DNA of 64,000 nt, from positions 372,001-436,000 of the forward strand of contig NZ_CP102282.1 in NCBI RefSeq assembly GCF_025150745.1, written 5' to 3'. A program made the translations under genes and the position numbers. This DNA is from Eubacterium ventriosum (lineage in GTDB: Bacteria; Bacillota; Clostridia; Lachnospirales; Lachnospiraceae). The notes beneath the pieces were generated by a model. The model made no database searches. It worked only from the letters and a program-made list of their open reading frames with translations, and had not been told where the DNA came from. Below, in pieces: positions 1 through 64,000 of this stretch. Each line of letters begins with the position of its first letter. Within the stretch, counting starts at the first letter, position 1.

Positions 1-3000
1 TTCGGATTGCCACTGCTGTCATATGTAATTGTATTTCCACAATACTTGGTAAGCTGATCTGGCCAATCTCCGTTCTTGTATGTATAAGTCTTAATCTCAT
101 CATCAAGTTCTACCGGATGATCTGCATCACTGATATCATATGTATGCTTTGCTTCCACATTTCCCGTAGTAGTATATCCATACTCATACGCCCTTGAAGT
201 ATCATAATCATATTCCCACGTAAGCCTTCCGTGTGCATCATATTCATATGCATATGTTAATGTCCCGTCAATTTTTATTTTGGTAATGTTTCCTGCTTTA
301 TCATATGTATAATCAATGTTTTTATCTTCGCCATATTTTTCTATATCAAAAGTTCTGTGCGTCGGGCTGTCTTCCACGGAAGAATATTTTACAATATTCT
401 TTTTATATGTGTTTGAATATAAACTCGTTATATCTGATTTTCCGTCATTAGACAACACTCCATTTATAACGTCATCATTATACAAGGTTACCTTGCTCTC
501 AATCTTTTCATTGTCTGAAGCATCCGTCTCTACTTTGGATACCCTTGTTTTCTCTTCATCTGTTAATGATTTATATGTATACCTGCTTTCAAGGGTACTT
601 TTATTATTATCTTCGTCGATATCCTGCGTAACCTCTTTTATAAATCCGTCACTTCTTGTAATCTTTGTGGAATTATCCGTATACTCATAACTGTATGCTG
701 ACTGCTTATCCTCTGTATTATCTGTTAGGGTAATTATCTTCCCCTCAGCATTAATTGAGGTCACATATGACGGTTTTGTTTCATCATCATAAAACACTTC
801 TACCTGTTCTGCGACAGCGTTTTTGTTATCCTCCGCAACCTTATATTCCGTAGTTACGGTTTTTACTTTCTGTCTGTCAGCACCACTTCCGTAGTATGTT
901 ATCTGTTCATCCTGTGACTTTATCTTAGCCCCTGAATCTGTTTCTGATACAGATTCGTCTGACTTTTCTTCTTCTAAGTTATTGACAGTGCTGTTATACT
1001 CATATGATACTAAAGTTTTATCGCCAACCTGCAGATTTGTAATTTTATTATCTGAATTATATTCCATTGTATATTTTGTCTGCTGGTCGCAAATGAATTC
1101 TACATTTCCATGTTCATCATATGTGTATGTGATACAAATCGTCTGTGTATCATTATCATCATACTGTTCAATAATCGCTGTATTGTTCCCGTCAGCATCA
1201 TAAAAATATTTCAGCCGTTTATTTAACTTGGTATTACCATAGTCATTATATATGCTTTTTATATCACCTCTGTAAATGTTCACAATATATGTAACTGTAA
1301 CGTCATTTTCTGTTTCTGAATATTCCCTGTCGTATAGTCCTTTATGGACCTGTGCTGCCGATGCTGCTGATTTATCGGTTCCTTTAATACGAGGGTTGTC
1401 CGTTTTTCTCGGATTATTATCTCCTGCATCATCCTTGTCTCTTAATCCGTCAAAGTCGGAATCATACAGCCACGGATCCGTACCTTTCTGATACTCTTTC
1501 ACATCCGTCCATCCGTCACTGTCACTGTCCTCTCCTGATTCATTCGCCACAGCCGGATCTGTTCCCAGCGTAAACACTTCATATCCATCTGGCAGTCCAT
1601 CGCCATCACTATCCTGCTCATACTTTGGATTTTCTTTCGTACTGTCCTTTGTTTCTGTATTCCAAAAAGTTTTAAAATCCCAGATTTCATATCCGTCTTC
1701 CAACCCATCACCATCTGTATCAACCGTGGTCTGCTCATATGTTGTAGTTGTCACTTCCTCCCCAGTATCATTTTTTTGTGTTTCCGATTTCTTCTCGAAA
1801 GTCACAATATTACTCAATACGTTCACATCATCCGTGGTATCTAGCTGCGTTCCTTTCTGGTCTACTGCCATTACACGTATGTCAGCAACAGATTCAATAT
1901 CATCTGTTCCTACCTCATATGTCTTTTCTGTGGTCTTTCCTACATATTCAAATTTATTTTCTGTTCTCTTATATACTCTGTATAATGTTGCAGCCTGTTT
2001 AGAATCCTCCCATGAAACATCTATCTTCTTTGATTCTTCATTATACTCTGCGCCTATTTCAAAACTTCCGTCATACGTTGCATCGATTTCTTCAGGACTA
2101 TTATAGGACACAATAAACACAGGAGCTCCACTCTGGCTCTTTACTCCCCAGAACTCCATGTATTTTGATTTTTCTTCAGTTCTCAACTCCACACCCTCCA
2201 TGGCATCCGCCTCTTCTTCTGCCACCATGGTACAGTACTTTGTAAAATCGATCTGATATGGAAGCTTCTCCGTACCGATTACTGCCTGTGAGAGCACTTC
2301 GCTGTCTGATGCCGGTTCATTGCTCCACTTTAACGTACCCAGGTTCCAGTTCTCAGTTACTTCATGCATATCCACAGTCATATCTCCGCCGACCTGTTGT
2401 GCCACATTAAAATACGCATAGGCATAATTTACCTGTTTTCCCTGTAAAAGTTTATTTAACTTGTTAAACTTTATGTATGTCTTGTAGTAGTCACCTGCAC
2501 CACTTCTTCCCACAACAAATCTGTTTACGGCATTTGGATACTGGCATGTATCCCCCGATCCTGGTGAAAGTTCTATAACAAACGAAATACCAAGAGGATT
2601 TTCGTTATTGGCATATGTTACCCACTCTACAGTAGGATCTAATGTTACCGGATATGCAGTATCCATATCATTCATATAACTTTCAGGTAATTCATATGTT
2701 ACTGTCCATAAGTTTCCACTATTTTTTATTTTTGTTTTAATATCATAATTTGTATTTGTTCCTGTGCTATCATTTAAATATGCTGCCGGAATAACTGCAA
2801 CTTCTTTCTTTGTTTTGTTGTCATACAAGCCTATGATGTTTGTTTTCTTATCCAGTTTCATATGCATACCGTCTAATGTATATGAAAAACTATATAATAG
2901 TTCATCAGTCTTATTATTTATAATTACATTTTCTTTTACACCATTATCCAAGGACACATACTGATATGTTACATCGTCTTCTACATACTCAACCTTATCT

Positions 3001-3617
3001 TTTGATGCTTTTACAACATTATCTGATGTTGTCTCTTTCTTATTTTCTGTGTCATCCTTTTCTGATTTTTCTTTGCTTACTTTTTTGTCATCTATCTCTG
3101 GCACAAATGCTAATGAATGCGCCCCATTTTCCATCAGTATTGGAGACTCTTCCGCTAATTTTTCTGGAAAATACTGCTTGCTGTTTCCTTTCGCGTTTAC
3201 ATAAGCATAATCCTCTGTATGAAAGCTTTCAGACATAGCCTCGCCAGTATAATAAGATGCTTTTTTATTATCTGTTTCTATTAAATTAGAATCATACTCC
3301 TGCAATTCACCATTTTCATCTTCATAACGGATAGGACTACTATAATATGCTGCAACGACTGAGCCATCTGCTGCTTCATAAGTATCATAATACTTTGTTT
3401 CCTTTAGTTTTCTCCCTTTATATGTCCCATCTGCAATCTGCTGTGCAACCTCGTCTGGCGACAACGCCTGCTCTTTCTGTGTCTTTTCTGTTGTCTTTCC
3501 CTTTTCATTTTTAGCCTTTGTACTCTCTGCCATAGTGGATATTCCACTTCCGGTTCCGACTGTAGCAATAACCAAAAGCATTGCTATAACCCTTTTCATC
3601 CCTTTTTTAACTTTCAA
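1..3617 (-). CDS. Secreted RHS/YD-repeat protein, N-terminal part
   Basis: About 1,205 codons are visible and the gene runs off the left edge, so the C-terminus (where a toxin or variable tip usually sits) is missing. The start is a TTG at 3617 behind AGGAGG; the in-frame ATG at 3599 has no ribosome site. A basic, hydrophobic N-terminus (KRVIAMLLVIATVG) reads as a signal peptide. The N-terminal third resembles the DNRLRE-type wall region of Lachnospiraceae RHS proteins. Around 1400-1720 there are Asp/Gly-rich calcium-type repeats (DSDGDGLPDGYE, DSDSDGWTD, DSDFDGLRD). From 1200 down to 1 there are YD repeats (TYDEHGN, YDAHGRL, YDSSGNP). The family forms large extracellular shells or fibres that may carry toxins. 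Membership of the ICE is inferred; the cargo or toxin is unseen. Confidence 0.85.
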   Translation of the reverse strand, partial: MKVKKGMKRVIAMLLVIATVGTGSGISTMAESTKAKNEKGKTTEKTQKEQALSPDEVAQQIADGTYKGRKLKETKYYDTYEAADGSVVAAYYSSPIRYEDENGELQEYDSNLIETDNKKASYYTGEAMSESFHTEDYAYVNAKGNSKQYFPEKLAEESPILMENGAHSLAFVPEIDDKKVSKEKSEKDDTENKKETTSDNVVKASKDKVEYVEDDVTYQYVSLDNGVKENVIINNKTDELLYSFSYTLDGMHMKLDKKTNIIGLYDNKTKKEVAVIPAAYLNDSTGTNTNYDIKTKIKNSGNLWTVTYELPESYMNDMDTAYPVTLDPTVEWVTYANNENPLGISFVIELSPGSGDTCQYPNAVNRFVVGRSGAGDYYKTYIKFNKLNKLLQGKQVNYAYAYFNVAQQVGGDMTVDMHEVTENWNLGTLKWSNEPASDSEVLSQAVIGTEKLPYQIDFTKYCTMVAEEEADAMEGVELRTEEKSKYMEFWGVKSQSGAPVFIVSYNSPEEIDATYDGSFEIGAEYNEESKKIDVSWEDSKQAATLYRVYKRTENKFEYVGKTTEKTYEVGTDDIESVADIRVMAVDQKGTQLDTTDDVNVLSNIVTFEKKSETQKNDTGEEVTTTTYEQTTVDTDGDGLEDGYEIWDFKTFWNTETKDSTKENPKYEQDSDGDGLPDGYEVFTLGTDPAVANESGEDSDSDGWTDVKEYQKGTDPWLYDSDFDGLRDKDDAGDNNPRKTDNPRIKGTDKSAASAAQVHKGLYDREYSETENDVTVTYIVNIYRGDIKSIYNDYGNTKLNKRLKYFYDADGNNTAIIEQYDDNDTQTICITYTYDEHGNVEFICDQQTKYTMEYNSDNKITNLQVGDKTLVSYEYNSTVNNLEEEKSDESVSETDSGAKIKSQDEQITYYGSGADRQKVKTVTTEYKVAEDNKNAVAEQVEVFYDDETKPSYVTSINAEGKIITLTDNTEDKQSAYSYEYTDNSTKITRSDGFIKEVTQDIDEDNNKSTLESRYTYKSLTDEEKTRVSKVETDASDNEKIESKVTLYNDDVINGVLSNDGKSDITSLYSNTYKKNIVKYSSVEDSPTHRTFDIEKYGEDKNIDYTYDKAGNITKIKIDGTLTYAYEYDAHGRLTWEYDYDTSRAYEYGYTTTGNVEAKHTYDISDADHPVELDDEIKTYTYKNGDWPDQLTKYCGNTITYDSSGNP

Positions 3618-3704
3618 TTTTTCTTTCCTCCTATAGTTTGTTTTGCAATTTATATTGCCTGAAAAATATTAGCATTTCTTTTGGATTTTGTACCACAAAC
3701 GGAA

Positions 3705-3740
3705 ATTTTTGCATTTTTTCGGTCGATTTTTGCATTTTTT
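3705..3740. repeat. Two exact 15-bp direct repeats, 21 bp apart
   Basis: ATTTTTGCATTTTTT occurs at 3705-3719 and again at 3726-3740. The 21-bp period places both copies on the same face of the helix, about 90-120 bp upstream of the RHS start. This could be a paired operator for the RHS gene, but AT-rich coincidence is possible. Confidence 0.4.
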
Positions 3741-3787
3741 AACAAAAAAAACTACTTTTATCTCTCAAAATCTATTTCAATTTTCAA

Positions 3788-4444
3788 TTATCTAAAATGC
3801 AAAACTTCATCTCTCCTTGTGTTCTCATAATCTTTCTTACTTTGAAATTTATCTGTAGCTTTTACCTTTTCTTCCTTGTATGTTTCAACAATCTCTCCAT
3901 ATAATCTTTCTCTAAACTCCTTTGTTATCGGAAAACATATGTCCTGATATACTGCTTTTCCTTCCTTATCCGTCTGTTTTGTTTTGTAAGAAGGCATTGC
4001 CACAAATACATCGTTTTTGCCATGAATAACTGATACATTATTGATTACGAAACTGTCATCAAGATATATTCTTGCCAATCCTTTTATATTGCTTCCTTCT
4101 CTCTCATACGGCGTCACCTTAACAGCAAATGATGGCATTTCCGGCTCTTTTGTTACCTCTCTGTTTTCATTTCCTGCGTTTTTATATCCATCAAGTATTG
4201 TATCGTATAATTCTGTTCTAAACTCTCTTGTTATTGGATTACATATATCTTTATAAATATAGTTATTTTTTTCATCCACTTCACTGCTTCTGTACCTTGG
4301 CATGGATACGAACAGATTGCCTTCACTGTTTTCAAGGATTGCAATGTTTGTCACTTTAAATGACTCTCCAAATACTACTGTCGCAAATCCTCTTAAATTT
4401 CCTTTATTTTTTCTTACCTTGTTTACTTTTACTGTATATTTCAT
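3788..4444 (-). CDS. Double SpoVG-domain protein
   Basis: The 218-residue protein contains two tandem SpoVG-like units (about 1-85 and 100-190). Each has the pattern F-x-V-x-N-(I/V)-x-(V/I) followed by a MP(R/S)Y loop, an acidic turn, Y-x-DIC-(N/F)-PIT and (E)FR. SpoVG is normally a single ~85-95-residue domain that binds DNA or RNA and regulates septation or virulence genes. The start ATG follows AAGGAG. It sits at the downstream end of the ICE methylase/helicase operon, 72 bp after the giant gene's stop. A role in regulating element genes or binding single-stranded nucleic acid is inferred. Confidence 0.8.
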   Translation of the reverse strand: MKYTVKVNKVRKNKGNLRGFATVVFGESFKVTNIAILENSEGNLFVSMPRYRSSEVDEKNNYIYKDICNPITREFRTELYDTILDGYKNAGNENREVTKEPEMPSFAVKVTPYEREGSNIKGLARIYLDDSFVINNVSVIHGKNDVFVAMPSYKTKQTDKEGKAVYQDICFPITKEFRERLYGEIVETYKEEKVKATDKFQSKKDYENTRRDEVLHFR

Positions 4445-4506
4445 CTTTTACTCCTTTTCCGCATAAATTTCGATTATGCTATGTTTAAAAATTTCTTGTT
4501 ACTAAA

Positions 4507-4533
4507 ACAGGGACAGCTATCTGCCATCCCTGT
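4507..4533 (-). terminator. Hairpin at the end of the helicase gene
   Basis: ACAGGGA (4507-4513) pairs with TCCCTGT (4527-4533). On the minus strand the stem is followed by TTTTAG. It overlaps the stop of the giant gene, so it probably weakens read-through into the SpoVG gene. Confidence 0.5.
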
Positions 4534-7500
4534 TACTTTCATTAGGATATTCACTCATATCCTGTGTTTTACTGTCTTTGTTTACGGTATACGTGTTCTT
4601 CGCATTCTCTGATACTTTCAAATTTGTCTGTTCTGACACACATATCTCTTCATCAATGTTCTTTTCCAAATCAAGCATTGCGTTTAATTCTGCCTGCCTC
4701 TTTTGCTTGTCACTTAATTCTTTCTCATAGGCAAAAGGCTTCTCATACTCGCTCTTTGAGGACTCCATGTCTCTCTTATACTGTTCAATCTTCTTTTTGA
4801 GAAATTCTTCTTTTTCATTTAAGTTATTAAACAGGTTGTCAAGCTTTATCATATTCCCCACAGGGCTTGTTGACATTTCAGCCTTATACTCTGTCTTTCC
4901 ACGAAGTATCATATAATTAATACCCATATAGTTCTTTTCTACTAAAAGGGTGAAACCTCTAAAACTTCCAATCTCATAAGTATCTCCGCTTTTGCTCTTG
5001 CTTACTGCTTCAAGCAATGCAGTACCGCCTTCGCTTCGCTCATCATATGTAATCTTACCTATGGTTATGGCAAATCCGTCACCTTTTAAAAGTTCCTTAT
5101 CTCTTGCTTCAATGTCATACTTTACACACTTAAGTTTTTCTTCTACCGCCTTAATCAGTTTCGGATACTTAATCATAAAATTATCCTGAAAAGTATATCT
5201 CTGGCTGTCGTAATTAGACTTTAACAGCTTTAATCTCTGCAATTCATTATCAAGTTCCATCTTTTCCTTTATCAGCGGATTACCTGTTGCAACTGCCTTT
5301 ATCTCTGCATAAGACAATGTTGCCTCATCTATGTCTTCACATGTTCTTGATACTGCCTTGCTTGTCATTACCTGACTTATGAATCTCTGTTTGTTTTCCA
5401 CAAGTGACCAGGAGTATGCATCAAAAGTTTCCTTTGTAACATATCTGTATACTGCAACTTCTTCATTCAAATTGCCCTGTCTTATTCCTCGTCCCTCTCT
5501 CTGTTCAATACTTGACGGTTTCCATGGGCAGTCTATATGATGCATTGCTACAAGATGTGTCTGAACATTTACTCCCGTACCACATTTGTCTGTTGAGCCT
5601 ATAAGTACCTTCTTTTTACCTGTTCTCATTTCCTTAAATAAGATATCTCTTTGTGCATCTGTTTTTGCATCATGGATAAATGCTATTTCATTTTCAGGTA
5701 TTCCTTTTTTTACAAGTTCAGACTTTACGTAATTGTATACATCAAACTCTTTTCCTCCGGGTGTTCCAATATCTGAAAAAACAAGCTGACAGCCTATTTT
5801 TCCTTCACTGTTCGCCCTGTCATATTCGTAGAACACATTTTGTACTACCTTATTAAGTTTTCCGTCAGGATTGTTGGGAGCATCCTTATCAAGAAGTCTT
5901 GCATCCGTTCCAAGCAATCTTGCTTCGTGAGTTATCTTTAAAAAGTTATCAACACTTGAATCTACGCCACCATTTCTAATACGCTCTGCCCTTACCACAA
6001 AATCTTCCATTACCTGTTTGACATACCAATCAGGCTCTGATTCCACAATGATGTACTTTCCATCTCTTAATTTAGGAACATCAAGCTCTAACATATCCTG
6101 TGTCTGTACATCAGCAACCTGTTTAAATATGTTCATAAGCTCCGGCAGATTGGTAAACTTATTAAATCTGCTTTTCATACGAAAACCGCTTCCTTCAACC
6201 GTAAGTTCAAGTGTTGTTGTAATCTCACCGAAGTTTGCTGCCCATGAATCAAAATGATATATTCCCTTTTCTTCCAATGTATCCTTCTGCAGATAGCTTT
6301 GCATTACATACATTTCACACATTGTATTGCTTATAGGTGTTCCCGTGGCAAATACAATTCCTCTTCCCGGATTTATCTCATTTATATACTGACATTTAAG
6401 CTGCATGTCTGTTGCTTTCTTTGCTCCCGAACTGCTTATGCCTGATACATTATTTATCTTTGAAAATATGGCAAGGTTTTTGTAATTATGTGCTTCATCC
6501 ACCATAAGGCAATCAATGCCTAATTCTTCAAATGTTATCAGGTCATCTTTTCTCTGCTCATCTGTAAGAGTCTTTAACTGCTCTTTTAGTCTTTTTTTCT
6601 GGGCTTCCATTTGTTTTACAGTCCATCTTTCGCCGTTCTTTTCTTTTGTCTCATCTATGGCATAAGAAATCTGTTCTATTTGCTCATTTAACATTCTTTC
6701 CTTTCTCTCTTTTGAGATTGGAATTTTTTCAAACTGGGAATGGGACATAATAATGCAGTCATAGTCTCCTGTGGCTATCCTTGATATAAACTGCTGTCTC
6801 CTGCTTTTTTCAAAATCACGTTCTGTTGCAACCAGTATGTTTGCAGACGGATACAAACGTAGAAATTCAGATGCTGTCTGATTTATTAATGCTTTAGGAA
6901 CAATCATTGCTGTTTTGTTTGCAAGACCTAATCTTTTCTGTTCCATACACGCTGCCATCATTTCAAATGATTTTCCTGCTCCAACACAATGGGCAAGCAA
7001 TGTATTTCCTCCAAACAATATTCTTGCTACTGCATTTTTCTGATGAGTTCTTAATTCAATCTCAGGATTCATTCCCGGAAAAGTCAGGCTTGAACCGTCA
7101 TATTCGCGAAGTCTTGTATTATTAAATGTCTGATTATAATAATCCACATATTTCTTTCTTCTTTCCGGTTCTGCAAATATCCATTCCTTAAATTTCTCCT
7201 TAATCAGATTTTGTTTCTCCCTTGCAAGCATTGTTTCATTTTTATTTACAACATAATGATATTTACCGTCACCGTCATCCACCCTGTCTTTTACAGTTAC
7301 GGTCTTCAAATTAAGACTTGCTTCGAAAATAGAATAAGCATCCATGCGGCTTGTTCCATATGTTTTGGAAGCTGCCACAGAATGCTTATCCATTGATTTA
7401 TTTTCTATAAACCATTCCATACTGTATTTATTCAGATGAACCATTATTCCTGATGAATAATAAGCACTTCTTATTGCTTTTGCACGTCTCGGTGTTCCTA

Positions 7501-10500
7501 GAAGTTCATAAACAAATTTCTCATAATCCTGTTCTTCAATCCATGTTGTACCTATCCTTACATCTATTTCAGATGCATCCAAATCTTTAGGCTGAACCTT
7601 TTTAAGTTCTTCTGCATTTATTCTAAATATTTCAGGAGTTTCTTCAGCATACTTTTCTGCCAATGTAAGCTTACTTCTTACGTTTCCTGACAAATATTCG
7701 TCTGCCGTCTCCCACCCCTCATCCATATTGTTTTCATTATATCTTGAGGGATTTAAAAAGATTAGTCCTCTTAGTTCTTCTATTAGTTTTTGTCTCTCTG
7801 CATCATCTGACCTATTCTCATCTGAAAAATTGTTATTTTTATCTTCGTCATATCCATTTATGTCAGGTGTATATATACTAAGCATAAACGGAATGTTTAC
7901 CTCTCCAAATTCACTGATTGAAATATTAAGGGCTTCCACTGCAGTTTCAACTCTGTCTATCGTCACCTCCGGTTTAATTGTCTGTTTATAAAACATGTCA
8001 GCCTTTGTAACCTCACCGTCTTCATCCACGTTTTCAAGAGAACACAGAAGAGGATAGTCAGCATCATCACGAAATGCCCTGTTATTTGCCTTTGATGTAA
8101 TCGCACCGTATTTATTTATGAACTCATCATACTTATCATTTAATATCTCCTGACAGTTTTTTAATTCTTCCTCACTGCATCCTTTAGTCTGTATGTCAAT
8201 AAGATTTCTTGTAAGTTTTCTTATCTCATCAAGTACTTTTATTCTTTCCTCAGCTGTCCTTGGATACTCCTTTAAATACATCTGGGAGTTTTGTCTGAAA
8301 TACAACTTACCGTCTAAAAAAGTATATGTAAAATTTCTGACATCCGGATTTGCCTCAATTATCTCCTCATTTTCTTCCGGTTCTTCAATTTCAAAGTCTG
8401 TTACAGTTGCATCAAGTTTTCCTATTGCACTGCTTAAGCTTTCATAGATATTGAAATTTTCTTTATGATTTACACATATGGTATATCTGCTCTTATCTCC
8501 AAATCTTCCTGTATCATACTCCATTGTCCCAAGCATCATATCAGGGTGCTCCACAAAATATGAATTAACCGGTATGCCATCTTTCGTATATCCAAGATGT
8601 ACCCAGTCTGGTTCAATGTCTATCTGTCGTTCCCTTTTTTTAAAAAACAAAATGTCTGATGTTACTTCCGTTCCTGCATTTTCTTTAAATGCCGTATTGG
8701 GAAGTCTTATTGCACCGATTAATTCTGCCCTCTGTGCAAGGTATCTTCTTACATTGGGGTTTGCTTTGTCCATTGTACCCTTCGTTGTAATAAATGCCGC
8801 TATTCCTCCCGGTCTTATCTGGTCTAACGCCTTTGCCAAAAAATAATCATGTACACGAAAGTTTAACTTATTGTACTTTGGATCATATACTTTATAATCT
8901 CCAAAGGGTACATTACCGACTGCAGCATCAAAAAAGTTATCCGGAAACTTTGTATCTTCAAATCCTGCAATTGTGATGCTTGCGTTCTGATATAACTGTT
9001 TTGCTATTCTTCCTGTAACATCGTCCATTTCCACACCGTAAAGTTTACAGTTTTGCATTGCATCAGGCATACTGCCGAAAAAGTTTCCAATGCCCATAGA
9101 CGGTTCAAGAATGTTTCCCTTTGTTACTCCAAAGTTTGCAAGTGCCTGATTAATGCACATGGCAATGTCAGGAGAAGTGTAAAAAGCATTATTAACACTT
9201 GCTCTTGCATTTTCATATTCTGCCGGGGTAAGAAGTTCTTTTAATTCTTTATACTCCCTTCTCCATAAATCATTCTTTTCGTCAAACACTTCCGGGATTC
9301 CACCCCATCCTGCATACTGTGAAAGTATTTTCTGCTCATCATCTGTTGCATTTCTTTCTTCTTTTTCAATCTGCTTTAATGTTTTTATTGCTTCAACATT
9401 CCACTGATACCTTGTTTTAGAACCTCCTGTTTCAATTCTCCACAGATTGTAATGAAAGTCTTTCTTTTCAATGTCTCGTTCCATGTCAGATATAGGCTTT
9501 TTACCCATTTCAAACACTTCATCCGGAATGTCATACTCACCGATTATTTCTTCCTCAACAGTATTCCAGCTTACATATCCTTCTTTTTCTCCTTCAGCAT
9601 CTCTCCACTGGAATCTCATTCCCTGAGGCTTAAAAGTATCATATCCGTGTAAACCATAGCCATCAATTGGCCAGCCTGCACCTCCAAGACCAAATTCCTT
9701 TTTTATAAGTTTTGCCCTTTCTGATGGGCTGTCCACTGTCTGATAAATTTTATATACTCTTTCCTTTCCTCCCACAAATCCGGTTCCTCTTAAGAGAACT
9801 GAAACAATGTAATCATGAGGAACTACACGTTCTTTTTTCGGTTCCATATAGGTATATTTTTTTCTTTGATTTGGCAAAGGCTTTTTACTGTCTGCAACTG
9901 TTATTTCTTTAGTATTATCATCAAATAAAAAGGAAGCCTGCTCAAAGCCTGCTTCCCTTGATACTCCAAATGAATTAATTTCATCCAGCTCTTTATTTAA
10001 TTCTTCATTTATCTGTCCGTCAGAATTTTCAGATTCATTTTCTAGTGAAATCTGTACACTATCTGATTTAGAACCACTTCCTCTGCCATCATCTTTGCCT
10101 GATTCCTTAGTTTCCACATTTCCATTGTTGAAGTAGGATTCTGAGGTTTGTGTTTCTTTAAGTAATCCGTCATCAGTGTGTCCATCAGGCTGTTTGCCTC
10201 CGTGTCCACTTCCTTCATCTTCTCTGCCAGTCTTCCCAGACGATACAGTGTGTTGTATCTGTTCCTCTCGTTTTCCTTCAGATACTCTGCTGCCATCATT
10301 CCGTACTTTCCTATCTGTGTCATGCTTATTTCCTGCTCCTGTGGCAATTCCAGATTCGGATACAGCATTCCGTCTGCTCCCTCGTGATAAGTTATTCTCT
10401 TTTCTTTCATTTGTGACGCTCCTTTCTTTTTCTATTCGTCTTACTCTGTAATTAAACTCTTTAAGAACACTACAGGATACGTCACATACAAGGGAACCAA

Positions 10501-11176
10501 AGCGGTAAATATCATCTTCATCAGATATATTTATTATAAAACTCATGTCCTGTTCTTCAGCGGACATGTCAAATCCACATCTTGTACCTACTGCATATAA
10601 AACGCTTTCATATAACATTTCTTCAACAGTAAGCCCTTGCGTTTCATTATCTCCACCATTAATCACACCACCTGTAATCCGGTTAAGTTCAGAAATCCCT
10701 GCTTCGGATTTCTCTTTCATTATAGATCGTATGTTCTCCTTTGTATAGTTCTTTAAGAGATTCTCTAAATTTTTTCTGTCATCATTTAAATAAGGCTCAA
10801 TCTTTCCCTCTTCTGTCAGTTCGTCCACCAGACTTTTTAGATTATCACCATTCAAATCCCATGTTAGTTTTACGTTCTTTCCTCCTGTATCAGATACATC
10901 AAAAATATATCGCATATGTGGTTTTAAAATCTTTGATGGAAATATTGCAATTCCCCTGCTTCCTCTTTTTACATATCTGCCTACCTTTTTCCATGAATCA
11001 TAATCTCCTACCAGAGTTGCATTTGGTCGCTGTGCATACACCATAAGTATGTTGTCAAACTCATATCTGTAAATTCTTCCTGTTATTCTTAAAAAGTTTT
11101 TCCAGTTGTCTGCACTGGATACAATGTCATGAATATACTCGTCATACAGTCTTTGTACTTTATAATCAGCACTCAT
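4517..11176 (-). CDS. ArdC-like / N6-adenine methylase / SNF2-type helicase giant protein
   Basis: A 2,219-residue multidomain protein typical of Tn1549-like ICEs. The start chosen is ATG 11176, six bases after GGGGTGA; the TTG at 11182 is less likely. The N-terminal ~150 residues resemble the ArdC single-strand DNA-binding antirestriction domain. A disordered, charged linker (about 250-430) follows. Near residue 690 is a methylase motif I (EPSMGIGNF), with NVPFG, an NPPF variant, near 756. The C-terminal half is a superfamily 2 helicase: HCVGAGKS near 1397, VDEAHNYKN near 1559, [10 protein letters not shown], and GRGIRQGN near 1895. It likely methylates and remodels element DNA to protect it after transfer. 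It overlaps the MT-A70 gene by 11 bp. Part of the linker is read in another frame as a separate gene (10042-10410). Confidence 0.9.
10042..10410 (-). CDS. TnpV-like protein nested in another frame of the giant gene
   Basis: This 122-residue ORF lies on the same strand as, and wholly inside, the methylase/helicase gene but in a different frame. Its composition is that of a real folded protein. It opens with [20 protein letters not shown] and has central [19 protein letters not shown] and C-terminal [16 protein letters not shown], a layout that resembles the TnpV family of transposon proteins (110-125 residues). ATG 10410 has a clear ribosome site (AAGGAG, 8-base spacing), unlike a chance ORF. 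In the host frame the same bases encode a low-complexity Gly/Ser/Asp/Lys/Glu linker, as expected if that linker is the frame-shifted shadow of this gene. Function of TnpV is unknown. Family assignment is from memory of the pattern; expression is inferred. Confidence 0.7.
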
Positions 11177-11744
11177 TTTCAATCACCCCTTTCAAGGCAT
11201 CTCTTATATCCTTTCCGTCAATTTCATCACCAAGATAGTCCCATCCGTCAGCTGTCTCTCTGGCAAACAGTTCAATGCGTGGCACATCCCCGCAAAGCTC
11301 TACTATACGTTTTCTTATTTCATCAGGCTTTTTGCTATGTGTCATTACTCTTGCATCACATATCTGACTTACAGCTTTTGAAACACGTTTAGGATGTCCT
11401 TTGGTTCCGATTAGACACACTTCTGAATTAGACCTTGTCCAAAATCCTAGCCCCATAAAATAAGTATCTTTTTTCTTATTTCTCTTTACCCAGTTAAAGC
11501 CACAGGTTTTATATGTAAATCCCCAGCTCTCCATTACGGAAATTCCCTCTTTAAGACATGGAAACGTAATCCATAAAAATAAAACACAGTCATCATCTGC
11601 AATATTAGCCACCGGAAGTGAACGTATGTCATCAATATTCATTGTATGATAATGATTTTCTGCACTTCTTCCCTGACCTTTTTTTGAATACACACGATAC
11701 TGCCAAGGAGGATCAGCATAAATCACTTTATATTTTTTACCCAT
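11166..11744 (-). CDS. MT-A70 family adenine-N6 methyltransferase
   Basis: The 192-residue protein carries the DPPW catalytic motif at residues 11-14 (YADPPWQY) and the MT-A70 signature [13 protein letters not shown]. Further on are [10 protein letters not shown] and the RIELFARE end. These define a SAM-dependent enzyme that methylates N6 of adenine in DNA or RNA. ATG 11744 is preferred over GTG 11753 because AGAAGGTG lies six bases upstream. It is coupled to the giant gene (11-bp overlap) and starts one base from the end of the upstream small gene, so all three form one operon. Likely role: self-modification of the ICE against host restriction (inferred). Confidence 0.88.
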
Positions 11745-11745
11745 G

Positions 11746-12096
11746 CTACGCACCTTCTTTCGATTCTAAAAGTTTCAAATATACATTGTATTCTTCTGTA
11801 TCAAGATTTACACAAAATTCTTCTTCACCTTTTTTCATATTTCTGTTTATCTTTTTTATCAGTCTTAACATTACAAAATTTTCTTTTGACATTTTCATAC
11901 TTTCCTCAAAGTCAATGTTTGAATCTTCATTAATAATTTTCTGCTGTTTTACTATATGTTCGGAAATCTTACTTCGTAATTTATGAGCCTTATTTAAAGA
12001 TACTTTAATTTGATTGCTGTCTCCTTTGCTTTTATTCCATTCCTTATGAAGTTCGCTTATCAAAAACTCCATGTTTTTAATATATGTTTCTCTCAT
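11746..12096 (-). CDS. Small charged hypothetical protein
   Basis: 116 residues, rich in Lys, Glu and Asn, mostly helical in appearance, with no motif I recognise. ATG 12096 follows AGGAGG at good spacing. It is translated directly before the MT-A70 gene, so it probably belongs to the same operon. No signal peptide or membrane segment is visible. Function unknown; location in the conserved ICE backbone suggests an accessory role in element DNA processing, but this is only contextual. Confidence 0.7.
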   Translation of the reverse strand: MRETYIKNMEFLISELHKEWNKSKGDSNQIKVSLNKAHKLRSKISEHIVKQQKIINEDSNIDFEESMKMSKENFVMLRLIKKINRNMKKGEEEFCVNLDTEEYNVYLKLLESKEGA

Positions 12097-12115
12097 TTGT
12101 CCTCCTGTTCCAAAA

Positions 12116-12142
12116 GAAGCAAAACAATTTATGCTCTGCTTC
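12116..12142 (-). terminator. Short hairpin after the NlpC/P60 gene
   Basis: GAAGCA (12116-12121) pairs with TGCTTC (12137-12142). On the minus strand the stem is followed by TTTTGG. It lies between the NlpC/P60 stop and the next small gene and would give partial termination. Confidence 0.45.
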
Positions 12143-12152
12143 CTTAATAATT

Positions 12153-13853
12153 TTAATTTTTCTTCTTTTTATCCGGTCTTCCTATCATAACCAGACCACC
12201 ATTATGGTAATCCTGCATAACAACTCCCGTTGCCTCATCCACAGCTTCCACCATTTTTCCGTCTCCTACATAAATTCCTACATGACTTATATTTTTATAT
12301 CTTCCGTTATTGGAATAACTGTAGAATATAAGGTCTCCCGGCTTTAGGTTTTCTTCTTTCACAGTACAGTCATTATCACTGCACCACTTAGCCTCTGATG
12401 CTGCCGTATTTGAACCGTCTGTCATTACAGATATGCCGGCACTGTTCCATGCATAATATGCCAAAGATGAACAGTCAAAATGTGTCCCTGAATTTCTAAG
12501 TGGCTGACTGTACGGATAACCTACTTTTGACAATGCAAAACTCACTGATGTTTTTGCTTTTTCATCAGTTATCTTGTTTAAAATCTCATTAATCTCATTC
12601 TGCGTAAGCAATGACTTTTTATTCCCTCCGGTTTGTGTTCCCGTACTGCCACTGGTAATACCCAGTGAAGACAGATTTTCAGGACTCATCAGGGAATTAA
12701 GCATACTTATTTCATCATCACTCATTCCATACTCTGTTTCCATTTGATGATATGTTTTTAAAGTAACATTTACATAAAGAACTTTTTTCTTTTCTTTCTT
12801 ACCACTTTCATTTTTAATCTTTTCTTCTCCCGTTGATGTGGTGTATGAACACATATCATCAAACACTGTTTTAAGATTTGCCTTCGCTGTATCATTCATA
12901 ACCGTTGCAGTATTTCCTACACCGTATTTAACCATATATACACTCATGACATCATAGTAATTGGATGGCGCGGATGATGTTCCCTCATAATCCACGTATA
13001 CGATTTTTCCAATATCACAGTCCTTATGTTCGGTAACCATAGTATTGATGTCTCTGTTAAACTCAGCAACATACTGGCTTGTGACTGTCATAACGGTATC
13101 TCCATTCTCTAATGGTGGAAAGAATATAGAAAATGGAGAGTTATATATAACCGCTATAACTACGGCTACCAACGCTGTGGCAATGGCAACTATGGAAAAC
13201 AGAAGTAAAACAATTGGAAGTAAAACAGCACCAATCTTTATCATAACTGTCTTCATTATGTCAGATACACCAGACTTCTGATTTTCACTGTTTAACGATG
13301 TTGTCATTCCTGTACTTCTTAATTTTTCCACAAAAAAAGCAACCTTTCTGCTTTTGGAAGCTGAATGACTGCCTCTATCACTACTGCTGTTTGATTTACC
13401 GGATTTTACTTTATTTCCTCCTGTTGTATCTTTCTTTACACTATTTTCCCTCTTGCGTATTTGCTTTTCCTTTGCATAACTGTCTTCTTTGTGTGTCTGA
13501 CTGTGTATTTTTCTATTTTCACTTTTCTGCTTTTCTCTTACATTTTTTTCAGACTGCTCTTTTACACGTTTTCGCTTTGCTTTCTCTCTTATAATTTTAG
13601 TTGTCTTACTTGCAGTTTTTCTAATGGGAGTTGTAACAACTGCCGCAGTAACCAGTGCATTTTCTACTTCCTCACTGCCTTCCATTTGGTCTAGCGTGGT
13701 TTTTACTCCCGTTCTTACTGCCATATCTGTTCCTTGTCTTAGGACTTTCTTTTTATCTTTAATGACTTTTCTTTTATCTGTATCATTTCTACGGAAATTT
13801 GGCATATCACGGCTATGGATATGCCTTTCCTTTTTCTCTTTCCTCTTTTCCAT
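12153..13853 (-). CDS. NlpC/P60 cell-wall hydrolase of the conjugation machinery (CD1108-like)
   Basis: 566 residues. A long Lys/Arg-rich cytoplasmic N-terminus (about 1-200) is followed by one membrane segment near 210-235 (IGAVLLPIVLLLFSIVAIAT). Next is an extracellular linker region and a C-terminal NlpC/P60 domain. The catalytic Cys is in FDCSSLAY near 460 and the His in SHVGIYVGDG near 524. The family cleaves peptidoglycan stem peptides, here to open the wall for the mating channel, like VirB1/Orf14 in other systems. ATG 13853 follows AGGAGG. In related ICEs this gene directly follows virB4; here four unrelated genes intervene. Confidence 0.88.
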   Translation of the reverse strand: MEKRKEKKERHIHSRDMPNFRRNDTDKRKVIKDKKKVLRQGTDMAVRTGVKTTLDQMEGSEEVENALVTAAVVTTPIRKTASKTTKIIREKAKRKRVKEQSEKNVREKQKSENRKIHSQTHKEDSYAKEKQIRKRENSVKKDTTGGNKVKSGKSNSSSDRGSHSASKSRKVAFFVEKLRSTGMTTSLNSENQKSGVSDIMKTVMIKIGAVLLPIVLLLFSIVAIATALVAVVIAVIYNSPFSIFFPPLENGDTVMTVTSQYVAEFNRDINTMVTEHKDCDIGKIVYVDYEGTSSAPSNYYDVMSVYMVKYGVGNTATVMNDTAKANLKTVFDDMCSYTTSTGEEKIKNESGKKEKKKVLYVNVTLKTYHQMETEYGMSDDEISMLNSLMSPENLSSLGITSGSTGTQTGGNKKSLLTQNEINEILNKITDEKAKTSVSFALSKVGYPYSQPLRNSGTHFDCSSLAYYAWNSAGISVMTDGSNTAASEAKWCSDNDCTVKEENLKPGDLIFYSYSNNGRYKNISHVGIYVGDGKMVEAVDEATGVVMQDYHNGGLVMIGRPDKKKKN

Positions 13854-13873
13854 TTTTCCTCCTGCATAAAGAA

Positions 13874-13906
13874 AGCCACTACAAAGTTTTTAGCTTTGTA
13901 ATGGCT
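13874..13906 (-). terminator. Imperfect hairpin upstream of the NlpC/P60 gene
   Basis: AGCCA and TACAAAG (13874-13886) pair with CTTTGTA and TGGCT (13894-13906), with one mismatch. On the minus strand TTTCTTT follows. It would end transcripts from the cargo pocket before the NlpC/P60 gene. The remaining bases to 14117 are AT-rich, with nothing further identifiable. Confidence 0.55.
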
Positions 13907-14117
13907 TAACAATTTTTAAGTGATGTTATATATTTTTTTAATTCATAGGTTTTCTTATAAAATACAACAATTGCGATTTTCTATCTTTTGATGATTTTCT
14001 GTTATTTCATGAAACTTAAATATTGACAAGATTACCATATTTCTGTTCTGCGTTCAAACAAAATATCATACATTAAACCTGGGTTCCCCTTATATTAACT
14101 GCAATGACTAACAAGTA

Positions 14118-14990
14118 TCAATTATTGTACTTATAGGCCAAATTATTAAGTTCATCAATCAATTTTTGATTATTAATTTTTCTTGCTAAAGGCATATAAA
14201 TTTCAATAGTTTCTTTCGCTTTTGCTACTTTTTTATTTTCATCAATGTAATCTATTGTTCGCATATTGTGAAGTCTTTCAGCAAGTTTAATCAAAATCAC
14301 TTCATTTGATTCTTGATTATCAATTCGTTTAACTATATTCCATATGTCGTATGGCAATTCATTTTCTAAATTGGCATCATTCCCTTTGGTCGACACATCA
14401 CAAAACATGCCTGCTAAAATAATATCTTGTTCCGCCCCTAATTCAGCTAACAAGATTGAAACATTTATAGGATGCGTAACATACTCCTCACCCGAATATC
14501 TTTTTTTGTCTTTATAAGCATTGCATGCTACTTTAAAAACCTCTGATAATTTTTTGGGGGCAAAAGCAATACTATTTTTATCCATTGTTTCTTCCAGTAG
14601 TTCAAGCAATTCCTCTTTGCTCATACCAATTTTTGTAGTTTGCAAAAAAATATGATTCATATAACTACCTCCTATACAATCAATTTCTAATTTCATTGTT
14701 TTAAGGAGTGATGGTGGAAATCCAAATTCTCTATTGAACGACTTAGAAAAAGCACTATGTGACTGCCATCCATATTTTATTGCAACGTCAATTATACGCA
14801 TCCCCAACAAAATATCTTCACATGCCCTAATAAGTCTACGTCGGCAAACATACTCCATAACGGTTTCATTCGTATATCGCTTAAACATACGAATAAAATG
14901 ATACTCAGAATACCCAGCTATCTCTGCCAATCTTTTTATATTTAATGATTCTTCTAAATGTTCTTCAATATATTTTAGTACGTGATTCAT
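14118..14990 (-). CDS. AraC-type regulator fused to a degenerate RelA/SpoT-like HD domain
   Basis: 290 residues from ATG 14990 (AGAGG, 8-base spacing). Residues 1-95 are an AraC/XylS DNA-binding domain with two helix-turn-helix units (LAEIAGYSEYHFIRMFKRY and IDVAIKYGWQSHSAFSKSF). Residues about 125-275 resemble the (p)ppGpp hydrolase domain of RelA/SpoT: YVTHPINVSILLAEL, then IKLAERLHNMRT and ETIEIYMPLARKI. The usual LHDVIEDT motif reads FCDVSTKG (Cys197, Asp198), and the LADR Asp is Glu238, so metal-binding residues are lost while the fold seems kept. I infer a sensor rather than an enzyme, perhaps binding a nucleotide to control the cargo genes. It is alternatively just an HD-fold remnant. 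Confidence 0.8.
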   Translation of the reverse strand: MNHVLKYIEEHLEESLNIKRLAEIAGYSEYHFIRMFKRYTNETVMEYVCRRRLIRACEDILLGMRIIDVAIKYGWQSHSAFSKSFNREFGFPPSLLKTMKLEIDCIGGSYMNHIFLQTTKIGMSKEELLELLEETMDKNSIAFAPKKLSEVFKVACNAYKDKKRYSGEEYVTHPINVSILLAELGAEQDIILAGMFCDVSTKGNDANLENELPYDIWNIVKRIDNQESNEVILIKLAERLHNMRTIDYIDENKKVAKAKETIEIYMPLARKINNQKLIDELNNLAYKYNN

Positions 14991-15179
14991 AACCATCACC
15001 TCTCAACTCCACGTGGTAGTTATATATTAAATCATTTCTTTCGCTTTAACTGTTCCCAAATTGCTGATTCTTCTAACAAAATTACATATAATCTCACCAT
15101 CAACTGCAAATTTTTACATCACTTTATATTCTCGATAATTTTGAATTTGTCTCTTCGGCAAATTGAAAACTTCGAGTGA

Positions 15180-15614
15180 TTATATATAGCCTCTTTTCTT
15201 TGCCTCAGCTATCAATTTAGGCTGAATTAATGGATATGTCCAATTATCAACCAAATCATCTACAATAATAATTTTTTCTATTTCACTATTTATATTTCCA
15301 AAAGAAGTAATATCAGCAATAAAAAGCATTCCAAACGTTTCATCATCTATATTTTCATTCACTCTTGTCTTGCCTTTCACTGAATACACGCATATTGGCT
15401 TTATTTCAAAATTAACAGCTCCCGTTTCTTCTTGCAATTCTCTCTTTGCTGTTTCTAAAATAGGTTCATCTGCTTCTCTGTGTCCACCTGGAACTTCATA
15501 GGTATCTCTCTCCCAATGTTTACAAAAAACCCACTTCCCGTCAAATTTTGAAATAATGACCGCAAATTTTAATAAATTATCATTAATACTATCATAAAAC
15601 TGTACTTCAACCAA
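15180..15614 (-). CDS. Nudix hydrolase
   Basis: 144 residues with a perfect Nudix box at 44-66 (GHREADE, then RELQEETGA), which binds Mg2+ and cleaves nucleoside diphosphate-linked substrates. The substrate cannot be told from sequence. The start is a TTG at 15614, about ten bases after GGAGG; the nearby ATG is followed at once by a stop. It sits in the cargo pocket between the DUF4238 gene and the AraC-HD gene, 34 bp after the former. Pairing a Nudix enzyme with a (p)ppGpp-domain regulator suggests nucleotide signalling, but this is speculative. Confidence 0.88.
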   Translation of the reverse strand: MVEVQFYDSINDNLLKFAVIISKFDGKWVFCKHWERDTYEVPGGHREADEPILETAKRELQEETGAVNFEIKPICVYSVKGKTRVNENIDDETFGMLFIADITSFGNINSEIEKIIIVDDLVDNWTYPLIQPKLIAEAKKRGYI

Positions 15615-15648
15615 ACTACATATACCTCCGTAGAATTCAAAAAATCTA

Positions 15649-16658
15649 TCAACACATAAAAAATCTATTGCGATTTATATCACTCAATTCAGGCTCTTTT
15701 TTTAGTATATCGTTTGCCAAATCAAATTTTTCTTCTTTACAGAAAACATATCTATAACTTTGTTGCACTTGTAAAGCGTTATAAAAAATAACATTTTCTT
15801 CGTCTATTTTACAAAAATGCTTATGAAGAACTCCATCCGTTGAGAAGTAGTCCCTATCACGTAAAACAAGTATCAATCGTGAATTTATTGGAAATGCAAT
15901 TTCTATTCCCCGGCTTCCATATCCCATTTGTCCACAATGTCCATATCGTACCACCGGATTATCCGAAGTATAAAATGGCATCCCGGTTTCATTAATTAAC
16001 ACCATCCAATATTTATCCCTAAATACTAATGCTAACTTTGTAATATTTTCTTCATCCAATATCATCTGTGCATGAAGCAATTTCTTCTGATTTTCGTCAT
16101 TCCATTCTAGTCTAATATTATTTAATAATTCTCTTTCTTCTTCCGATTTAGCCATTTTTTTCATTAGTAGTAATGGCATTCTTTCATACGTTTCAATGAT
16201 TACTTGCCTAAATTCCTTTGTTCTCACTTGTTGCAATGCAAGATATAACGAAATTTTATCCATTTGTTCATCGTTAAGAATTTCCATTTCTAACAATCGT
16301 ACAGGATTTGCCATCATATAAGTTGATGTAATTTGTGCAACAGAATCAAACAAAAAAGTTTCTACATTTTCTGCAAAAAATGCTCAATATGTTGAGTGTC
16401 AATCTCTTGCATCAACTTTTCCATCTCAGGATCTATCTTAAAATTGGGATCTTTTTCTTCTGCTTTTTTTCTCAACTGCTCAAAATCTACATCGTAAAAA
16501 TATCTTTCCGATGCATAATCTTCAACATTTCCCGGTCTAATTTGAATTTTTTCTTTATCAAAAATATTAAAACGATATGTTTTTCCCTTTTGTTTTGCAA
16601 ATGTATGCAAATATCTCTGTGGAACATAATGTTCATTTTTTACTTTTTGTTGTACCAT
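15649..16658 (-). pseudogene. DUF4238 protein, broken by a one-base slip
   Basis: The reading frame from ATG 16658 (GGAGGAG, good spacing) starts with NEHYVPQRYLHTFAK, the HYVPQxYL signature of DUF4238. It runs to a stop just after EHFLQKM near 16362. Adding one base to the A6 run at 16375-16380 joins it to the second half (EHFFAENVETFLFDSVAQIT and onward to 15649), giving about 336 residues, the family's usual size. So the gene is interrupted by a single deletion in a homopolymer. It may be a true mutation, phase variation or a sequencing error. DUF4238 function is not established; it often appears in mobile or defence contexts. The downstream Nudix gene is intact. Confidence 0.8.
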
Positions 16659-16757
16659 ATCACCAACTCCTCCACCGTTTATACTGTAATAGTACCTAAA
16701 CAATAAAGTATCTTTAGCTTATTACTCTTCATTTTTTTGTATTGTTATTCCTTTACC

Positions 16758-17537
16758 TCAAAGGTCTTTTATACAATTATTTTTTATATCAATACATCTC
16801 ATATTCATCACTGAATCCATATACGTTGTCATTCCACCGGATGTTCTGTTTTGAAGAAAATTGTAAATCAACGGACTACTTGTAATTTGTAATTCTTTTT
16901 CATATAACTCGTCAATCGCTTCGCTATCTACAGGTATCAAAAAAATCCTTGTTGTATCTAAACACCCAAACGAATCAATTGATATAATTGAACTATTAAC
17001 GCTTCCCCATATTAATCTATCAAACTGTTTTACCGTGCTCCAATGTTTTAATATTCTTCGGCGTAATGTTTGCTTTCTGGTAATTCCTATATAGATTCTT
17101 TTATATTCACCTAATACAAGCATATATATTCCTGGTTTTTTCATATCTTCGTGATTTAGAGAATAGTATTCTTTAAACTCACTTCCATCTGTCAACAAAA
17201 ATTCATTTAGTTTTTCTTCAAAATTTTTGCCCACATACTTATAATACTCCATATTCATATCAAAATTTTTTAAAGCCTGTTCTCTATGTTTTTCGCACCA
17301 TTCATCTGTATATGTTAATCCTTTTTTGTCTAATGCTAAATCATATCTTGGCACTTTTCCTTCATCAATATCCGACTTATTTATTTCGTATGCTTTTGGA
17401 TTATTTTTAAAATAAAATGACGTTCGCTTATCTATAACCGCATAATTTTCCCTCGTTAGTTTATTATATTTACTGTTATTTACCAAATAATCGAAATGGA
17501 TTACAGGTTCTGAATTTTCATAAATTATTTTTCCCAT
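16758..17537 (-). CDS. GIY-YIG domain protein
   Basis: 259 residues from ATG 17537, directly behind GGAGGAGT; the longer reading from TTG 17555 would put the ribosome site inside the gene. Near residues 135-180 is a GIY-YIG nuclease-like module: PGIYMLVLGEYKRIYIGITR then RRRILKHW. A Glu (ELQITSSP) and an Asn (IYNF) near 230-240 fit the catalytic Glu and following Asn. The first ~130 residues are unrecognised and charged. GIY-YIG proteins cut DNA in repair, homing and restriction; the role here is unknown. It is the first gene of the cargo pocket, behind virB4, and may act with the DUF4238 gene 99 bp downstream. Confidence 0.72.
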   Translation of the reverse strand: MGKIIYENSEPVIHFDYLVNNSKYNKLTRENYAVIDKRTSFYFKNNPKAYEINKSDIDEGKVPRYDLALDKKGLTYTDEWCEKHREQALKNFDMNMEYYKYVGKNFEEKLNEFLLTDGSEFKEYYSLNHEDMKKPGIYMLVLGEYKRIYIGITRKQTLRRRILKHWSTVKQFDRLIWGSVNSSIISIDSFGCLDTTRIFLIPVDSEAIDELYEKELQITSSPLIYNFLQNRTSGGMTTYMDSVMNMRCIDIKNNCIKDL

Positions 17538-17637
17538 TACTCCTCCTTTACCCAATACAATTTATTGGTTTGTTAAAATAGAATCACATATTTATCTGAT
17601 ACAATTTTAACATAGGTTATTCCTTTTATCTACTCAC

Positions 17638-20016
17638 TTAACTATTGATACTTTCCTTATTTGCTATTCTTTCATGGATATTTGTATTATACAATTTATA
17701 AAGCTCTGTGTCTTTGCTGATAGTATTATCAAACGGAATAATCACGTTTCCACACTTAATAAGTCCCATGCCTGACGGTGCATTGCTTACAAATTCAAGC
17801 TGTGACTCTGATACACCTACCACTTCCGCTATTTTTTCTGCATCTGTGTTTGCCTGTTTTAATATTGCCACAAACTCACTGTTTGCAAGCATAGTCGTTG
17901 CAGTATAGTTCTGCAAAAGGTCAATAACATTCTGTGTTATGCCTGTGCATAGTCCACCCTGCTTTCTTACCTTTTTCCATAGCTGCTGTAAATACTTTGC
18001 ACTGTACTCTGAATTTAAGAGAACATGAAATTCGTCTATGTAAAGCCATGTTGCCCTGCCTTTTTGTCCGTTCTCAACAATTCTCTGCTGAATTGCTTCC
18101 ATCATAATAAGCATAGATACCGGGGCAAGGTCCTGTCCTAAGTCTCTTATTCCATAAACAGTAAATCTGTTATTCATATCCACGTTTGTCTGATTATTAA
18201 AAATGTTTAAGGAACCTTTTACAAAGATTTCAAGAGAAAGGGCAATATCCTTAGCTATCTTTCTTTCATCTGCATCTGTCTGGTTTAATAGTCTTTCATA
18301 AAAATCAGACATTACCGGAATATACTTTTCTCTGCTTCTTGCGATATCCAAATACATCTCTGTTAAGCACCTGTCAATAATAGAACGCTGCTGCGGTGTA
18401 AGCGGTTTATTAAGACACTGTTCACACAAGCCAAACATAAATGAACATTTTTCCCTAATCCATCCTTTTGAGTCTCTGGCATCCAGATTCCACACGTCCA
18501 TATCAAGAGGATTTACATAGTTATCCGTATACGTTGATAAATTAACAACTGTTCCTCCGTACGTCTTTGCAATGTCAAAGTATTCATGCATCGGATCAAT
18601 TACGATTACATCATCTTCTCCTTTTAAAAAAACACTTCCCATTTCCATTTTGCTGAAAAAGGATTTTCCTGAACCGGGAACACCAAATACAAACCCGTTT
18701 CCATTTATAAGCTTCTTTCTGTTTCCAACATTGATATTCTTTGACACCTGATTGATACCGTAATAATTGCCGCCTTCGTCATTTAATTCCTGCACGTTAA
18801 ATGGAACTAAACCTGCAAGTGAATTGGTAAGCATTGTTCTCATTGTTTCAATCTGTCTTACACCAATTGGAAGTATGGTATTTAATGCTTCCCTCTGCAT
18901 AAACTGATTTGTGTCGATTGTAACTCCATTACCTTTTCCAATTGTCACAATTGTTTCACAGGCACTTTCCAGTTCTTCCTTACTGTCTGCCATAACGATT
19001 ATATTAACGGAAGTATAAAACATGCTCTCATCATTTTCCCTTACGTTGTTCATCATGTCTTCAATGTCTTTTTTCTCCATCCTCTTTGCATAAGAAATCT
19101 CTGTTGAAAAATCATTGTTTCTGTTTCTTACCTGTTGCTGTTTTATAATATCTGATTCTACTCCCAGATACTTTTTCTGTAAAACCCTAATGGTCATATC
19201 TTTTGGAACCGGAACAACATCTATGCTTGTTATCATATGTACCGGAAGCATTGTGATTGTATTAAGAAGTTCTTCTGACAAACTCTTTGGATATTTTTTG
19301 AAAAATAATGCCCGGCAAAACTTGTTTTCTGTCTCAAAATAATCCTGATGAAACTTAATCATTCCATTGCACAAATCATTTCTGAAATCTCTTCCCACAC
19401 GTTTTGCTTCCCTTATGTCAAAATCAAACTCATCTTCTTTTCCAATGTTGTAAAAATCATGCAGCACATGGAGTCTTTCATTTCCTGTTAACGCTTTAAT
19501 ACCTGTTCCAAGTTCATTAAATGCTTTTCTTATATTTACCTCAATGGTTGCAAACTGTGCCCCTGCTTCTTCAAATTTTTTTCTCTCAACAGTTACGGTC
19601 AGATATCTTTCCTGCTCTATTCCCTGTCTTCCTTCCTTTATCTTCTCCTCTATGATTTTGTTATATATTTTTCTGAAATCATCAAAACCGTCATTTAAGT
19701 ATGGAAGAAGTATGTACTTTCTCAAATCCTGCATGTCTTTATTTTTATTATTGATTGTAATCTTAAAAGAACAGTCAAAAGAATTTAAGAATTTACAGTA
19801 TCTCTGCAGTATTTCTTCCTGCTCGTCATAAGTTGCAGTTGTATAATTAATATCCATAAACTTGTATGTTTTTGAATATTTATTCTGCTGTACCTTAAAG
19901 ATTCCGCTTTCAGATACTTCCATTATTTCTATTGTTTCCTGTATGGATTTAGGACTTTTGTAAAGCGGTTCAGATGCTTTCTTTAATTTCTTAAACCCAT
20001 CCGTAAATAATCCCAT
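17638..20016 (-). CDS. virB4: VirB4/TraE-family conjugation ATPase
   Basis: 792 residues, the usual size for Tn1549-type VirB4. Walker A is GVPGSGKS at 445-452. Walker B is in WLYIDEFHVLL, with the later TGITQNV and NSEFVAIL segments of the family. It powers pilus/channel assembly and DNA translocation at the inner face of the membrane. ATG 20016 follows AAGGAGG. It lies 12 bp after prgI in one operon with the channel genes. It ends next to the cargo pocket, which separates it from the NlpC/P60 gene. Confidence 0.95.
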   Translation of the reverse strand: MGLFTDGFKKLKKASEPLYKSPKSIQETIEIMEVSESGIFKVQQNKYSKTYKFMDINYTTATYDEQEEILQRYCKFLNSFDCSFKITINNKNKDMQDLRKYILLPYLNDGFDDFRKIYNKIIEEKIKEGRQGIEQERYLTVTVERKKFEEAGAQFATIEVNIRKAFNELGTGIKALTGNERLHVLHDFYNIGKEDEFDFDIREAKRVGRDFRNDLCNGMIKFHQDYFETENKFCRALFFKKYPKSLSEELLNTITMLPVHMITSIDVVPVPKDMTIRVLQKKYLGVESDIIKQQQVRNRNNDFSTEISYAKRMEKKDIEDMMNNVRENDESMFYTSVNIIVMADSKEELESACETIVTIGKGNGVTIDTNQFMQREALNTILPIGVRQIETMRTMLTNSLAGLVPFNVQELNDEGGNYYGINQVSKNINVGNRKKLINGNGFVFGVPGSGKSFFSKMEMGSVFLKGEDDVIVIDPMHEYFDIAKTYGGTVVNLSTYTDNYVNPLDMDVWNLDARDSKGWIREKCSFMFGLCEQCLNKPLTPQQRSIIDRCLTEMYLDIARSREKYIPVMSDFYERLLNQTDADERKIAKDIALSLEIFVKGSLNIFNNQTNVDMNNRFTVYGIRDLGQDLAPVSMLIMMEAIQQRIVENGQKGRATWLYIDEFHVLLNSEYSAKYLQQLWKKVRKQGGLCTGITQNVIDLLQNYTATTMLANSEFVAILKQANTDAEKIAEVVGVSESQLEFVSNAPSGMGLIKCGNVIIPFDNTISKDTELYKLYNTNIHERIANKESINS

Positions 20017-20028
20017 GTTATTTCCTCC

Positions 20029-20499
20029 TTATAAAAATTTACAGCCATAGGCAATGCCTATGGCTGCAATTACTGACACGATGCTTACTGCAAGCACCAC
20101 AATCATTTTCTTTTTTGTTTTGTTAAACTCTGATTTATTATCCGTTTCCGTCTTTCTTTTTTCTTCCTCAATCTGTGCTGCGATTTTCTTTAACTCCTCT
20201 GCATTTTCCGTAGACTTATAAAGTAACGGTTTTGCTTTAAACATAAACTGTATTCTTTTTTTCATTACCTGCATAAAGCTCATTCCGTTGTATGTATAAA
20301 ATCCGCTTAAAGCTATTGGAGCCACCACCGGAATGGCTATATATGCTGACAACGTAAGACCTACTTTTTTATATGTAAGGAATACTATTATTCCACCCAC
20401 CAGCACACTTAGAATTGAAGCTATAAGCTGTTTTGCTGTAAGTCCTAACACAACCGATTCCTGAAATTTATCTATATCTTTATTTATTTCCACTGACAT
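20029..20499 (-). CDS. PrgI-family membrane protein (VirB3-like)
   Basis: 156 residues. The N-terminus EINKDIDKFQESVVLGLTAKQ is the conserved PrgI start. Two membrane segments follow (about 25-45 and 50-70), then a charged cytoplasmic stretch and a C-terminal hydrophobic segment (MIVVLAVSIVSVIAAIGIAY). PrgI proteins are the Gram-positive VirB3 counterpart and sit beside VirB4. The stop codon abuts the DUF4313 gene start region upstream and lies 12 bp from virB4 downstream, indicating translational coupling. The extra C-terminal membrane helix is longer than the minimal family form. Confidence 0.88.
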   Translation of the reverse strand: MSVEINKDIDKFQESVVLGLTAKQLIASILSVLVGGIIVFLTYKKVGLTLSAYIAIPVVAPIALSGFYTYNGMSFMQVMKKRIQFMFKAKPLLYKSTENAEELKKIAAQIEEEKRKTETDNKSEFNKTKKKMIVVLAVSIVSVIAAIGIAYGCKFL

Positions 20500-20898
20500 T
20501 TATTTCACCTGCCCTTTTTCATGTTCTTTATCTCTGTTACGCTCAAAGTTTTTTTCATATTCAGCCATCTGTTTGGGGCATAACTCTCGTAGTTTATCCA
20601 CATTGAAAACATAAAGCGGATACTCGCAAAAACCGCTTTTTAATGTAATTCCCGTGAAATCTCCTAAATCATTTTCTTCCAAAAACTTTTCCATCTCCGG
20701 CATGTTATTTGTATCAACATATCCGCAGTATTTAGGTACTTCCACTAAATTAACAGTTATGTTTCCATAAGGTTCCGGATATTCACCCTCTGTATTTACC
20801 AGTTCAAGATAAATATTGCCATTGTCTGTATACTGGCTCATTGAAAGTTCTACATTTACATCTCCCCATTTAGATTCATAATTCATCTTTTTGTTCAT
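20500..20898 (-). CDS. DUF4313 family protein
   Basis: 132 residues, soluble, rich in Glu, Asn and Tyr, with YLELVNTEGEYPEPYGNITV near 30-50 and FTGITLKSGFCEYPLYVF near 85-105. These match my memory of DUF4313 proteins found between trbL and prgI in this ICE family. No catalytic motif is seen. It stops one base before prgI begins. Its conserved position in the transfer operon suggests a structural or regulatory part of the mating apparatus, but the function is unknown. Confidence 0.72.
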   Translation of the reverse strand: MNKKMNYESKWGDVNVELSMSQYTDNGNIYLELVNTEGEYPEPYGNITVNLVEVPKYCGYVDTNNMPEMEKFLEENDLGDFTGITLKSGFCEYPLYVFNVDKLRELCPKQMAEYEKNFERNRDKEHEKGQVK

Positions 20899-20916
20899 CT
20901 TCTCTCCTCCTAACTT

Positions 20917-21759
20917 TTATAATCCTAATGCCCTGCTTGTAAGATTTTGTGCACCCTTTACCGTTCCTACTGTAAGTGCGATTGTAAATGTCATTTCACA
21001 CAGATATATAAGTGTCTGAGTCCAGTCAGCATATTCTCCCGTAAATGACGGAAGTCCTGCACTTATTAGTGCATTGCACACTACTATAGCCAGTGCCATT
21101 GTCACAGCCTCAAACACAATTGATAAAAAGTACTTTGCATATGAAACCGCCGTATGGCTTACCATTCTGTTTCCACTGACTGTTGAAAATGCAATTGCTC
21201 CAAAAGGTACTAAAATCAGTATCTTTAGGAATCTGAAATACACTGTATATATCAGGAAAAATCCACACACTATGATGACAATGGAAAGTATTGATGCAAG
21301 TATCAGCATTACCAGACTTGAACCAAAGCCAAGATTTTTTATAATCTCAGCCTGTCCGCTGTCTATGGTAAGCTCTGCCATTTCTCCTGCTCCGACAAGT
21401 TTTACCAGATTGCCTGCGGAGGTAAAAAATGCTTTCATTATTGTTACATTGTTTGCTACAAGCCATTCTGCTATTCCTATTCTCATAAGCATACGAAGAA
21501 TAACTTCAAACCTCATGTCCTCTTTTACATCCACACTCTCCGAGCAAAAACCAATAACAAAGAACAGTACAACCAGCGAAGAACCGACACCTACAAAAAT
21601 TGGTTCCAGATTCTGTATTACTCCCCACGGACCCCCGCTTTTGAAACTGACCGGTGACTGTCCTAAGAGAGCAAATACAAGTGATATCTGATTGTTCCAG
21701 AATCCAAAGACCATCTCAAGCAAATCAAGTATCTGCTGTCCCAGATTAAAAATATCCAA
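20917..21759 (-). CDS. TrbL/VirB6-like conjugal channel protein
   Basis: 280 residues with about six hydrophobic segments, for example SSLVVLFFVIGFC, SSLVMLILASILSIVIIVCGFFLIYTVYF and ALAIVVCNALI. It ends in GTVKGAQNLTSRALGL. This is the TrbL/VirB6 polytopic protein that forms the membrane pore of the type IV secretion system. The start is TTG 21759, nine bases after AGAGG; an ATG nearby is out of frame. It sits between maff2 and the DUF4313 gene in the transfer operon, as in other Tn1549-like elements. Confidence 0.85.
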   Translation of the reverse strand: MDIFNLGQQILDLLEMVFGFWNNQISLVFALLGQSPVSFKSGGPWGVIQNLEPIFVGVGSSLVVLFFVIGFCSESVDVKEDMRFEVILRMLMRIGIAEWLVANNVTIMKAFFTSAGNLVKLVGAGEMAELTIDSGQAEIIKNLGFGSSLVMLILASILSIVIIVCGFFLIYTVYFRFLKILILVPFGAIAFSTVSGNRMVSHTAVSYAKYFLSIVFEAVTMALAIVVCNALISAGLPSFTGEYADWTQTLIYLCEMTFTIALTVGTVKGAQNLTSRALGL

Positions 21760-21792
21760 CTTTCATCACCTCTTTTCTTCCGTTTTTAGATT

Positions 21793-22146
21793 CTAAAATC
21801 CAAGAATTCCAAGAACTGATGATATTCCTGCCATCATTATTCCTGCTACAATTCCTTTAAGGGCAGAATTCATTGTGGACGAATCCTGTTGCTGATATGC
21901 CTGTGCAAACTCCATTACGTTTTTAGCAAGAATTATTACACCGATTGCTCCGATAATTGCCAGTATCAATGTTTTAAGATTATCAAGCGGTTTTGTTACA
22001 GAGCTTGTATCCGTTGCTAATACATTTGTACATTCAATCGTTGTCATCATTAATGCTCCAGATAATGCCGGAATCACATTGTTTTTAATTTTTGCACCAA
22101 CTGTCTCTTTCTTATCTTTCATTTTCTTAACTAAATCTCTTATCAT
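21793..22146 (-). CDS. Maff2-family small membrane protein
   Basis: 117 residues with a basic N-terminus (VKKMKDKKETVGAKIKNN). It has a signal-like hydrophobic stretch to the ATDTS region and two membrane helices (LKTLILAIIGAIGVIILA and LKGIVAGIMMAGISSVLGIL). The QAYQQQDSSTMNSALKGI motif is typical of the Maff2 family. By size and topology it resembles VirB2-like pilins or TrbC, but function has not been shown. It lies 17 bp after virD4 and 34 bp before trbL. Confidence 0.85.
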   Translation of the reverse strand: MIRDLVKKMKDKKETVGAKIKNNVIPALSGALMMTTIECTNVLATDTSSVTKPLDNLKTLILAIIGAIGVIILAKNVMEFAQAYQQQDSSTMNSALKGIVAGIMMAGISSVLGILGF

Positions 22147-22163
22147 AATCTCTTACTCCTTTT

Positions 22164-23794
22164 CTAACTTCTAAATTTGTTTCTCATTTCTTCCACCGAT
22201 GTCTCAGGATAAAAATATTCAAGAATCCTTTTAACCGGAATTCCTTCTTTCATTGCTGCCTTTGCTTCTTCCTTTTGTTCCTTTGAAAAGTTCCAGTTAA
22301 GTATTCGGTTTGTAACTGTGTCATCTTTTAATGCTTTTCTTTTTACCGTGTTTTTTTCACCACCTGAAGCATCATCATCCTGATACTCAAGTTCATATGC
22401 CATTTCCTTTTCTGCAGGACTTTTTTTCTCGTTACTTTGAGCTTTACTTAATCTCTTTTCAATTCCGTCATTACCAAGCAGCATGAATTGTTCCAGTGTC
22501 ATTTCATCTATGTACACGTTTTCACCTTTTTCCTTTAGCTTTTCAAAATATGCCAATGACTGTTTATTAAGGATTTCAAAAGGAGGACCGACAAAAGTCG
22601 AATCCTCCTTAGGTGTGTGTATATAAGGTTTTCCTTTACCGTCAGCAGTCTGTTCAAACGCAGGATGCTTAAACGGTATAAATTTATTATCCACAATGGG
22701 ATCAAATCCTCTGATAAATATAAGACACTTTTTATTGTCAAATTTTCTTGCCTCATCAGGTGTCATAAGTTCTCTTCCAAGCACATCATAGTTTCTTGAG
22801 CTGCTTCCCTGACGTCCTCTTGTTTCTCCGCTTGACCTCTTATCAATGGTTCCCTTTCCAAGAAGCTCTGATATATACTTATGGGTACTCTGCTCATTAC
22901 CTCCAAGATAAATAAGCGTGTCGCAGTTTCCTGGAATTGTTTCCCACGTTTCCTTAAACAATGCTTTAATCTGTGCAAGGTTCTGTATGATGATTACAGA
23001 ACTTATTTCCCTGCTTCGCATTGTTGACAGTAATGAACAATAGTCATCCGGCAGAGCAACGTTTGCAAATTCATCCAACATAAAAGTAACATGTATAGGT
23101 AATCTTCCACCGAAATTGAAATCCGCCTGATAGTATAGTTCCTGAAATATCTGTGTATACAGCATTCCTATAATAAAGTTGTAGGATTTATCCGAATCAG
23201 GAATAACACAAAACAGTGCAGTCTTGGTTTCACAATCTCCATTTACTCCGATGCCAATATCAGCAAGATTCATTTCATCTCTTGAAAGAATCCTTAGTAC
23301 CTTCTTATTTTCAAGAAAAGCAAGTCTTGAATTCGCACTGATAATAATGGAGCGGACAGTATCTCCTGCCCCTCTCATACATTTGTTGTACTGCTTTACG
23401 GCAGGATGATTTGAACCAAGCGGGCTTGTCTCTTCCAAAGCTTTCATTATGGCATCAAGCTGTGATGGCTTACCCTTTTCCTTTACCTCAGCTTTTCCCA
23501 TAAGTTTAAGTACTGTTTCAAAGTTTCTTCTTTTAGGTGGAACCTCAAGCCACACATAATAAAACAACGCCTGAAGGAACATTCCCTCGGCTTTTTCCCA
23601 GAACGGATCAGCTGATGTTGCCCCTTTAGGCGTTGTATTTGCAATTAGGTTTGTTATAAGTTTTATTACATCTGTTTCTTCTCTTATATAGGAAAAAGGA
23701 TTATAACAGTCAGACTGATCCATATCTATAAGATTAATGACCTTTATGTTATATCCGTTATTTTTCAGCATCTCTCCCGTGCTTCTTAATATCT
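22164..23794 (-). CDS. virD4: VirD4/TraG coupling protein, 3' exon
   Basis: The C-terminal 543 codons of the coupling protein. It begins AG|ATATTAAGA directly after the intron; joined to the 5' exon it reads DPKGEILRSTGEMLKNNGYN, the normal VirD4 sequence. Walker B is FMLDEFANVALPDD, followed by MRSREISSVIIIQNLAQIK. The two exons total 2,148 bases, exactly 716 codons, so splicing restores a 715-residue protein. VirD4 is the membrane ATPase that brings the relaxase-DNA complex to the channel. The C-terminal ~80 residues are charged and variable. Confidence 0.92.
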
Positions 23795-26469
23795 ATAGCA
23801 ATAGGTAAGGATTTGATATTATCTCCACCTTTTCCCCTGCTCTACACCGTACGTGAGACTTTCGCCTCATACGGCGTGCCATCATACATTTGCAAATTAT
23901 TTATTGTCTAAACCTTTTGGTAATCATAATTTTGCCTTATATAATTAACTTTTTTCCATTGTTCTTCATTCAACTTAAATTTTCTTAATAAACCTTGGGC
24001 TTCAACCATCTTTCTCGTAAATATTGCCTTGTACACATCTGAATTTATAAAGATTATATTTCCGTGATTATTAGTTCCCCTCTTTTTTAAAGGTTTCTTT
24101 CTAATGCACTTCATATGGCTAACATCTAACTTCTTACCCGTTATGTAACAATTTCCTTGCTGAATGACATATGCTGATAAACTATTGTCATTAAATTCTA
24201 TTGTTTCTGTTGGGTCTCTCATTTTAGCTATGGCTTCAAATTCTCTTTGTGTAATAAGCATTAAATTCTTGTGTATTTTCTCTCGACCTTTTGAAGTATA
24301 ATTACTTATTTCCTGAGAGAAATTCATAGGACTCCTATGGTGAACTCCCGTTAATGGGAGTAAACACATATCTCCTATGGTTACAATTTTTGTTTCTTTC
24401 TGAATACCCATTGTTTGTTTTTGAAAATTAATGTCTGTTTCCTTAAATGGAATTGTTTTGCTAATGTCTCTAAGACGTATTCTTATGGTTGGTAAGAGAG
24501 CGTAATTCACATCCGTTAAATTGTTGTAAATATTTGTTGCTATGCAATAATAATTTTGTATTCCTCTAATGGCTGAATTATAGTTTTTAATTGCCACTGT
24601 TGGGTTGTCTTTTCGAATGTTAATTATTTTGGCTTTTAGATTGCTTTTTGCATTCTTAATTGCCTTGTCACTCATATCAGTCTTTGCTATATAACCATAT
24701 CTGGTCTTCCCCTTTGGAACGACTTTTATTTTAAAACCTAAATATGTTGATGAGTTTTTCTTAAGATTTATGACTTTTGGTTTTTCTTCACTTATGTCCA
24801 ATTTCAATCTTGTTTTTAAGAAATCCACTGTTGCGTGATACCATCTCTGTGCTTCGTTATAACTTCCACACATTATTTTGAAATCATCTGCATATCTTAT
24901 TAGAAATCCATCTTTCAGATTGGTGTATTTCTTCGCATATGTTCGAAATGCTTCAACATTAGACATTCTGTTTGGTTTGAATGTTTCCCATTGATTACTT
25001 ATCCACCAATCTAATTCATTTAAGACTATTAGGGATAGTAGTGGACTTATTATTCCACCTTGTGGTGTACCTTTTGTCGGTATTCCTTCTCCCTTTATTT
25101 CTGACTTAAGTATCTTACTTATGATACTTATTAAACGCTTGTCTCTTATTCCAAGTGTCCATATCTGTTTCAAAAGTTTTCCGTGGTCGACATTGTCGAA
25201 AAACCCTTTTATGTCAACATCAACACAGTAGTAATGCTTGTACATATTTATCATACTAACTGTTCTACTAATTGCGTGATGTGTGTCTCTGTTTGGTCTA
25301 AAACCATATGAATGGTTGTGAAACTTAGGTTCACAGATTGGTTCAAGGACCTGCAATATGCACTGCTGAACCAATCTGTCCCATATACACGGAATACCCA
25401 ATGGTCTTTTCTTGTCACTTCCTGGTTTTGGAATGTACACTCTTCTGACAGACTTAGGTTTGTAGTCAGCTAACATCTCTCTCACTGTATTAATCACAGT
25501 TTCATCTGTTAGTTCTTTAATATCGTCTATTGTCTTTCCATCAGTTCCCTTGGTATTACTACCTTTATTACTCTTTAGGTTTCTATATGCTAACCTGATA
25601 TTTTCTTCTGAACCAATAATCTCCAGTAACTTATAAAAGTTGTTACCGTTTTTACTTGCTGAATACAATGAATCATATACTCTTTGCATATCATAATATT
25701 CGTTGTATCTCAATTTGGTTTTCTTTAGCATGGTCTGTAACCTCCTATCTGGGAGTGATTACATCTCTTAGTCTTACTCGAACCCATACCATTCGACTTT
25801 AATTTGCTTAACTGTATGACTAGAGGTCTTCCCTCCACCGCTTATTATCACGGTTTCTTCGGTACTATACCTCCGCTTTCACTGACATAATCTCACTTAT
25901 ATCACTATTGTGATTTTCCCGTTTGATACGTTTCGTAGAAAGTAGATTCTCCACGCTGTCAGCTTCCAACGTTCCAAACACACTATCTTTACATCTATCC
26001 TTAGGTTCCTTCTATGAGCCTGTTACCTTGACACTGCCTGTAACAATGTATGGACTTTCATAAAGGCGGAGTCTTACTCGCCCACAGTAACGACACTATT
26101 TGTGTCACTATGCATTTCTACATAGTCCCGATATAGACCCGTACATTCGAAGTTTCGTCAGAAGAGCTTAACTCTCTTCATTCTCACCATAGATAGTTTA
26201 TAGACCCCCGGCATATAGGATACACATCTCACCTCTGAAATGCTTTCGACATCTAATCTGTTTCGGTATCTCTCTGCCGACTTCACCGAGCTTCTTACAC
26301 TTTAGTTTCTACTAACTTAGGTGCAAGTCGGAGGATTAGGGTTGCCTTTCAGGACGTTACTCCATCATTCGACATATCGTGTGTTTAGTTCTCCGATTTA
26401 CTACTATTTTTTTTATTCAATTATTAGTTACAATCGTGCCATAGCTTTTCACTATGGAACGTTTCGCAC
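23795..26469 (-). mobile_element. Complete group II intron inserted in virD4
   Basis: The intron RNA starts GTGCGAAAC (26469 downward) and ends TTGCTAT (at 23795). Domain V is at about 23841-23878: ACGCCGTATGAGGCGAAAG with its complementary arm CTCACGTACGGT. Domain VI with a bulged-A style stem lies at 23800-23840. The 3' half of the 5' exon (AAAGGCG, 26470-26476) pairs perfectly with CGCCTTT in domain I (complement of 26062-26068), a convincing IBS1-EBS1 match. Bases 25732-26469 hold the non-coding domains I-III. The intron carries its own reverse transcriptase in domain IV. With intact ends, domain V and enzyme, it looks able to splice and retrohome. Confidence 0.93.
23908..25731 (-). CDS. 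ltrA: Group II intron reverse transcriptase/maturase
   Basis: 607 residues. Reverse transcriptase blocks are all visible: RRVYIPKPGSDKKRPLGIP, SYGFRPNRDTHHAI, VDVDIKGFFDNVDH, TPQGGIISPLLS and the catalytic FLIRYADDFKIM. The maturase (X) domain follows (IRGIQNYYCIATNIYNN). The C-terminus has an HNH-like endonuclease stretch (CYITGKKLDVSHMKCI, then RGTNNHGNIIFIN). It binds the intron RNA, helps splicing, and copies the intron into new sites. Encoded inside domain IV, read by the virD4 transcript. No frameshift or missing catalytic residue seen. Confidence 0.95.
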   Translation of the reverse strand: MLKKTKLRYNEYYDMQRVYDSLYSASKNGNNFYKLLEIIGSEENIRLAYRNLKSNKGSNTKGTDGKTIDDIKELTDETVINTVREMLADYKPKSVRRVYIPKPGSDKKRPLGIPCIWDRLVQQCILQVLEPICEPKFHNHSYGFRPNRDTHHAISRTVSMINMYKHYYCVDVDIKGFFDNVDHGKLLKQIWTLGIRDKRLISIISKILKSEIKGEGIPTKGTPQGGIISPLLSLIVLNELDWWISNQWETFKPNRMSNVEAFRTYAKKYTNLKDGFLIRYADDFKIMCGSYNEAQRWYHATVDFLKTRLKLDISEEKPKVINLKKNSSTYLGFKIKVVPKGKTRYGYIAKTDMSDKAIKNAKSNLKAKIINIRKDNPTVAIKNYNSAIRGIQNYYCIATNIYNNLTDVNYALLPTIRIRLRDISKTIPFKETDINFQKQTMGIQKETKIVTIGDMCLLPLTGVHHRSPMNFSQEISNYTSKGREKIHKNLMLITQREFEAIAKMRDPTETIEFNDNSLSAYVIQQGNCYITGKKLDVSHMKCIRKKPLKKRGTNNHGNIIFINSDVYKAIFTRKMVEAQGLLRKFKLNEEQWKKVNYIRQNYDYQKV

Positions 26470-26986
26470 CGCCTTTCGGATCAGTAACAATGAATGAACA
26501 CTTATCAGGCATCTGCATAAGGTTTGGTTTTACTTCATAAAAAGTTTTTCCTGCACCGGAGCCACCGATAATAAGAACATTGTTATTAAGTTTTGTTTTT
26601 CTCGTATCAAGACTCATTCTTACATTCTGACTTAATATTCTGTTACAATGTTCATCCTTATCCTTAATTATTTTGTTTACCTGATTTATATCGGCAAACT
26701 TTGCAGTTCCGTATTCCTTGCCGGGCATCAGATTTCTTCTGCTTGTATAGTACATAAGTATTGCCATGCCATATGTAAGTACTGCGACGGTAACTGCCTT
26801 AACTGTTGCTTTCCCTTCATAATAGTTTTGAAAAGGCTCTGCAAACACATGATTTAATGATTCCATAAATTCATTAAAGTCCATACCCTGACTCCAGGCA
26901 CCGTTTATCAGATATCCTAAATATGCTGCCAAAACTGCACCAATAAAAAGAAGAACAAAGGAAGTCTTTTTCTTCTTTTCTGTCAT
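26470..26986 (-). CDS. virD4: VirD4/TraG coupling protein, 5' exon
   Basis: The first 172 codons plus one base of the coupling protein. Two membrane segments (FVLLFIGAVLAAYLGYLI and AVTVAVLTYGMAILMYY) anchor it. Walker A is IGGSGAGKT near 140-148. It ends in FIVTDPKG at the intron junction; unspliced reading gives a short false tail ending VTNN. The start ATG overlaps the stop of the PcfB-like gene (TAATG), indicating coupling. Without splicing the element could not transfer, so intron excision may control conjugation. Confidence 0.92.
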
Positions 26987-28101
26987 TATCTTCTGCTCCT
27001 TCCATGCTCTTCTGTTTTTAATGTAACTTCTTTATCAGGTTTCTTCTTTTCATATTTCTTTCTTACAGCAGCTTCCACACTGTCATAATGTTTAGAATAT
27101 AATTCACTTCCCCTTATTGTCTGTACTACTCTGTTACTTCCGTCATAAAGTTTATATTCCTTTTCCATATCTAAAAATGTAAGCATTGTTTTTCCGTTAT
27201 GTATTTCCATTATGTTTTCTTTTCTTATCCACACATAACGAACTTTTTCTCCCCATGTTCCTGGAACTCTTGTTTTAACAGCTGCCTGACTTTCCTCATC
27301 TATCAGTGTTTTTGATATTGTAATGTCTGAAAGATTATTGTTTTTTGACATGGACACTGCCTGTATTCTCTCTGCAATACTACGATAACTGTTAATTCTT
27401 TTTGTAAAGGCATCTTTATCCATTGCTGCCTTATAACTATTATCCGTATCTGACTTTTCCAGTGCCCCCATAGTAACAAGTTTTCCAATTATTTCTTTTG
27501 CATCATCACTTCCTATATCAAACTTATCTTTTATGGTATCATCCGATACATCATTTTTTTCAACGGCATAAAGACCTATTTTTTCAATCAGCTCCTGTAT
27601 TGCCTCTCCTGCTTTTTCTTCCTCCTGTGTATGAAACTTACCGTTTTCTTCTTTCTGCTTTTGAAAGTAGTCAATAAGTTTATTCTTTCCCTCACTGTCA
27701 CTCTTTTTTACATAGTCATCAAATGTGCTTATATGTCCTGATTTCATTTTCTGCAGCATAACATTAATTCTTGGTGTTGCTTCCGAATGAAAAATTATTT
27801 CAGTCTGTCCCTTATTGATATTGGGCATTGTGGAATACAGTATTCCATACTTTTTTGCAAGTTTTTTAACTTTTTTCATTTCACTGTTGTCAAACTGTAA
27901 AACCTGCAGGTCCCCTCCTCTCATCAAAAGCTTTCTCATTGAAGTTCTTCCAAGATTTTTTTCATAATCAAGCATTCCTTTTATTACATTTAGAACTTTT
28001 TTCATTGCTTCTATGCCGTCACTTCCAACTTTCATTGCTATCTCAATACCGTCATAAGCTACTCTTATAATCTGTACTGCTTCTGCTATTTCATCTGCCA
28101 T
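26986..28101 (-). CDS. PcfB-like conjugation accessory protein (DUF3801)
   Basis: 371 residues from ATG 28101 (AGGTGA, good spacing), preferred to GTG 28110, which lacks a site. The central part MRKLLMRGGDLQVLQFDNSE, then KKYGILYSTMPN and TEIIFHSEATPRINVML, matches the PcfB family found beside VirD4. The rest has a helical N-terminus and a winged-helix-like region near 210-260. In pCF10, PcfB links the relaxosome to the coupling protein PcfC. The stop overlaps the virD4 start, supporting the same partner role here. Confidence 0.8.
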   Translation of the reverse strand: MADEIAEAVQIIRVAYDGIEIAMKVGSDGIEAMKKVLNVIKGMLDYEKNLGRTSMRKLLMRGGDLQVLQFDNSEMKKVKKLAKKYGILYSTMPNINKGQTEIIFHSEATPRINVMLQKMKSGHISTFDDYVKKSDSEGKNKLIDYFQKQKEENGKFHTQEEEKAGEAIQELIEKIGLYAVEKNDVSDDTIKDKFDIGSDDAKEIIGKLVTMGALEKSDTDNSYKAAMDKDAFTKRINSYRSIAERIQAVSMSKNNNLSDITISKTLIDEESQAAVKTRVPGTWGEKVRYVWIRKENIMEIHNGKTMLTFLDMEKEYKLYDGSNRVVQTIRGSELYSKHYDSVEAAVRKKYEKKKPDKEVTLKTEEHGRSRR

Positions 28102-28106
28102 ATTTT

Positions 28107-28484
28107 TCACCTGCCTTCGTATTCTTTTACTTTATCCAAATTTCCGTTTTCAATTTCATATCTGTTAATGTCTACTCCGCATGCATTTAAAACGCTGCAA
28201 AGACTGTGAAGCATTTCTTCTTTTTCAATTCTCAACATTTCAAGAGATGCTATAAGACTTTCTGCCATCTCCACCCATAAAGGCTTTTTTTCTGCAATGG
28301 CAAGATATCTTTTCTTTATGGTTTCAAAATCCCTATCCTTGCTTTTTATCTCCTCAATCAGATTGCCGGTAATTTCTCTGTCTCCTGTGCTCATTCCATA
28401 TTCCAGCACAAACACCATTTCTTCTTCCGACATTCCTTCCAGTCTTTTCTTAATCCATTCCGCCATTTCTCTCATTGATAACAT
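28107..28484 (-). CDS. Small hypothetical protein of the mobilisation operon
   Basis: 125 residues, acidic and helical (MREMAEWIKKRLEGMSEEEM, SLIASLEMLRIEKEEMLHSL). ATG 28484 follows AGGAGG. It is nine bases after the stop of the coiled-coil gene and its own stop is 5 bases before the PcfB-like start. No motif recognised. Context suggests a relaxosome or coupling accessory protein. Confidence 0.72.
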   Translation of the reverse strand: MLSMREMAEWIKKRLEGMSEEEMVFVLEYGMSTGDREITGNLIEEIKSKDRDFETIKKRYLAIAEKKPLWVEMAESLIASLEMLRIEKEEMLHSLCSVLNACGVDINRYEIENGNLDKVKEYEGR

Positions 28485-28493
28485 ATCTGCCTC

Positions 28494-29585
28494 CTATCCC
28501 TGCAGACCGTTTTCCAGCTCTGCAATCTCAATTATTTCTTTCATTCTTTCAGCAGGCACTCTGCTGTTTATGATGTCCTCCAATTGATTTTCAGTAAGAC
28601 CTTTTTCAATGGCAATTTTTATCTGGACAAGCTGGTTTCTGTCTAATTCTCCATCAATTACAAGTTTTACAAGATTTCTCCTGCTTTTTGTTTTGATACC
28701 AAGTCTTGAAAAAATGCCTACCAGACCATGATTGTTTACTGATGTTTTTCTTTCAATGTCATTACTGTTAATTCTTACAACTGCACTTTTATTGCCTGCA
28801 TATGGCATATTTGCTGACTTAAAAGAGAAATAATTATCGGCATCATTTCTTACATTATTAAAGGTTTCTTTATCCTGCTCATATTTCTTCTGCAATTTCT
28901 TTACCTTTTCTTTTAAAGCTTCATTCTCTGTTTTTAATTCCCCTGCTTCTTTTCTTTTTTCTGCAGCCTGCGAATAAGCTCTGTTTATCTCATCCTGTTT
29001 CTGTGACAGCAGTTCATCTTTTTCCTGATTTTCTTTAAGTATTCTTTCAAGCTCTTTCTGTTCTTTTTTATCCTGTGTAAGATTATTTAATACATCAGTA
29101 ATTTCATCAAACTTTTTATCCGTGTTCCCAATGGATAACACCACCTCTTCAATATAATCCGTAAGTTTCTTTACATACTCAGGCTCCATTTCTGCCTCGT
29201 CTGCCAGGCTGTCAGTTTTCTGTAAAATATCATCATACTGTTTCTTCATTGCTATTGCCTTTTCGCCACTTGACAGTATTCTTTCCACATCTTCAATGGG
29301 AACTCCCTGTCTGTAAAAATCAAGTCCCATTTTTAGTTTAGCAACATCAACTCCTTCTGCCGTAAGTACTTTAATTGCTCTGTCATCATAATCAAAACGT
29401 AAACACTCCGAATAGATTCGCATTCTGTCTATGTCCATCTTCTTATCTGCATATTTTGCTATCTGTTCTCTTGTAAGACCATAATCTGCATCATAATTTA
29501 TCAGTTCCATTACTTCTTTGCTTAATCCTTTTTTCTTAAATCCCTGCACAATCATATTTTTATCTCTTGTAATATCACTGCTCAT
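28494..29585 (-). CDS. Coiled-coil mobilisation-operon protein
   Basis: 363 residues. The N-terminal half has short helical repeats of the form (G)LT(R/E)EQI, MELINYDADYGLTREQIAKY and FYRQGVPIEDVERILSS, and a similar C-terminal copy (IAIEKGLTENQLEDIINSRV). A long coiled coil lies at about 170-245 (KEQKELERILKENQEKDELL). No enzyme motif is seen. ATG 29585 follows AGGAGG, 33 bp after the relaxase stop. The helical repeats recur at both ends, which suggests a scaffold. Function unknown; likely part of the DNA-transfer complex. Confidence 0.75.
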   Translation of the reverse strand: MSSDITRDKNMIVQGFKKKGLSKEVMELINYDADYGLTREQIAKYADKKMDIDRMRIYSECLRFDYDDRAIKVLTAEGVDVAKLKMGLDFYRQGVPIEDVERILSSGEKAIAMKKQYDDILQKTDSLADEAEMEPEYVKKLTDYIEEVVLSIGNTDKKFDEITDVLNNLTQDKKEQKELERILKENQEKDELLSQKQDEINRAYSQAAEKRKEAGELKTENEALKEKVKKLQKKYEQDKETFNNVRNDADNYFSFKSANMPYAGNKSAVVRINSNDIERKTSVNNHGLVGIFSRLGIKTKSRRNLVKLVIDGELDRNQLVQIKIAIEKGLTENQLEDIINSRVPAERMKEIIEIAELENGLQG

Positions 29586-29617
29586 TTATTACCTCCTGTT
29601 AAAAATAATAAAACAGC

Positions 29618-31060
29618 CTACTTTTGTGGCTGCTTGTCTTTTTCTTTTATTTGTTTTTCTTCTCTAACTTCTTCGATGCTTCTTCCAGATTTTTCATTTT
29701 CTTCTCTGATAATTTCATCCGAAATTTTTAATTGCTTTTTTACATCTTTAAGTATGCTTCGTAATTCTGCATACTTATTTTTATAATGTTCTTTTAAACT
29801 TCTTATCTCTTCTACGGTATATCCCTGATTTTTTATTTCATCAGAAAGCAGAATGTACTGTTCATGTTCTTCCTTAAAAAAGTCATCTCCTCTTATGTAA
29901 CAGTTTTCACTCTCACTTAATTCATCAATCTTTTCTAAGGCTTTAAAAAGTTTTTCAGATGCTTTTTCACCACGGCGTACTCTGCTTATTTCCCTGTTAA
30001 TACTTTTTCTTTTATCATCAAGTACCTGCCATCTGTCGTTTAATTCTCCTATATCTTTAATTCCATACTTTGATAAAAATGTATATTGTGCATGCAACTT
30101 ATGCATCTTTTTTATGTCATCACGATATTTCCATGCCTGTGAATAAGATCTCTTTTTCAGTTTTCCTGTCCTGTACAGCTTTGCAAAGTATTTTTTCTGA
30201 AGTCCTGTAAGCTTAGCTCTCTTATATCTTGTAAATTTACAATACACTATCTTTGGCTGGCTTCTTTCTTTCTGTGGCTTATAATCTGCAATACTTTCTT
30301 CTCTTATTCTCTCTGTAATTCTTTCTTTTGTGTATTCACTGCCCCAGGCATCAATTCTCATATATCGTTTCATTCCCGGCATCATCACTGCCATATGTTT
30401 TCCCTGTTTTATGGTATATCCTTTTTCTTCCATCAAGCCTAAAAAACTGTCATAAGTTGAAGCCTGAACAATACATGAATCCACGTCTCTCATAACCATG
30501 TCTTTCCATATAAACTTACCGTCCCGATACGGGTTCCAGTCTTTATATCTTTCATTTATACCTTTTCCGTCAGCACTTATGTCTATGGTTGAAAGACCAT
30601 ATTCCTCACACAACCTGTTAGTAAGTGGCTGTATATACTTTGCCCAGTCACCTTTTTCGTATCTGTACTTTTTACCATTTACCATGTTCACGCTGTTAAA
30701 TATAATATGCCCGTGCTTATGGTCTGTGTTATTATGTACGGAAAATACAACTTCATATTCATTTCCTATATATTCCTTTGCAAACCTTTGTGTTATTTCA
30801 AAGGCAGTATCATCATCCACTTCTCCTTCCTCAAAAGATATAATGAAATGATATGCCTGTCTTTTATCTGTTTTTCCAAATTTCACTTTTGTGCTTTTCA
30901 TCCTGTCATATGCAAAGTCAGGCTGACAGTTAATACCACCCACCAATCTTCCGCCATCTGTCTTTTCAGATGCCTTAATATAATCAATTGCAGCTTTTAA
31001 ATGCTTTCCGTGATAACCTGTGCCACAGTCACCTATATTAAGAACCTTTGTTACTGCCAA
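29618..31060 (-). CDS. MOBP-type relaxase
   Basis: 480 residues. Motif III with the metal-binding histidines is HKHGHIIFN (His114, His116, His118), with YHFIISF (His71) upstream. A candidate catalytic Tyr lies in the first 30 residues (Tyr16 or Tyr27). These define a relaxase/mobilisation endonuclease that nicks oriT and stays bound to the 5' end. The C-terminal half is basic and coiled coil. Its start overlaps the end of mobC by 23 bp. A short GC hairpin (29614-29632) spans its stop and is followed by T-rich DNA, a possible weak terminator. Confidence 0.92.
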   Translation of the reverse strand: MAVTKVLNIGDCGTGYHGKHLKAAIDYIKASEKTDGGRLVGGINCQPDFAYDRMKSTKVKFGKTDKRQAYHFIISFEEGEVDDDTAFEITQRFAKEYIGNEYEVVFSVHNNTDHKHGHIIFNSVNMVNGKKYRYEKGDWAKYIQPLTNRLCEEYGLSTIDISADGKGINERYKDWNPYRDGKFIWKDMVMRDVDSCIVQASTYDSFLGLMEEKGYTIKQGKHMAVMMPGMKRYMRIDAWGSEYTKERITERIREESIADYKPQKERSQPKIVYCKFTRYKRAKLTGLQKKYFAKLYRTGKLKKRSYSQAWKYRDDIKKMHKLHAQYTFLSKYGIKDIGELNDRWQVLDDKRKSINREISRVRRGEKASEKLFKALEKIDELSESENCYIRGDDFFKEEHEQYILLSDEIKNQGYTVEEIRSLKEHYKNKYAELRSILKDVKKQLKISDEIIREENEKSGRSIEEVREEKQIKEKDKQPQK

Positions 31061-31379
31061 TCTTTTTTTCCACTTCTCTAACTGAAAGAATCAGCTTTCT
31101 CATATATGACCTTAAACTTTCCATGTCATCACGTTTATAAAATCCTGCATTATTTTTTCTTGCTATCTGGTTTATGTTATTTCCTATGTGATTTACTTCA
31201 TTAATCAGTTCTGAAAGCATCTGCCTTATCTCAGGATAATCTTCCGGTTTCTGGCTTAAAAGGAAACGCATATAATCTGAATCAGTCATACCATACATTT
31301 TTGCAAATTTTCTCAACGTCTTTGCTTCGGTTTCAGTAAATCGAAAATGCTTTACTACCTTATGTCTGTTATCTGCCAT
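31038..31379 (-). CDS. mobC: MobC relaxosome accessory protein
   Basis: 113 residues. An N-terminal ribbon-helix-helix-like segment (HFRFTETEAKTLRKFAKMYG) is followed by the MobC signature LINEVNHIGNNINQIARKNN. MobC binds next to the nick site and helps open the DNA for the relaxase. ATG 31379 follows AGAAGGT. It is the first gene downstream of the oriT-like region and is coupled to the relaxase. Confidence 0.9.
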   Translation of the reverse strand: MADNRHKVVKHFRFTETEAKTLRKFAKMYGMTDSDYMRFLLSQKPEDYPEIRQMLSELINEVNHIGNNINQIARKNNAGFYKRDDMESLRSYMRKLILSVREVEKKIGSNKGS

Positions 31380-31783
31380 TTACATTACCTTCTTTCCTAG
31401 CGAGCAATAGCCACCCAATTAATTCTTCTTGTTTTGAAAATAATACACATCCATCTGCCACCTGTAGTCTCACCTCCTCTTATCCGTATTTTGTTAAACA
31501 TCAATAAACCCTCGTCCCCATAAACGACCTGTCAGTCGCAAGATACGCATTTGGTGATACAAATGCCATTCTTGTTAGGGGAACAGCCCCTAAAACCCCT
31601 GATATATCTAATATTCTTCTTTCCCCCTGAAAAAGTGAGGGGGATTTTTAAAAGTTACTAAACTTTTTGACAGGGGTCCCCCGAATTTTTACCACGGAAA
31701 TTTTTTATCTTATTTTTCTACTTTTTATTTTTGCCATGGAAATCCCCCCGAAATTTTGAAAGTCACTAAACTTTTCCGAGGTA
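31380..31783. other. Probable oriT region
   Basis: A 404-bp gap upstream of mobC, dense in symmetric sequence. GCATTTG (31547-31553) pairs with CAAATGC (31560-31566); TTAGGGG (31575-31581) with CCCCTAA (31587-31593); TCCCCCT (31622-31628) with AGGGGGA (31638-31644). AAAGTTACTAAACTTT (31651-31666) recurs almost exactly at 31759-31774. Inverted repeats just upstream of mobC/relaxase are the usual oriT layout for MOBP systems. The nick site is not identified. No gene is seen in this stretch. Confidence 0.6.
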
Positions 31784-32758
31784 CTACCTGCACTTTTTCG
31801 GGGGGATTATATTTTTGCTTTTTACTGCTTTTATCCAATCGTTGTAATCTTTAAAATCCTTTGGTGGTGGAAGTTCACTGACTTCATATCCCTGCTTCTC
31901 ATACTTATCTTTCAAAGCTTTAGACGCTTTTCTGCCCGGCTCATCATTATCAAGACATAATCTGATAAACTTTATTCCCGGATGTTCTTTAAGAAATGTC
32001 TCAAGCGGAGCATCCGCAACCATTCCCAGTGCGATTTTATTTGTTTCATAATCATCGTAAATATCACAATAACTTAACAAGTCTATTGCTCCCTCAAACA
32101 CTTCCAGTTCATCTGAATTATCATTTGCTACATTAAAACCATATGTCTTGTCATTACCCTTTACGTCGCACTTAAATGCATGACCATTTTTATCAAAAAC
32201 ACCTCTCATACTTGCGAATCTTGTGGCTCCATTTTTATCATTTCCTTTAAAAACTATATTGTGGTAATCTCTTGATTCATAAATCAGTTTATGACTTACA
32301 AAGTAGTCAATGCATTTCCTGCTAATCATTCTTTTATTTTGCAGATACGAATAAAGATAATTAAAACTGTCTGATTCTTTAGGAAGAACAAATTCTTTTT
32401 CTTCTGTGTCTATACTTGATTTATCTACACAATGTTTCAGACTGTTATTTCTTTCACTGTCATCTGTTTTCTTATATCCTGCAAAATCAAGTAACCAAAA
32501 GACCGCTTCTTTAACATCCATTCCTGCAAACACTCGTAAGAAGTCTATCTGGGAGCCACCATTACTTCCCTTTTCACTTTGTCTCGACCAACGATACCAG
32601 TTAGTCCGATTGTAAATCCTTATGGAATCCATTTCCTTTAAGGTATAGTACTTTCCAATCTTTTTTACCGTGTAACCAAGAAATGAAGCCACGGAACATA
32701 AATCAACAGATTTTGCTATGTCTAATTCTTCCTCTGTAAATCTGTTATTCATTTGCAT
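31784..32758 (-). CDS. DUF3991/Toprim primase-like protein
   Basis: 324 residues. The N-terminal half matches DUF3991 (LCSVASFLGYTVKKIGKYYT, then IYNRTNWYRWSR and GGSQIDFL), with the CHC2-primase-like layout. The C-terminal half is a Toprim domain: EVFEGAIDLLSYC carries the acidic Glu and LCLDNDEPGRKA the DxD pair. It probably acts in initiation of replication of transferred single-stranded ICE DNA. ATG 32758 overlaps the radC stop (TGATG); an ATG at 32752 with AGGTG is an alternative. It ends beside the oriT region. Confidence 0.85.
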   Translation of the reverse strand: MQMNNRFTEEELDIAKSVDLCSVASFLGYTVKKIGKYYTLKEMDSIRIYNRTNWYRWSRQSEKGSNGGSQIDFLRVFAGMDVKEAVFWLLDFAGYKKTDDSERNNSLKHCVDKSSIDTEEKEFVLPKESDSFNYLYSYLQNKRMISRKCIDYFVSHKLIYESRDYHNIVFKGNDKNGATRFASMRGVFDKNGHAFKCDVKGNDKTYGFNVANDNSDELEVFEGAIDLLSYCDIYDDYETNKIALGMVADAPLETFLKEHPGIKFIRLCLDNDEPGRKASKALKDKYEKQGYEVSELPPPKDFKDYNDWIKAVKSKNIIPPKKCR

Positions 32759-33300
32759 CACCTGCTCTTTTCTTTTTCAGCTACCATTGCACTGTCATTA
32801 AATTTAAGATTATTGTAATCCTGCTCAAAGACTGTTCTTCTATGCAACATAATCCCCTTTTCTCTCATGCTGAAATATTGTGCTTCATCACCACCAACAA
32901 TTATGTGATCAAGTAATGGTATCTCCATTAAATCAGTAAGTTTTATAAGTCTGTCCGTAATTTCAATATCTTCCTTGGACGGTTTTAACGATCCTGAAGG
33001 ATGATTATGAATCAATAACATATGCGCTGCATTTGAAAGAATGCTGGCTTTAAATATTTCTCTTGGACTTACAATAGACTGATTAAGGGAACCCATACTT
33101 GCCATAGTACAGTTAATGGGTGTATTATCACTTTTTAAGTTAACTACACACAAAACTTCCCTGTCCATTTCACACAGATATTTTCCAAGCACCTGAACTG
33201 CTGCTTCCGGATTTGAAATCTTTATGTCAGATAGAATTGGAGCTTCTTTTACAAGCCTTACAGACACCACGTTTAATTTAAAATCATCGTTTATCTTCAT
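32758..33300 (-). CDS. radC: RadC/JAB-domain protein
   Basis: 180 residues from ATG 33300 (GGAGG, good spacing); the longer reading from 33345 lies inside the preceding microprotein. The JAMM metalloprotease motif is intact: His98-Asn-His100, then Asp111 (LLIHNHPSGSLKPSKED). It lacks the N-terminal helix-hairpin-helix region of chromosomal RadC, like other mobile-element forms. RadC-like proteins are common on ICEs; the activity is not settled. It is coupled to the Toprim gene downstream. Confidence 0.87.
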   Translation of the reverse strand: MKINDDFKLNVVSVRLVKEAPILSDIKISNPEAAVQVLGKYLCEMDREVLCVVNLKSDNTPINCTMASMGSLNQSIVSPREIFKASILSNAAHMLLIHNHPSGSLKPSKEDIEITDRLIKLTDLMEIPLLDHIIVGGDEAQYFSMREKGIMLHRRTVFEQDYNNLKFNDSAMVAEKEKSR

Positions 33301-33403
33301 GTTCTTTATCCTCCCACTCCATCTGAATGACAAACTCTCCATCAATTGAATCTACAATTTCAGTCAATTCATCGAGCTTTTCAATCTTAATTTCAATCTC
33401 CAT
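33284..33403 (-). CDS. 39-residue acidic microprotein
   Basis: A short ORF from ATG 33403 behind AGGTGAG. It begins MEIEIKIEKLDELTEIVDSI, contains FVIQMEWEDKEHED and ends with an Arg. It fills the gap between the DUF5688 gene and radC and overlaps the radC start by 17 bp, a coupling arrangement typical of real genes. The ribosome site and dense packing support translation. No function known. Confidence 0.55.
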   Translation of the reverse strand: MEIEIKIEKLDELTEIVDSIDGEFVIQMEWEDKEHEDKR

Positions 33404-33411
33404 AATCTCAC

Positions 33412-34452
33412 CTACAATGATTTATCCTGAATATCATAGCTAATTGATTCAGCTACTGATTTTCCGTCTAATCTCTTATTTGGTGCGTTTGTTGCAATGG
33501 TAAGCTCTCTTTTATTTCTGTCATAGTGATATACTTCATTGGATAATCTGTCTTCCAAATCCACCTGATTCATATTGATGTCAATTACCATCTCCTGTAA
33601 TTCATCGGCACTATGTCCGTTTGATGATATTGCAATTACTTCATGAGTTGATGAAGGGATGATATAAATATCTGAATGTAAAATGGATGCTAATTTATCA
33701 AGATTTTCCGGAAAGAGAATTTCTGCTGCTCCATTAATTTTTCTCCTGTTTGTCATAACATACATTTTCGTTTGACTGTTATCCTCAACAACTTCACTAA
33801 TTGTGTCGTCAATTTCTTTTCTTTCCTCTTCATATTCATCCCCTGCAATTTCTTCAAACAGCATCTCACTTATTACATCCTGCATATCCTGGATGCTTAC
33901 CGGTAGAAGTTCAGGAGTATTCTTCATTGCCACTTCATATAGTTGTTCTTCATTCATTCCCATCTGACTGGCTACATCATTTGTTATTACCACTGAACTC
34001 ATGCCACTTTTATCATTGCTTATAACTGCTTTATAAATAATTGACAAATCTAAGTAATCTCTGTGCGGAATGTTCTTAAGATATTCCTCATTCTGAGCTG
34101 TATTAACCAAAGTTACAACAACGCGATCTTTAAATGTTTCAACAGCAATATCTTTGTTTTTAATAGCCTCCGGAAGATTCTTATAACCATCTAACATAAG
34201 TTCTGCAGCACAATTCATTACATAATCCAAGTTATCTCTATGCTTGTACATCTCATAAAATTCACCTACATAAATAGTTGGTGAACCTTTATACTTACTC
34301 TTGCCATCCCCTGGTAATAAATTAATTGCATCCTTCTCGCAATTAACTTTAAATACCTTGTGTTCCACGACTCTATGCTCTTTAAATTCATCCGGCATAT
34401 AATCTAAAAGTTTCTCTTTAAATACTTCTTTAAAAATTTCGTAATTCATCAT
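33412..34452 (-). CDS. DUF5688 family protein
   Basis: 346 residues, soluble and acidic. It begins FKEVFKEKLLDYMPDEFKEH, has central SIIYKAVISNDKSGMSSVVI and MNEEQLYEVAMKNTPELLPV, and C-terminal LSNEVYHYDRNKRELTIATN. This matches the DUF5688 family, which is widespread in Clostridia and their ICEs and has no known function. The start follows AGGAGG. It is the first gene of the radC-Toprim group. No active-site motif is visible. Confidence 0.8.
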   Translation of the reverse strand: MMNYEIFKEVFKEKLLDYMPDEFKEHRVVEHKVFKVNCEKDAINLLPGDGKSKYKGSPTIYVGEFYEMYKHRDNLDYVMNCAAELMLDGYKNLPEAIKNKDIAVETFKDRVVVTLVNTAQNEEYLKNIPHRDYLDLSIIYKAVISNDKSGMSSVVITNDVASQMGMNEEQLYEVAMKNTPELLPVSIQDMQDVISEMLFEEIAGDEYEEERKEIDDTISEVVEDNSQTKMYVMTNRRKINGAAEILFPENLDKLASILHSDIYIIPSSTHEVIAISSNGHSADELQEMVIDINMNQVDLEDRLSNEVYHYDRNKRELTIATNAPNKRLDGKSVAESISYDIQDKSL

Positions 34453-34473
34453 TCACTATTTCCTCCTTAAACT

Positions 34474-34508
34474 AAAAAAGAAGATGCAGTCATACAGCTT
34501 ACATCTTC
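34474..34508 (-). terminator. Rho-independent terminator
   Basis: GAAGATG (34480-34486) pairs with CATCTTC (34502-34508). On the minus strand the stem is followed by TTTTTT. It ends transcripts of the 34523-35060 remnants before the DUF5688 gene. Confidence 0.75.
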
Positions 34509-34522
34509 CTTGTTTTTTTTCT

Positions 34523-34882
34523 TTATCTAATTTTTATTTTTTCTTCATAATCCCCGTTAATATCTGGATTCATAACTACACCACCATTAGGCTCTTTAGT
34601 TTTTTCTATATTTCTTTCTGAAAATGCCCTTACAGTTTCTTTGCCTATCCAGCTATTCTCATCTGACTTTATTTTATCCATAATTATTAACATTTCATCA
34701 GTGGGGATTTCACTAATATTCATATCAAATATCTTTTTCATTTTTTCAGTACTTCTTTTGCTTCCCGTTTCATAAATAAAACGTTTGACATTAAACTCTT
34801 TTGCAATATAATCACATATTTCATCACTGTTAATACAGCTTTCTTTTTTATTTACTTCATCTTCAGAAAATGTTTTGTGCAA
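34523..34882 (-). pseudogene. Probable 5'-truncated hypothetical gene
   Basis: A 119-residue frame whose only upstream start is a TTG inside the preceding gene with no ribosome site. It has a central EICDYIAKEFNVKRFIYETG and ends DYEEKIKIR. The lack of a usable start and the 20-bp overlap with another truncated frame suggest the C-terminal part of a larger gene left after deletion. No family recognised. It could still be a short coupled gene. Confidence 0.45.
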
Positions 34883-35060
34883 AAGCGATAAAACTTAATA
34901 TCGAATCGGTAATACAAATTATTATAGCAGTTACCAAAAGACCAATCCCAATAAAGATAATACCCCAACCTGATATTTTGCAAAAAACCTTGTCATCACT
35001 TGGAGTCACCTTGTCATAATGGTAACTATGAAGCAAAGTGATTTTTTCCTTTTTCCACAA
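34863..35060 (-). pseudogene. Truncated small membrane protein (DUF3784-like)
   Basis: The frame reads LLHSYHYDKVTPSDDKVFCK followed by one or two hydrophobic segments (GWGIIFIGIGLLVTAIIICI), the layout of DUF3784-type small membrane proteins. Upstream the open frame continues as a hydrophobic stretch (FFIYLGYLLWKKEK) to a stop lying in the inverted repeat at 35084-35126. No ATG or ribosome site is present, so the N-terminus seems cut off by the neighbouring repeat-flanked unit. The C-terminus (AFAQNIF) also looks cut short. Confidence 0.5.
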
Positions 35061-35083
35061 CAGATAACCTAAATATATAAAAA

Positions 35084-35126
35084 ATGGGTGTCTCGCCTAT
35101 ATGTAATCTTTATTTGCCTTGTTTGT
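35084..35126 (+). repeat. Left 43-bp inverted repeat
   Basis: Starts ATGGGTGTCTCGCCTATATG and shares 38/43 bases with the reverse complement of 39195-39237. Differences are at positions 6, 9, 11, 15 and 24, counted from the outer end. Confidence 0.75.
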
Positions 35127-35179
35127 ATTTATATCCGACTAAGAAAAAGCTGTCATTAGTTGCTACAAATATAATCAAT

Positions 35180-35200
35180 GAGGTGGCAAATTACCACCTC
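35180..35200 (-). terminator. Hairpin after the secreted lipase-like gene
   Basis: GAGGTGG (35180-35186) pairs with CCACCTC (35194-35200). The minus-strand sequence after it is only moderately T-rich. It sits 14 bp past the stop codon. Confidence 0.6.
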
Positions 35201-35213
35201 AACCAATTCTTCA

Positions 35214-38200
35214 CTATTTCGTTTTCTTACTCTTTTTCTTTGACCAAATAGAATACTTTCTCTTGCCATTTACAGTTATATAAGTTCTTATCCTTACATA
35301 ATACTTTTTCTTTGCCTTAAGTTTCTTAATTGTCTTAGAAGTTATCTTTGCTTTCTTTATGGTTATCTTCTTTGCTTTCTTGAATTTACTCGAAGTTGAG
35401 TATTGAATTTGATAACCATTTACACCACTAACTTTCTTCCACATAATCTTAAGAGATTTTTTCTTGGATACAACTTTCTTTATAGAAGTTTTCTTTTTAT
35501 TTACTGCTTTTGTTGTACTCCCTTTTGCTATATCTGTAGATGCTCCTCTTGGTTTCGTTACTTTTTCTGTTGTTTTATCTGTCAGTATTTCATTCAGTGT
35601 CGTTGTCGCATCAACTAATGCAGTGGTTGTTTCTTCAATTGTATCGACCGTAACATAACATAATGCTGATGCATAATCTGCTGTTGCCGTAATTATTGCA
35701 GTTCCTGCTGAACATGCAACTAGATTTCCTTCACTATCCACACTTACCACACTTGAATCTGATGAATTCCACGAAACCGTTCTATCTGAAGAACCTTCTG
35801 TTGTTATATTAGCTTGAATGCTCTTTTGTTCTCCTTCTTTCATTATTATGTTATTTTCTGACAACTCAATATCGTATGCATAAACAATCATTTTGGCATC
35901 ATCAATTATTTGTTTTTCATTAGTGCTTTCATCTACCACATACATTCCTACATCTGAGCCTCTCAGTGTAAATTCAACAGATTTACTGCTCAAGTCAAAA
36001 TCTTCTTTATAAACACAGTCTTCTATTGTTGATTCATCGTCAGAAAAATTGTATACAGCAACTGAAACTGTATCATCGCCTAAAATCTTTACAGATGCAA
36101 CATTATCAAATACATATAGAAGCAGATTATTCCTTTCCTCTTGTTTATATATATACCCATACTCACTATTTTCAGAGATTTTGTCAGTTAAATCTGGTTT
36201 CCAAATCACATCTCCATCCGAATCATAGAATACTGCTTCGGCTTTTCCCTTTACTTCTATGACTTTTATACTATCATCTTCTGATTTACTCATTGACAAT
36301 TTATTTGCCACAATTCTAGAATATGCTGATATGTTTGTTCCTAAACCGGTAATACTCGTATATTTTTTAATTTTTCCGTTATCACTAACATAAATATCAA
36401 ATGTTGACTTTTTACTTCGATTCTTGTTTATGTAAATATTCTTTCCCGTTGTTTTTATTGCTACCTGTATATATTGATTTCCATCAATGACAGACAGTTC
36501 AGATTCAGGATTGTTCGATACTCCATAATTACTTATTATCAATTCGTCACTACCTGATGGATCATTAATAAATATTGGATTAGAAGATGTTTTCTTTGTT
36601 AATGAAATGGTATATATATCATTTCCACTTCCACCTTCCATAACACTTCCTGTATCATTGTCAAACAGTCTATCATCTCCCATATATCCATACAGGCTAT
36701 CTGTTCCATCTCCTCCATAAATATAATTGGACACATTTCGGTCAAGCAGCCAATTTGATGGTGCTTTTAATACATCCAAGCCAGTCGTTCCAAGAAGGAC
36801 CCTGCTTGTTTTAAATATACTTGTAATCCCAGATACACTTTCTATTGCTGATACATCTTTACTCCACTTTGACGTAGTTGATGTCTTTTCAACAATATCA
36901 TTTAATTTAAAAGTGTCTGTATCTTTGTCATATGTTATAAATGACATTGCATGGTGTGAACCTGCCAGAGCAAGAAACATATCATTCTGTTCTGTTGTGC
37001 AGAATATATTTGATGTTTTATATTGAACCATTGGATAATATCCTTTATTGCTTGCCTGAATCCAATCTGCAACAAATGTCGATGTCCCTGTCCTTTGAAT
37101 TTTACTAACTAACCCGGAAAATGCCTTTTCAAATTTTTTACTTTCACCTTCTTTCGCATATTGAACTAAAAAGTCAAATATAAATGACGAACTGCTCATT
37201 CCTTCTTCATCCGTATAATTGACAAAATTGAACGTGTCTGTTCCTGCAAAGCTTCCTGCTGAAACATTTGCCCTATCCGTAAAAGCTATGTCAACGATAT
37301 GTCCTACTGCACCATCTATACAATATGCTTTTGCACCTGTCTCAATTGATACGTATGCAGCAAGTGCTCCACCTAATGAATGCCCTGTAATAGTAACATC
37401 TGCTCCTTCTTCATCTGCAATCTTCTTTATTTGCTTATAAAAATTTAATGCATCATCAAACTGTTCGGATAATGAATCAAACAGTGCAAATTCAAAATCT
37501 GTTGTTGTCCAATCATCAGATTTATTGCTAATTGCTGTTCCTTTTAATTTAGACCTAATATAATTTTCTATTATGTCTGTATGTAGCCCTTCACTTCCTC
37601 TATATGAAATAATATAATTTCCATCAGGATTTTTTAAGCACATACCATAAAATCCTGTACTGTTATTATGATTCATGGAATTTACTATTGTATAGTTTCC
37701 AATGACATCCGCATAGAATTTCGTATAAGTAACATTCTCATTACTCCATATTAAATCCTTCCATGACTTATTTACTTCAGTAGTACTTTTAATTTCATTA
37801 TGCTTTTCATTTTCAACAAATTCTTTTACTGTTTTACCTATGTATGAATCGACAGTACTATATCCTAATTTTGCTAAAGCTGTGTATGTTACTACTGATG
37901 AATTTGAATATTTTGATAAGATTTCATACTTTTTAACAGGTTTATTAAGTTCACTTACTGTACCATCGCTACATACCGTCCCTGCATAGGAATAGAGATT
38001 AGAAGATGAAAGATTCAAATGCAAAGCGGGACGAACGGCATAATTATTGCCGTAACCTACAACATAACCATACCCATAGACATAACCGTCGCAATCGACA
38101 CTAGCTACATTATTCGCATCATGGCCCGGCGACCGCAGCCACCAACCGCAGTTGCCCCGATAGTCTAATGATTTACTTGAGTCTGTTCCCATCGCCTTGC

Positions 38201-39047
38201 AATAGGTACTGCTTTTGCTTCTTCTTGCTTTATCACTCTCCCTGTAATCGGAATCAAATCCATAAGATGTGGCACTGTCTGTATATACTTCTGATTCTGA
38301 CAGCAGGAAAATCTTATCATTGGTGTTGTTTCCACCATTTGTTCCATATTTAATACTATCATCATTGATGACGGCGGTTGTTTTGATTGCCCTCTGCTCC
38401 GAAGAACCAAATGCTGTGTCAAGAAAATTTTTACCGGTGTAATCTGTTCCACAGTCATTGGAAGATGCACTATAACCGTTGAGCCAGCTTCGGATGGTAG
38501 CGGTCTCCCACGTTACACTTGTATAGGATGTATTATACCTCTGGTCATCCAGTCCTTTATCTGCCAGCAAAAAGGCGTCATTTCCATTAACACTCAGTAC
38601 ACGCCACTTGATTGGCTCATATTTGAAGTAATGGTATGTGGTGGAATCCGACCAGTTATAAAATCTGCTTAATCTATATGTGCATGTCGCATCGGACATC
38701 TGAATCCTGCGGTATTTGTTGCCGCTGATGGTGATATCTCCATTGGCACTCCATCCTGCTGCGCTTTCTAACTGATTGTACAGACTGTCGGATATGATGG
38801 TATCACCATCCTGCAACAGGTTACTATCCAGCGCCGTGTATTTTCCCGATGGTATCACCTCAGCCTGTGGATAACTACCAAACCACACGCAGTCCCATAC
38901 GGTATCGCCATTGCTATTCTTTGATGGGTTCTGTAATGTGTGGGTGGCTGCCGATACGGTACTGCTTATACCATAGATCGGCAGCATGGTTACTGCCAGT
39001 GACAGTGCAAGCATCACTGATGTTAGTTTCTTAAAATGTTTCTTCAT
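35214..39047 (-). CDS. Secreted mosaic protein: DUF6273, class 3 lipase-like, RTX, BIG2, Fn3-like
   Basis: 1,277 residues with a signal peptide ending near SAATH. Residues ~40-365 are a DUF6273 lectin-like fold (WDCVWFGSYPQAEV, GWWLRSPG, VRPALHLNL). A class 3 lipase-like domain follows, with the nucleophile elbow GHSLGGALAAY near 556. Calcium-type RTX repeats (YGGDGTDSLYGYMGDDRLFD) lie near 775-800, a BIG2 domain near 1060-1135, then a Thr-rich linker and a Lys-rich Fn3-like end (GVNGYQIQYSTSSKFKKAKK). The DUF6273 part is far richer in G+C: 37 of 60 bases at 38101-38160 against 20 of 60 at 36301-36360. It likely acts outside the cell; substrate unknown. Start follows AGGGAGAA. Flanked by inverted repeats. 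Confidence 0.85.
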   Translation of the reverse strand: MKKHFKKLTSVMLALSLAVTMLPIYGISSTVSAATHTLQNPSKNSNGDTVWDCVWFGSYPQAEVIPSGKYTALDSNLLQDGDTIISDSLYNQLESAAGWSANGDITISGNKYRRIQMSDATCTYRLSRFYNWSDSTTYHYFKYEPIKWRVLSVNGNDAFLLADKGLDDQRYNTSYTSVTWETATIRSWLNGYSASSNDCGTDYTGKNFLDTAFGSSEQRAIKTTAVINDDSIKYGTNGGNNTNDKIFLLSESEVYTDSATSYGFDSDYRESDKARRSKSSTYCKAMGTDSSKSLDYRGNCGWWLRSPGHDANNVASVDCDGYVYGYGYVVGYGNNYAVRPALHLNLSSSNLYSYAGTVCSDGTVSELNKPVKKYEILSKYSNSSVVTYTALAKLGYSTVDSYIGKTVKEFVENEKHNEIKSTTEVNKSWKDLIWSNENVTYTKFYADVIGNYTIVNSMNHNNSTGFYGMCLKNPDGNYIISYRGSEGLHTDIIENYIRSKLKGTAISNKSDDWTTTDFEFALFDSLSEQFDDALNFYKQIKKIADEEGADVTITGHSLGGALAAYVSIETGAKAYCIDGAVGHIVDIAFTDRANVSAGSFAGTDTFNFVNYTDEEGMSSSSFIFDFLVQYAKEGESKKFEKAFSGLVSKIQRTGTSTFVADWIQASNKGYYPMVQYKTSNIFCTTEQNDMFLALAGSHHAMSFITYDKDTDTFKLNDIVEKTSTTSKWSKDVSAIESVSGITSIFKTSRVLLGTTGLDVLKAPSNWLLDRNVSNYIYGGDGTDSLYGYMGDDRLFDNDTGSVMEGGSGNDIYTISLTKKTSSNPIFINDPSGSDELIISNYGVSNNPESELSVIDGNQYIQVAIKTTGKNIYINKNRSKKSTFDIYVSDNGKIKKYTSITGLGTNISAYSRIVANKLSMSKSEDDSIKVIEVKGKAEAVFYDSDGDVIWKPDLTDKISENSEYGYIYKQEERNNLLLYVFDNVASVKILGDDTVSVAVYNFSDDESTIEDCVYKEDFDLSSKSVEFTLRGSDVGMYVVDESTNEKQIIDDAKMIVYAYDIELSENNIIMKEGEQKSIQANITTEGSSDRTVSWNSSDSSVVSVDSEGNLVACSAGTAIITATADYASALCYVTVDTIEETTTALVDATTTLNEILTDKTTEKVTKPRGASTDIAKGSTTKAVNKKKTSIKKVVSKKKSLKIMWKKVSGVNGYQIQYSTSSKFKKAKKITIKKAKITSKTIKKLKAKKKYYVRIRTYITVNGKRKYSIWSKKKSKKTK
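38025..38160 (-). other. Variable-looking segment of the DUF6273 domain
   Basis: Between GWWLRSPG and VRPAL, the codons are strings of NNY types at surface positions: HDANNVASVDCDGYVYGYGY then VVGYGNNYA. This is the look of diversity-generating retroelement variable repeats in C-type-lectin-fold proteins, where AAY codons of a template become NNY. No template repeat or dedicated reverse transcriptase is in the window, so this is a hypothesis. Confidence 0.35.
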
Positions 39048-39123
39048 TGAATGGTTCTCCCTTAACGTTATTAATCATATGAGCTACATCTCTCGGATAG
39101 TGTAACAATATGTCGTAAAATAA

Positions 39124-39184
39124 AAAATAAGAATGCAGGTTTTCCAGCATTTGATATATGTCATTATTTCTACATTCTTATTTT
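39124..39184 (-). terminator. Long hairpin inside the right inverted repeat
   Basis: AAAATAAGAATG (39124-39135) pairs with CATTCTTATTTT (39173-39184) across a 37-base loop. On the minus strand the stem is followed by TTTATTTTA. It probably ends sortase-operon transcripts before the lipase-like gene. The gap 39048-39300 otherwise holds the right inverted repeat and, presumably, the lipase-like gene's promoter. Confidence 0.55.
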
Positions 39185-39194
39185 ACAATATATA

Positions 39195-39237
39195 ACAAAC
39201 AAGGCAAATAAAGGTTACATATGGGCAAAACTCCCAT
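39195..39237 (-). repeat. Right 43-bp inverted repeat
   Basis: Counterpart of 35084-35126. Its outer end also forms a perfect small hairpin, CATATGGG and CCCATATG (39218-39240 region). Confidence 0.75.
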
Positions 39238-39300
39238 ATGTTCCACATATAAATTTAATCCAACTATAAATTCTAATTTGTTTATATAATTATACCATAC

Positions 39301-40020
39301 CTATTCTACCAATTCTACTGCAAACACTACAAATCTATAATCGTCGCCCCTGCTGTTATCACACGTTGAAAGTGTCAGTATTTTTTCTCCATACTTCGGT
39401 GTAATATCAATATCATAAATGCTATACTGCTTTGCTTTGTTAATGAATGTATCATAATCTGACTCATCCTGTGCCATTACAAACTTCCAATATGGAAAAT
39501 CATTCTTATTTACACTAATAACAGAAAAAATCTTATATTTCTTTTTGTCTTTTGTTGTAAATAAGATATTTTTATGCTTCTTGTAAAAATTCTCATCTCT
39601 GAGCTGTATCAAAGCACCAAACATCTTCCCGCCATTTATGTTGTGACCATAGATAATCAGATTATCTGACTTTTCTAAATCACAATATGCTGACAAATAA
39701 GGAGTACCATAAAAGCTGTAGTTTTTATCTATATCATGATTAAGATAAAAATCCGGATTATCTTTTGACTGCATTACTGGATAACTTATCGTTGTATCAG
39801 GAATTTCCAAATATCCGATAACGTCTTGGTTTCTTTTTCTCAGCTTATCAACTATATTATTATCATTCATTGTCTGAGCTTCATTTTGAATATTGACAAA
39901 CTGCTTTTCTTCTGCATAATCTTCCTTTAACTGATTTACAGCCATTCCGGTAAATATAACCAGAATGGCTGCAACAAATAAGAACAGAACTACATAAACA
40001 CATGATCTCTTACTGTTCAT
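39301..40020 (-). CDS. srtB: Class B sortase
   Basis: 239 residues from ATG 40020 (AAGGA, good spacing); ATG 40038 lies in the adhesin gene without a site. One N-terminal membrane anchor (YVVLFLFVAAILVIFTGMAV). Catalytic His in IIYGHNINGGKMF, catalytic Cys in LTLSTCDN, Arg in the following DDYRFVVFA. Class B features include NPDFYLNHD and the long insertion. It likely anchors the adjacent adhesin via its PQTG motif to the cell wall. Its start overlaps the adhesin stop by 11 bp, so the pair is translated together. Confidence 0.92.
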   Translation of the reverse strand: MNSKRSCVYVVLFLFVAAILVIFTGMAVNQLKEDYAEEKQFVNIQNEAQTMNDNNIVDKLRKRNQDVIGYLEIPDTTISYPVMQSKDNPDFYLNHDIDKNYSFYGTPYLSAYCDLEKSDNLIIYGHNINGGKMFGALIQLRDENFYKKHKNILFTTKDKKKYKIFSVISVNKNDFPYWKFVMAQDESDYDTFINKAKQYSIYDIDITPKYGEKILTLSTCDNSRGDDYRFVVFAVELVE

Positions 40021-43000
40021 TATCCTTCTTCTTTCCATGATTGATTCTCACACATGAGTAGGTTGTTAGAGTACCAATTCCAAACAGTAATGCTAAAGCA
40101 TACAAAAGAATATTTCTTTTGTTTCCTGTCTGTGGTGTATCCGGCACTTCCGGAATACGTTCATCCACTACCTTTAATTTTTGTACCTTTCCGGTATCCT
40201 TAACTGTAATCTTTACATCTTCTGCCTTCTTATAATGCTCTGGTGCTTTCTGTTCCACAAACGTATATGTTTCACCGGCTTTTAAGATTCCATCAAGCAG
40301 TACAACTTTTTTTGTTGTGGTAAATTCATATACTTTCTTACCATTACTGTCTAATACTTTATACTTAGCACCCGGAAGTAGCATTTTAGTATCGGATGCT
40401 ATCTTTGAAAACTCTATCTTCGTTGTATCATCCTTCATTGATACTTTCTGGATTTCCCCTGTATCAGAAACAGTAAACTCCACATTGTCAGCAGTTACAA
40501 ATCCGTCTGCAGGTCTTTTCTCAGTAAATACATATGTCTTTCCTACAGCATACTTACCTTCAACTATGTGTTTATACTTTGTTGAAGTCCACTGTTCCAT
40601 CACTTCACCAGTTTCTTTATCTGTTACTTCAAGCTCACAACCCGGAACTTCTTTCTCCCCAGTGATGTTTGTTTTTGAAAATTCTACCTTTGTGGTGTCA
40701 TCATACATTACAACCTTGTTTGGATTAGTTTCTATATACTCATCTCCATTTTTTACAAACACCTGTGTACTATACTGAGCTTCATCTACTCTTAACTTAA
40801 GCATAAATGAAATATCCGTTGCAGTAGTATATCCGTCAGCAGGCTTTGTTTCTGATAAAACATATTCTTTATCATGAAGAAGTCCCTTAACTTTTATGCT
40901 CATATCATCATCCATATTAGCATCAAAGTTAACATATCCCATTTCAGATAATTTCTCATTGATTCTGATTGAATCCTTATCTCCTGTAATCCAGCTTACA
41001 ATTTTATTTCCATCTGTATCTGAAATTTTCAAATGACAGTCCGGGATTTCTACACTGCTTGCAATCATTAACTTATCCACTTCAACTTCTGTCTGCTCGT
41101 CACTGACTATTGCCTTTGCATAAACTGTTGCCGTTTCCTGATTTTCATATTCAAGATGTACAAATGTCGGTTCTTCTGATATGTAGTAACTGTCTGAAAC
41201 ACTTTCTTCCAAGAAGTAATAGTCTCCTGAATTGAGAGGTGCCTCCACTTCTCCGTAACCTTCACTCATTACCGGCACTGAAAATGGAATTTTCGCTGTT
41301 CCATCAGCTCCCGTTGTAACTGTTGTAATCTTTGAATCAGCTTCAAGTATTACATTTCCATCCATGTCATATATGTTGTCCTTTGTGTAAAAACCAAACC
41401 TTGTATTTGGGACAGGCTTACATGTCTTTGAATCCTGCTTTAGTACAGTAATGTCGGTTGATACTAAATCGTTCTTAACTTCTAATACTCCATCAGTTGT
41501 ATTTTCCGTAATGTCTAATACATAATCATCATCCTGACTTTTCCATACAAAGTTCAAATCCCATGTGTTCATCTTTGGCAAAACATATCCATAGACAGTC
41601 TGTTTCTCTTTGATTTCATATGCTCCCAGTGGTACATTAAGTGTTACGTCTCCGTTTTCATCTACGTCTACTTTGCATATTCCATTACAGTCTGATGTAA
41701 ACTCTGCACCCTGTCCGGTAGCAATTGTTGCTACCAAATCACCTGCAGCAAACCATGTTGTTCCCTGTCCGTCCTGTGTCACAATGTCCTCTTTGGCATA
41801 AAGCTCAAATACTACATTTCCAAGTCTTACATCTTCATACTGAAACGGATTTTTAATTACAGAAAGTGGCATAATGTCAGGTAATTTGCTTGCCACTTCA
41901 GGCACTTGTGCCACTGATTCACTTTTAAATCCTGATACACTAGGACCTGTCTTTTTAACCGTAAACTTTCCATAGGTTTCATCATTGTAATATTCATACT
42001 CTGCGTACAAATATTTATTTCCGTCTGCATCAACCATTGTTTTATATAATTTACTGTTAATCTCAACATTGATAAAGTTCTTGTCATTCTTAAAGCCTTC
42101 CGGTCCGTTTACTTCATAAACCCTGTATGTACCTGACTTTAATTTTTCATAAGTAATGATTTCTCCTGATTCGTCTGAAACAAATTTATCCATCGTTACA
42201 ATTTTATTTCCATTATTATATGACTGCTTTACAAGAGTTTCCGTGCCATCTGCATTTACCTTATAAATCTGATAAGTTGTATTTGCTTTAAGCACAGTCT
42301 GCTTTGTCTGAGAGTCCTTCTTTACAATCTTTAGATACGCTGTAAACTCAGGGTTATTTAAAAGATACTTATATGTCTCTCCGTCTTTTTTCACATCTAC
42401 TAAAAAGTCTGGAGCAAACTCTGTATCTTTGTCACCACTAATCTGATGAACAATATATGTTCCGTATGGTAATTCTTTTGTAATTGCAAAACCCTCTTTA
42501 TCTGTTTTAATCAAATCTCTTTCTGTTGCTTTTGCCTTATCATATGAACCGCTCGAAGCAAGGAATACCTGAAACTGTGCATTTACTTCTTTTTCCACAA
42601 TACCTGCACTTCCATCACCTTTACCTTTAATGATTGATATTTTTCCCTTTATAACATCTTCACCTAATTCAAGTTTAGACTTTGCACTGTTATACTCTGC
42701 AGTATATGCCTGTCCGTTTTCATTTACTGTATACACTTTTTCATTTTTAAGATAACCTGTCGGCGGTGTTATTTCTTTAATGAAATAATCTTTTCCACAT
42801 CTTACATAATCTGTTTCAAACTGATTATCTGCATCTGTTGTATACTTTTTCATTAACTTTGTACACGCCTTGTCTTCATACATACCATAAACTGCACCTG
42901 CTAAAGTAGCATCTCCCTGAGTTGCTTTTCCCGTTTCATTATCAATCTTTACAGCAGTTAATTTTACTTTCTTATAATTGTTAACTATATCAAACTTATA

Positions 43001-44200
43001 CGCTTTTTCATATTCACCATATTTCCCTGATGAAGTATCCGGCCAGGAACCATTTTCCTTTGTCCAGCTCTTATCAGACTTTATAGTAATTGTAACTCCT
43101 TCGGAAATGCTTCCCTGTGCAATAATGTTTGCATTTCCTGTATCCAATTCTTTAATAACATACTTGTTACTTATTGCCTTCATCTGCTTTTCTAAATCTG
43201 CTTTGATTAATTTCTCTGCTCCGTCTTTTGACAAATCACCGGCATATTTATATCCTTCATCATCCAGTTTATCTTTAATTTCCTTTTTTGCAGTATCTGA
43301 CATATCTTTCAAATCATCAGCTTTACAATAATAGTAATTCTCAGACTGAATCTGATAATCAAACTTGTATGTAATTTTACCGTTTGAATCAGTCAATGTC
43401 TCAATTTCAAATCTGCTCTGGTCTTCATCCACTTCATCGCCTTCAGGATCTCCCCATCCGTTAAATCTGAACGAATACAGTTCCTTAATGTTCTTGGCAG
43501 TTAATAAGAATTTAACTTTTGGAAGTGCATTATTATCTTCATCCTTTTTTGTAAGTGTAATACGTTGTCTGTATCTCATTTTGTCATTCAATGGATAAAA
43601 CTTATAATCTTCTTCTACCTCTGTGCTATTAATCTCCATCAACACCTGTCGGGAAGATGCAGATGATGTCCATTTTAAAATGGAGCACATTACAACATGG
43701 TCTACATTAAAAATCTGATTATAGATTTCATTTACTGTTTTGTCATTATAATATCCAGTGTTTTTCCTAACCTGTTTAATAACATCTTTAAACTGGCTTT
43801 CACTTGTTCTTCCTTCTTCTGCGCTCCAGATTAAACACTGAGCATAAACCCACGCCTTATTTGCTTTATTTTTTGTAAAAGCATACCAGTGTCCAATTTT
43901 TGCCTTAGCGGCAGTTTTTGCGTTAGTACTGTCGCTTGATATTTCGCTAGTTGATGACACATATACATCTCCGGTATGACATGCTTTTCCTAAATCCAGG
44001 CAAAACACAGGTTTTTTATTTACCAATGTTTTTAGCCACGTTCCGCTTTCACTTTTGTCACCAATATTGACAGTTCCTAACTGTCCTATATTAACTAATG
44101 AAGCAGTACCGGTTGCTGCCTTTATCTGTGTCTGTGGCAGTACCGTAACGGACATGATAACTGCAAGCATCATTGCCACGAATCTCTTTATTCTATTCAT
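40010..44200 (-). CDS. Wall-anchored thioester/Cna-B adhesin
   Basis: 1,396 residues with a signal peptide (FVAMMLAVIMSVTVLP). An N-terminal thioester-type domain has Cys67 (VFCLDLGKA) and Gln121 (WVYAQCLIW), the pair that forms an internal thioester able to bond covalently to host surfaces. About eight SpaA/Cna-B repeats follow, such as YFIKEITPPTGYL, YRVYEVNGPEGF, YVFTEKRPADGF and YTFVEQKAPEHY; these usually contain isopeptide bonds. The end is TPQTG (1355-1359), a membrane helix and KKKDNEQ. The adjacent sortase B should attach it. Likely role: binding to host tissue or to recipient cells during mating (inferred). ATG 44200 follows AAGGAG. Confidence 0.92.
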   Translation of the reverse strand: MNRIKRFVAMMLAVIMSVTVLPQTQIKAATGTASLVNIGQLGTVNIGDKSESGTWLKTLVNKKPVFCLDLGKACHTGDVYVSSTSEISSDSTNAKTAAKAKIGHWYAFTKNKANKAWVYAQCLIWSAEEGRTSESQFKDVIKQVRKNTGYYNDKTVNEIYNQIFNVDHVVMCSILKWTSSASSRQVLMEINSTEVEEDYKFYPLNDKMRYRQRITLTKKDEDNNALPKVKFLLTAKNIKELYSFRFNGWGDPEGDEVDEDQSRFEIETLTDSNGKITYKFDYQIQSENYYYCKADDLKDMSDTAKKEIKDKLDDEGYKYAGDLSKDGAEKLIKADLEKQMKAISNKYVIKELDTGNANIIAQGSISEGVTITIKSDKSWTKENGSWPDTSSGKYGEYEKAYKFDIVNNYKKVKLTAVKIDNETGKATQGDATLAGAVYGMYEDKACTKLMKKYTTDADNQFETDYVRCGKDYFIKEITPPTGYLKNEKVYTVNENGQAYTAEYNSAKSKLELGEDVIKGKISIIKGKGDGSAGIVEKEVNAQFQVFLASSGSYDKAKATERDLIKTDKEGFAITKELPYGTYIVHQISGDKDTEFAPDFLVDVKKDGETYKYLLNNPEFTAYLKIVKKDSQTKQTVLKANTTYQIYKVNADGTETLVKQSYNNGNKIVTMDKFVSDESGEIITYEKLKSGTYRVYEVNGPEGFKNDKNFINVEINSKLYKTMVDADGNKYLYAEYEYYNDETYGKFTVKKTGPSVSGFKSESVAQVPEVASKLPDIMPLSVIKNPFQYEDVRLGNVVFELYAKEDIVTQDGQGTTWFAAGDLVATIATGQGAEFTSDCNGICKVDVDENGDVTLNVPLGAYEIKEKQTVYGYVLPKMNTWDLNFVWKSQDDDYVLDITENTTDGVLEVKNDLVSTDITVLKQDSKTCKPVPNTRFGFYTKDNIYDMDGNVILEADSKITTVTTGADGTAKIPFSVPVMSEGYGEVEAPLNSGDYYFLEESVSDSYYISEEPTFVHLEYENQETATVYAKAIVSDEQTEVEVDKLMIASSVEIPDCHLKISDTDGNKIVSWITGDKDSIRINEKLSEMGYVNFDANMDDDMSIKVKGLLHDKEYVLSETKPADGYTTATDISFMLKLRVDEAQYSTQVFVKNGDEYIETNPNKVVMYDDTTKVEFSKTNITGEKEVPGCELEVTDKETGEVMEQWTSTKYKHIVEGKYAVGKTYVFTEKRPADGFVTADNVEFTVSDTGEIQKVSMKDDTTKIEFSKIASDTKMLLPGAKYKVLDSNGKKVYEFTTTKKVVLLDGILKAGETYTFVEQKAPEHYKKAEDVKITVKDTGKVQKLKVVDERIPEVPDTPQTGNKRNILLYALALLFGIGTLTTYSCVRINHGKKKDNEQ

Positions 44201-44270
44201 TGTTTAAATCTCCTTTCAAAAGAAAAAGACCGCCTAAAAAGACGATCTTTTATCAATTTATATTCTGTTT

Positions 44271-45233
44271 TTATTCTCTATCTAAAATTTTCAGCACAGG
44301 CTCCAGGCTTTCCGTGTTATTGTTTAACACTATTTCATCTACATCTACCATACTGAATACTGCCGCCCAACAACCTTTATATGAAGCTATTGCACCGTAA
44401 CGATAATCAGGATGCACCATGTTGTGGTAATGTCCCTGACTGGTCTTCCATGATTTCATTGCCTGTTTTGGTGAACTGCTTCCGCTAAATATATTTTCAC
44501 CACTGATGATGCATACTCCATATCCTTTGGTTCCTACATTTCCCCACAACATCCATTCTTCATAACCATACTTATTCTTTAAAATATTTTTGGCAGTTGA
44601 ATCAAGTTTTTTGTGTGAAAATTCATCCACTATGTCTTTTGCCCTGACTTTACATATCTCATATAGTACATCAGACCATTCCAGCTTTACAACATTTGCT
44701 TTCTTTCTGTAGTCGTTTTGTAGCATAAAGGCTTGCTGGTCACAATACTTGTGATATCCGTTTACTCCTGAGGCATAACACCCCTTCTTAATTAACTTAT
44801 CGTTTTTGGTATAATAAAGTTCACTCTTTTCTGTATATGTAAGAGATTTTGAAAATTTTCCATATATTTTCTTTCCTTTTTTCTTCTTATATGCTCTTAC
44901 CTTAAGCTTTACTTTTTCTCCTTCACACATATCCGTAATCTTAAAAGAAGTATTCTTCGTAGTTAATATCTTATTCCATTTCTTGGCGTAATAGTCATAT
45001 CTGTAAATTTGGTACCCCTTTACACCTTTAATCTTTTTCCAACTGATTTTTCTGTAGCATCCGTCATAGTACTTTTTCTTGGAATAAAAATAAGAGCCCT
45101 CCTTTACTTTACTCTTTTTTACACCTGAGACTTTCTTAACGGTTGCTGCCTGCACTGTAAATGTATTTACATTCATTTGTGGAATTGTTATTGATAACAA
45201 TCCTATTACTATGATTAATTTTATCTTCTTCAT
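44271..45233 (-). CDS. Secreted CAP-domain (SCP/PR-1) protein
   Basis: 320 residues with a signal peptide (IIVIGLLSITIPQM). Residues ~45-130 are a Lys/Tyr-rich Fn3-like domain (ISWKKIKGVKGYQIYRYDYY). The C-terminal part is a CAP domain: ARAKDIVDEFSHKKLD, GENIFSGSSSPKQAM and GHYHNMVHPDYRYGAIA. His and Glu residues of the CAP cavity are present. Bacterial CAP proteins are secreted, with binding or lytic roles still unclear. ATG follows AAGGGAAGG. It precedes the adhesin-sortase pair in the same direction. Confidence 0.88.
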   Translation of the reverse strand: MKKIKLIIVIGLLSITIPQMNVNTFTVQAATVKKVSGVKKSKVKEGSYFYSKKKYYDGCYRKISWKKIKGVKGYQIYRYDYYAKKWNKILTTKNTSFKITDMCEGEKVKLKVRAYKKKKGKKIYGKFSKSLTYTEKSELYYTKNDKLIKKGCYASGVNGYHKYCDQQAFMLQNDYRKKANVVKLEWSDVLYEICKVRAKDIVDEFSHKKLDSTAKNILKNKYGYEEWMLWGNVGTKGYGVCIISGENIFSGSSSPKQAMKSWKTSQGHYHNMVHPDYRYGAIASYKGCWAAVFSMVDVDEIVLNNNTESLEPVLKILDRE

Positions 45234-45317
45234 TGTGCCTTCCCTTCCGTAAGAGGGACAGGCTATCCGTGTTATACCATATCCGCTCCTACTGATGCGA
45301 ATTTATTAAGTTACAAC

Positions 45318-45344
45318 ACGGGATGAAGAACTGGTTCATCCCGT
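45318..45344 (-). terminator. Strong hairpin before the CAP gene
   Basis: ACGGGATGAA (45318-45327) pairs perfectly with TTCATCCCGT (45335-45344), with a seven-base loop. It lies after the small membrane protein gene and probably ends the maintenance operon. The T-tract is weak. Confidence 0.6.
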
Positions 45345-45397
45345 ATTCTGTTCATTTCTACCTCCTTGATTATACAATAATATGCTTATTCTTTCAT

Positions 45398-45577
45398 TTA
45401 TTTTTTCCTGCCAATAAAGAACACGGCAAGAAACATTTTCAGAACTGTACCGCAAATGATAAACAGTATTTTAATAATTTCAAGTAATAACTGACATATA
45501 GTTATTAAAACTTTTGCAAGTATCTTTATTGCTCCTATACTATATTCTTTTATTCCGTATAAAATATTTCCTGCCAT
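45398..45577 (-). CDS. Small membrane protein
   Basis: 59 residues from ATG 45577 (AGGAGG, five-base spacing); the longer frame from 45598 has no site. It is almost wholly hydrophobic after the first 15 residues (ILAKVLITICQLLLEIIKIL, then CGTVLKMFLAVFF) with a basic GRKK tail. No family recognised. It follows the ribbon-helix-helix gene by a few bases and is the last gene of the ParM group. Confidence 0.65.
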   Translation of the reverse strand: MAGNILYGIKEYSIGAIKILAKVLITICQLLLEIIKILFIICGTVLKMFLAVFFIGRKK

Positions 45578-45585
45578 ATTGCCTC

Positions 45586-45999
45586 CTATTCTCCCCACAT
45601 CTCTGCAAGTCCTAACAATGTGTCATCTGCACTAAATTCGTCTTTATGTTCAGTTTCATTCTGATTTGAACTTCTTACAAGATTTCCGGTAAAACTGCCT
45701 AGTACTGATAACATTTGCTTATTTACCTCACTCAAAATTTCATTTTTGATGTCTTCTTTCATTTTCTGAATATCTGACTTGGTAATAAAATTTTCTTCTC
45801 TTTTCTCCCTATCGTCATTTGTTATAAAATCATTTTCTAATGCATTAATGTAATATTCTACTGCATCAGCTATAAACTGGTTTTGCGATTTGTAAACTGA
45901 TTTGTCTAAATCTGCCAATATCTGATGTATCTTAATGTGAGTGGGATTTCTCCTGCTAAGTCTTAAAGTATGATAAAAACCGTCGTCATTTTTTGCCAT
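45586..45999 (-). CDS. Ribbon-helix-helix partition protein (ParR-like)
   Basis: 137 residues. The N-terminus FYHTLRLSRRNPTHIKIHQI then KSVYKSQNQFIADAVEYYIN is a ribbon-helix-helix DNA-binding pattern. The C-terminal half is acidic and helical. It lies one base after the ParM-like gene stop, as ParR follows ParM in type II partition systems. I infer that it binds a centromere-like site and links it to the ParM filament. The site has not been located. Confidence 0.75.
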   Translation of the reverse strand: MAKNDDGFYHTLRLSRRNPTHIKIHQILADLDKSVYKSQNQFIADAVEYYINALENDFITNDDREKREENFITKSDIQKMKEDIKNEILSEVNKQMLSVLGSFTGNLVRSSNQNETEHKDEFSADDTLLGLAEMWGE

Positions 46000-46929
46000 T
46001 TATTTTTCTCCTCTCTGCTTTGCCTTAGAAAGAATAAATGCCTTTGCCAGATATTCAAATCCTTTTGCGTTAGCCTTAATATCTTCTATGTAACTAATAT
46101 TTTTTCCAGTATTTTCTCCATATGTTTTCATTACTGTTGCTCCACCGCCAACAAATGTTATTGGAGTGATATTAATGTTGATATTAAATTCTCTTAATGT
46201 GTTAAATACCTTATTTGCAAATCTTCTCATTTCATCTTCAACAACTTTTGCATATTTTTCTTCCATGTTGCATACACCGGTTTTCATTATGTACTCAAGT
46301 TCAGATTCATCAATCTCACAATTAAATTTTGCAACACACTCCTTATTTATTGCGTGCATACAGGTTATTAATCCCATAGGTCTTGTGTCACACTCTGAAA
46401 GTTCAGGTTTCATGTCTTTAATAGTCATTAAATCCATTGTCCATGAACCAATATCTACCACAATATGCTTTCTGTCATACTCAAACATTCTGTCTGCTAC
46501 TGCCGCATAACATTGTGGAAAAACTGATACTTTTACAATATTTACTCTGTATGTCTGTTTTTCAAATTTAAACGTTACTTCTCTTTTTCTTGACAGATAC
46601 TTAATAAAGTCTTCCTTTTCAGCACCAAACCTTGTCAGTGGAAGTCCCACCGATAAAAAGATATCTGCATGATTCTTTCCCTTGATTTTCAACTCTTTAG
46701 CTATAGCAGCTAAGGTTAAAAGATAAAAGCTATCATCTGTGACCTTAGTATCTTTTACTTCAAGTCTTTTTCCGCCTACCGAATAATAATTTCCTTCATA
46801 TTGAAGAACATTGTCAAAGATTCCCGGTTCATTGGCGATTCTGTTTACTGCCGTCGTAAAAACTGTATTTACTGTCTTTATATTTGACCAACCGTGGTCT
46901 ATTGCAATGATTTCTATTTTATTCTCCAT
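46000..46929 (-). CDS. parM: ParM/StbA-like actin-type ATPase
   Basis: 309 residues from ATG 46929 (AGGAGG, good spacing), preferred over 46959. Actin-fold motifs are visible: phosphate 1 AIDHGWSNIKTV, phosphate 2 IVVDIGSWTMDLMTI, and the adenosine motif ITFVGGGATVM. ParM-type proteins polymerise to push replicated plasmids apart. On an ICE this suggests active segregation of the excised, replicating circle. It is coupled to the ribbon-helix-helix gene. Confidence 0.9.
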   Translation of the reverse strand: MENKIEIIAIDHGWSNIKTVNTVFTTAVNRIANEPGIFDNVLQYEGNYYSVGGKRLEVKDTKVTDDSFYLLTLAAIAKELKIKGKNHADIFLSVGLPLTRFGAEKEDFIKYLSRKREVTFKFEKQTYRVNIVKVSVFPQCYAAVADRMFEYDRKHIVVDIGSWTMDLMTIKDMKPELSECDTRPMGLITCMHAINKECVAKFNCEIDESELEYIMKTGVCNMEEKYAKVVEDEMRRFANKVFNTLREFNININITPITFVGGGATVMKTYGENTGKNISYIEDIKANAKGFEYLAKAFILSKAKQRGEK

Positions 46930-46977
46930 CTTTCTGTGCCTCCTTGATTTTTTAGTCATCTATGTATCCTTCTTTCT

Positions 46978-47247
46978 TTATTCTCCTAACAAATCTTTCA
47001 TACAAGGAAAGCAATATAAACTGTCTTTTCCATAAGGACATCCTATACATTTGCTATCCTTTGGCTTGTATGCGTTACAATTTGTACTATTTTTTGAACC
47101 ACATTTCTTATTATTGATACATCTGTTATCATTTCCCCAGAAATATTTACATTTCATACAGCTATGAAGTTCTTTTACTAACTGTTCCTTATTATCGGCT
47201 TCGCTTTTTATTTCATCTTTCTTAAAAGCTTTTGTGTTAATTCCCAA
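46978..47247 (-). CDS. Cysteine-rich small protein
   Basis: 89 residues from TTG 47247, nine bases after AAAGGAG; the ATG at 47277 adds ten residues but has no ribosome site. Ten cysteines lie in the last 60 residues (SCMKCKYFWGNDNRC, KKCGSKNSTNC, KCIGCPYGKDSLYCFPCMK), suggesting two or more zinc sites or an Fe-S cluster. No family recognised. It sits between the structured non-coding region and parM. Confidence 0.68.
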   Translation of the reverse strand: MGINTKAFKKDEIKSEADNKEQLVKELHSCMKCKYFWGNDNRCINNKKCGSKNSTNCNAYKPKDSKCIGCPYGKDSLYCFPCMKDLLGE

Positions 47248-47289
47248 CTGTTTAGGCTCCTTTCTCTTTAGATTCATAGTATTCTTATG

Positions 47290-47560
47290 GGTATTAACTA
47301 TGTATGTGTACTTCGCTTATCTCTAAGCCCCCATCGCCCGTACACCTGGGAATTACAAACAAGCCGCTTTTGCGTTCACGACGCTTCTAAATAGAAACTA
47401 TCTCCTCTGCTGCCATTTCGAGGATAAGGAGCTTCTTTCACTCCTTTGTGGTTTATTATCCTTCCGCTACATTTAATCTGTCCTGCCTGCTCCGCCTTCT
47501 TTTCTCAATCCCTCGGTTCTCGTCGCAATGCTGTGAATGATTATCCGGACAGGTGCACCG
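47290..47560 (-). ncRNA. Structured RNA candidate upstream of the Cys-rich/ParM genes
   Basis: This GC-richer stretch in an AT-rich intergenic gap folds on the minus strand into several stems. GTGTAC/GTACAC (47306-47311 with 47340-47345) encloses GCTTA-GAGA-TAAGC, a GNRA tetraloop hairpin (47315-47328). AAGGAG/CTCCTT is at 47426-47431 with 47441-47446. CCTC/GAGG is at 47404-47407 with 47420-47423. CTGTCC/GGACAG is at 47478-47483 with 47547-47552. I do not recognise the family. It may be a long leader or an independent RNA. From 47561 to 47753 the DNA is AT-rich, with no gene seen. Confidence 0.55.
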
Positions 47561-47753
47561 GAATTTTACTCCTTACATCAATTCTTTCATGTAAGATATG
47601 AAACTTGTTGTTTCATAAATTTGTAATTGTTATTCAGTTTTCAATTTACAACTGCGATGTTTTATCGCATGTCATAATGATAAGTTATTTTCTAAATTGT
47701 TTAAATTGACTGACATGGTAAATAATTTGCAATACTTACCATGACATGGTGAT

Positions 47754-48713
47754 TTATCGCTTGGACAATTTGATATCAATCTCATTCTGTTCTATATACC
47801 ATTCTTCAACTAATTTTTTTATTAACCCTATCTTTTGCTTTTCTGTAAAATTTTCAGGGAAAAATTCTTCCAACAAATCTGCTGGTATTTTTATTTTTTC
47901 TTTTTGATTTGGCTTTTCTTCCTCCAATATGCAATAAATATTATCCATATCCAAATTTCCGCTTTGACTTGACATTTTCATTCTATGAGCCTGTGTTAAT
48001 GACGGAGTGCATTGCTCTAAATCCATTACCGCATATAATTCATATTGTTCAGTTTCTTTTAAATAAGATAACTCTACTGCAACTGTAAAGGCTATTCTTT
48101 CAGCATCTACCATTTCTAATATTTGTGGTATTAAATGTGTTAACCTAATATATCGTTGTATTTGTCTTTCACTTTCACCTATTTGCATCGCTAATTCTTT
48201 TCTTGATGAATATGAATTTGTTGTTTTTTCACTGTTTCGAAATACTAATTCTTCATTATCTTTTTTTTCAATTTCTATTCCATAAGTTTTTACATCCCTA
48301 TTTTTTAACCTCTGGTCAACTTGACCAGAAGTTAAATCACTTCTTTGTCCCTGTCGGCTCATTGCTTCTAATTTCATTTTTAGTGCAAAGGCTTTTTCAC
48401 TTAACTTAATCTTTTCTCTCTGCATCAGGTTTATATCTACCATTGCAATTATTGCCTGTTCATCATTCATTTCTCTGATGACAACCGGAATTTTCTCTAT
48501 TCCTAACTCTTCACATACCATTTTTCTTCTATGCCCTGATATAAGTTCATACCCCTCTCCATTAGGATTAGGTCTTGCAAGTAATGGCACTATTACACCT
48601 TCCTTATCAATACTATTCATCAATTCAATAAAATCTTTATCAAAATTTACTGAAAAGGGATGATTTTTAAAAGGTTTCAATTGTGTCAGATTAACATTCT
48701 TAATTTCTTCCAT
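47754..48713 (-). CDS. parB: ParB-family partition/regulatory protein
   Basis: 319 residues from ATG 48713 (AAGGAG, good spacing; TTG 48719 is too close). The N-terminal nuclease-like ParB domain has LKPFKNHPFSVNF, GYELISGHRRKMVCEELG and IPVVIREMNDEQAI. The GHRR box binds CTP in ParB. A central helix-turn-helix follows (SSRKELAMQIGESERQIQRY). The C-terminal region is acidic. No ParA is nearby, so it may regulate transcription or replication rather than form a ParABS system. It is the ICE gene nearest to rlmD. Confidence 0.92.
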   Translation of the reverse strand: MEEIKNVNLTQLKPFKNHPFSVNFDKDFIELMNSIDKEGVIVPLLARPNPNGEGYELISGHRRKMVCEELGIEKIPVVIREMNDEQAIIAMVDINLMQREKIKLSEKAFALKMKLEAMSRQGQRSDLTSGQVDQRLKNRDVKTYGIEIEKKDNEELVFRNSEKTTNSYSSRKELAMQIGESERQIQRYIRLTHLIPQILEMVDAERIAFTVAVELSYLKETEQYELYAVMDLEQCTPSLTQAHRMKMSSQSGNLDMDNIYCILEEEKPNQKEKIKIPADLLEEFFPENFTEKQKIGLIKKLVEEWYIEQNEIDIKLSKR

Positions 48714-48738
48714 TTTCAAATTCTCCTTTCAAAAAAAT

Positions 48739-48778
48739 AAGGATTACTCATTTTCATTACTGAAAACGAGTAATCCTT
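48739..48778 (-). terminator. Rho-independent terminator between rlmD and parB
   Basis: AAGGATTACTC (48739-48749) pairs with GAGTAATCCTT (48768-48778), with an inner TTTTC/GAAAA extension. On the minus strand it is followed by ATTTTTTT. It isolates parB from rlmD transcription. Between here and 48965 is a short open frame (SFFRFDKDGSNRRKKTLSNG) of no known identity, perhaps a gene remnant at the ICE edge. Confidence 0.8.
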
Positions 48779-48965
48779 TGTCTTAATTACTACGAAGTAA
48801 ATATTTGTTTTTTCTTTAATTGTGAACGTTACTACCGTGTGTTCCCAGTCACCACATCTAATACTACAGAAACGTCAACTCCATTGGAAAGTGTCTTTTT
48901 TCTCCTATTTGAGCCATCTTTATCAAACCTAAAAAAGCTCTCAAAGTGCCTAAAATCAAGGATTT

Positions 48966-50357
48966 TTAGATATCTTTCCTGTGTAGTTTTACCACGCTCT
49001 CCACATGTGTTGTCTGACCAAACATATCACAAGGTGTGACCTCTTTTAACTTATAACCATTTTCACTAAGCCACTTCACATCTCTTGCAAGCGTTGCGCT
49101 GTCACAGCTTACGTAAACCACTCTTTCAGGATTCATTTCCACTATTGTTTCCAGAAGCTTATGATCACAACCCTTTCTCGGTGGGTCAACAACAATAACA
49201 TCCGGCTTACATTCCTCGTCATCTTTGTGATTTTCAAAATATTCCGTTACTACATCCTCTGCTGCTCCAACAAAGAATTCCGCATTATTTATTCCATTAA
49301 TTTTTGCATTTATTTTTGCATCAGCAATTGCTTCCGGTACTATTTCAACACCCAAAACCTGCTTTGCCTTCTTTGCAAGAAATAGTGATATGCTGCCGAT
49401 TCCACAATACAAATCCCATACCATTTCATTGCCTGTTAAATCTGCATATTCTAAAGCTTTATTGTACAATTTCTCTGTCTGAACAGGATTGACCTGGAAA
49501 AATGACAACGGAGAAATTCTAAATTTCACATCTCCAATATAATCCTCAATATATCCGGGGCCATATAAGTTAATCACCTTGTCCCCAAGAATCACATTGC
49601 TTTTCTTAGTATTAATGTTAAGAGAAATGCTATACATTCCTTCAAGTTTACATAACTCTTCAACCAGTTTTTCTTTGTTTGGAAGATTCTTGCCATTTAT
49701 AATTACGCAAACCATTATCTGCTTTGTTTTTGCACCAATTCTAATAAGTACGTGTCGAACCAGGCCCTTGTGAGTTACTTCATTATAAGGTGCAATTCTA
49801 TATTTAGTCATAAATGCCTTTACGGTATCCATGACTTCTTTGTTTACATCACGGCCATCAATTTTTAAGCCAAGGTCGCAACTGTCTATATTTATAATAG
49901 AATGAGTTCTTCCTGCATAAAAACCTGAAATAATATTTCCTTCCTTATCCATTCCAACTGGAAATTGAGACTTATTTCTATAGTTAAAAGGCTCATCCAT
50001 TCCCATTACATCATTCATTACGAAGTCGCTCTGACCACCGATTCGCACAAGGTTGTTGTACACTTTATTCTTCTTAAATCTAAGCTGCTCCTTGTAATTA
50101 ATGCACTGAATTTGGCATCCGCCACACTGTCTTGCCACACTGCATCTTGGCGAAACCCTATCTTTAGAAGGCTCTTTTATTTCCATTAATCTGGCAAACC
50201 CGAAATTCTTGTTAGCCTTCATAACCTTTACTGTAACTTTGTCGCCGATTACTCCGTCTTTAACAAAAAGAGTATAGCCATCAACTTTGCCTATACCCTC
50301 TCCGTTTACGCCTAAATCTTCAATTGTTAAATCTAAAATATCATTTTTCTTAATCAT
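48966..50357 (-). CDS. rlmD: 23S rRNA (uracil-5-)-methyltransferase RlmD/RumA-type
   Basis: 463 residues. A TRAM domain at the N-terminus is followed by the 4Fe-4S cysteines (CSVARQCGGCQIQC). The SAM-binding motif is VWDLYCGIGSISLFLAKKAK. The catalytic part is IVVDPPRKGCDHKLLE and the nucleophile Cys in VVYVSCDSATLARD. It ends MFGQTTHVESVVKLHR. It makes m5U in 23S rRNA. The 3' end of this gene is a known ICE target and the ICE ends against it, leaving the gene intact. Confidence 0.93.
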   Translation of the reverse strand: MIKKNDILDLTIEDLGVNGEGIGKVDGYTLFVKDGVIGDKVTVKVMKANKNFGFARLMEIKEPSKDRVSPRCSVARQCGGCQIQCINYKEQLRFKKNKVYNNLVRIGGQSDFVMNDVMGMDEPFNYRNKSQFPVGMDKEGNIISGFYAGRTHSIINIDSCDLGLKIDGRDVNKEVMDTVKAFMTKYRIAPYNEVTHKGLVRHVLIRIGAKTKQIMVCVIINGKNLPNKEKLVEELCKLEGMYSISLNINTKKSNVILGDKVINLYGPGYIEDYIGDVKFRISPLSFFQVNPVQTEKLYNKALEYADLTGNEMVWDLYCGIGSISLFLAKKAKQVLGVEIVPEAIADAKINAKINGINNAEFFVGAAEDVVTEYFENHKDDEECKPDVIVVDPPRKGCDHKLLETIVEMNPERVVYVSCDSATLARDVKWLSENGYKLKEVTPCDMFGQTTHVESVVKLHRKDI

Positions 50358-50442
50358 GAAAATTCCTTTAAATAATTATCTGTATATTTTTTCGCATATT
50401 TATGCTAATTATTGCGTATTTGTATTATTATCTATTTATTTA

Positions 50443-51411
50443 TTACTTTAATTCGCTTGTCTTTCTAACATTAGTTTCAAGCAATCTGTTGTATCCTAAC
50501 CACTGGTCTGATGACGCAGAACTGTTACTGTTTAAAAGTTCTGTCATTGTCTCAATCTTTGCATCTGCATTGTCTGCAAGATTAAGTGCCATTGCCTCAA
50601 TAAGAGCCGGTTTTTTAGGTGAACCATATTCAAGCTCTCCGTGATGTGCAAGAATACAATGCTTCAATTCATTCTTTAACTTAGTTGGAAAATCAGGAAT
50701 TGAATCCATAATCTTTCCAAGCATTTCTGAACCCATAACAATGTGTCCAAGTAACTGGCCTGCATCTGTGTAATCATTCATTGGAAAGTCTGAAAGTTCA
50801 TAAACCTTTCCAATATCGTGACAAATAGCTGATGTCATAAGTAAATCTCTATTTAAAATAGGATACTGCTTTGCAAAAAAGTCACACATTTTTGCAACAG
50901 ATAATGTATGTTCAAGCAAGCCGCCAATAAAACCGTGATGCACGCTTTTGGCTGCTGAATGCTTCTTAAATGCTTCCGCAAATTCTGTATTGTCAATAAA
51001 TAGTTTTGTTAAAACCTGTTTATAATAAGGGTTATTAACACCGGCGATGAATTTTGTTAATTCCATCATCATTTCGTCAATGTTTTTGTTAGTACATGGT
51101 AAATAATTAGTCGGGTCAACGTCTGTTTCGCTAATCTTTCTTGCACGCTTAATACTAAGCTGTGTCTGACCGTTAAATACTGTTACATCACCATTTACTT
51201 CAACATAATCAAGTGCATCAAACTCATCTATCCCCATTGAGTGCGGATCCCATATCTTGGCGTCCAAGGAACCTGTTTTGTCCTGAAGAATAACATTCTC
51301 GTATTCTTTTCCTGTTTTAGTCATTGCAGTAGTTCTCTGTCTGCACAAATATATTTCCTGAATTCTTTCGCCCTCTCTTAATGTTTCTATATATCTCATC
51401 TTTTCCTCCAA
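50443..51411 (-). CDS. yhaM: YhaM-type 3'-5' exoribonuclease
   Basis: 322 residues. An N-terminal OB fold (NVILQDKTGSLDAKIWDPHS) is followed by an HD domain: HHGFIGGLLEHTLSVAK, SAICHDIGKVYEL and CILAHHGELEYGSPKKP. This is the domain order of Bacillus YhaM, a single-strand RNA/DNA 3' exonuclease. ATG 51411 follows GGAGGAAAAG. It is divergent from mutS2 across an 81-bp gap. The end is free of a clear terminator; rlmD lies downstream on the same strand. Confidence 0.92.
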   Translation of the reverse strand: MEEKMRYIETLREGERIQEIYLCRQRTTAMTKTGKEYENVILQDKTGSLDAKIWDPHSMGIDEFDALDYVEVNGDVTVFNGQTQLSIKRARKISETDVDPTNYLPCTNKNIDEMMMELTKFIAGVNNPYYKQVLTKLFIDNTEFAEAFKKHSAAKSVHHGFIGGLLEHTLSVAKMCDFFAKQYPILNRDLLMTSAICHDIGKVYELSDFPMNDYTDAGQLLGHIVMGSEMLGKIMDSIPDFPTKLKNELKHCILAHHGELEYGSPKKPALIEAMALNLADNADAKIETMTELLNSNSSASSDQWLGYNRLLETNVRKTSELK

Positions 51412-51425
51412 ATGTTAAGATTTTC

Positions 51426-51454
51426 TTTACCTGACAGTCAATCTTTATTATAAT
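51426..51454 (+). promoter_or_regulatory. Sigma-A promoter for mutS2
   Basis: TTTACC (51426-51431), a 17-base spacer and a perfect TATAAT (51449-51454). Transcription would start near 51461, about 30 bases before the ribosome site GGAGG (51481-51485). Confidence 0.75.
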
Positions 51455-51492
51455 TGATTATGTACCTAAATACAAGAATTGGAGGCTTTATC

Positions 51493-53862
51493 ATGAACGA
51501 AAAAGTTCTTAAAACCCTTGAATACTATAAAATAATAAAAATGTTAGAAAATCAGGCAGGTTCTGAGCTTGGCAAGAAGCTTTGCCACGCACTTGTTCCA
51601 TCTGCCGATATTCATGAAATAAAAGAAAATCAGAAACAGACAGGTGATGCCTTATCACGAATCTGGCAGAAAGGAAGCCTTTCTTTCTCAGGTATTCACA
51701 ATATTGGCGAATCCATTAAAAGATTAGAGATTGGAAGTACTCTTGGCACCGGAGAATTACTTAGAATTGACTCCCTTTTAAAAGTTGCCTTAAGAGTTAA
51801 AACTTTCTCCCGCCGTGATGATGAGGCTGAAAGAGATAGTCTTGATGATATGTTTGAGGCTATTGAACCTTTAACTAATTTGAAGAATGACATTGAAAGA
51901 TGTATTATTTCAGAGGATGAAATAGCTGACGATGCATCTGCTAATCTAAAAAATATAAGAAGACAGATGAAGATTACCAACGACCGTGTTCACAGCCAGT
52001 TGTCATCTCTCATTAATTCCCAGTCAGGTCACACTTATCTTCAGGATGCCCTTATTACAATGAGGGATGGACGTTATTGTGTACCTGTTAAGCAGGAATA
52101 CCGTGGCAATGTTAACGGTATTATTCACGACCAGTCTTCAACAGGTTCTACTTTGTTTATTGAACCTGCTGCTGTTGTTGAACTTAACAATAAACTCCGC
52201 GAGTTAGAAGGCAAGGAAGCTGATGAAATCCAGATTATTCTTGCAAACCTTAGTATGGCTTGTGCTGAACATATTTACGAATTAAAAACAGACATGAAAA
52301 TATTACCTAAGCTTGACTTTATTTTCGCTAAGGCTTCTCTTGCAAAAGAAATGAAAGCTTCAATGCCTGAGTTTAATGATCAAAGACAGATTAATATTAA
52401 GAAGGGACGCCACCCTCTTTTGGATCCTAAAAAGGTTGTGCCTATAGACATTCATCTTGGAAAAGACTTTAACCTTTTGATTGTTACAGGTCCTAACACC
52501 GGTGGTAAAACAGTTTCACTTAAAACTGTAGGACTTTTAACGCTTATGGGCCAGGCGGGACTTCATATTCCGGCTTTTGAGGGCAGCAAACTTGCAGTTT
52601 TCAAAGAAGTTTTTGCTGACATTGGCGACGAACAGAGTATTGAACAAAGTTTAAGTACTTTTTCAGCCCATATGGTTAATACTGTTAATATACTTAATCA
52701 GGCAGATCAGGATTCACTGGTACTTTTCGATGAACTTGGTGCAGGAACGGATCCTGTGGAAGGTGCAGCCCTTGGCATTTCAATTCTTACTTTCCTTAAA
52801 AACATCGGTTCAAGAATTATGGCAACAACACATTACAGTGAATTAAAATTATTTGCCTTATCAACTGAGGGAGTTCAAAACGCAAGTTGCGAGTTTGACG
52901 TAGAAACACTCAGACCAACTTACAGACTTCTTATTGGTGTTCCCGGAAAGAGTAATGCTTTTGCTATTTCAAGCAAGTTAGGTCTTCCTGACTACATTAT
53001 TGAAGATGCTAAGTCTCACATCGATTCAGATAATGAGCAGTTTGAGGATGTTTTGTCCGAAATAGAAAGACAGCGAATCCAGATTGAAAAAGATCAGGAA
53101 ACTATTGCAGTTTACAAGTCTCAGATTAAATCACTTAAACGTGATTATGAACTTAAGACAGAAAAGCTTAATGAACAGCGTGACAAAATCCTTAACAAGG
53201 CACGCGAAGAAGCTGTTGATATTCTTAAGGAAGCTAAGGAAACAGCCGACGAAGCTATCAAAACTATTAATAAATATGGAAAATCCGGCAATACCCGCGA
53301 AATGGAAAAATCCAGAAGTAATGTTGGAGCAAAGCTTAAAAAGAACCAGGTAGGCTCATCAATTAAAGCTGCCAAACCAAAAAAGGCTTACAAGCCTTCC
53401 GACTTTAAGCTTGGCACAGGTGTAAAAGTTTTGAGCATGAATCTTAACGGTACTGTTGCTTCATTGCCTAATGCAGCCGGTAATCTTACAGTAAAAATGG
53501 GTATACTAAACTCTAAGGTTAATATTCGTGACCTTGAAATTATTGACGAACCTGATATTAAGGCACCAGGCTTAACCCGTGGTTCAACAGGCAAGATTAA
53601 AATGAACAAGTCTATGAATATTAAAACTGAAATTAATTTAATTGGAAAAACAGTTGACGAAGCTATTTCTCAACTTGATAAATACTTAGATGATGCTTAC
53701 ATTGCACATTTGCCACAGGTATATGTTATTCACGGCAAAGGCACCGGAGCTCTTAGAAATGCAGTTCAAAACCATCTTAAGAAATGTAGTTATGTAAAAT
53801 CCTACAGAACAGGTGAACATGGCGAAGGTGGTGCAGGTGCAACAGTTGTAGAATTTAAATAG
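51493..53862 (+). CDS. mutS2: Endonuclease MutS2
   Basis: 789 residues from ATG 51493 (GGAGG, eight-base spacing); the upstream ATG at 51454 overlaps the promoter. Walker A is VTGPNTGGKTVSL near 333, with the ATPase motifs VLFDELGAGTDPVEGAAL and ATTHYSELK. A long coiled coil spans ~500-620 and a C-terminal Smr nuclease domain ends the protein (INLIGKTVDEAISQLD, VYVIHGKGTGALR). MutS2 suppresses recombination and, in Bacillus, splits collided ribosomes. It leads a plus-strand operon with the response regulator 24 bp downstream. Confidence 0.95.
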   Translation: MNEKVLKTLEYYKIIKMLENQAGSELGKKLCHALVPSADIHEIKENQKQTGDALSRIWQKGSLSFSGIHNIGESIKRLEIGSTLGTGELLRIDSLLKVALRVKTFSRRDDEAERDSLDDMFEAIEPLTNLKNDIERCIISEDEIADDASANLKNIRRQMKITNDRVHSQLSSLINSQSGHTYLQDALITMRDGRYCVPVKQEYRGNVNGIIHDQSSTGSTLFIEPAAVVELNNKLRELEGKEADEIQIILANLSMACAEHIYELKTDMKILPKLDFIFAKASLAKEMKASMPEFNDQRQINIKKGRHPLLDPKKVVPIDIHLGKDFNLLIVTGPNTGGKTVSLKTVGLLTLMGQAGLHIPAFEGSKLAVFKEVFADIGDEQSIEQSLSTFSAHMVNTVNILNQADQDSLVLFDELGAGTDPVEGAALGISILTFLKNIGSRIMATTHYSELKLFALSTEGVQNASCEFDVETLRPTYRLLIGVPGKSNAFAISSKLGLPDYIIEDAKSHIDSDNEQFEDVLSEIERQRIQIEKDQETIAVYKSQIKSLKRDYELKTEKLNEQRDKILNKAREEAVDILKEAKETADEAIKTINKYGKSGNTREMEKSRSNVGAKLKKNQVGSSIKAAKPKKAYKPSDFKLGTGVKVLSMNLNGTVASLPNAAGNLTVKMGILNSKVNIRDLEIIDEPDIKAPGLTRGSTGKIKMNKSMNIKTEINLIGKTVDEAISQLDKYLDDAYIAHLPQVYVIHGKGTGALRNAVQNHLKKCSYVKSYRTGEHGEGGAGATVVEFK

Positions 53863-53886
53863 ATTTTTTTAACAGGAGGATTTAAA

Positions 53887-54591
53887 ATGGCAAACAAACA
53901 GAAAATCTTAATAGTTGACGATGATGAAAACATTGCAAACCTTATATCTTTATATTTAACTAAGGAATGCTACGAAACACGTATTGAACATGATGGCCAG
54001 TCGGCTCTTGATGCGTTTAAAGAATATGCTCCAAATCTTATTTTGTTGGATATTATGCTTCCGGGACTTGATGGTTACGAAGTATGTCGTGAAATAAGAA
54101 GAGAATCAAAGGTTCCTATTATTATGCTTTCTGCCAAAACAGAAGTTTTTGACAAGGTTTTAGGTCTTGAACTTGGTGCAGATGACTATATTATTAAACC
54201 TTTTGACTCAAAGGAACTTGTTGCCCGTGTTAAGGCAGTTCTCAGACGTTACACTGAAGCTCCGGCTCCTGTCGAAAAGAAGCCTGATGAAAAACGTGTT
54301 GAATACAAGGACCTTATTATTAATCTTTCAAACTACGAAGTTATTTACAAGGGCAAACCTGTTGAAATGACTCCAAGAGAGATTGAATTATTGTACTTCC
54401 TTGCTTCATCACCTAATCAAGTATTTACAAGAGAGCAACTTCTTGACCATATCTGGGGTTATGAATATGCCGGAGATACAAGAACTGTAGACGTTCACAT
54501 TAAACGTATTCGTGAAAAAATTGCTGACACGGATCAGTGGTCAATTGGTACAGTTTGGAGTGTAGGATATAGATTCGAGGTACATAACTAA
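53887..54591 (+). CDS. OmpR/PhoB-family response regulator
   Basis: 234 residues. Receiver domain with Asp12-Asp13, phospho-acceptor Asp55 (LILLDIMLPG) and Lys104 (YIIKPFDS). The C-terminal winged helix (FTREQLLDHIWGYEYAGDTR, then VDVHIKRIREKI) binds DNA. AGGAGG precedes the ATG. It is paired with the histidine kinase downstream. The last 34 bases, including the stop, are repeated in a 42-bp tandem duplication between the two genes. Confidence 0.95.
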   Translation: MANKQKILIVDDDENIANLISLYLTKECYETRIEHDGQSALDAFKEYAPNLILLDIMLPGLDGYEVCREIRRESKVPIIMLSAKTEVFDKVLGLELGADDYIIKPFDSKELVARVKAVLRRYTEAPAPVEKKPDEKRVEYKDLIINLSNYEVIYKGKPVEMTPREIELLYFLASSPNQVFTREQLLDHIWGYEYAGDTRTVDVHIKRIREKIADTDQWSIGTVWSVGYRFEVHN

Positions 54592-54641
54592 ATATGAAAG
54601 AGTGTAGGATATAGATTCGAGGTACATAACTAAATATGAAA
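54558..54641 (+). repeat. 42-bp tandem duplication at the regulator-kinase junction
   Basis: The unit GAGTGTAGGATATAGATTCG, on through AAATATGAAA, is present at 54558-54599 and 54600-54641. It repeats the end and stop of the response regulator and the kinase start codon. The first copy keeps an ATG at 54594 that opens a six-codon frame (MKECRI, stop). The second carries the kinase start at 54636. Confidence 0.95.
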
Positions 54642-56060
54642 AATTCTATTTTAACTAAATTTTTTACAGGGTATTTTTCTTTTGCAATATTAGGTTTTTT
54701 GTTAATTTCTTATTGGTCAAATAACTTGATTTATAATCATCTTCTGACCAATAACATTAACACCCTTTACAAATATGCCTCTGTAATAGGAAGTAATGCT
54801 GTGGACTGCGTGGACAACTCACTTGATGATTTAGACAATCCTAAGCAGTTTTTAAATGATTTTAACAACGTACTAGACTGTGACATACTTATTCTTGATA
54901 GTAACCGCAAACCATTTTATTACACAGGCACAACAAGTAATCTTTCAAAAGATTCTTCTAATATTTTGATTGAAAAATTCAAGCCTGATGATTACAAGAA
55001 TACGCATTACAAGATTGGCAAATTTTATAATATTTTTAAAACCGACACTTTAAGTGTTGTCTACGAAGTTAAAAATAATAATAAGACTTATGGATATATT
55101 GTGGCGCATATGCCTACTTCCATTATAAAAAAAAGTTGCTATGATGTAACACTTATTTTCTACGTTACTTACGCAATTATACTGGCTCTTTCACTTATTA
55201 TATTCTTTAACTTTATGTGGTTTATTTATTTGCCACTTAAGCAGATTAGACTGGCAGCAATGGAATATGCCAAAGGTAATTTTGAATACGAAGGACTTAA
55301 GGTTAACAATGACGATGAAATCGGTGACGTGGCGCACTCACTTCAATATATGTCTAAGCAGTTAAACAACTCACGAGCTTATCAAAAGGAATTTATTTCT
55401 AATATTTCCCATGATTTCCGCTCTCCTTTAACTTCTATAAAGGGCTATATTGAAGCTATAATGGATGGAACAATTCCACCGGAAGATTACAACAAATATC
55501 TTTCAATTGTTTTATCTGAGGCTAACCGTCTTGAAAAGCTTACTTCAGGATTGCGTGACCTTAACCGTTGGAACAGCACCGGTCCTGAACTTATTTTTGA
55601 AGACTTTAATATGGAATCAGTTATCGCTTCAACAGTTGATACTTTCCAGGGCAGTTGCGAGAAGAAGAATATTGAATTGGTTATTCAGTTTCCACCAAAG
55701 CATTGCAATGTATACGCTGACAAAGGCAAAATCGAACAGGTTCTTTACAACCTACTTGATAACGCCATTAAGTTCAGTAATCCGGGTTCAAAGATTATAA
55801 TCAAGCTTTATAACAAAGGTGAAAAACAATATTGTTCCGTTAAGGATTTTGGTATGGGAATCCCACAGGACAGCATCGACAAAATCTGGCAGCGATTCTA
55901 CAAGACCGACCTTTCCCGTGGTCGTGACAAAACAGGCTCCGGAATCGGACTTGCCATCGTAAAAGAAATTATTATGGGACACAACGAAACAATCGATGTA
56001 ATCAGCACCGAAGGCGTTGGAACAGAGTTTGTATTCTCGTTAAAGAAATCGAAAAGATAA
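54636..56060 (+). CDS. Sensor histidine kinase
   Basis: 474 residues. Two membrane helices (about 10-28 and 172-200) flank an extracellular sensor of ~140 residues. A HAMP domain follows (~200-250). The H box is EFISNISHDFRSPLTS (His259). The ATPase has N box QVLYNLLDNAIKFS, G1 VKDFGMGIP and G2 GSGIGLAIVKEI. It phosphorylates the regulator upstream. No good ribosome site precedes its ATG; before the 42-bp duplication the start lay two bases past the regulator stop, so translation was coupled. Confidence 0.94.
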   Translation: MKNSILTKFFTGYFSFAILGFLLISYWSNNLIYNHLLTNNINTLYKYASVIGSNAVDCVDNSLDDLDNPKQFLNDFNNVLDCDILILDSNRKPFYYTGTTSNLSKDSSNILIEKFKPDDYKNTHYKIGKFYNIFKTDTLSVVYEVKNNNKTYGYIVAHMPTSIIKKSCYDVTLIFYVTYAIILALSLIIFFNFMWFIYLPLKQIRLAAMEYAKGNFEYEGLKVNNDDEIGDVAHSLQYMSKQLNNSRAYQKEFISNISHDFRSPLTSIKGYIEAIMDGTIPPEDYNKYLSIVLSEANRLEKLTSGLRDLNRWNSTGPELIFEDFNMESVIASTVDTFQGSCEKKNIELVIQFPPKHCNVYADKGKIEQVLYNLLDNAIKFSNPGSKIIIKLYNKGEKQYCSVKDFGMGIPQDSIDKIWQRFYKTDLSRGRDKTGSGIGLAIVKEIIMGHNETIDVISTEGVGTEFVFSLKKSKR

Positions 56061-56180
56061 AGGAGGTTATCTTAGTTTGATTTCTCATTAAAAGAATATG
56101 ACTTTATAATAATTGTTAATCAATATAAATACTTCATTAGTTATAAGATGGATTGATTTTTATCACTATTGAATTTGTAT

Positions 56181-56238
56181 GGGTTCAGCACTAATTAGTT
56201 TGATATGACATACTAATTAGTGTTTGAGCCCTTTTTTT
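56181..56238 (+). terminator. Rho-independent terminator of the kinase operon
   Basis: GGGTTCAGCACTAATTAGT pairs with ACTAATTAGTGTTTGAGCCC, followed by TTTTTTT (56232-56238). It lies 120 bases past the kinase stop; 56061-56180 holds nothing else I can identify. Confidence 0.85.
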
Positions 56239-56245
56239 ATGTCCT

Positions 56246-56680
56246 GTACCCCAATATAGCAGTTTTGTCGTTTTTCGGGGTACGTTTTCTATTTTTCCGC
56301 ATGTAATTGTGCAACACACTGTATCTGTAAGTTGTAAATGTACCCCGACATAGCAGTTTTGTCATTTTTCGGGGTACGTTTTCTATTTTTCCGCATGTAA
56401 TTGTGCAACACACTGTATCTGTAAGTTGTAAATGTACCCCAACATAGCAGTTTTGTCATTTTTCGGGGTACGTTTTCTAATTTTCCGCGTGTAATTGTGC
56501 CACACACTGTATCTGTAAATTGTAAATGTACCCCAACATATAATTTTTCTTAATTTTTGGGGTACAGCGCCCTAAATTTCCAGTTCGTTTATGCAACATA
56601 CTGTATAAGTAAGTCTAAAATGTACCCCAACATATTAATTTTCTTGTTTTTCGGGGTACACCTATAATATTTTCCTTAAA
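56246..56680. repeat. 94-bp tandem array with palindromic heads, about 4.5 units
   Basis: Units start at 56246, 56340, 56434, 56528 and 56622, exactly 94 bp apart. Each begins with GTACCCC, an AT-rich 24-base spacer, then GGGGTAC, so every head can form a hairpin. Units 1-3 are almost identical; units 4-5 have diverged but keep both seven-base arms. Because 94 is not a multiple of three, this is not a coding repeat. The last unit is partial. The next bases to 56810 hold only AT-rich sequence. Confidence 0.92.
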
Positions 56681-56813
56681 TGCTCATTGTTTATATACAC
56701 TATGGAACATATTTCTTATTAGACAATTCGTTTTTCTCTTATAATCCCTACCATTTCTACAAAAAAGCCCCATCTTCTCTAAAAAATTCTCCCACAATTT
56801 CAGCCTATAAAAA

Positions 56814-56839
56814 CCCCGGCTACGTTTCCGTAGCCGGGG
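56814..56839 (-). terminator. Very strong terminator of the yhaO-yhaN operon
   Basis: CCCCGGCTACG (56814-56824) pairs perfectly with CGTAGCCGGGG (56829-56839) across TTTC. On the minus strand TTTTTATAGG follows. Confidence 0.88.
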
Positions 56840-56925
56840 CTAATTCTCACTCTTCCACACTCATATAATATTCAATTCTCCGCCGCATCCTTAGATCTAT
56901 CGTTTAAATCTTATCGTTCTCAATT

Positions 56926-57041
56926 ATAACCTTGCAACTCTAACTTATAACTTCATAACCTTGCAACTCTATCTTATAACTTTATAACCTCGCAACTCTA
57001 ACTTATAACTTCATAGCCTTGCAACTCTCCACTACAACCTT
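56926..57041. repeat. Four 29-bp tandem repeats
   Basis: Units start at 56926, 56955, 56984 and 57013, consensus ATAACCTTGCAACTCTAACT plus TATAACTTC. The fourth copy is diverged and overlaps the last codons and stop of yhaN. Between the terminator and this array nothing else is seen. Confidence 0.9.
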
Positions 57042-58933
57042 ATAAAGTTATACTTAAGTCCTAACTTATCCGCCATTAGCTTCTCTCTTGTATGGCATGA
57101 GAAGATGATTACCTGTTCCATATTTTCTGCCATAAATCTCATAGTATTACCCATTCGCTTGTTATCATACATTGCAAAGGCATCATCAAGAAGTATAGGT
57201 TTCTTGTCCTTTTCAAATATAATATCTGCTGCCGCAAGTCTAAGTGCCATATATATCTGCTCTATTGTGCCCTTGCTAAGTCGTGTAGCAGCTATGAGAG
57301 CGTGCTTACTGTTTACAGATATGTTAAGTTTGTCATCTATTGAAAGATTGTCATATTTGCCGTTTGTAATTTGTGAAATATAATAAGATGCTCTCTCATT
57401 TAATCTCTTACCGAAACTATTTCTGATTTCATCTGCTATATCTTCAATATTACTCTTGGCATCCTCAATAGCCTGTATTTCAACTTTTGCTTTCTTAATC
57501 TTGTTAAATCGCTCCTCAAGTTCATCAATCTTCTTCTGAAGCTCAATGTCCTTTTCCTGCTTCTGTTCAAGAATCCACTGAGACTTTGAAATTGCCTCGT
57601 TGATTTCACGTTCCTTCGCTTCCAAGTCCTTTAACTCGTCACTATAATCCTGCATATCAACGCTTTTTTCTTCCTCGGCTTTAATAAACTCCTGAGTATC
57701 CTTTAAAGCTTCTTTCTTATTGTTAAGCTGACGTTCAACATAAACCCTTTCGTGCTTTGCCGCGTCCAGCTTATCCATTACAAGCTTAATCTCCTTTAAG
57801 GCATCCAACTTCTTCTGACGCTTCTTCTTATTAAATCCATACTTAAAGATTGCAAGTATAAGAAAAACAAAAGCCGCACCAAGGCATATGCCCGGCTTAA
57901 CCCAAAACTGCTTTAAATCCATCATCTGGTAATTTCCCATAATAAAACCTGCAGCGCCACCAATACATCCCATCATAAGGATAATAAACAAAACAGGCAT
58001 ATTACTTCTGTTAGTAACTTTTTCAAGAAGATATTCCATAGTCTCTCTTCCGTCAATGCCCTTGTCAGCAAGCTCCTGTTCAAGCTGCTTCTGGTGATTT
58101 TCAATCTGTTCAAGAGAAGCTGAAAACTTCTCACTGTCAGCAGTCAAAGTAATTGCCTCCTGATAAAGATTCTCCTTACGCTCATTAAGTTTATTTAAGG
58201 CTTCAAGTCGTTTTGCATCAAGAGCTGACAATTCCTTCTTCTTATTAGAAAGATTAAATAATGACTGCTTTTTCTGCTCTATTGAAGCAATTATTGTATG
58301 CTGTTCGCCCTGAGAAATCTCCAAATCCTCTTTGGCATTCTTAATAGCCTTCTCAACAACATCCTCTTCGGCAATTCGGCTTTCAATCATTATATTTTTC
58401 TTCTGCTTATCTAAATCTGCAAATGCTGATTTAATATCAATCTCCATAGACTTTGTTGTGCCAAGATTTGCCGCATAATTCTTAAGAATAACTTCAAGTT
58501 CCTTATCTGTAACGCTGCCAAGCTGGCTTATACTTATAGTGTTATAATAACAACTTTCATCAAGCCCTGCGAAAAGATTTTCAATCTCCTCTGTTTTAAG
58601 CTCAATACCCTCATCTTCATTAATAACCTTAAAAGACTTATTAAGCTTATTAAAATTTCTCTCAATACGATAAGTTACACCATCGCTTTCGATTCGCATC
58701 ATACCGTGATAATTAGCCGGATTCTCCCATGGCTCATACTTAGTGTAAAGGTCCTTACCACTTGCCTTTCCACGCTGTTTTTCTATTCCAAAGAGCATTC
58801 CTCTTATAAAAGTATGAAGAGTAGTCTTTCCCGCTTCATTCTCACCGTATACAATATTAAGTCCCGGTTCAAGAGTTACCATTTTATGATTAAATTTTCC
58901 AAAATTAGTTAATCGTATGTCCTTTATAATCAT
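57032..58933 (-). CDS. yhaN: YhaN-type SbcC-like AAA ATPase
   Basis: 633 residues. N-terminal Walker A is GENEAGKTTLHTF near 35; the C-terminal Walker B region is KKPILLDDAFAMYDNKRM. Long coiled coils (about 190-290 and 380-500) flank two adjacent membrane-like segments (VLFIILMMGCIGGAAGFIMG and ICLGAAFVFLILAIF), a feature of YhaN rather than SbcC. With YhaO it forms a Rad50/Mre11-like complex thought to process DNA ends. ATG 58933 overlaps the yhaO stop by four bases. The last residues (NFIRL) and the stop lie in the 29-bp repeat array. Confidence 0.88.
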   Translation of the reverse strand: MIIKDIRLTNFGKFNHKMVTLEPGLNIVYGENEAGKTTLHTFIRGMLFGIEKQRGKASGKDLYTKYEPWENPANYHGMMRIESDGVTYRIERNFNKLNKSFKVINEDEGIELKTEEIENLFAGLDESCYYNTISISQLGSVTDKELEVILKNYAANLGTTKSMEIDIKSAFADLDKQKKNIMIESRIAEEDVVEKAIKNAKEDLEISQGEQHTIIASIEQKKQSLFNLSNKKKELSALDAKRLEALNKLNERKENLYQEAITLTADSEKFSASLEQIENHQKQLEQELADKGIDGRETMEYLLEKVTNRSNMPVLFIILMMGCIGGAAGFIMGNYQMMDLKQFWVKPGICLGAAFVFLILAIFKYGFNKKKRQKKLDALKEIKLVMDKLDAAKHERVYVERQLNNKKEALKDTQEFIKAEEEKSVDMQDYSDELKDLEAKEREINEAISKSQWILEQKQEKDIELQKKIDELEERFNKIKKAKVEIQAIEDAKSNIEDIADEIRNSFGKRLNERASYYISQITNGKYDNLSIDDKLNISVNSKHALIAATRLSKGTIEQIYMALRLAAADIIFEKDKKPILLDDAFAMYDNKRMGNTMRFMAENMEQVIIFSCHTREKLMADKLGLKYNFIRL

Positions 58934-59994
58934 GCCCTGTCCTCCATGGCATCCATCAATGCCTTTGTTCCATAGTAAAGGGTTTTACGCTGCAAAGGTG
59001 TAAGACTCTCCCTGTCAAGAAATTTCTTTATGTACATTCCAAGAATATTGTCCTTATTTTCAGCGTACAATTCTTCAAAATCATAATCAGGAACCGTATT
59101 GTCGATAACACTTACAACATTTCCAACACCTTCAATATCTGAAACATCAATGTCAAAATCAGGATCTCTGTAACCGCTAAAAGTAATCTTGTACATATCA
59201 TCCTGTCCCTGCTCCTTAATCATGTCAATCAGTCTATGTCTTATTTCCAAATTAGTAGCTGTTGGAGTTACCGTGAAATCAAGTTCCCTGTAAATTCTCT
59301 TTGCAAAAGGCACAAATTCAAGTTCAAGACCTCTCTTTGAAATCTCACCATAAATATAGCCTCTAGGTCCAATATCATTCATATCAATAGGTTCAAGAGA
59401 ACCACTGTATGCCATCTTCATCTTTTCATCTATTTCAGGCTTATGAATATGTCCCATTGCCACGTAGTCAAAACCTGACATTGCAAGCTTCTTTCTATTA
59501 ATAGGAATATGCTTTTCGTCACCGCCATGAGCCACCAGAATATTAATCATATCCGGTCTGTCCACAATAACATGGTCATACATTGCGTCCTTAATTTCAG
59601 TCTGGTGATAACTTAGTCCATACACACATGTATTAAGCTCAGGAATCTCCACACTTTCAATATTCTTGTCACCTAAGAAAATAACATTCTCACTCCATTT
59701 GAAACCGTCATAAAAAGAGCCTTTTTTAATGGCATCATGATTTCCCGCGCACAAAACAACCTTTGTGTCAGGAATAGTCGAAAACAAATAATCAACTTCC
59801 TTAAGTTCACGAAGCAATGGCTGTCTGTGAAACATATCCCCTGCAATAATAAGCAAATCTACCGGGTCTATTTTTATTTTTTTAATTAAACGTTCTAAAG
59901 TATTCCAAATTTCATCTCCACGGTTAGCCGCCCAAGGTCTTTTGCTCTCCGGAGTGGCTCCAAGATGAATGTCACCAGTATGTATAAATCGCAT
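58930..59994 (-). CDS. yhaO: YhaO-type SbcD-like metallophosphoesterase
   Basis: 354 residues from ATG 59994 (GGGAGG, five-base spacing); the longer frame from 60033 has no site. All calcineurin-type metal motifs are seen: GDIHLG, AGDMFHR, AGNHD, VAHGG and MGHIH. This is an Mre11/SbcD-family DNA nuclease, partner of YhaN. The pair forms a two-gene operon ending at the strong terminator at 56814. Confidence 0.9.
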   Translation of the reverse strand: MRFIHTGDIHLGATPESKRPWAANRGDEIWNTLERLIKKIKIDPVDLLIIAGDMFHRQPLLRELKEVDYLFSTIPDTKVVLCAGNHDAIKKGSFYDGFKWSENVIFLGDKNIESVEIPELNTCVYGLSYHQTEIKDAMYDHVIVDRPDMINILVAHGGDEKHIPINRKKLAMSGFDYVAMGHIHKPEIDEKMKMAYSGSLEPIDMNDIGPRGYIYGEISKRGLELEFVPFAKRIYRELDFTVTPTATNLEIRHRLIDMIKEQGQDDMYKITFSGYRDPDFDIDVSDIEGVGNVVSVIDNTVPDYDFEELYAENKDNILGMYIKKFLDRESLTPLQRKTLYYGTKALMDAMEDRA

Positions 59995-60065
59995 AGTTCC
60001 TCCCGAATTTTTTACTATCTTTAAGTATAACATTAAAAATTTTTCGCGTAAAGATAAAGAAAAAA

Positions 60066-60098
60066 GTCAAAACACCCTTTTCTAATAAGCATTTTGAC
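60066..60098 (-). terminator. Terminator of the membrane-anchored beta-rich protein gene
   Basis: GTCAAAA (60066-60072) pairs with TTTTGAC (60092-60098); on the minus strand TTTTTTC follows. Confidence 0.75.
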
Positions 60099-60112
60099 CT
60101 TTTCTGATATTT

Positions 60113-62236
60113 TTAATTATAATTCTCTTCAAAAACCCATATCTTATGTCCACGGTTATCCGTTACAAGTCCATATGTAGCTTTTGCCGCATTAGTTGCA
60201 GCGTTCTTGTCGCTGTAAATCCCCTGAAGCTTTCCATATCCGTAAACATAATAATTATTTTCTTTCTTGCTCTCAAAAGTAGCATTAACCTTAGAACTAC
60301 TGTCAAAAGTTACCTTGCCAATCTTTTCAACTGAAAGCTGCTTAGTTCCATCAAGTGCATTAGTAAATGCCAAAGCTAATTCCTTTTGCTTTACATCATC
60401 CACATAATAACTTGTTTTTGCAACAGGTTTCTTAGTCTCAGTATTATCCAAAAGCTGGTCATCTGAAATCTGGCTCTTGCCATTGTACCGCTTAATATTA
60501 ATAATATTGTCTGTTATTTCAACACCTGTAATATAAATCTTATTCTGTGAATATGACTTAACTTCTTTATAATTCTTATCAACAATTACCAACTTGCTAA
60601 CAGGTACAAAACTCTTCTTTGGCACATCACTCTGAGAACCTATTCCATAAATCAGGTTCGTTCCCGTGTAACCATATACGGTAATAATATTGTCAGCTCC
60701 CGCCTCAATAGTCTTCTTTTCACCATTCTTTAAGTTAACAATTGTAATGCTTTCCGTATCATAAGCCTTACCACTTGTATTGTAAGCCAACATACTTCCG
60801 TCGCTGTTAATTGCAAAACTTCCGTCTTCCACATTTTCTACCAACGCTCCCCACTCCTTAGTTTTAAGGTTTGCATAGTAAATAGTGTTGTTCATCATAA
60901 TATAAAGAGTTCCGTCGCCTACGTAACAAAGCTGTGACAACTGCTTCTCCAAGTTGTAAGCAGGCACTTTGCAAGGTACAAAAGCCGCCTCTTTGGAACT
61001 GTTAGACTCATAATTATATCTTAAAATAGAAATTCCGTTTTCGCCTACATGCTCCTTAGCCTTGCTATAGCCATAAATCATATAGTCAACATTGCCCTTG
61101 TCATCCACGGTAATTACCCTTGCCTTAGTATTGTTAAGCTGTTCAGCATTCTTGGCATTAAGATTGTAAACCTGTTTGATTTTTCTTTCATTCAAATCCA
61201 TTACGTAAACATCGCCGTTAACCTGAAACGCCATAAACTGCTGATTTGAACTTTCAACAAAATCAGCCTTTGTTTCTTTCTGAATGCCTAAGTCAATAAA
61301 ACTTCCGCCTACGTTATTCTTGTCTGCTGTCCAAATCTGATTTACTTCCCTGTCATATGCCAAAACATAAATTCTTCCTGCACAACTCCATATTGTAATT
61401 GTTTCAGAAACATTATATTTCTCTTTAACCTTCTCAGCATTAGTTGTTCTAATCTGATAATTCATTGTATAAGTTCCGGCTTCCCCGGTGTCCTTTATGC
61501 AAAACTCTTTTGCTGTTATTGTTATATCAGATATAAGCTCAGGCTTAAGTGAAGTCCAAATAAGGCTATTGTAACTTGACTTAATAGTAGTCTGACCAAG
61601 GTTATCATTAGGAAGACTACTATCAGGCTCAATATACTGAGCAAGCTTTGAAGCTCCCTCGCCCTTTAAAGCGGTCTGTGCAAAATTCTTCGCAAACTTA
61701 ATCTGTTCAGTAACAAACTCCTTATCCGTAACCATTACTCTTGCGTAATAATTAATCTGCTCATACTTATCTGTTTTGATAATTATTTCCCAGAAATACT
61801 CTGTTCCCTGTTCCATAATGGCACTGGCCTGATAATTCAAAGTAATCTTGCCGTCCTTCTGTTTCCAGCCAGCAAGGGTTCCATTATCTATCAAACGGTT
61901 GTCCTCAGTACTCTTCATTTCGTAAGAAATCTCTGAAACCTTATTGCCATTAGTTGATATTGTAATTGGAACCGTTCTGTCTGTATTAACAGGGACAATA
62001 ACATCACGCATATGTTCTTCTTCCATATCCATTGTGTAGCCGTTAAGACTTCCAACCTTCTGACTTCCATAATATAAATCAATCCCCGGCAACTTACCAT
62101 TATATGTAGACGTTGCCTGACCGCTATTGCTCTGCTTGTTATTCTTAGACTGCTTCTTGTTAAAATTTATTCCTATAACCACTGCAATTGCAAAAATCAG
62201 CACAATTGCAACAACTGCTATAACTTTCTTTTTCAT
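60113..62236 (-). CDS. Membrane-anchored beta-rich hypothetical protein
   Basis: 707 residues from ATG 62236 (GGGTGA just upstream). An N-terminal membrane helix (VIAVVAIVLIFAIAVVIGI) is followed by an Asn/Ser-rich linker and a large extracellular part. That part has many short strand-turn units resembling a beta-propeller (RIYVLAYDREVNQIWTAD, NGDVYVMDLNERKIKQVY, LYIMMNNTIYYANLKTKEW). The end has a SPOR-like stretch (YYVYGYGKLQGIYSDKNAAT). No family recognised with certainty; similar proteins occur in Lachnospiraceae. It may sense or bind the cell wall. It is a single-gene unit with its own terminator. Confidence 0.78.
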   Translation of the reverse strand: MKKKVIAVVAIVLIFAIAVVIGINFNKKQSKNNKQSNSGQATSTYNGKLPGIDLYYGSQKVGSLNGYTMDMEEEHMRDVIVPVNTDRTVPITISTNGNKVSEISYEMKSTEDNRLIDNGTLAGWKQKDGKITLNYQASAIMEQGTEYFWEIIIKTDKYEQINYYARVMVTDKEFVTEQIKFAKNFAQTALKGEGASKLAQYIEPDSSLPNDNLGQTTIKSSYNSLIWTSLKPELISDITITAKEFCIKDTGEAGTYTMNYQIRTTNAEKVKEKYNVSETITIWSCAGRIYVLAYDREVNQIWTADKNNVGGSFIDLGIQKETKADFVESSNQQFMAFQVNGDVYVMDLNERKIKQVYNLNAKNAEQLNNTKARVITVDDKGNVDYMIYGYSKAKEHVGENGISILRYNYESNSSKEAAFVPCKVPAYNLEKQLSQLCYVGDGTLYIMMNNTIYYANLKTKEWGALVENVEDGSFAINSDGSMLAYNTSGKAYDTESITIVNLKNGEKKTIEAGADNIITVYGYTGTNLIYGIGSQSDVPKKSFVPVSKLVIVDKNYKEVKSYSQNKIYITGVEITDNIINIKRYNGKSQISDDQLLDNTETKKPVAKTSYYVDDVKQKELALAFTNALDGTKQLSVEKIGKVTFDSSSKVNATFESKKENNYYVYGYGKLQGIYSDKNAATNAAKATYGLVTDNRGHKIWVFEENYN

Positions 62237-62293
62237 TTCATCACCCATTCAATCCTTGTATAAAACTTTTTGACCTTTAATTTATTGATTACC

Positions 62294-62428
62294 GGATTGC
62301 TACGTGCTTCGCACTCCCGCAATCCTCCCCCAGCATTCGCATATCGTGTAGCTTGCGCTACACTTTTATGCTCATGTTGGGGGCGTGTCTCAAGGTCATC
62401 ACCCCACTCTTGTGCAAGCACAAGTGGG
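62294..62428. repeat. GC-rich multi-hairpin intergenic element
   Basis: Three large hairpins in a row. GGATTGC (62294-62300) with GCAATCC (62319-62325), capped by GTGC-TTC-GCAC. CCCCCA (62327-62332) with TGGGGG (62378-62383), enclosing GTGTAGC-TTGC-GCTACAC (62346-62363). CCCACT plus TTGTGC (62403-62415) with GCACAA plus TGGG (62418-62428). The composition differs sharply from the surroundings. It may be a dispersed extragenic repeat or a structured RNA; no gene is credible here. Confidence 0.7.
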
Positions 62429-62466
62429 CTGCTGACTTTGATCCACTGTAATCAACATCATAGCAC

Positions 62467-62506
62467 AAAAAAATGTCTGTGGCACTATTTTTTTGTACCA
62501 CAGACA
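62467..62506 (-). terminator. Terminator of glgB
   Basis: TGTCTGTGG (62474-62482) pairs with CCACAGACA (62498-62506); on the minus strand it is followed by seven T residues. Confidence 0.85.
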
Positions 62507-62516
62507 ATTTTATTTT

Positions 62517-64000
62517 TTATTTTGTTTTCTTCTTTGGTGTAGCTTTCTTTTTTCTTGTTTTTGGAAATTCGAAAACTACTGATTCGTATGGTCTAAGTGG
62601 AATTTCCAATCTGTATGGTCTTCCATCGCACTCGCCTTTCTTGGCTCTGTAGCTTACAACCTGTTTCTCACCTGTTTCTGTTGTAACCAATCTCTTGTAA
62701 GTTCCGGCTTTTGGAACTCCTACAATATAATCAGGTCTTTCCATTGGTGTAAAGTTACACACGAAACCGATAGAGTTCTTATAATCAGCTTCTGTTGTCT
62801 TTCTTATGAAACTGAAAATACTTCTTTCGCTGTCATTGGCATTAATCCACTCAAAAGCTCCATAGCCCTTTGTTTCAGTGTAAAGTGCCGGATATTCCTT
62901 ATATAAGTGAAGTAATTTCTTTACATATTCCTGCATGTCCTTATGTTCAGGTTCATCAAGCAGATACCAGTCAAGGCTTCTAGCCTCTGACCATTCCTGT
63001 AACTGAGCAAATTCCTGTCCCATAAATAACAGCTTTCTGCCCGGATGTCCCAACATAAAAGTATATGCTGTCTTTAAGTTTTTAAATTTATCCTGTGGAT
63101 AACCCGGCATCTTATTAATCATTGAACATTTCAAATGAACAACTTCATCGTGAGATAATACTAAAATAAAATTCTCGCTAAATGCATAAGTTAATCCGAA
63201 AGTCATCTTATTATGATTACCCTTCTTAAACAAAGGATCAAGCTTAGTATACTCTAAGAAATCATGCATCCAGCCCATATTCCACTTGTAAGAAAATCCA
63301 AGGCCACCTTCCTTAGGTGACATAGTAACCTTAGGCCATGCTGTGGATTCTTCAGCAATAATATATGCTCTTGGATTTCTGTAATTCATAACACTACTTA
63401 AATGTTTAAAGAACTCAATAGCTTCCAAGTTCTCATTACCGCCATACTTATTAGGAACCCACTGTCCGTCTTCTCTTCCGTAATCCAAATATAACATAGA
63501 AGCAACTGCGTCAACTCGAAGTCCGTCTATGTGATATTTTTCAACCCAGAATAATGCGTTTGCAATAAGAAAATTAACAACTTCTGTCTTAGAATAATCG
63601 AAAACCTTAGTGCCCCAGTCAGGATGTTCTCCCAATCTTGGATCTGCATATTCATAAAGTGGTGTTCCGTCAAACATTGCAAGTCCGTGAGCATCTTTTG
63701 GGAAGTGGGCAGGTACCCAGTCCAAAATAACCCCGATTCCTGCTTTATGGAAAGCATCTACCAAATACATAAAATCCTGAGGTGTTCCATATCTTGATGT
63801 AGGTGCATAATATCCCACAACCTGATATCCCCATGAACCATCAAAAGGATGTTCCAATATACCCATAAGTTCTACATGAGTATATCCCATATCCTTAACA
63901 TATGCTACAAGTTCTTTAGCCATACGCTTGTAATCATAGAATCCGTCTTCATCATCAGGACCTTTAAAATCCTTTTTCCATGAACCCGGATGAACCTCAT
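62517..64000 (-). CDS. glgB: 1,4-alpha-glucan branching enzyme (GlgB), C-terminal part
   Basis: The open frame enters from beyond the right edge (YEVHPGSWK region at the boundary), so the N-terminus is missing; about 494 residues are seen. GH13 catalytic motifs are complete: [14 protein letters not shown], nucleophile Asp in [13 protein letters not shown], acid/base Glu in [11 protein letters not shown] and VLSHDEVVH. It forms alpha-1,6 branches in glycogen. The C-terminus is a beta-domain plus a Lys-rich tail ([15 protein letters not shown]), longer than usual. Confidence 0.93.

Follow-up and report, generated by a model that had tools for sequence, protein, structure and literature searches.

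Does the gene of a giant methylase-helicase hold a second gene, read from the same strand in another frame, and if so, how did two proteins come to be written in one stretch of DNA? The question is raised by a 64,000-nucleotide stretch of the Eubacterium ventriosum genome (the window), in which an original prediction, made from the sequence alone, placed an open reading frame (ORF) of 122 codons out of frame within such a giant gene. We examined the two reading frames, their distribution among relatives of the giant gene, and the history of the overlap.

A TnpV gene inside a giant methylase-helicase gene

The giant ORF (Table 1) is a helicase by its Pfam matches, since Helicase_C, DEAD and ResIII all score over their cut-offs, with SNF2-rel_dom falling just below its own (23.6 bits; cut-off 24.9). 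Its methylase region is similar in tblastn to annotated N-6 methylases, and includes an Eco57I match at residues 742-822 that stays below the cut-off (18.7 against 25.3 bits), as does an ArdC-N match at the N terminus (18.3 against 22.6 bits). The giant had been described as a backbone gene of an integrative and conjugative element (ICE), and indeed VirB4-like, VirD4-like and relaxase genes are present in the same element, so that the window contains part of a conjugative element. Among its transfer genes there is also an ORF for a reverse transcriptase (RVT_1; 23908-25731, minus strand), perhaps of a group II intron. Between positions 9000 and 12500 no RNA element matched Rfam at the gathering score.

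Table 1. Features of the giant gene and of the ORF inside it (positions in the window)
Feature	Position	Strand	Remarks
Giant methylase/SNF2-type helicase ORF, 2221 aa, outer frame	4517..11182	-	Helicase domains over cut-off
Helicase region of giant, about residues 1375-1942	5357..7060	-	Pfam matches
Methylase region of giant, about residues 587-1000	8183..9424	-	Weak Eco57I match; alignment; tblastn
tnpV, 122 aa	10042..10410	-	ATG start; +1 frame inside helicase gene
Linker in outer frame, roughly helicase codons 258-380, written in the DNA of tnpV	10042..10411	-	
Ribosome-binding site AAGGAG	10419..10424	-	8 nt upstream of tnpV ATG
MT-A70 methylase gene just upstream of giant	11166..11753	-	17-nt overlap with helicase start

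The inner ORF and its ribosome site were found where they had been predicted, with an offset of +1 relative to the helicase frame and covering helicase codons 258-380. Its product, thought to resemble TnpV, was compared with protein profiles and matched the Pfam TnpV family (PF14198) with an E-value of 1.3e-25 and 90 bits, against a gathering cut-off of 27, residues 12-118 aligning to positions 5-111 of the 111-position model. It also matched PHROG 24764 (E 1.5e-16). The E. ventriosum genome holds five more TnpV matches (L004, L005, L006, L007 and L009), three of them full and free-standing and two partial.

The length of the ORF alone is only about 1% unusual in the window gene. When the helicase codons were redrawn synonymously 2000 times with the gene's own usage, the tnpV stretch stayed open in 20 draws, and a +1 open stretch of at least 129 codons appeared anywhere in the helicase gene in 24. 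What places tnpV far beyond chance is its profile match together with its conservation across loci.

Start signals and selection in the two frames

The inner ORF has translation start signals of its own. Taking as inner start the ATG nearest to the profile start, picked blind to the ribosome site, a Shine-Dalgarno motif of at least five nucleotides precedes it in 70 of 79 loci (not counting the duplicate L008 and the truncated L049), against about 4% of control ATGs (362/8231 in the +1 frame, 32/804 in +2 and 185/4513 in frame).

Among 18 close relatives (153 pairs), differences per site at TnpV codon positions 1, 2 and 3 are 0.42, 0.29 and 0.56, the pattern of a coding frame under purifying selection, in pairs aligned by the TnpV protein, which favours the TnpV frame. 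Position 2 of TnpV is the third position of the helicase, so the site at which the helicase should tolerate most change is the most constrained. Between the window and its 17 relatives, identity in the helicase frame is about that of the unused frame. A comparison of conservation in both frames had been proposed as a check, and it places the amino-acid conservation in the TnpV frame and not in the linker. The host frame, described beforehand as a low-complexity linker, is hydrophilic there and poor in order-promoting residues, with 12% W, C, F, I, Y, V, L and M against 36% in TnpV (103 overlapping copies).

After setting aside seven partial matches out of 149, we sorted the 142 full-length TnpV copies by the state of the outer frame. 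It is open for at least 300 codons in 104 and interrupted by 1-23 stops in 38, with no copy between; these counts include near copies and one duplicate (L008, the window's own gene), and correspond to 96 and 37 distinct proteins. The third frame carries stops in all 104 overlapping copies, 12.9 on average. A helicase-frame stop within tnpV is possible only at a TnpV codon that ends in T before AA, AG or GA. Any NNT codon can become NNC without an amino-acid change, which lets the long frame stay open at no expense to TnpV; by the genetic code, the other frame, for example at ATG before A, could not be held open without altering TnpV.

In the 38 free-standing copies, T occupies 21.5% of 1278 such risky third positions, these copies using T more in general (27.7%). 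In the 104 overlapping copies T occurs at 0 of 3650 risky sites and at 14.3% of other third positions. The absence of T from the risky sites follows from how the copies were classed; the evidence in the counts is the clean two-way split together with the 14.3% of T elsewhere. Over the overlap the outer frame too shows selection, in that it is open, with amino acids conserved no better than those of the unused frame. Both frames look selected, and the linker is apparently a passive read-through.

Distribution of the overlap among helicase loci

Loci were fetched by their helicase and not by TnpV. The 80 best-matching relatives out of 579 in genomes, and the 80 best out of 185 in viral contigs, were searched with two home-made profiles (TnpV; phage ORFs) at E <= 1e-3. 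Some of these loci had gone into building the profiles, which makes the census a count of family members and no test of the profiles. A TnpV or TnpV-like ORF lies inside the helicase gene in 136 of 160 loci (the window and the closest relatives of the two scans), in every case in frame +1 and in none in frame +2.

The genome set (81 loci with the window; best 80 of 579) contributes 70 of these, all +1. Two more have a match outside the helicase ORF: in L012 the long frame is broken between tnpV and methylase, and in L085 it is cut by the start of the contig. The remainder are two loci without a match that are cut by a contig end, two without a match (L041 and L072), where an ArdC-N-like match is located outside the helicase ORF, and five without the upstream region. 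In the viral set (79 of 80 placed, L155 being left out because it has no methylase match; best 80 of 185) the ORF is inside the helicase in 66, all +1. Here the remainder are L094, whose best match is a second copy, another lying inside, nine loci without a match, and three without the upstream region. The case named in advance as fatal to the idea, an intact helicase frame with stops in the TnpV frame, did not occur among those loci of the two sets (80 of 579 and 80 of 185, best matches first) that hold the N terminus. TnpV also stands in the same relative frame, and in the same part of the helicase, on plasmids of Virgibacillus, Enterococcus faecalis and Cohnella, with helicase frames of 2086-2161 codons. 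On the Cohnella plasmid (L003, 5995-6333) a TnpV gene is annotated with no helicase over it; the long frame is open there, and the annotation table omits pseudogenes.

All nine unmatched viral loci (L119, L146 and L163-L169), left uncounted, have a +1 ORF near the methylase, with a W..P..L pattern visible by eye in eight (not L119), and several also hold long +2 ORFs. Five ORFs of the L163-L169 group form a profile of their own, with an HHalign probability of 29.5% to the others. One viral giant, L163, has seemingly two tandem TnpV-like +1 ORFs (8729-9824).

The overlap is not universal, since the Streptococcus helicase L208 has the upstream part and no +1 ORF longer than 47 codons. There was no significant match in P1 and D6 darB, pTi (L207), Leptolyngbya (L211), Parabacteroides (L209), Rhodococcus equi pVAPA (L206) or the Streptococcus helicase, and a lenient scan of homologues without a match gave a best score of 0.069, on another gene. 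Directly ahead of the methylase, Campylobacter jejuni pTet (L203, 5492-5968) and an IncU plasmid (L205, 5651-5956) each show a +1 ORF with AAGGAG, TnpV-like by eye only.

Phage giants

Starting from 12 viral seed ORFs, which had all been picked by the TnpV profile, three rounds with the phage profile brought in 65 ORFs from the viral set, at a comparable site before the methylase and in frame +1. In HHalign, 53 distinct phage ORFs (ICE-type loci removed) matched TnpV with a probability of 96.0% over 54 columns, and 28 ORFs from the same loci matched a 103-row TnpV alignment with 95.9%, again over 54 columns; as the seeds were chosen for their likeness to TnpV, this support is not fully independent. 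Of seven viral ORFs given to the Pfam TnpV model, L103 (32.9 bits) and L128 (28.6) pass, L096, L105, L113 and L124 score 15-21 bits, and L154 has no match; one of three plasmid ORFs passes, that of L204 (Listeria).

Phages PEp14 (L200, E 3e-37) and Atu_ph08 (L201, E 6e-47) have the layout, as does, weakly, BcepIL02 (L198:5654-5974, E 1e-5). In PBC5 (L199, 1-5440) the giant is in two pieces, the upstream protein entering the TnpV frame and terminating there. Phage TnpV-like ORFs (cf. L199 and L131) align with the final 100 positions of PHROG 938, an 'endolysin' profile of 2185 positions. The codon-position pattern of TnpV is weaker in the phage ORFs (0.34/0.31/0.45), and theirs differs from that of the methylase part of the helicase (0.26/0.19/0.57). 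T occurs at 0 of 1738 risky sites of the 53 phage ORFs and at 8.4% of their other sites.

The inner product

An alignment-based AlphaFold2 model of TnpV has a mean pLDDT of 88.5 and a pTM of 0.71, and predicts a short hairpin and helices. Searching the PDB with this model gave no fold match at E <= 0.001; a second-look fold search gave a best Z of 6.1, which may reflect only a common arrangement, TnpV being helical. In a viral structure library the best match was an uncharacterised protein (TM 0.66, E 0.39); the third, Q8W6J4 part 2 (1093 residues), may from its length be half of the 2185-residue PBC5 protein. By sequence, searches of the PDB returned weak matches for TnpV; those for the phage ORFs were mostly designed helical proteins.

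That the +1 ORF merely reflects the codon usage of the helicase and is not a gene, as the roughly 1% of synonymous redraws that keep the stretch open might suggest for the window alone, is extremely improbable in view of the Pfam match, the TnpV-frame substitution pattern, the ribosome sites, the single frame of all 136 in-helicase matches and the confident predicted fold; a chance ORF was rejected on TnpV-frame conservation, outer-frame stop avoidance, the redraws and the ribosome-site counts. An internal start within a long mRNA could also serve to control the translation or dosage of the giant, its product being of little matter. This we consider very unlikely, because the amino-acid conservation and the confident fold suggest a working protein, and tnpV also persists as a free gene, the flanks examined showing no helicase remnant.

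It is very probable, judging by sequence, that the helicase gene really contains tnpV as a second gene, and that the overlap is old within ICEs and plasmids. Through tnpV, the helicase frame is kept open by synonymous choice. Ribosomes coming from the helicase start would read through tnpV in frame 0 and produce a flexible, hydrophilic linker, and other ribosomes would start at the inner site on the same mRNA and produce TnpV.

Capture or escape

The original prediction also proposed that the linker arose from a captured gene. Half of this stands, in that the linker is the out-of-frame reading of tnpV; a recent capture does not, as the overlap is found in most relatives examined, tnpV covaries with the helicase, and free tnpV nests among overlapping copies.

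The TnpV trees rest on 114 columns. In a quick tree of 149 rows there are 8 changes between the overlapping and the free state, and the viral rows are all on one side of a branch. A more careful tree has 73 rows (40 overlapping and 24 free copies drawn at random, the added free row L231, and 8 viral rows). The free copies require 7 changes in it (6-7 in the 5-95% range of bootstrap trees, with at least 5 imposed by the starred branches) and form a single group in 0 of 200 bootstrap trees; the viral rows are not on one side of any branch, 1 of 8 being misplaced. Rooting on the viral rows, which are overlapping, leaves the free copies nested, which makes escape the likelier direction, within the limits set by few columns and long branches. 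Across 76 loci, TnpV distances correlate with those of the methylase (r 0.787) and of the N-terminal part (r 0.785) nearly as well as these two correlate together (r 0.805; Mantel, 0 of 2000 permutations as high).

Beside free copies no helicase remnant was found at E <= 1e-4 in flanks of usually <=1.5 kb a side, except in L231, where a cut helicase N terminus stands immediately before the free tnpV and which is possibly an escape intermediate. L084, L094 and L098 each have a free copy and an intact overlapping one.

A free-standing tnpV captured by a helicase gene and then read out of frame would explain that tnpV spells the linker and that conservation sits in the TnpV frame, and TnpV is known as a separate gene on mobile elements. 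We nevertheless find such a capture quite unlikely, a recent one in particular, given the nesting of free copies under the viral-row root, a TnpV-helicase distance correlation nearly equal to that between two helicase parts, and the same layout in phage giants. A very old capture or fusion may have predated the spread of the giants. Our preferred reading, escape, was inferred from the same sequences: the overlap would be old and common to the giants of ICEs and plasmids, probably also to those of phages, and free-standing tnpV genes on other elements would mostly be escapees.

Possible roles of TnpV

From homology with lambda Xis, a role in excision has been postulated for the TnpV of Tn4451 (PMC3158075). 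It is therefore conceivable that TnpV is an excisionase-like factor that stands only by chance in the helicase gene. This is unlikely, its conserved neighbour being the methylase-helicase, in phages and plasmids as well. In Tn4451 itself, tnpV stands beside a TnpX-type recombinase.

Since the methylase-helicase is the constant neighbour of TnpV, and since helper proteins of phage P1 are listed as aiding the placement of DarB, our guess, a tentative one drawn by analogy, is that TnpV binds, loads or escorts the giant protein. With similar reserve we can imagine a broader picture, in which most DarB-like giants of ICEs, plasmids and phages, where they have the part upstream of the methylase, would yield a TnpV-family protein as a hidden second product of great age. 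The giant would have arisen, or be held together, by read-through of the small gene in the only frame that is free of cost to it; the tnpV genes of mobilizable elements would have escaped and may act on the giant of whichever element carries them; and TnpV would be a loading or escort factor.

Relation to known systems

The TnpV family of Tn4451 and Clostridium difficile elements (PMC3158075) resembles the protein studied here in sequence family, in its length of about 110-120 aa and in its occurrence on mobile elements. The TnpV of Tn4451 is described as a gene of its own, whereas the one studied here is contained entirely in another gene. Among the TnpV copies sampled, overlapping ones predominate (104/142), in a sample biased to helicase loci. 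In Streptococcus suis, cargo bearing TnpV is inserted in an snf2 gene (PMC9815147). That this snf2 cargo carries TnpV, and that the Streptococcus helicase L208 is without an inner tnpV, is a noteworthy coincidence.

The giant itself apparently has the methylase and helicase plan of the DarB-like polyvalent dyads, and occurs in the same types of element. These dyads join an adenine methylase to a SWI2/SNF2 ATPase in conjugative elements, plasmids and phages, with ArdC-N as a common N-terminal domain (PMC5512222); the words 'tnpv', 'linker' and 'overlapping' are absent from the main text of that paper. The DarB of P1 is described as a component of the virion head that protects phage DNA (PMC5512222), a giant virion-borne methylase-helicase with small helper proteins, of which Ulx and DdrB are tabulated as aiding its localization or addition to the capsid (PMC9024508). 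Ulx and DdrB are separate genes, and darB, in which no TnpV-like match was found, begins roughly with its methylase part. Ulx matched neither the TnpV nor the phage profile, and was dropped as a candidate relative of TnpV.

Few long overlapping genes in prokaryotes are fully established (according to PMC9927249). The present overlap, kept in many lineages and with sequence signs of selection in both frames, is a strong natural case for testing how proteins share DNA. TnpV gains from it a constant partner to test, and the overlap suggests a route by which a separate gene becomes a linker inside a fused protein. It also means that tnpV is often missed by annotation in plasmids, ICEs and phages. 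Among open-access papers we recognised, by title or abstract, no report of an overlap between tnpV and a helicase gene. Overlapping genes and the TnpV family are already known; an old and widely kept overlap with a passive linker and repeated escapes is undescribed in the open-access literature surveyed.

A further parallel is with the overprinted genes of viruses, which likewise yield two products from one stretch in two frames, and in which disorder in one product has been proposed to relax constraint (PMC8227390). There, overprinting places a novel protein inside an older gene; in the methylase-helicase giants it is the inner gene that is conserved, and the outer linker that looks passive.
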